Source of the DNA: Clostridiales bacterium
Lineage (GTDB): Bacteria; Bacillota; Clostridia; Oscillospirales; QAMX01
Direction: 5' to 3'
Length of the DNA: 13,799 nucleotides
NCBI GenBank assembly: GCA_003149835.1
Contig: QAMX01000059.1
Location: forward strand, 1-13,799
Every line of letters starts with the position of its first letter. Position 1 is the first letter of the stretch. This document shows positions 1 to 13,799 of the stretch, one piece after another. Under the pieces are notes generated by a model that saw nothing but the letters and a program-made list of their open reading frames with translations, was not told the DNA's origin and made no database searches. The position numbers and the translations under genes are program-made.

Positions 1-20
1 GGCGGCGCGCAGGCGCGTTT

Positions 21-1043
21 TTATTCCGGCGTTTCCCCTTCCCGCCGCGGCACGGTGACGACAAACCCGTCGAGGTTATTGCCGGAGACCTCGGCCTCTC
101 CGTCCAGCGGAACGTAGACGTCGCCGCCGGCGCAGTAGAAAATCTCATAGCTCTGGCCGAGGCACTCTGTGAACAGATGCGCGCCCTCAAACGGGTAGCT
201 TTTCAGCCAGTCCAGATATTCCTCCAAGCAGAAGCCCTTTTCCGTCATCAGCTGCGCGTGCGGCAGCCCGACGTAGCGAAAGTGCCACGGCTCGTTGGAA
301 ATCCCCGTGATCGCCTCTTTGCCCGCCGGATAGCGCTGCACAAAGCCGTAGCGCCATGCGTTTTCGCGGATCCATGCGTACGCGCCCTCTCCGTCGAAGT
401 CGCCGCTGAGGCCGGTATCCTCAAAATACAGCGCGAAGTCGACGGCGAGGCCGGTGTGGTGCTCGCTTTCACCGGGCAGCGCCACATAGCGCTCCGCGTG
501 TTCCGCCCCTTGCTCCCGCACAGCCTTATCATAGAGCTTTTCCTGATACTCCTGCGACCGCCAGCCTGCGACGATGTTGACGGTATGCAGGCCGCTCTCC
601 GCCTCGAAGTCGCCGAGCAGGCGGTTCAGCGGCTCCATGATGCGTTCCGCCGCATACAGATCGGTGCTGCGCACAAAATAGCTGGAGTTTTTATAATCGA
701 AGACGCGGACCAGCTCCGGCGCGCTGTCCGCGTCGTACGGTATGGACGGAGCGACGAGAATCAGCGCCCCTTTGGCCAGATCCTCCGGCCCCACAACGGC
801 GTATTTCCAGCCGCTGTACTGCCAGCCCGTCTCTCCGGCGGCCGGGCTGTCTTGCTCCCCGGCAACCGGCGCGGTCGTCAGCGCCGCAGGCTGCTGCGGC
901 CGCTCGCGCCCCATGCTCCGCAGGCCGTAGACCGCTGCGGCCAGAAGCGCCAATCCGGCGGCGGCGGTCAGCAGAAGCCTCGCCTCCCGCCTTTTCTTCG
1001 CCTTTGCGCGGTCGATTTTTGCGTCTCTCTGCGTCTCTTCCAC
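21..1043 (-). CDS. Membrane-anchored D-alanyl-D-alanine carboxypeptidase, M15B/VanY-like
   Basis: Predicted zinc peptidase that trims the terminal D-Ala from peptidoglycan stem peptides outside the membrane. The 340-aa product has a charged N-terminus, one membrane segment (about residues 22-41), a low-complexity linker to about 70, and an M15 catalytic domain at about 85-285. The family motif SxHxxGxAxD is seen as SEHHTGLAVD (193-202), giving zinc ligands H195 and D202. EPWH (251-254) supplies the catalytic Glu and third zinc ligand, and GWRS (160-163) is also typical. About 55 residues follow the catalytic core. The start is GTG, chosen because GAAAGGAG lies 9 nt upstream; stop is TAA. It lies 79 nt after the M14 gene on the same strand, probably co-transcribed. 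L,D-carboxypeptidase (LdcB-like) activity is the main alternative, since the motifs do not separate the two. Confidence 0.9.
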   Translation of the reverse strand: MEETQRDAKIDRAKAKKRREARLLLTAAAGLALLAAAVYGLRSMGRERPQQPAALTTAPVAGEQDSPAAGETGWQYSGWKYAVVGPEDLAKGALILVAPSIPYDADSAPELVRVFDYKNSSYFVRSTDLYAAERIMEPLNRLLGDFEAESGLHTVNIVAGWRSQEYQEKLYDKAVREQGAEHAERYVALPGESEHHTGLAVDFALYFEDTGLSGDFDGEGAYAWIRENAWRYGFVQRYPAGKEAITGISNEPWHFRYVGLPHAQLMTEKGFCLEEYLDWLKSYPFEGAHLFTECLGQSYEIFYCAGGDVYVPLDGEAEVSGNNLDGFVVTVPRREGETPE

Positions 1044-1077
1044 GAATGATTTCTCCTTTCATTGTTTCGCCCGCCGG

Positions 1078-1099
1078 CCCGGAGCGGCGGCGCTCCGGG
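1078..1099. repeat. Perfect 8-bp hairpin between the M14 and M15 genes
   Basis: CCCGGAGC at 1078-1085 and GCTCCGGG at 1092-1099 are exact inverted repeats around a 6-nt loop, within the 79-nt gap between the two carboxypeptidase genes. No T-run follows on the minus strand, so it is not a standard intrinsic terminator. An RNA-processing or stability element, or a weak attenuator, is plausible. Confidence 0.55.
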
Positions 1100-1122
1100 T
1101 TCTTTCATACGGCGGTTCTTTC

Positions 1123-2082
1123 TCACCGCTCTTCTCCTTGCGCCCCGCCGGCGAGCAGTTCCAGCACGCAGGCGGTAAACCGCTCCGCATAGCCCTTTTC
1201 CAAAAAACCTTCAAAGCTGTATACGTCTCCGGGAAATTCAAACAGACAGGAGTCATACCCCAGCTCGGCCGTATAGGCGGTAAAATACCCCTCGCCGTTT
1301 CTGCAATCGGCCCATGTGTTGTCGGGAAAGCGGCTGTGAAACAGGGCAAACAGCGATCCGTCGGCTCCGTCCGAGGTGATCGTCTGCTGATACCAGCCGT
1401 GTGCGTCGATGCAGACGCTGCGGCCCGTCCCCTGAACCTCTTCCGCAAACCGCGCCAGCGCGACCGCCTCAACGCAGGCGAGCGGCGCGCCGCCGTTAAA
1501 ATTCCGCGCCCCCGTCATCGCTTTCCATCCGGCCGGAAAGCAGCGGTTCATATCGACGCCCGCGCCGGATGCGTCCAGCGAAACCACCGTACAGCGGCCG
1601 GGGCCGTCGTTTGTATGGCCGTCGTAAAGCCCGTCGGGGTTGAGGCACGGCAGCACGTAGACCGTCCAGTCCGACGCTTCGAGCAGGGCGGCGGACTGGT
1701 CCAGCGCGGCCATGAGCTGATACGCCGTGTAGACCAATACCGCGCCGTCCGCCGCAAAGCTGTCCTCATATCCGTGAATGGCAAAGGTCAGCAGAAGCGT
1801 GTTTTCGCCGCTGCCGAAGCGGTAGGCGTTCAGCGGGCGTCCCATGCCGGAACGGCCGTATTCAAGCTCCGCGCCCGTGTCGGGAAGCGTCAGACCTGAA
1901 AGCATCCGCTCCGGCATGGTGCGCTCCGTCCCGTTTTCTCCGGCGAGTTCTGCGGCGGCCAGCGTCGCCGCGGCGGCGACCAGAACCAAAATCCCCAGCA
2001 GCAGCAAACGGCGGCGGCGGCGGACGCGCCGTCTGCGATGGACGCGCGCCCGCACATATACGGCGCGCCGTTTAAACTCCAT
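1123..2082 (-). CDS. Membrane-anchored M14-family zinc carboxypeptidase
   Basis: Predicted metallocarboxypeptidase of the M14 fold. Bacterial members near a VanY-type enzyme usually cut peptidoglycan peptides, for example D-Glu-DAP bonds. The 319-aa protein begins with an Arg-rich stretch (5-25) and one membrane segment (about 26-45), so the catalytic domain should lie outside the cell. HxxE is seen as HGYE (H103, E106), the third zinc ligand is H228 in DAHGW, and the catalytic Glu is E282 in FEFPG. NPDG (148-151) and DMNR (177-180) match M14 substrate-pocket motifs. The ATG start is the one that retains the membrane anchor. AAGGG lies about 10 nt upstream, separated by CGG and a run of seven T. 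The family call is firm; the substrate is inferred from context. Confidence 0.88.
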   Translation of the reverse strand: MEFKRRAVYVRARVHRRRRVRRRRRLLLLGILVLVAAAATLAAAELAGENGTERTMPERMLSGLTLPDTGAELEYGRSGMGRPLNAYRFGSGENTLLLTFAIHGYEDSFAADGAVLVYTAYQLMAALDQSAALLEASDWTVYVLPCLNPDGLYDGHTNDGPGRCTVVSLDASGAGVDMNRCFPAGWKAMTGARNFNGGAPLACVEAVALARFAEEVQGTGRSVCIDAHGWYQQTITSDGADGSLFALFHSRFPDNTWADCRNGEGYFTAYTAELGYDSCLFEFPGDVYSFEGFLEKGYAERFTACVLELLAGGAQGEER

Positions 2083-2148
2083 AAAAAAACCGCCCTTCTA
2101 TCCGCTTGTCTGAACAGGTTCAGTCAACAGTATAGAAGAGCGGCGTTT
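2083..2148 (-). terminator. Intrinsic terminator of the regulator operon, abutting the M14 start codon
   Basis: On the minus strand CGCC (2145-2142) and CTTCTAT (2138-2132) pair with ATAGAAG (2101-2095) and GGCG (2094-2091), with a 3-nt bulge. An inner perfect hairpin, CTGAAC/GTTCAG (2123-2110), sits in the loop. Seven T follow at 2089-2083, directly before the M14 ATG. Transcripts arriving from the upstream operon would form the full stem and stop here. The right arm also contains the M14 ribosome site, so read-through RNA would mask it. Confidence 0.65.
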
Positions 2149-2159
2149 CATTCAGGCAA
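2129..2159 (-). promoter_or_regulatory. Putative activated promoter of the M14-M15 unit
   Basis: A -10 hexamer TATACT lies at 2134-2129 on the minus strand. At 17 nt upstream there is no recognisable -35 (GCCTGA). That position is instead covered by a third degenerate copy (TTGCCTGAATG, 2159-2149) of the 11-nt regulator repeat. This resembles PhoB-type activated promoters, where the activator site replaces the -35. Predicted transcription would begin near 2122, giving a leader of about 40 nt. Confidence 0.5.
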
Positions 2160-2181
2160 AATTCCGGCATCAAAACGGCAT
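2149..2181 (-). promoter_or_regulatory. Putative response-regulator operator, copy 2 (upstream of the M14 gene)
   Basis: The minus strand shows ATGCCG at 2181 and again at 2170, exactly 11 nt apart, then a degenerate TTGCC at 2159. The first 21 nt (2181-2161) are identical to 5100-5080 upstream of the response regulator. The element begins in the stop codon of the preceding gene. Direct repeats with an 11-nt period are the known binding geometry of PhoB/OmpR-family dimers. That the neighbouring regulator binds here is inference. Confidence 0.6.
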
Positions 2182-2954
2182 CACAGGATATTGAACGTCA
2201 GATTATACGGCTCAACCGTCAGCGGAAATTCATAGCTTTCGCCCGCCTGATCGGTCAGGCAGACGCGGTATCTGTAAAAATAATACGAATAATGGGGCGC
2301 ATAGGCGGGCTCTGTCTCTTCTTCATATATCTGCGCGGCCGCAAAGCCGTTCTGCTGCCGTATCCGCTCCGCCAGGGCTTTCGAAAGCTGTAAGGGGCCG
2401 CTGCCGTTCCATTGATCGGAGCCGGCCAGTCCGGCGAATTGACAGTAACCGGAAAACGAAAGCACAGCGCCGGTCGTGTCGTCGATCGTCAGGTCGATCA
2501 TATAGAACCTGCCGTCGGCGCGCGAAACCGCTTCGGTATGAGTCTCCCATACGATCATTGTGCTCCCGTCCTCCCGCGCTTTGAGCTGCGGGATATACTC
2601 GTAGTGTGCGACTTCGCTGTCCGGCAGAATTTTATCCTGCCGCAAGCCGGCGAGAAAGCTTTCGCCGTATCCGGCCGCATCCGCCGCGTCGAGATTCAGC
2701 CCCTTTTCCAGGGGGAACGAATATCGAAAATCCTCGCGGATCCGTTCCATGCGTTCGCCGGTATCGTCCTCGGCGTGATTGCCGAGGCTGACGGCGTTCA
2801 TTTCATAGACGCCGAGCTCATGCTGCTGGCGCGCGTCCTCGTATTCCGCCATGGCGCGCGGCAGATACAGCCCCGCGGCGGCGGCCGCCGCGAGCAGCAG
2901 CGCGGACAGCAGCACGCCGCCCAGCTTCGCCGGCAATTTTTCAGGCAGCTTCAC
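2181..2954 (-). CDS. Membrane-anchored extracytoplasmic protein of unknown function, two-component accessory candidate
   Basis: No family is firmly recognised in this 257-aa product. One N-terminal membrane segment (about 11-33) is followed by an extracytoplasmic region of about 220 residues. A stretch near the middle (around MIVWET to DDTTGAVLSF) has the look of a PepSY-type repeat, where an aromatic strand precedes a D-x-TG-x-VL turn; this is tentative. The GTG start overlaps the kinase stop in GTGA, with GGAGG 6 nt upstream, so the two are translationally coupled. That coupling suggests a partner of the kinase, either a ligand sensor or an inhibitor. Its stop codon runs into the operator of the M14 gene. 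Confidence 0.8.
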   Translation of the reverse strand: MKLPEKLPAKLGGVLLSALLLAAAAAAGLYLPRAMAEYEDARQQHELGVYEMNAVSLGNHAEDDTGERMERIREDFRYSFPLEKGLNLDAADAAGYGESFLAGLRQDKILPDSEVAHYEYIPQLKAREDGSTMIVWETHTEAVSRADGRFYMIDLTIDDTTGAVLSFSGYCQFAGLAGSDQWNGSGPLQLSKALAERIRQQNGFAAAQIYEEETEPAYAPHYSYYFYRYRVCLTDQAGESYEFPLTVEPYNLTFNIL

Positions 2955-4342
2955 GCCGCGCCTCCTTTCAGCGTCACCGTGACGCAGGTGCCGTTTCCGA
3001 CGCGGCTCTCAAAGGTGATCTCGCCCCCATGCAGCCGCGCGATCTCATGGCACAGCGTCAGGCCGAGGCCGACGCCGCCCTGCGCGCGGGAGCGGGACTT
3101 GTCCACGCGGTAAAAGGCCTCGGTCAGATGCGCCAGCGCCTCTTCGGGCATACCGCGCCCGTTGTCAAACACGCGGATGCGGCAGCCGTCTTCCAGCATA
3201 TCCGAGACGATACAGATATTGCCGCCGCCATCCATCGCCTTGCGCGCGTTGTCGATGAGGTTCATCAGCAGCGAGCGGACCAGATCCGGCTCCATCAGGC
3301 GCCATCCCGGCTCGCAGCGGCATTGCAGGCGGATATTCTGCTCCGCAAGAATCGGCCGCAGGTGCGCCGTCAGCGCGGCGATCATCTGCGCAGGCTCCAC
3401 AGCCGTCAGCGCGGCGGTCTGTTTTTTGGTCACCAGCAGATCCAGCAGTTTCAGAGACAGCGTCTCCAAGCGCTTGCCCTCCGAAAAAATATAGTTGGCC
3501 GCGTCCATCTGCTCCTCCGGCGCGAGCGCCTGGGCGCGGAGCAGATCCGCATAGCCGATGATCGAGGTCATCGGCGTTTTCATCTCATGCGCAAAGCTGC
3601 CCATAAACCGCTCCTGACGCTCGACCGACTGTTCCAGCTCGGCGACGCCCGCTTCGAGCTTTTCAGCCATATTGTTGAAATCCGCCGCCAGCGCGCCCAC
3701 CTCGTCTCTGGTGCGCACGCGCGCGCGGAAGTCGAGCTTCCCGCGCGCCAGCTCTCTGGAAGCGCGCGACAGCGCCCTCAGCGGCCGCGTCAGCAGCCAT
3801 GCTGCGCTCCACGCCAGCAGCGCGCCCGCGGAGATCAGGATGAGAAACAGCTTCCGGCAGAGCTCGAGCTGCTGCGCGCGCGTCTCATAGACGGGCGTGA
3901 TGTCATAGGCGATGTCGAGCGCCAGCACCTCCCGGTCCGCGGTCAGCAGCCCGCCGATTTGCAGATAGCGCCTGCCGTCGTTGCCGGTAAACGCCGCGGC
4001 GCGGTAATGCGCCGTGTCCGAGGCGAGCGCGAGCATTTCCGAGGCCGCCGTCCCGTCGCCGTAGACGGCGACGCCGTCCACCGCCAGTCGCACCGACGAC
4101 CAGGCGTTTTGCCGGCGCAGGGCCGCCAGCGTGTCGGTGATCTTGCCGAGGCTCTCGGACTCGCCGACGGCGTTGACCAGCCGCAGCGTCTCGGTCGTCA
4201 TCTGAAAGGTGCTTCGGGCGCTGCTCATCTCATGCTCCAGCGAGCGCCGGAAAGAGAGCGAAATCATCAGGCCGCCGCCGATTCCGAAGATCAGCGCCAG
4301 CAGCCAGACCATGCAGACTGTAATTTTGAGGCGAAAGCTCAT
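2951..4342 (-). CDS. Sensor histidine kinase (HAMP, HisKA, HATPase_c)
   Basis: Membrane sensor that autophosphorylates on His and passes phosphate to the adjacent response regulator. The 463 residues contain TM1 (about 7-29), an extracytoplasmic sensor domain of about 130 residues, TM2 (about 165-185), HAMP (about 185-237) and HisKA. The H-box is FAHEMKTP, with phospho-acceptor H252. In the ATPase domain the N-box is NLIDNA (361-366), the G1 box is DNGRGM (393-398) and the G2 box is GGVGLGL (422-428). All catalytic motifs look intact. ATG has GGGAGG 6 nt upstream. The gene starts 44 nt after the regulator gene and overlaps the next gene by 4 nt. The signal is unknown; the neighbouring wall peptidases suggest envelope or wall stress. 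Confidence 0.95.
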   Translation of the reverse strand: MSFRLKITVCMVWLLALIFGIGGGLMISLSFRRSLEHEMSSARSTFQMTTETLRLVNAVGESESLGKITDTLAALRRQNAWSSVRLAVDGVAVYGDGTAASEMLALASDTAHYRAAAFTGNDGRRYLQIGGLLTADREVLALDIAYDITPVYETRAQQLELCRKLFLILISAGALLAWSAAWLLTRPLRALSRASRELARGKLDFRARVRTRDEVGALAADFNNMAEKLEAGVAELEQSVERQERFMGSFAHEMKTPMTSIIGYADLLRAQALAPEEQMDAANYIFSEGKRLETLSLKLLDLLVTKKQTAALTAVEPAQMIAALTAHLRPILAEQNIRLQCRCEPGWRLMEPDLVRSLLMNLIDNARKAMDGGGNICIVSDMLEDGCRIRVFDNGRGMPEEALAHLTEAFYRVDKSRSRAQGGVGLGLTLCHEIARLHGGEITFESRVGNGTCVTVTLKGGAA

Positions 4343-4386
4343 GCAAAACCTCCCGGCAACGGCGATTTCTCAGCCTGTCAGCCGCG

Positions 4387-5046
4387 TCACTCCCCGGCGC
4401 TCAGCCGGTAGCCGACCTTGTTGACCGCGACCAGCCTGTCCTCCCAGCCGACTTTTTTTCTCAGCCGCTGGATATGCAGATCGACCGTCTTGCTGCCGTA
4501 TGGAAATTCCTCGTTCCACACCCGCTCGTAGATCGTCTCGCGGTAAAGCGCGATGCCCGGATTCCGCGCGAACAGAAGCAGCAGGTCGTATTCCTTTTTC
4601 GTCAGCGCGACGATCTCTCCGCCGCGCCGCACGATCATCGCCCGCGTGTCGATCGTCAGCCCGCCGATCTCGATGACGCCGCTGGTCTTGCTGTACCGGC
4701 GCAGCACCACGTCCACGCGCGCCAGCAGTTCGAGCACCTCAAAGGGCTTGACGATATAGTCCTCCGCGCCCATGCGCAGGCCCTTGACCCGGTCGCCCAC
4801 GGAGTCTTTCGCCGTGATAAAAATGACCGGCGTGCCCGTGGGGCGGATGTACTCCATCAGCTCAAACCCGTCGATTTGCGGGAGCATCACGTCGAGGAGC
4901 ACCAGGTCATAGGCATTCGTTTCCAGCAGGTCGGCGGCCTCCGCCCCGTCGCCCGCGCAGGTGCAGGCGTAGCCGGCCTTTTTCAGGCTGAGGCGGATCA
5001 GCTCGGCGATCGGTTTTTCGTCCTCGACGACAAGAATTCGGATCAT
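4387..5046 (-). CDS. OmpR/PhoB-family response regulator
   Basis: DNA-binding partner of the adjacent kinase. The receiver domain (about 1-120) shows acidic residues E8-D9, phospho-acceptor D52 in LLDVMLP, and the conserved Lys in IVKPFE. A winged-helix effector domain follows (about 125-219), with the typical TKKEYDLL start and a C-terminal SKTVDLHIQRLRKK recognition region. The start is ATG at 5046, giving 219 aa. GGAAGGAGG ends 7 nt before it, whereas an in-frame ATG at 5067 lies upstream of that ribosome site and one at 5052 directly abuts it. It is the first gene of the regulator-kinase-accessory operon. Its upstream region carries repeats expected for autoregulation. VanR-like and PhoP-like regulators have the same build, so no gene name is given. 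Confidence 0.95.
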   Translation of the reverse strand: MIRILVVEDEKPIAELIRLSLKKAGYACTCAGDGAEAADLLETNAYDLVLLDVMLPQIDGFELMEYIRPTGTPVIFITAKDSVGDRVKGLRMGAEDYIVKPFEVLELLARVDVVLRRYSKTSGVIEIGGLTIDTRAMIVRRGGEIVALTKKEYDLLLLFARNPGIALYRETIYERVWNEEFPYGSKTVDLHIQRLRKKVGWEDRLVAVNKVGYRLSAGE

Positions 5047-5056
5047 CCTCATCCCT

Positions 5057-5100
5057 CCTTCCGGCATGTATCATACATCATTCCGGCATCAAAACGGCAT
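5057..5100 (-). promoter_or_regulatory. Putative response-regulator operator, copy 1, with embedded -10 (autoregulation)
   Basis: Reading the minus strand, ATG recurs at 5100, 5089, 5078 and 5067, exactly 11 nt apart. Three of the four units begin ATGCCG (5100, 5089, 5067); the third unit is degenerate (ATGTAT). The first 21 nt equal those at 2181-2161. A -10 candidate, TATGAT, lies at 5075-5070 with no -35 hexamer in front, only the repeats. The last unit merges with the ribosome site of the regulator gene. Binding here could activate from this -10, or block transcripts from the promoter at 5226-5198. Confidence 0.6.
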
Positions 5101-5197
5101 AGCGGCGGCGCGGCGCTTTGTCCGGCTGCCGGAGCAGTGTCCGGTTGTTGGTGAAACCCCACCGGCGGGCGGTCAGCCGCCGTGTTTCCCGCCTTAT

Positions 5198-5226
5198 ATT
5201 GTAGCACAGGCTTTCCGCGCCGTCAA
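5198..5226 (-). promoter_or_regulatory. Sigma-A-type promoter of the regulator operon
   Basis: On the minus strand TTGACG (5226-5221) and TACAAT (5203-5198) are separated by exactly 17 nt. Each hexamer differs from consensus by one base. Transcription would start near 5191 and give a leader of about 145 nt before the regulator ATG, passing through the ATGCCG repeats. It would supply a basal level of the regulator. Confidence 0.65.
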
Positions 5227-5248
5227 AGAAAACGGCGCGGAAGTTTTT
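5213..5248 (+). repeat. 11-bp perfect inverted repeat followed by T5, terminator-like on the plus strand
   Basis: TTCCGCGCCGT (5213-5223) and ACGGCGCGGAA (5232-5242) are exact complements around an 8-nt loop, then G and five T on the plus strand. No plus-strand gene ends before it. On the minus strand it covers the -35 of the regulator promoter. It could be a terminator of an unseen plus-strand RNA, a block against stray transcription, or a repressor operator. Confidence 0.5.
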
Positions 5249-5324
5249 GCCAGACAATGTGCGCTTTGTATCCGTCGCCTGACCGGCGGCGGTCAAGGCA
5301 AAAATAGGATATGCTTTCTGTATA

Positions 5325-5371
5325 TTCGACATTTTTCGACAAAATTAAATTTATAAAAAATGTAGTATAAT
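5325..5371 (+). promoter_or_regulatory. Putative promoter of the lipoprotein gene
   Basis: A perfect -10 TATAAT is at 5366-5371 in an AT-rich stretch. No good -35 lies 17 nt upstream. A direct repeat TTCGACA (5325-5331 and 5335-5341, 10 nt apart) sits where an activator would bind, about 37-53 nt before the predicted start. Confidence 0.45.
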
Positions 5372-5499
5372 TATGGTTATATCCCAAATTGGTTCCATTC
5401 TCTTGTCGTGAAAGCGTTGCTTCCTATCAGAGCTCCCCGAATACGCCGGCGAATACCTATACCTATGCAATCAGGATCAGGTGAAGGAGGGTGAACAAT

Positions 5500-6210
5500 A
5501 TGCGCAGACGAACCTTTTTCTGTTTGATTTTGTCGGGCGCGCTGCTGCTGACGGGCTGCGGTGCGCCCGGAGAGGCAGACGCGACGACGCCCGCGCCAAC
5601 CGTTTCCTCACCGCCGTCTGAGTCCAGCGCGGCAGCACAAACAACCTCCCCTTCAACGCCCGCGACATCCACCCAGAGCGGCTCTGTTTCAACGCCCGCG
5701 ACGGCCGCGGAGCAGACGAGCGCCGCGCCGGAGAGCGACCCCGTCTCTGCCGAGACGACCCTTGCCGATCCGTGGCAGTTGCTCGCCGACGAATGGCGGA
5801 CAAAGACGCTGCCGCTCGAAGCCGGGGAGGACGGCCGGCTCGTCGCCGAATTTGTGGCGGCCTACTTCGCCGCATTCGAGCATTTGACGCCGGAGGATTC
5901 TCCGTTTGCTTACAGCGACTCCGCGGTGCTGTCGTTTATGCTGCCGCAGGTGGCACAGGAACGGATACCGGAGACCGGAGAGAACGCCCTGTTGCTGATC
6001 GCCCCTGTGAGGTACGCGATTCATCTGTATGAATCGTCTGGCTGGGCCGGAGGCGGTTATGAGCAAGGCGAAGGCGAATACGAGGGCTGGATCATCACCG
6101 GAAATGACTTTGTATTCACCCTTGATGAAAACCGCCTCTGGCGATACAGCGGCATGGGAACCGGTTATCCCTACATCGACTGGGGTCAGCCGTGGCACGA
6201 GTTTGAATGA
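5500..6210 (+). CDS. Secreted lipoprotein of unknown function
   Basis: A 236-aa product with an Arg-rich N-terminus, a hydrophobic signal segment and a lipobox LTGC (C20), so it should be lipid-anchored on the outer face of the membrane. Residues about 22-85 are a low-complexity Ser/Thr/Pro/Ala linker, which usually spans the cell wall. A compact acidic domain of about 150 residues follows, rich in Trp and Tyr near its end (GYPYIDWGQPW). I do not recognise its family. ATG at 5500 is preferred because AAGGAGG ends 9 nt upstream; a GTG at 5491 directly abuts that site. The gene is a single unit with its own promoter and a strong terminator. It is divergent from the two-component operon, and any link to it is unproven. 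Confidence 0.85.
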   Translation: MRRRTFFCLILSGALLLTGCGAPGEADATTPAPTVSSPPSESSAAAQTTSPSTPATSTQSGSVSTPATAAEQTSAAPESDPVSAETTLADPWQLLADEWRTKTLPLEAGEDGRLVAEFVAAYFAAFEHLTPEDSPFAYSDSAVLSFMLPQVAQERIPETGENALLLIAPVRYAIHLYESSGWAGGGYEQGEGEYEGWIITGNDFVFTLDENRLWRYSGMGTGYPYIDWGQPWHEFE

Positions 6211-6236
6211 GCTTCTGTTTTGCAGGCATTTTTCTG

Positions 6237-6275
6237 AGTTCCGGCGCGGATGCCCATCCGCGCCGGAACTTTCTG
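6237..6275 (+). terminator. Intrinsic terminator of the lipoprotein gene
   Basis: A perfect 15-bp stem (6237-6251 with 6256-6270) closes a 4-nt loop and is followed by TTCTGTCTT. It lies 26 nt after the lipoprotein stop. The tail is only moderately T-rich but the stem is very stable. Confidence 0.8.
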
Positions 6276-6350
6276 TCTTCTGTACAGCTCCATCCAGCCG
6301 CCTGCGCTCCGTCGGCATCGCCTTTCCTGCAAATTCCATCCACGCGCCGC

Positions 6351-6379
6351 TTGACTTAATACATACGTTCTGCTATAAT
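6351..6379 (+). promoter_or_regulatory. Sigma-A promoter of uvrB(A)
   Basis: TTGACT (6351-6356) and TATAAT (6374-6379) have a 17-nt spacer. This is the best consensus promoter in the window. Transcription would start near 6386, about 70-100 nt before uvrB depending on its start codon. I did not see a clear LexA-type palindrome next to it. Confidence 0.85.
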
Positions 6380-6455
6380 ATATCTGTTGATGCGGCGGCA
6401 GGCGTTTTGCCTCACGCCGCGGTATTTTTGAACCGGCGCACAGCGCCGCGGCGCT

Positions 6456-8456
6456 GTGGTTTCATCAGGCGCGGAGGTGATTTTTACGGACAGATTCGAG
6501 CTTGTTTCGGAGTATTCCCCGGCCGGCGATCAGCCGGAGGCGATCGACTCGCTCGTACAGGGGATTGAAAACGGCCTTTCCGAGCAGACGCTGCTCGGCG
6601 TCACCGGGTCGGGCAAAACGTATACGATGGCGCAGGTCATTCAGCGCGTACAGAAGCCGACGCTCGTGCTCGCGCACAACAAGACGCTCGTCTCGCAGCT
6701 CTATTCGGAATTCCGCGAGTTTTTTCCCAACAACGCGGTCGAATACTTCGTCTCCTACTTCGACTATTATAAGCCGGAGTCGTATCTCCCGCAGTATGAT
6801 ATGTATATTGAAAAGAACTCCGAGCGCAACGACGAGATCGACCGGCTCCGCCACTCGGCGACCTGCGCGCTGTTTGAGCGGCGCGACGTCATCATCGTCG
6901 CCAGCGTCTCGTGTATCTACGGCCTCGGCGACCCCGAGGATTATACCTCGCTCGTCGTCTCGCTGCGCCCCGGCATGGAGATCGGGCGCGACCAGATCAT
7001 CCGGCGCCTCATCGACATCCAGTATACGCGCAACGACATGAACCTGATCCGCGGCACGTTCCGCGTCCGCGGCGACACCATCGAGGTCATCCCGTCGTGG
7101 AGCGAGGAGACCGTCATCCGCATCGAGCTGTTCGGCGACGAGGTTGAGCGCCTCAGCGAGGTTCACTTCGTCACCGGCAACCGCCTGCGCGAGCTGAACC
7201 ATGTGATGATCTATCCGACCTCGCACCACACGACCTCGGACGAAAAGAAGCAGCGCGCCCTGAAAGAGATCGAAGCGGAGATGTGGGAGCGCGTCAAATG
7301 GTTTGAGGAGCGCGGCAAGCTCATCGAGGCGCAGCGCATCCGCGAGCGGACGCTGAACGATCTCGAGCTGCTCGCGCAGATCGGCGTCTGCAACGGCGTT
7401 GAAAACTATTCGCGCATCTTCTCCAACCGCGCCCCGGGCTCGGCGCCCTACACGCTGCTCGACTATTTCCCCAAGGACTACCTGATGATCATCGACGAGT
7501 CGCACGTCTCGGTGCCGCAGGTGCGCGGCATGTACGCCGGCGACCGCTCGCGCAAGGAGACGCTCGTCGAATACGGGTTCCGGCTGCCCAGCGCGCTCGA
7601 CAACCGGCCGCTGACGTTTGAGGAATTCACCGCCAAGCAGAACCAGGTCATCTACGTCTCGGCGACGCCGGGCGAATTCGAGCGCAGCCGCTCGGGCCAG
7701 ATCGTCGAACAGGTTATCCGCCCCACCGGCCTCGTCGACCCGGAGGTGCAGGTGCGGCCGGTCGAGGGACAGATCGACGATCTGATCGGCGAAATCAACG
7801 AGCGTGCGGCGAAGAACGAGCGCGTCCTCGTGACGACGCTGACGAAAAAAATGGCCGAGGATCTGACCAAATATATGGAAAACGCGGGCATCCGCGTCCG
7901 CTATATGCACCACGACGTGCACACCATGGAGCGCATCGAGCTGCTCCGCGACCTGCGCCTCGGCAAATTCGACGCGCTCGTCGGCATCAACCTGCTCCGA
8001 GAGGGGCTCGACCTGCCCGAGGTCTCGCTCGTCGCCGTGCTCGACGCGGATAAGGAGGGCTTTCTGCGCAGCGAGACCTCGCTGATTCAGATCATCGGCC
8101 GCGCCGCCCGCAACGCCGAGGGCAAGGTCATCCTCTACGCCGACAAGATCACCGATTCGATGGCCGGCGCGCTTCGGGAGACGGAGCGCCGCCGCAAGTT
8201 GCAGCTCGCCTTCAACGAAAAGCACCACATCGTCCCCAAAACCATCAAAAAAGGCATCCGCGACCTCATCGACATCGGCGCTCCGGCGCAGGAGAGCCAG
8301 GCGGAAGCGGAGAAGCCGGAGAAATATATGACCGCCGCCGAAAAATCCGAGCTGATCGAACAGCTCAAACGCGACATGAAGCAGGCGGCCAAGGCCATGG
8401 AATTCGAATACGCCGCGCTGCTGCGCGACCGCATCATCGAGCTGAGCGGCGGCTGA
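6456..8456 (+). CDS. uvrB: Excinuclease ABC subunit B (UvrB)
   Basis: Damage-verifying helicase-like subunit of nucleotide excision repair; it is loaded by UvrA and recruits UvrC. The 666-aa frame has Walker A GVTGSGKT (about 48-55), the [16 protein letters not shown] beta-hairpin region, Walker B IIDESH near residue 347, motif [10 protein letters not shown], and a C-terminal UVR domain ([12 protein letters not shown] onward) for UvrC contact. Length and order match the family. The start is uncertain. GTG at 6456 has no ribosome site. The strong GGAGG at 6473-6477 lies inside this frame, 8 nt before an ACG codon (6486) that begins TDRFELVS, close to where UvrB homologues start. The true protein may therefore be about 656 aa. 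Confidence 0.97.
6473..6477 (+). promoter_or_regulatory. uvrB: Ribosome binding site that questions the uvrB start
   Basis: GGAGG at 6473-6477 is the only good ribosome site before uvrB. GTG at 6477 overlaps it and ATT at 6480 is 2 nt away. ACG at 6486 is 8 nt away, which is the ideal spacing but a very rare start codon. Confidence 0.6.
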
Positions 8457-8694
8457 CGCGGAAGCCGCCGCAAACGCCGCAGCGTCCGGAACGGCCGCCG
8501 CAGAGAAATGTTTGCCGCATGAGCGGAAGGATCGGCGATTTTCCTGCGTATCGGGCGGTTTTCCGGCTTTTGCGCCGCAGCCGCCGTTCAGGGCGGACCG
8601 CGGTTTTCCCTCTTCAAGGCTTTTCCGCTGCGCTCCTCCTCCGGCTGCCAAATCCCTCTCTCAAAAAATTTACCGAAAGGCTGCTATCTGCAAT

Positions 8695-11514
<2,820 letters not shown>

Positions 11515-11549
11515 AAGGGATTGACCGCGCACGGGCGGAGAGAGAAGCC

Positions 11550-11569
11550 GGCGAACGCGAAGGTTCGCC
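11550..11569. repeat. Small perfect hairpin downstream of uvrA
   Basis: GGCGAAC (11550-11556) and GTTCGCC (11563-11569) pair around a 6-nt loop. No T-run follows, so it is at best a weak terminator or a 3' stability element for the uvrA mRNA. No other feature is evident in the 189-nt gap before the HD gene. Confidence 0.4.
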
Positions 11570-11703
11570 TCCCTTGAACGTCCGTCCGGCGCACGAAAGG
11601 CGCAGGGCCGCATTGTGCCGAAACGCCCCCCGGGAAAATCAGCAATAGCGCATTTGTCCCGCGCCGCGCTGTCACCAAATCCGTTCACAGGAGGAGTCGT
11701 CTG

Positions 11704-12396
11704 ATGGACCGGCAGACCTACCGCCGTATCGAGGACTATATGCGAGACTGCATGGGCGACAGCGCGCACGACTGCGAGCATGTGCGCCGTGTGCTTTACG
11801 CCGCGCTGGATATCGCGGCGCACGAGCCGGAGCCGGTCGATTTTGATGTCCTGACAGCCGCCTGCCTGCTGCACGACATCGGGCGGCAGGAGCAGTTTCG
11901 GAATCCGCGGCTGTGCCATGCCGCCGTCGGCGCGGAAAAGGCGCGGCATTACCTGCTTGAAAACGGCTTTGCAGAGCCTTTTGCCGGCGCCGTCGCAGAC
12001 TGCATCCGCGCGCACCGCTTCCGCTCCGACAGCCCGCCGCAGAGTGTCGAGGCGAAAATCCTTTTTGACGCCGACAAGCTCGACGTGACCGGCGCGACCG
12101 GTATCGCCCGCACGCTCTTTTATCAGGGACAGGCCGGCGACCCGCTCTATACGCTGCGGCCGGACGGCCGGATTTCCGACGGCGCAGGAGACGCGCGCCC
12201 CTCCTTTTTCCGCGAATACAAGTTTAAGCTCGAAAAACTGTATACAAAGTTTTACACCCGCCGCGGCGCGGCGCTTGCAGCCGAGCGACAGGCTGCTGCC
12301 GCCGCGTTTTATCGCAGCCTTCTGAGCGAGGCGCGTAGCTGCTGCGACACCGGCGGCGAGCTGTTGGAAAAGCACGTTTTTCCGGCGGGCGCATAA
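11704..12396 (+). CDS. HD-domain phosphohydrolase (YedJ/YpgQ-like)
   Basis: Predicted metal-dependent phosphohydrolase of the HD superfamily, cytoplasmic, 230 aa. The H...HD...D metal set is seen as H26 in DCEHVRRV, H57-D58 in LLHDIG, and the DADKLD cluster at 122-127, with a further H104. Length and motif spacing resemble YedJ/YpgQ proteins, some of which hydrolyse nucleotides; the substrate here cannot be told from sequence. The ATG start has AGGAGG ending 9 nt upstream. It follows uvrA by 189 nt, and whether it has its own promoter is unclear. A strong terminator lies about 65 nt after its stop. Confidence 0.9.
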   Translation: MDRQTYRRIEDYMRDCMGDSAHDCEHVRRVLYAALDIAAHEPEPVDFDVLTAACLLHDIGRQEQFRNPRLCHAAVGAEKARHYLLENGFAEPFAGAVADCIRAHRFRSDSPPQSVEAKILFDADKLDVTGATGIARTLFYQGQAGDPLYTLRPDGRISDGAGDARPSFFREYKFKLEKLYTKFYTRRGAALAAERQAAAAAFYRSLLSEARSCCDTGGELLEKHVFPAGA

Positions 12397-12459
12397 CTTT
12401 CGATGCATGACGCTGCCGCGCCAGCGCAGCCAAACTCCCTCTTCTAAAACCATCAGACC

Positions 12460-12490
12460 AGCGGACGGCCGACCGGCCGTCCGCTTTTTT
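12460..12490 (+). terminator. Intrinsic terminator after the HD gene
   Basis: GCGGACGGCC (12461-12470) pairs perfectly with GGCCGTCCGC (12475-12484) around GACC, with an extra A-T pair, then six T (12485-12490). This is a textbook plus-strand terminator, ending the uvrBA/HD block. Confidence 0.93.
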
Positions 12491-12538
12491 AGCGCCGGGC
12501 TATATGTTTATAAATAAAAAAAATATTTCGTTATAATA

Positions 12539-12567
12539 TTGACTTTTCTATTGATTTGTTGTATGAT
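12539..12567 (+). promoter_or_regulatory. Strong promoter of the micro-lipoprotein unit
   Basis: TTGACT (12539-12544) and TATGAT (12562-12567) have a 17-nt spacer. The 40 nt before the -35 are almost pure A/T, like an UP element, and contain another TATAAT at 12532-12537. Predicted start is near 12574, 24 nt before the ATG at 12598. Confidence 0.75.
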
Positions 12568-12597
12568 GTTTCCGACAAACAGACGGGAGGGCAGGCC

Positions 12598-12687
12598 ATG
12601 AAACGATTTCTTACTCTATTTTCCCTGTTCATTCTCCCGCTCTGCGGATGTAACAGCGCGGGGACAAATGCGGAAGCGGCCGTTTGA
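12598..12687 (+). CDS. 29-aa micro-lipoprotein or lipoprotein signal-peptide ORF
   Basis: The ORF has an ATG, a strong ribosome site (GGGAGG, 7 nt upstream) and the strong promoter just before it. The peptide starts MKRFLTLFSLF and ends in a lipobox LCGC (lipidated C18 expected), followed by only 11 more residues (NSAGTNAEAAV) and a TGA stop. It looks like a complete lipoprotein signal peptide with almost no mature part. Three readings fit: a genuine micro-lipoprotein, a signal-peptide-derived peptide signal, or the 5' remnant of a larger lipoprotein gene now truncated. The next gene follows 58 nt downstream on the same strand, so the two are probably co-transcribed. Confidence 0.6.
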   Translation: MKRFLTLFSLFILPLCGCNSAGTNAEAAV

Positions 12688-12745
12688 ACGGTCCATGGCC
12701 GGCGGTCCGGCGCTCCGCGATTTGAGTGTGTTGGGAGGATGCCGC

Positions 12746-13288
12746 TTGAAACATCGTTGGAAGCTTCTGCTCGCGGCGGCGGCCGCCGCCGCCCTGACGG
12801 TCTTTTTTGTCTGTTTCTATACGCCCAAGGAGGTCTGTCTGACAGTGCCCGTCTGCTCGCTGTCGGGCGAGACGGCGGAGCTCAGCCTGGACGTGGTCTG
12901 GCGCCGCCGGCTGTTCAGCCCCAACCGCCTCACCGGCCGGGCCAGCCTTTCCGGCCAGACCTATTACAGCCGCGGCGGCTATGAGCGGCCGGACGGAACG
13001 CTGAAAATTTACGGCTCCGATACCGGCTTCTTTGAGGGGCTCGGGCAGAAATTTTCGGGGAACCGGCTTTATCCGTTCAGCCTGCTCTCTGAGCCGGGCG
13101 GCACGTTTCCGTTTCAGATCGAGCATGAGCTCATCCTCAGCGAGATTTCCGGCGAATCGTTCCGCCGCTTTCAGCTCGCCTGTACCGATGTCCCCGCAGC
13201 CGATGGAAGCGGCATGACCGTGTTCTTCGGCCCGGCCGAAACCGCTGCGGAAGCCGAAGCGATCTGGGCGGCGATTCAGGGCGACTGA
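12746..13288 (+). CDS. Membrane-anchored extracytoplasmic protein of unknown function
   Basis: A 180-aa product starting with TTG. This start is chosen because GGGAGG ends 7 nt before it; the frame is open upstream to 12668 but that part has no ribosome site and overlaps the micro-lipoprotein ORF. It has a basic N-terminus (LKHRWK) and one membrane segment (about residues 7-24), then about 155 residues predicted outside the cell, with mixed strand-like sequence and two Cys near the start (V-C-L-T-V-P-V-C). I do not recognise a family. It follows the micro-lipoprotein ORF and is ended by the hairpin at 13348-13385. Confidence 0.75.
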   Translation: MKHRWKLLLAAAAAAALTVFFVCFYTPKEVCLTVPVCSLSGETAELSLDVVWRRRLFSPNRLTGRASLSGQTYYSRGGYERPDGTLKIYGSDTGFFEGLGQKFSGNRLYPFSLLSEPGGTFPFQIEHELILSEISGESFRRFQLACTDVPAADGSGMTVFFGPAETAAEAEAIWAAIQGD

Positions 13289-13347
13289 GCGCCGTCTTCG
13301 CCGCGCCTTTTCCCCTATGGCAACGCTTTCAGGCGGGAACCGCCATC

Positions 13348-13385
13348 AAAGCCTTTCTGCCTTCCGGCTCGGCAGGCTTTTTGCG
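13348..13385 (+). terminator. Intrinsic terminator of the 180-aa protein gene
   Basis: AAAGCCT (13348-13354) pairs with AGGCTTT (13374-13380), with inner GCC/GGC pairing possible, and T's continue to 13382. It lies about 60 nt after the stop codon and fits a plus-strand terminator. Confidence 0.7.
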
Positions 13386-13415
13386 CCATGCGGCCTGTAC
13401 AGCTTCCCCGCAATC

Positions 13416-13462
13416 ACAGCACCCCAAAAGTCGGTCTTTTCGTCCGACTTTTGGGGTGCTGT
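13416..13462. repeat. 19-bp perfect inverted repeat between convergent genes
   Basis: Arms 13416-13434 and 13444-13462 are exact complements around a 9-nt loop. Each arm contains a CCCCAAAAG or CTTTTGGGG block. It sits 4 nt beyond the stop of the minus-strand kinase-like gene. No T-run lies outside the arms, but four T are inside each right arm after a CCGAC stem, so it may act as a bidirectional terminator. A dispersed repeat family is the alternative. Confidence 0.75.
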
Positions 13463-13466
13463 TCCA

Positions 13467-13799
13467 TTATCTGCCTTTTTTGACAAACCACTTTGCGGCG
13501 TAGGCTGCGATGGAAGGAATCATATCCTTGATTTCTACGCCCGTTGTGTTCACGCAGAGATGATACGCTTCTTTACGCCCCCATTTGAATTCTGCGTCCA
13601 CATCGTGATAATACGCCCTTGCTTTGTCAATCTCCTTTGCGCGTCTTTCGATTTCCTTGTCGGAAAGCCGCTCGTTGATATCCGCTCTCTCTTTGCAGCG
13701 CTCAATTTTAGAGGGCATATCCGCATAGACAAACAGCTTGAACGGATTGTATTCTGCAAGCGTCACATCTGCGCCGCGGCCAACGATCACGCAATCCTC
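13467..13799 (-). CDS. Cytidylate-kinase-like family protein, C-terminal part only
   Basis: The frame runs off the right edge, so the N-terminus with the nucleotide-binding P-loop is not visible; 110 codons remain. Visible residues include EDCVIVGRGAD at the edge, FVYADMPSKIERC, an alternating charged helix with KEIERRAKEIDKARAYYH, and LCVNTTGVEIKD near the end. This order is typical of the cytidylate-kinase-like family of Firmicutes, predicted P-loop kinases whose substrate is mostly unproven. The frame's internal GTG at 13790 should not be taken as the start, since coding likeness continues upstream. The gene is convergent with the 180-aa protein gene. Confidence 0.8.
   Translation of the reverse strand, partial: EDCVIVGRGADVTLAEYNPFKLFVYADMPSKIERCKERADINERLSDKEIERRAKEIDKARAYYHDVDAEFKWGRKEAYHLCVNTTGVEIKDMIPSIAAYAAKWFVKKGR

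Follow-up and report, generated by a model that had tools for sequence, protein, structure and literature searches.

A 21-nt sequence that occurs twice on the minus strand of the 13,799-nt stretch of Clostridiales DNA analysed here (contig QAMX01000059.1; the whole stretch is called the window below) is very probably the operator of the neighbouring OmpR/PhoB-type response regulator (RR), which would use it to activate both its own operon and a pair of carboxypeptidase genes. This reading draws on the identity of the two sites, their conservation, their fixed phasing to the promoter, the gene order and the rarity of the box in genomes, all of which are observed. The initial annotation of this DNA had proposed an autoregulated switch for wall carboxypeptidases, and the conservation, phasing and gene content described here support that proposal, with binding and activation as its predicted steps.

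Two identical copies of a candidate operator

On the minus strand, positions 2181-2161 and 5100-5080 both read ATGCCG, TTTTG, ATGCCG and GAAT in succession and are identical at 21 of 21 nt. The coordinates and sequence thus bear out the identity first reported, and each copy holds, as described, two ATGCCG half-sites 11 nt apart with TTTTG between them. This exact two-half-site pattern has two occurrences in the window. The pair is also the window's longest direct repeat among copies at least 100 nt apart. None of 1000 exact dinucleotide shuffles of the window reached a direct repeat of 21 nt (maximum 20 nt), in agreement with the earlier judgement that a chance match is very unlikely; this comparison covers direct repeats with copies at least 100 nt apart, and with inverted repeats counted too, shuffles reach 25 nt. 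The features of the locus, in the order in which they are met on the minus strand, are as follows.

5080 to 5100, minus strand: predicted operator in the regulator's own promoter, half-sites ATGCCG at 5100-5095 and 5089-5084
5070 to 5075, minus strand: predicted -10 TATGAT of the regulator operon, 25 nt past the box start
5062 to 5067, minus strand: additional ATGCCG half-site, 33 nt (3 x 11) past the first half-site
4387 to 5046, minus strand: OmpR/PhoB-type response regulator (Pfam Response_reg 5.1e-29, Trans_reg_C 2.5e-19)
2951 to 4342, minus strand: sensor histidine kinase (Pfam HAMP, HisKA, HATPase_c)
2181 to 2954, minus strand: third operon gene, a membrane-anchored protein with a predicted YpeB-like outer domain
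2161 to 2181, minus strand: predicted operator before the peptidase genes, half-sites at 2181-2176 and 2170-2165
2154 to 2159, minus strand: degenerate third half-site TTGCCT, in the 11-nt register
2129 to 2134, minus strand: predicted -10 TATACT of the peptidase promoter, 47 nt past the box start
1123 to 2082, minus strand: M14-family zinc carboxypeptidase (Pfam Peptidase_M14)
21 to 1043, minus strand: VanY-type D-alanyl-D-alanine carboxypeptidase (Pfam VanY)

The gene order is therefore RR, histidine kinase, third gene, M14 peptidase and VanY-type carboxypeptidase. The copies lie upstream of the RR and M14 genes, as the initial annotation had placed them: the first begins 54 nt 5' of the RR ATG at 5046, and the second, between the third gene and the M14 gene, begins 99 nt 5' of the M14 ATG at 2082. 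The second copy overlaps the stop codon of the third gene (2183-2181) by one base, its first A. Both the receiver domain and the Trans_reg_C winged helix that place the RR in the OmpR/PhoB type are present. A Foldseek search with the third protein gave no significant match. The M14 peptidase is probably exported, judging from an N-terminal hydrophobic stretch seen by eye. For the VanY-type protein the top-scoring solved structure is a D,D-dipeptidase/D,D-carboxypeptidase, and a D-Ala-removing carboxypeptidase activity is predicted by family match.

In the mechanism that we infer, which supplies a binder, a direction of regulation, a signal, transcription starts and enzyme activities, the histidine kinase would sense an envelope signal, leading to phosphorylated RR that binds head-to-tail on two ATGCCG half-sites with 11-nt spacing. 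In its own promoter these half-sites would lie at about -37 and -26, in place of the -35 element, so that the RR would switch on its own operon of regulator, kinase and YpeB-like membrane protein. In the second promoter their positions would be about -59 and -48, higher up by two helical turns, a weak third half-site falling at -37, and this promoter would drive the M14 and then the VanY carboxypeptidase, by which wall stem peptides may be trimmed. These positions assume a transcription start 7 nt past the -10. The two -10 offsets from the box start in the window (25 versus 47 nt) are two 11-nt steps apart.

Conservation and phasing in two kinds of promoter

To compare relatives we scanned GTDB species genomes for the RR and kept the best 80 of 416 loci (L001-L080), adding a locus from a plasmid record (L081) for 81 loci in all. 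In all 80 of these best loci the RR match starts at the residue of ATG 5046, the start codon not always being ATG, and in 80 of the 81 loci a kinase match begins within 1200 nt of the RR start, the exception being L081, where the kinase lies further on. One locus, L012, belongs to Enteroscipio rubneri, a member of the Actinomycetota. Of the 81 loci, 35 have a same-strand VanY match downstream. The proposal of a target pair stands with a refinement: sites precede wall-peptidase genes across genera, but VanY is what they usually precede, with M14 added locally; tblastn at E<=1e-6 finds no M14 match in the 81 loci, of which 74 extend at least 3.5 kb past the RR start.

The core TGCCGTTTTGATGC is present with at most two mismatches within 250 nt upstream of the orthologous RR in 54 of the 81 loci (0, 1 and 2 mismatches in 23, 17 and 14 loci, respectively), compared with 9 of 1620 shuffled stretches, which are Markov samples and not exact shuffles, and 3 of 81 antisense stretches. 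The antisense matches are in L012, L013 and L018, and in the latter two they are the sites before divergent FemAB genes. The remaining 27 loci have at least three mismatches within this distance; they include the close kin L054, L070, L072 and L076, three of which have a VanY site. Fifty of the 60 loci with at most three mismatches, together with the window, make up the own-promoter alignment A2 of 51 promoters, which MAFFT aligned with zero gaps over 42 columns. The additional half-site at 5067-5062 is not generally common to its rows.

We then examined the position of the -10 in 61 promoters (all 60 loci with at most three mismatches plus the window), which were picked on the core alone with the -10 ignored. 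TANNNT is found exactly 25 nt past the box start in 57 of the 61, where other offsets average 0.9. Since this phase is fixed although it was no part of the selection, the box is tied to the promoter. By eye, the own promoter has no consensus -35 at the usual spacing. Conservation of an own-promoter operator in RR orthologues, as autoregulation requires, is thus well supported by these comparisons, and autoregulation itself is predicted.

For the target promoter we used a matrix of 60 columns, scoring each locus with that locus left out and close kin kept. Of the 35 loci where VanY follows downstream, 23 show a site scoring at least 20 bits ahead of it. In L001, the nearest relative, the interval from the third gene to VanY contains none that reaches the threshold used. 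The target alignment A1 (33 promoter rows, 64 columns) is gapless throughout. It omits the L012 site (28 bits, minus strand 7842) and four RR promoters that also score at least 20 bits, and it adds L002 at 15 bits. The downstream genes are VanY in 24 rows, M14 then VanY in 1 (the window), FemAB in 4 (3 by Pfam and L018 by likeness to L013) and alanine racemase in 3, and 1 row (L008) meets the contig end.

Because the matrix includes the -10, the selection was repeated on half-sites alone. A half-site pair lies between the kinase end and VanY in 30 of the 35 loci; equal-length stretches inside the kinase gene contain one in 9 of 35, so that some of the 30 pairs may be chance and the half-site pair is a weak criterion on its own. 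Of the 30 pairs, 17 have a TANNNT at +47 and 8 have one at +36; the number with an in-phase -10 is 23, since L054 and L072 have both offsets; the best other offset pair 11 nt apart reaches at most 3 of 30, and 7 pairs are without an in-phase -10. Compared with the own promoter, the target -10 thus lies a further two 11-nt steps away from the first half-site; in the +36 cases, where the next half-site pair down was the one chosen, the difference is a single step. In the window and in both alignments, the box is a tandem direct repeat with steps of about 11 bp within a promoter, as for OmpR/PhoB-type operators.

Occurrence in genomes and alternative readings

In 12 genomes the exact core has 13 copies, 11 of them in the RR's own promoter as placed by RR-locus coordinates, with one of the other two in the Enteroscipio divergent intergenic region and one elsewhere. 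With one mismatch allowed, the core is found in 46 places in these genomes versus 11 for the reversed pattern. Searched with the target profile R1 at E<1e-4, the 12 genomes yield 8 matches, every one inside the RR locus, and another 38 genomes yield 23, of which 21 are inside it; the own-promoter profile R2 has matches at E<=0.02 in 42 of the 50 genomes. With R1 at E<=1e-4 and stricter filters, sites are found in 7 of 295 genomes in the order of genome G001, and the target site is thus far from universal in that order. The box is rare genome-wide, and the regulon predicted from it is very small.

We also asked how the box relates to the residues that we take to be the RR recognition helix, using a kinase tree that covers 47 loci whose second half-site is ATGCC or ATGCA. 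RRs with K at the variable helix position (K-helix RRs) have ATGCC in 26 loci and ATGCA in 3; R-helix RRs have ATGCA in 17 and ATGCC in 1. The split is looser at the first half-site, where R-helix RRs have ATGCA in 11 loci and ATGCC in 4. L007, L010, L021 and L023 break the association, and the tree calls for no more than two K/R changes, which makes a statistical test of covariation impossible; we therefore read the association as a pointer. Where the helix reads GSRVVD, ATACA-type half-sites at 11-nt spacing and an unchanged -10 position are seen in 3 of 4 loci. OmpR/PhoB regulators are described as binding direct repeats through the recognition helix (PMC4832192, PMC3960148).

The 21-nt identity of two copies inside one window could also come from duplication, from a mobile repeat or from coincidence of no regulatory meaning, and we regard this as scarcely credible: no shuffle reproduced the repeat, the fixed promoter phase is kept across genera, and the box is rare in genomes. 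The exact 17-mer is found in 5 contigs of a viral collection of 2.9 million, about chance level by an estimate in which the collection's base count is assumed, and the repeat has no Rfam match at gathering scores, so chance, a mobile repeat and an RNA element were all rejected. Neither the many random copies nor the mobile repeat that the initial annotation had named as contrary outcomes was found. That another OmpR-type regulator or a global factor binds the boxes, with the proximity of the RR incidental, is very unlikely. Some genomes do have sites away from the RR locus, and the RR as binder is itself deduced, but the boxes track the RR gene, as the distribution of exact cores illustrates, and in the GSRVVD clade half-sites and recognition helix differ together.

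The direction of regulation leaves somewhat more room. The RR might bind the boxes as a repressor that blocks RNA polymerase, its release turning the genes on; in favour of this, the own-promoter box covers the -35 region and the additional half-site at 5067-5062 lies near the predicted start. We consider this unlikely. The missing consensus -35 and the fixed spacing from box to -10 are what activation would predict, and at the target promoter both of the best half-sites are located farther upstream than the -35. Moreover, in DacRS, an analogous system, deletion left dacJ unchanged and dacS mutations raised dacJ, according to the expression results given in PMC11326576. Activation by the neighbouring RR at both promoters is accordingly the reading we carry forward, as a prediction.

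Known systems and further candidate targets

The closest described system is DacJRS of Clostridioides difficile, which has wiring in common with the window. As presented in PMC11326576, regulator and kinase form an operon with one promoter, the neighbouring D,D-carboxypeptidase gene is transcribed separately, and the activity of either promoter depends on the two-component system; on the strength of expression data the authors conclude that the system activates the carboxypeptidase gene and probably its own operon too. The window has a DacJRS-like layout by sequence, a regulator-kinase operon adjoining a D,D-carboxypeptidase gene with a predicted promoter of its own. The likeness described here is one of layout, and the window adds the third, YpeB-like gene and the M14 peptidase. 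We found no DacJRS operator in PMC11326576, whose main text does not contain the words 'consensus', 'EMSA' or 'regulon'.

Known operators of the OmpR/PhoB family, such as the pho box and the PhoP boxes of E. coli and M. tuberculosis, are described as direct repeats of about 6-7 bp in steps of about 11 bp bound by a tandem dimer (PMC4832192, PMC3960148). The window operator resembles them in its direct repeats and step; within the papers compared, the half-site ATGCCG and the two-turn difference between own and target -10 are particular to the window's group. VanRS-VanY glycopeptide-resistance clusters likewise set a two-component system beside a VanY-family D,D-carboxypeptidase. We rejected that identity for the window, since its RR, kinase and VanY all score far below the curated Van cut-offs (VanR of the ABDEGLN model 161 bits versus 350, VanS 131 versus 400, VanY_BG 113 versus 400, vanXY 151 versus 250). 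None of the eight window proteins scanned has a Pfam match to a ligase family. No paper describing the ATGCCG box was found in the open-access library searched, and the window apparently holds a new member of a known system type with an operator not described before.

The operator and its -10 phase give a sequence-level handle on a two-component system of many uncultured gut bacteria and allow targets to be predicted in genomes of bacteria that cannot be grown, and the two fixed geometries offer a clean test case of one regulator activating from two distances. It is roughly an even call whether the box marks out a wall-remodelling regulon, undescribed and widespread, that is shared by gut Oscillospiraceae and Lachnospiraceae and by one or more species of Actinomycetota. 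Such a regulon would have a constant operator code and two promoter geometries, the enzyme would be swapped by lineage (D,D-carboxypeptidase, FemAB, alanine racemase, L,D-transpeptidase, M14 plus VanY), and the YpeB-like protein would feed back on the kinase or the peptidases.

Judging by their families, the strong, identified targets (VanY, FemAB, alanine racemase and L,D-transpeptidase) would act on the wall or envelope. A distant site with E 5e-7 precedes the gene for a transglutaminase-like protein (L174), and weaker distant sites precede genes for alanine racemase (L168), a PG_binding_4 protein (L131), an S-layer-homology protein (L122) and a distal VanY (L133). Some weaker sites precede genes without a wall link, for example an F420-ligase-like gene (L136); this match and the other weak distal matches L097, L099, L137, L138, L139 and L167 were inspected and excluded from the targets. 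Three of the R1 sites from the 295 genomes were new to the comparison; they are in L177, before a FemAB-like frame (by likeness to the L018 protein), in L178, before an L,D-transpeptidase, and in L179, before a protein without a Pfam match, where the promoter has five half-sites in the 11-nt register.

Third gene of the regulator operon

The operon that encodes the OmpR/PhoB-type response regulator and its histidine kinase contains a third gene:

2181-2954 (-), membrane-anchored protein

The outer part of its product is predicted to be similar to the YpeB C-terminal domain. In many relatives, a protein of comparable size is likewise encoded after the kinase.

Divergent reading frame and inverted repeats

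5491-6210, divergent reading frame, putative lipoprotein with a Ser/Thr/Pro-rich stretch
6237-6270, perfect inverted repeat of 16 nt, arms 2 nt apart
13416-13462, perfect inverted repeat of 19 nt, arms 9 nt apart

Pfam gave no match for the putative lipoprotein. Immediately past its reading frame lies the 16-nt inverted repeat, which is perhaps a terminator; the 19-nt repeat, flanked by two reading frames, may be one as well.

Half-site promoters in relatives

Three relatives (L014, L015 and L025) belong to a clade whose regulators carry the recognition helix GSRVVD. Upstream of the regulator gene they have ATACA-type half-sites in place of ATGCCG; the 11-nt register and the placement of the -10 are as in the ATGCCG promoters.

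A locus from the model search of 295 genomes (L179:1501-1573) carries a promoter with five half-sites in the 11-nt register, and the product of the gene downstream is without a Pfam match. In Enteroscipio, a second exact core (L012:7842, minus strand) is oriented away from the regulator gene and faces a divergent response-regulator gene.
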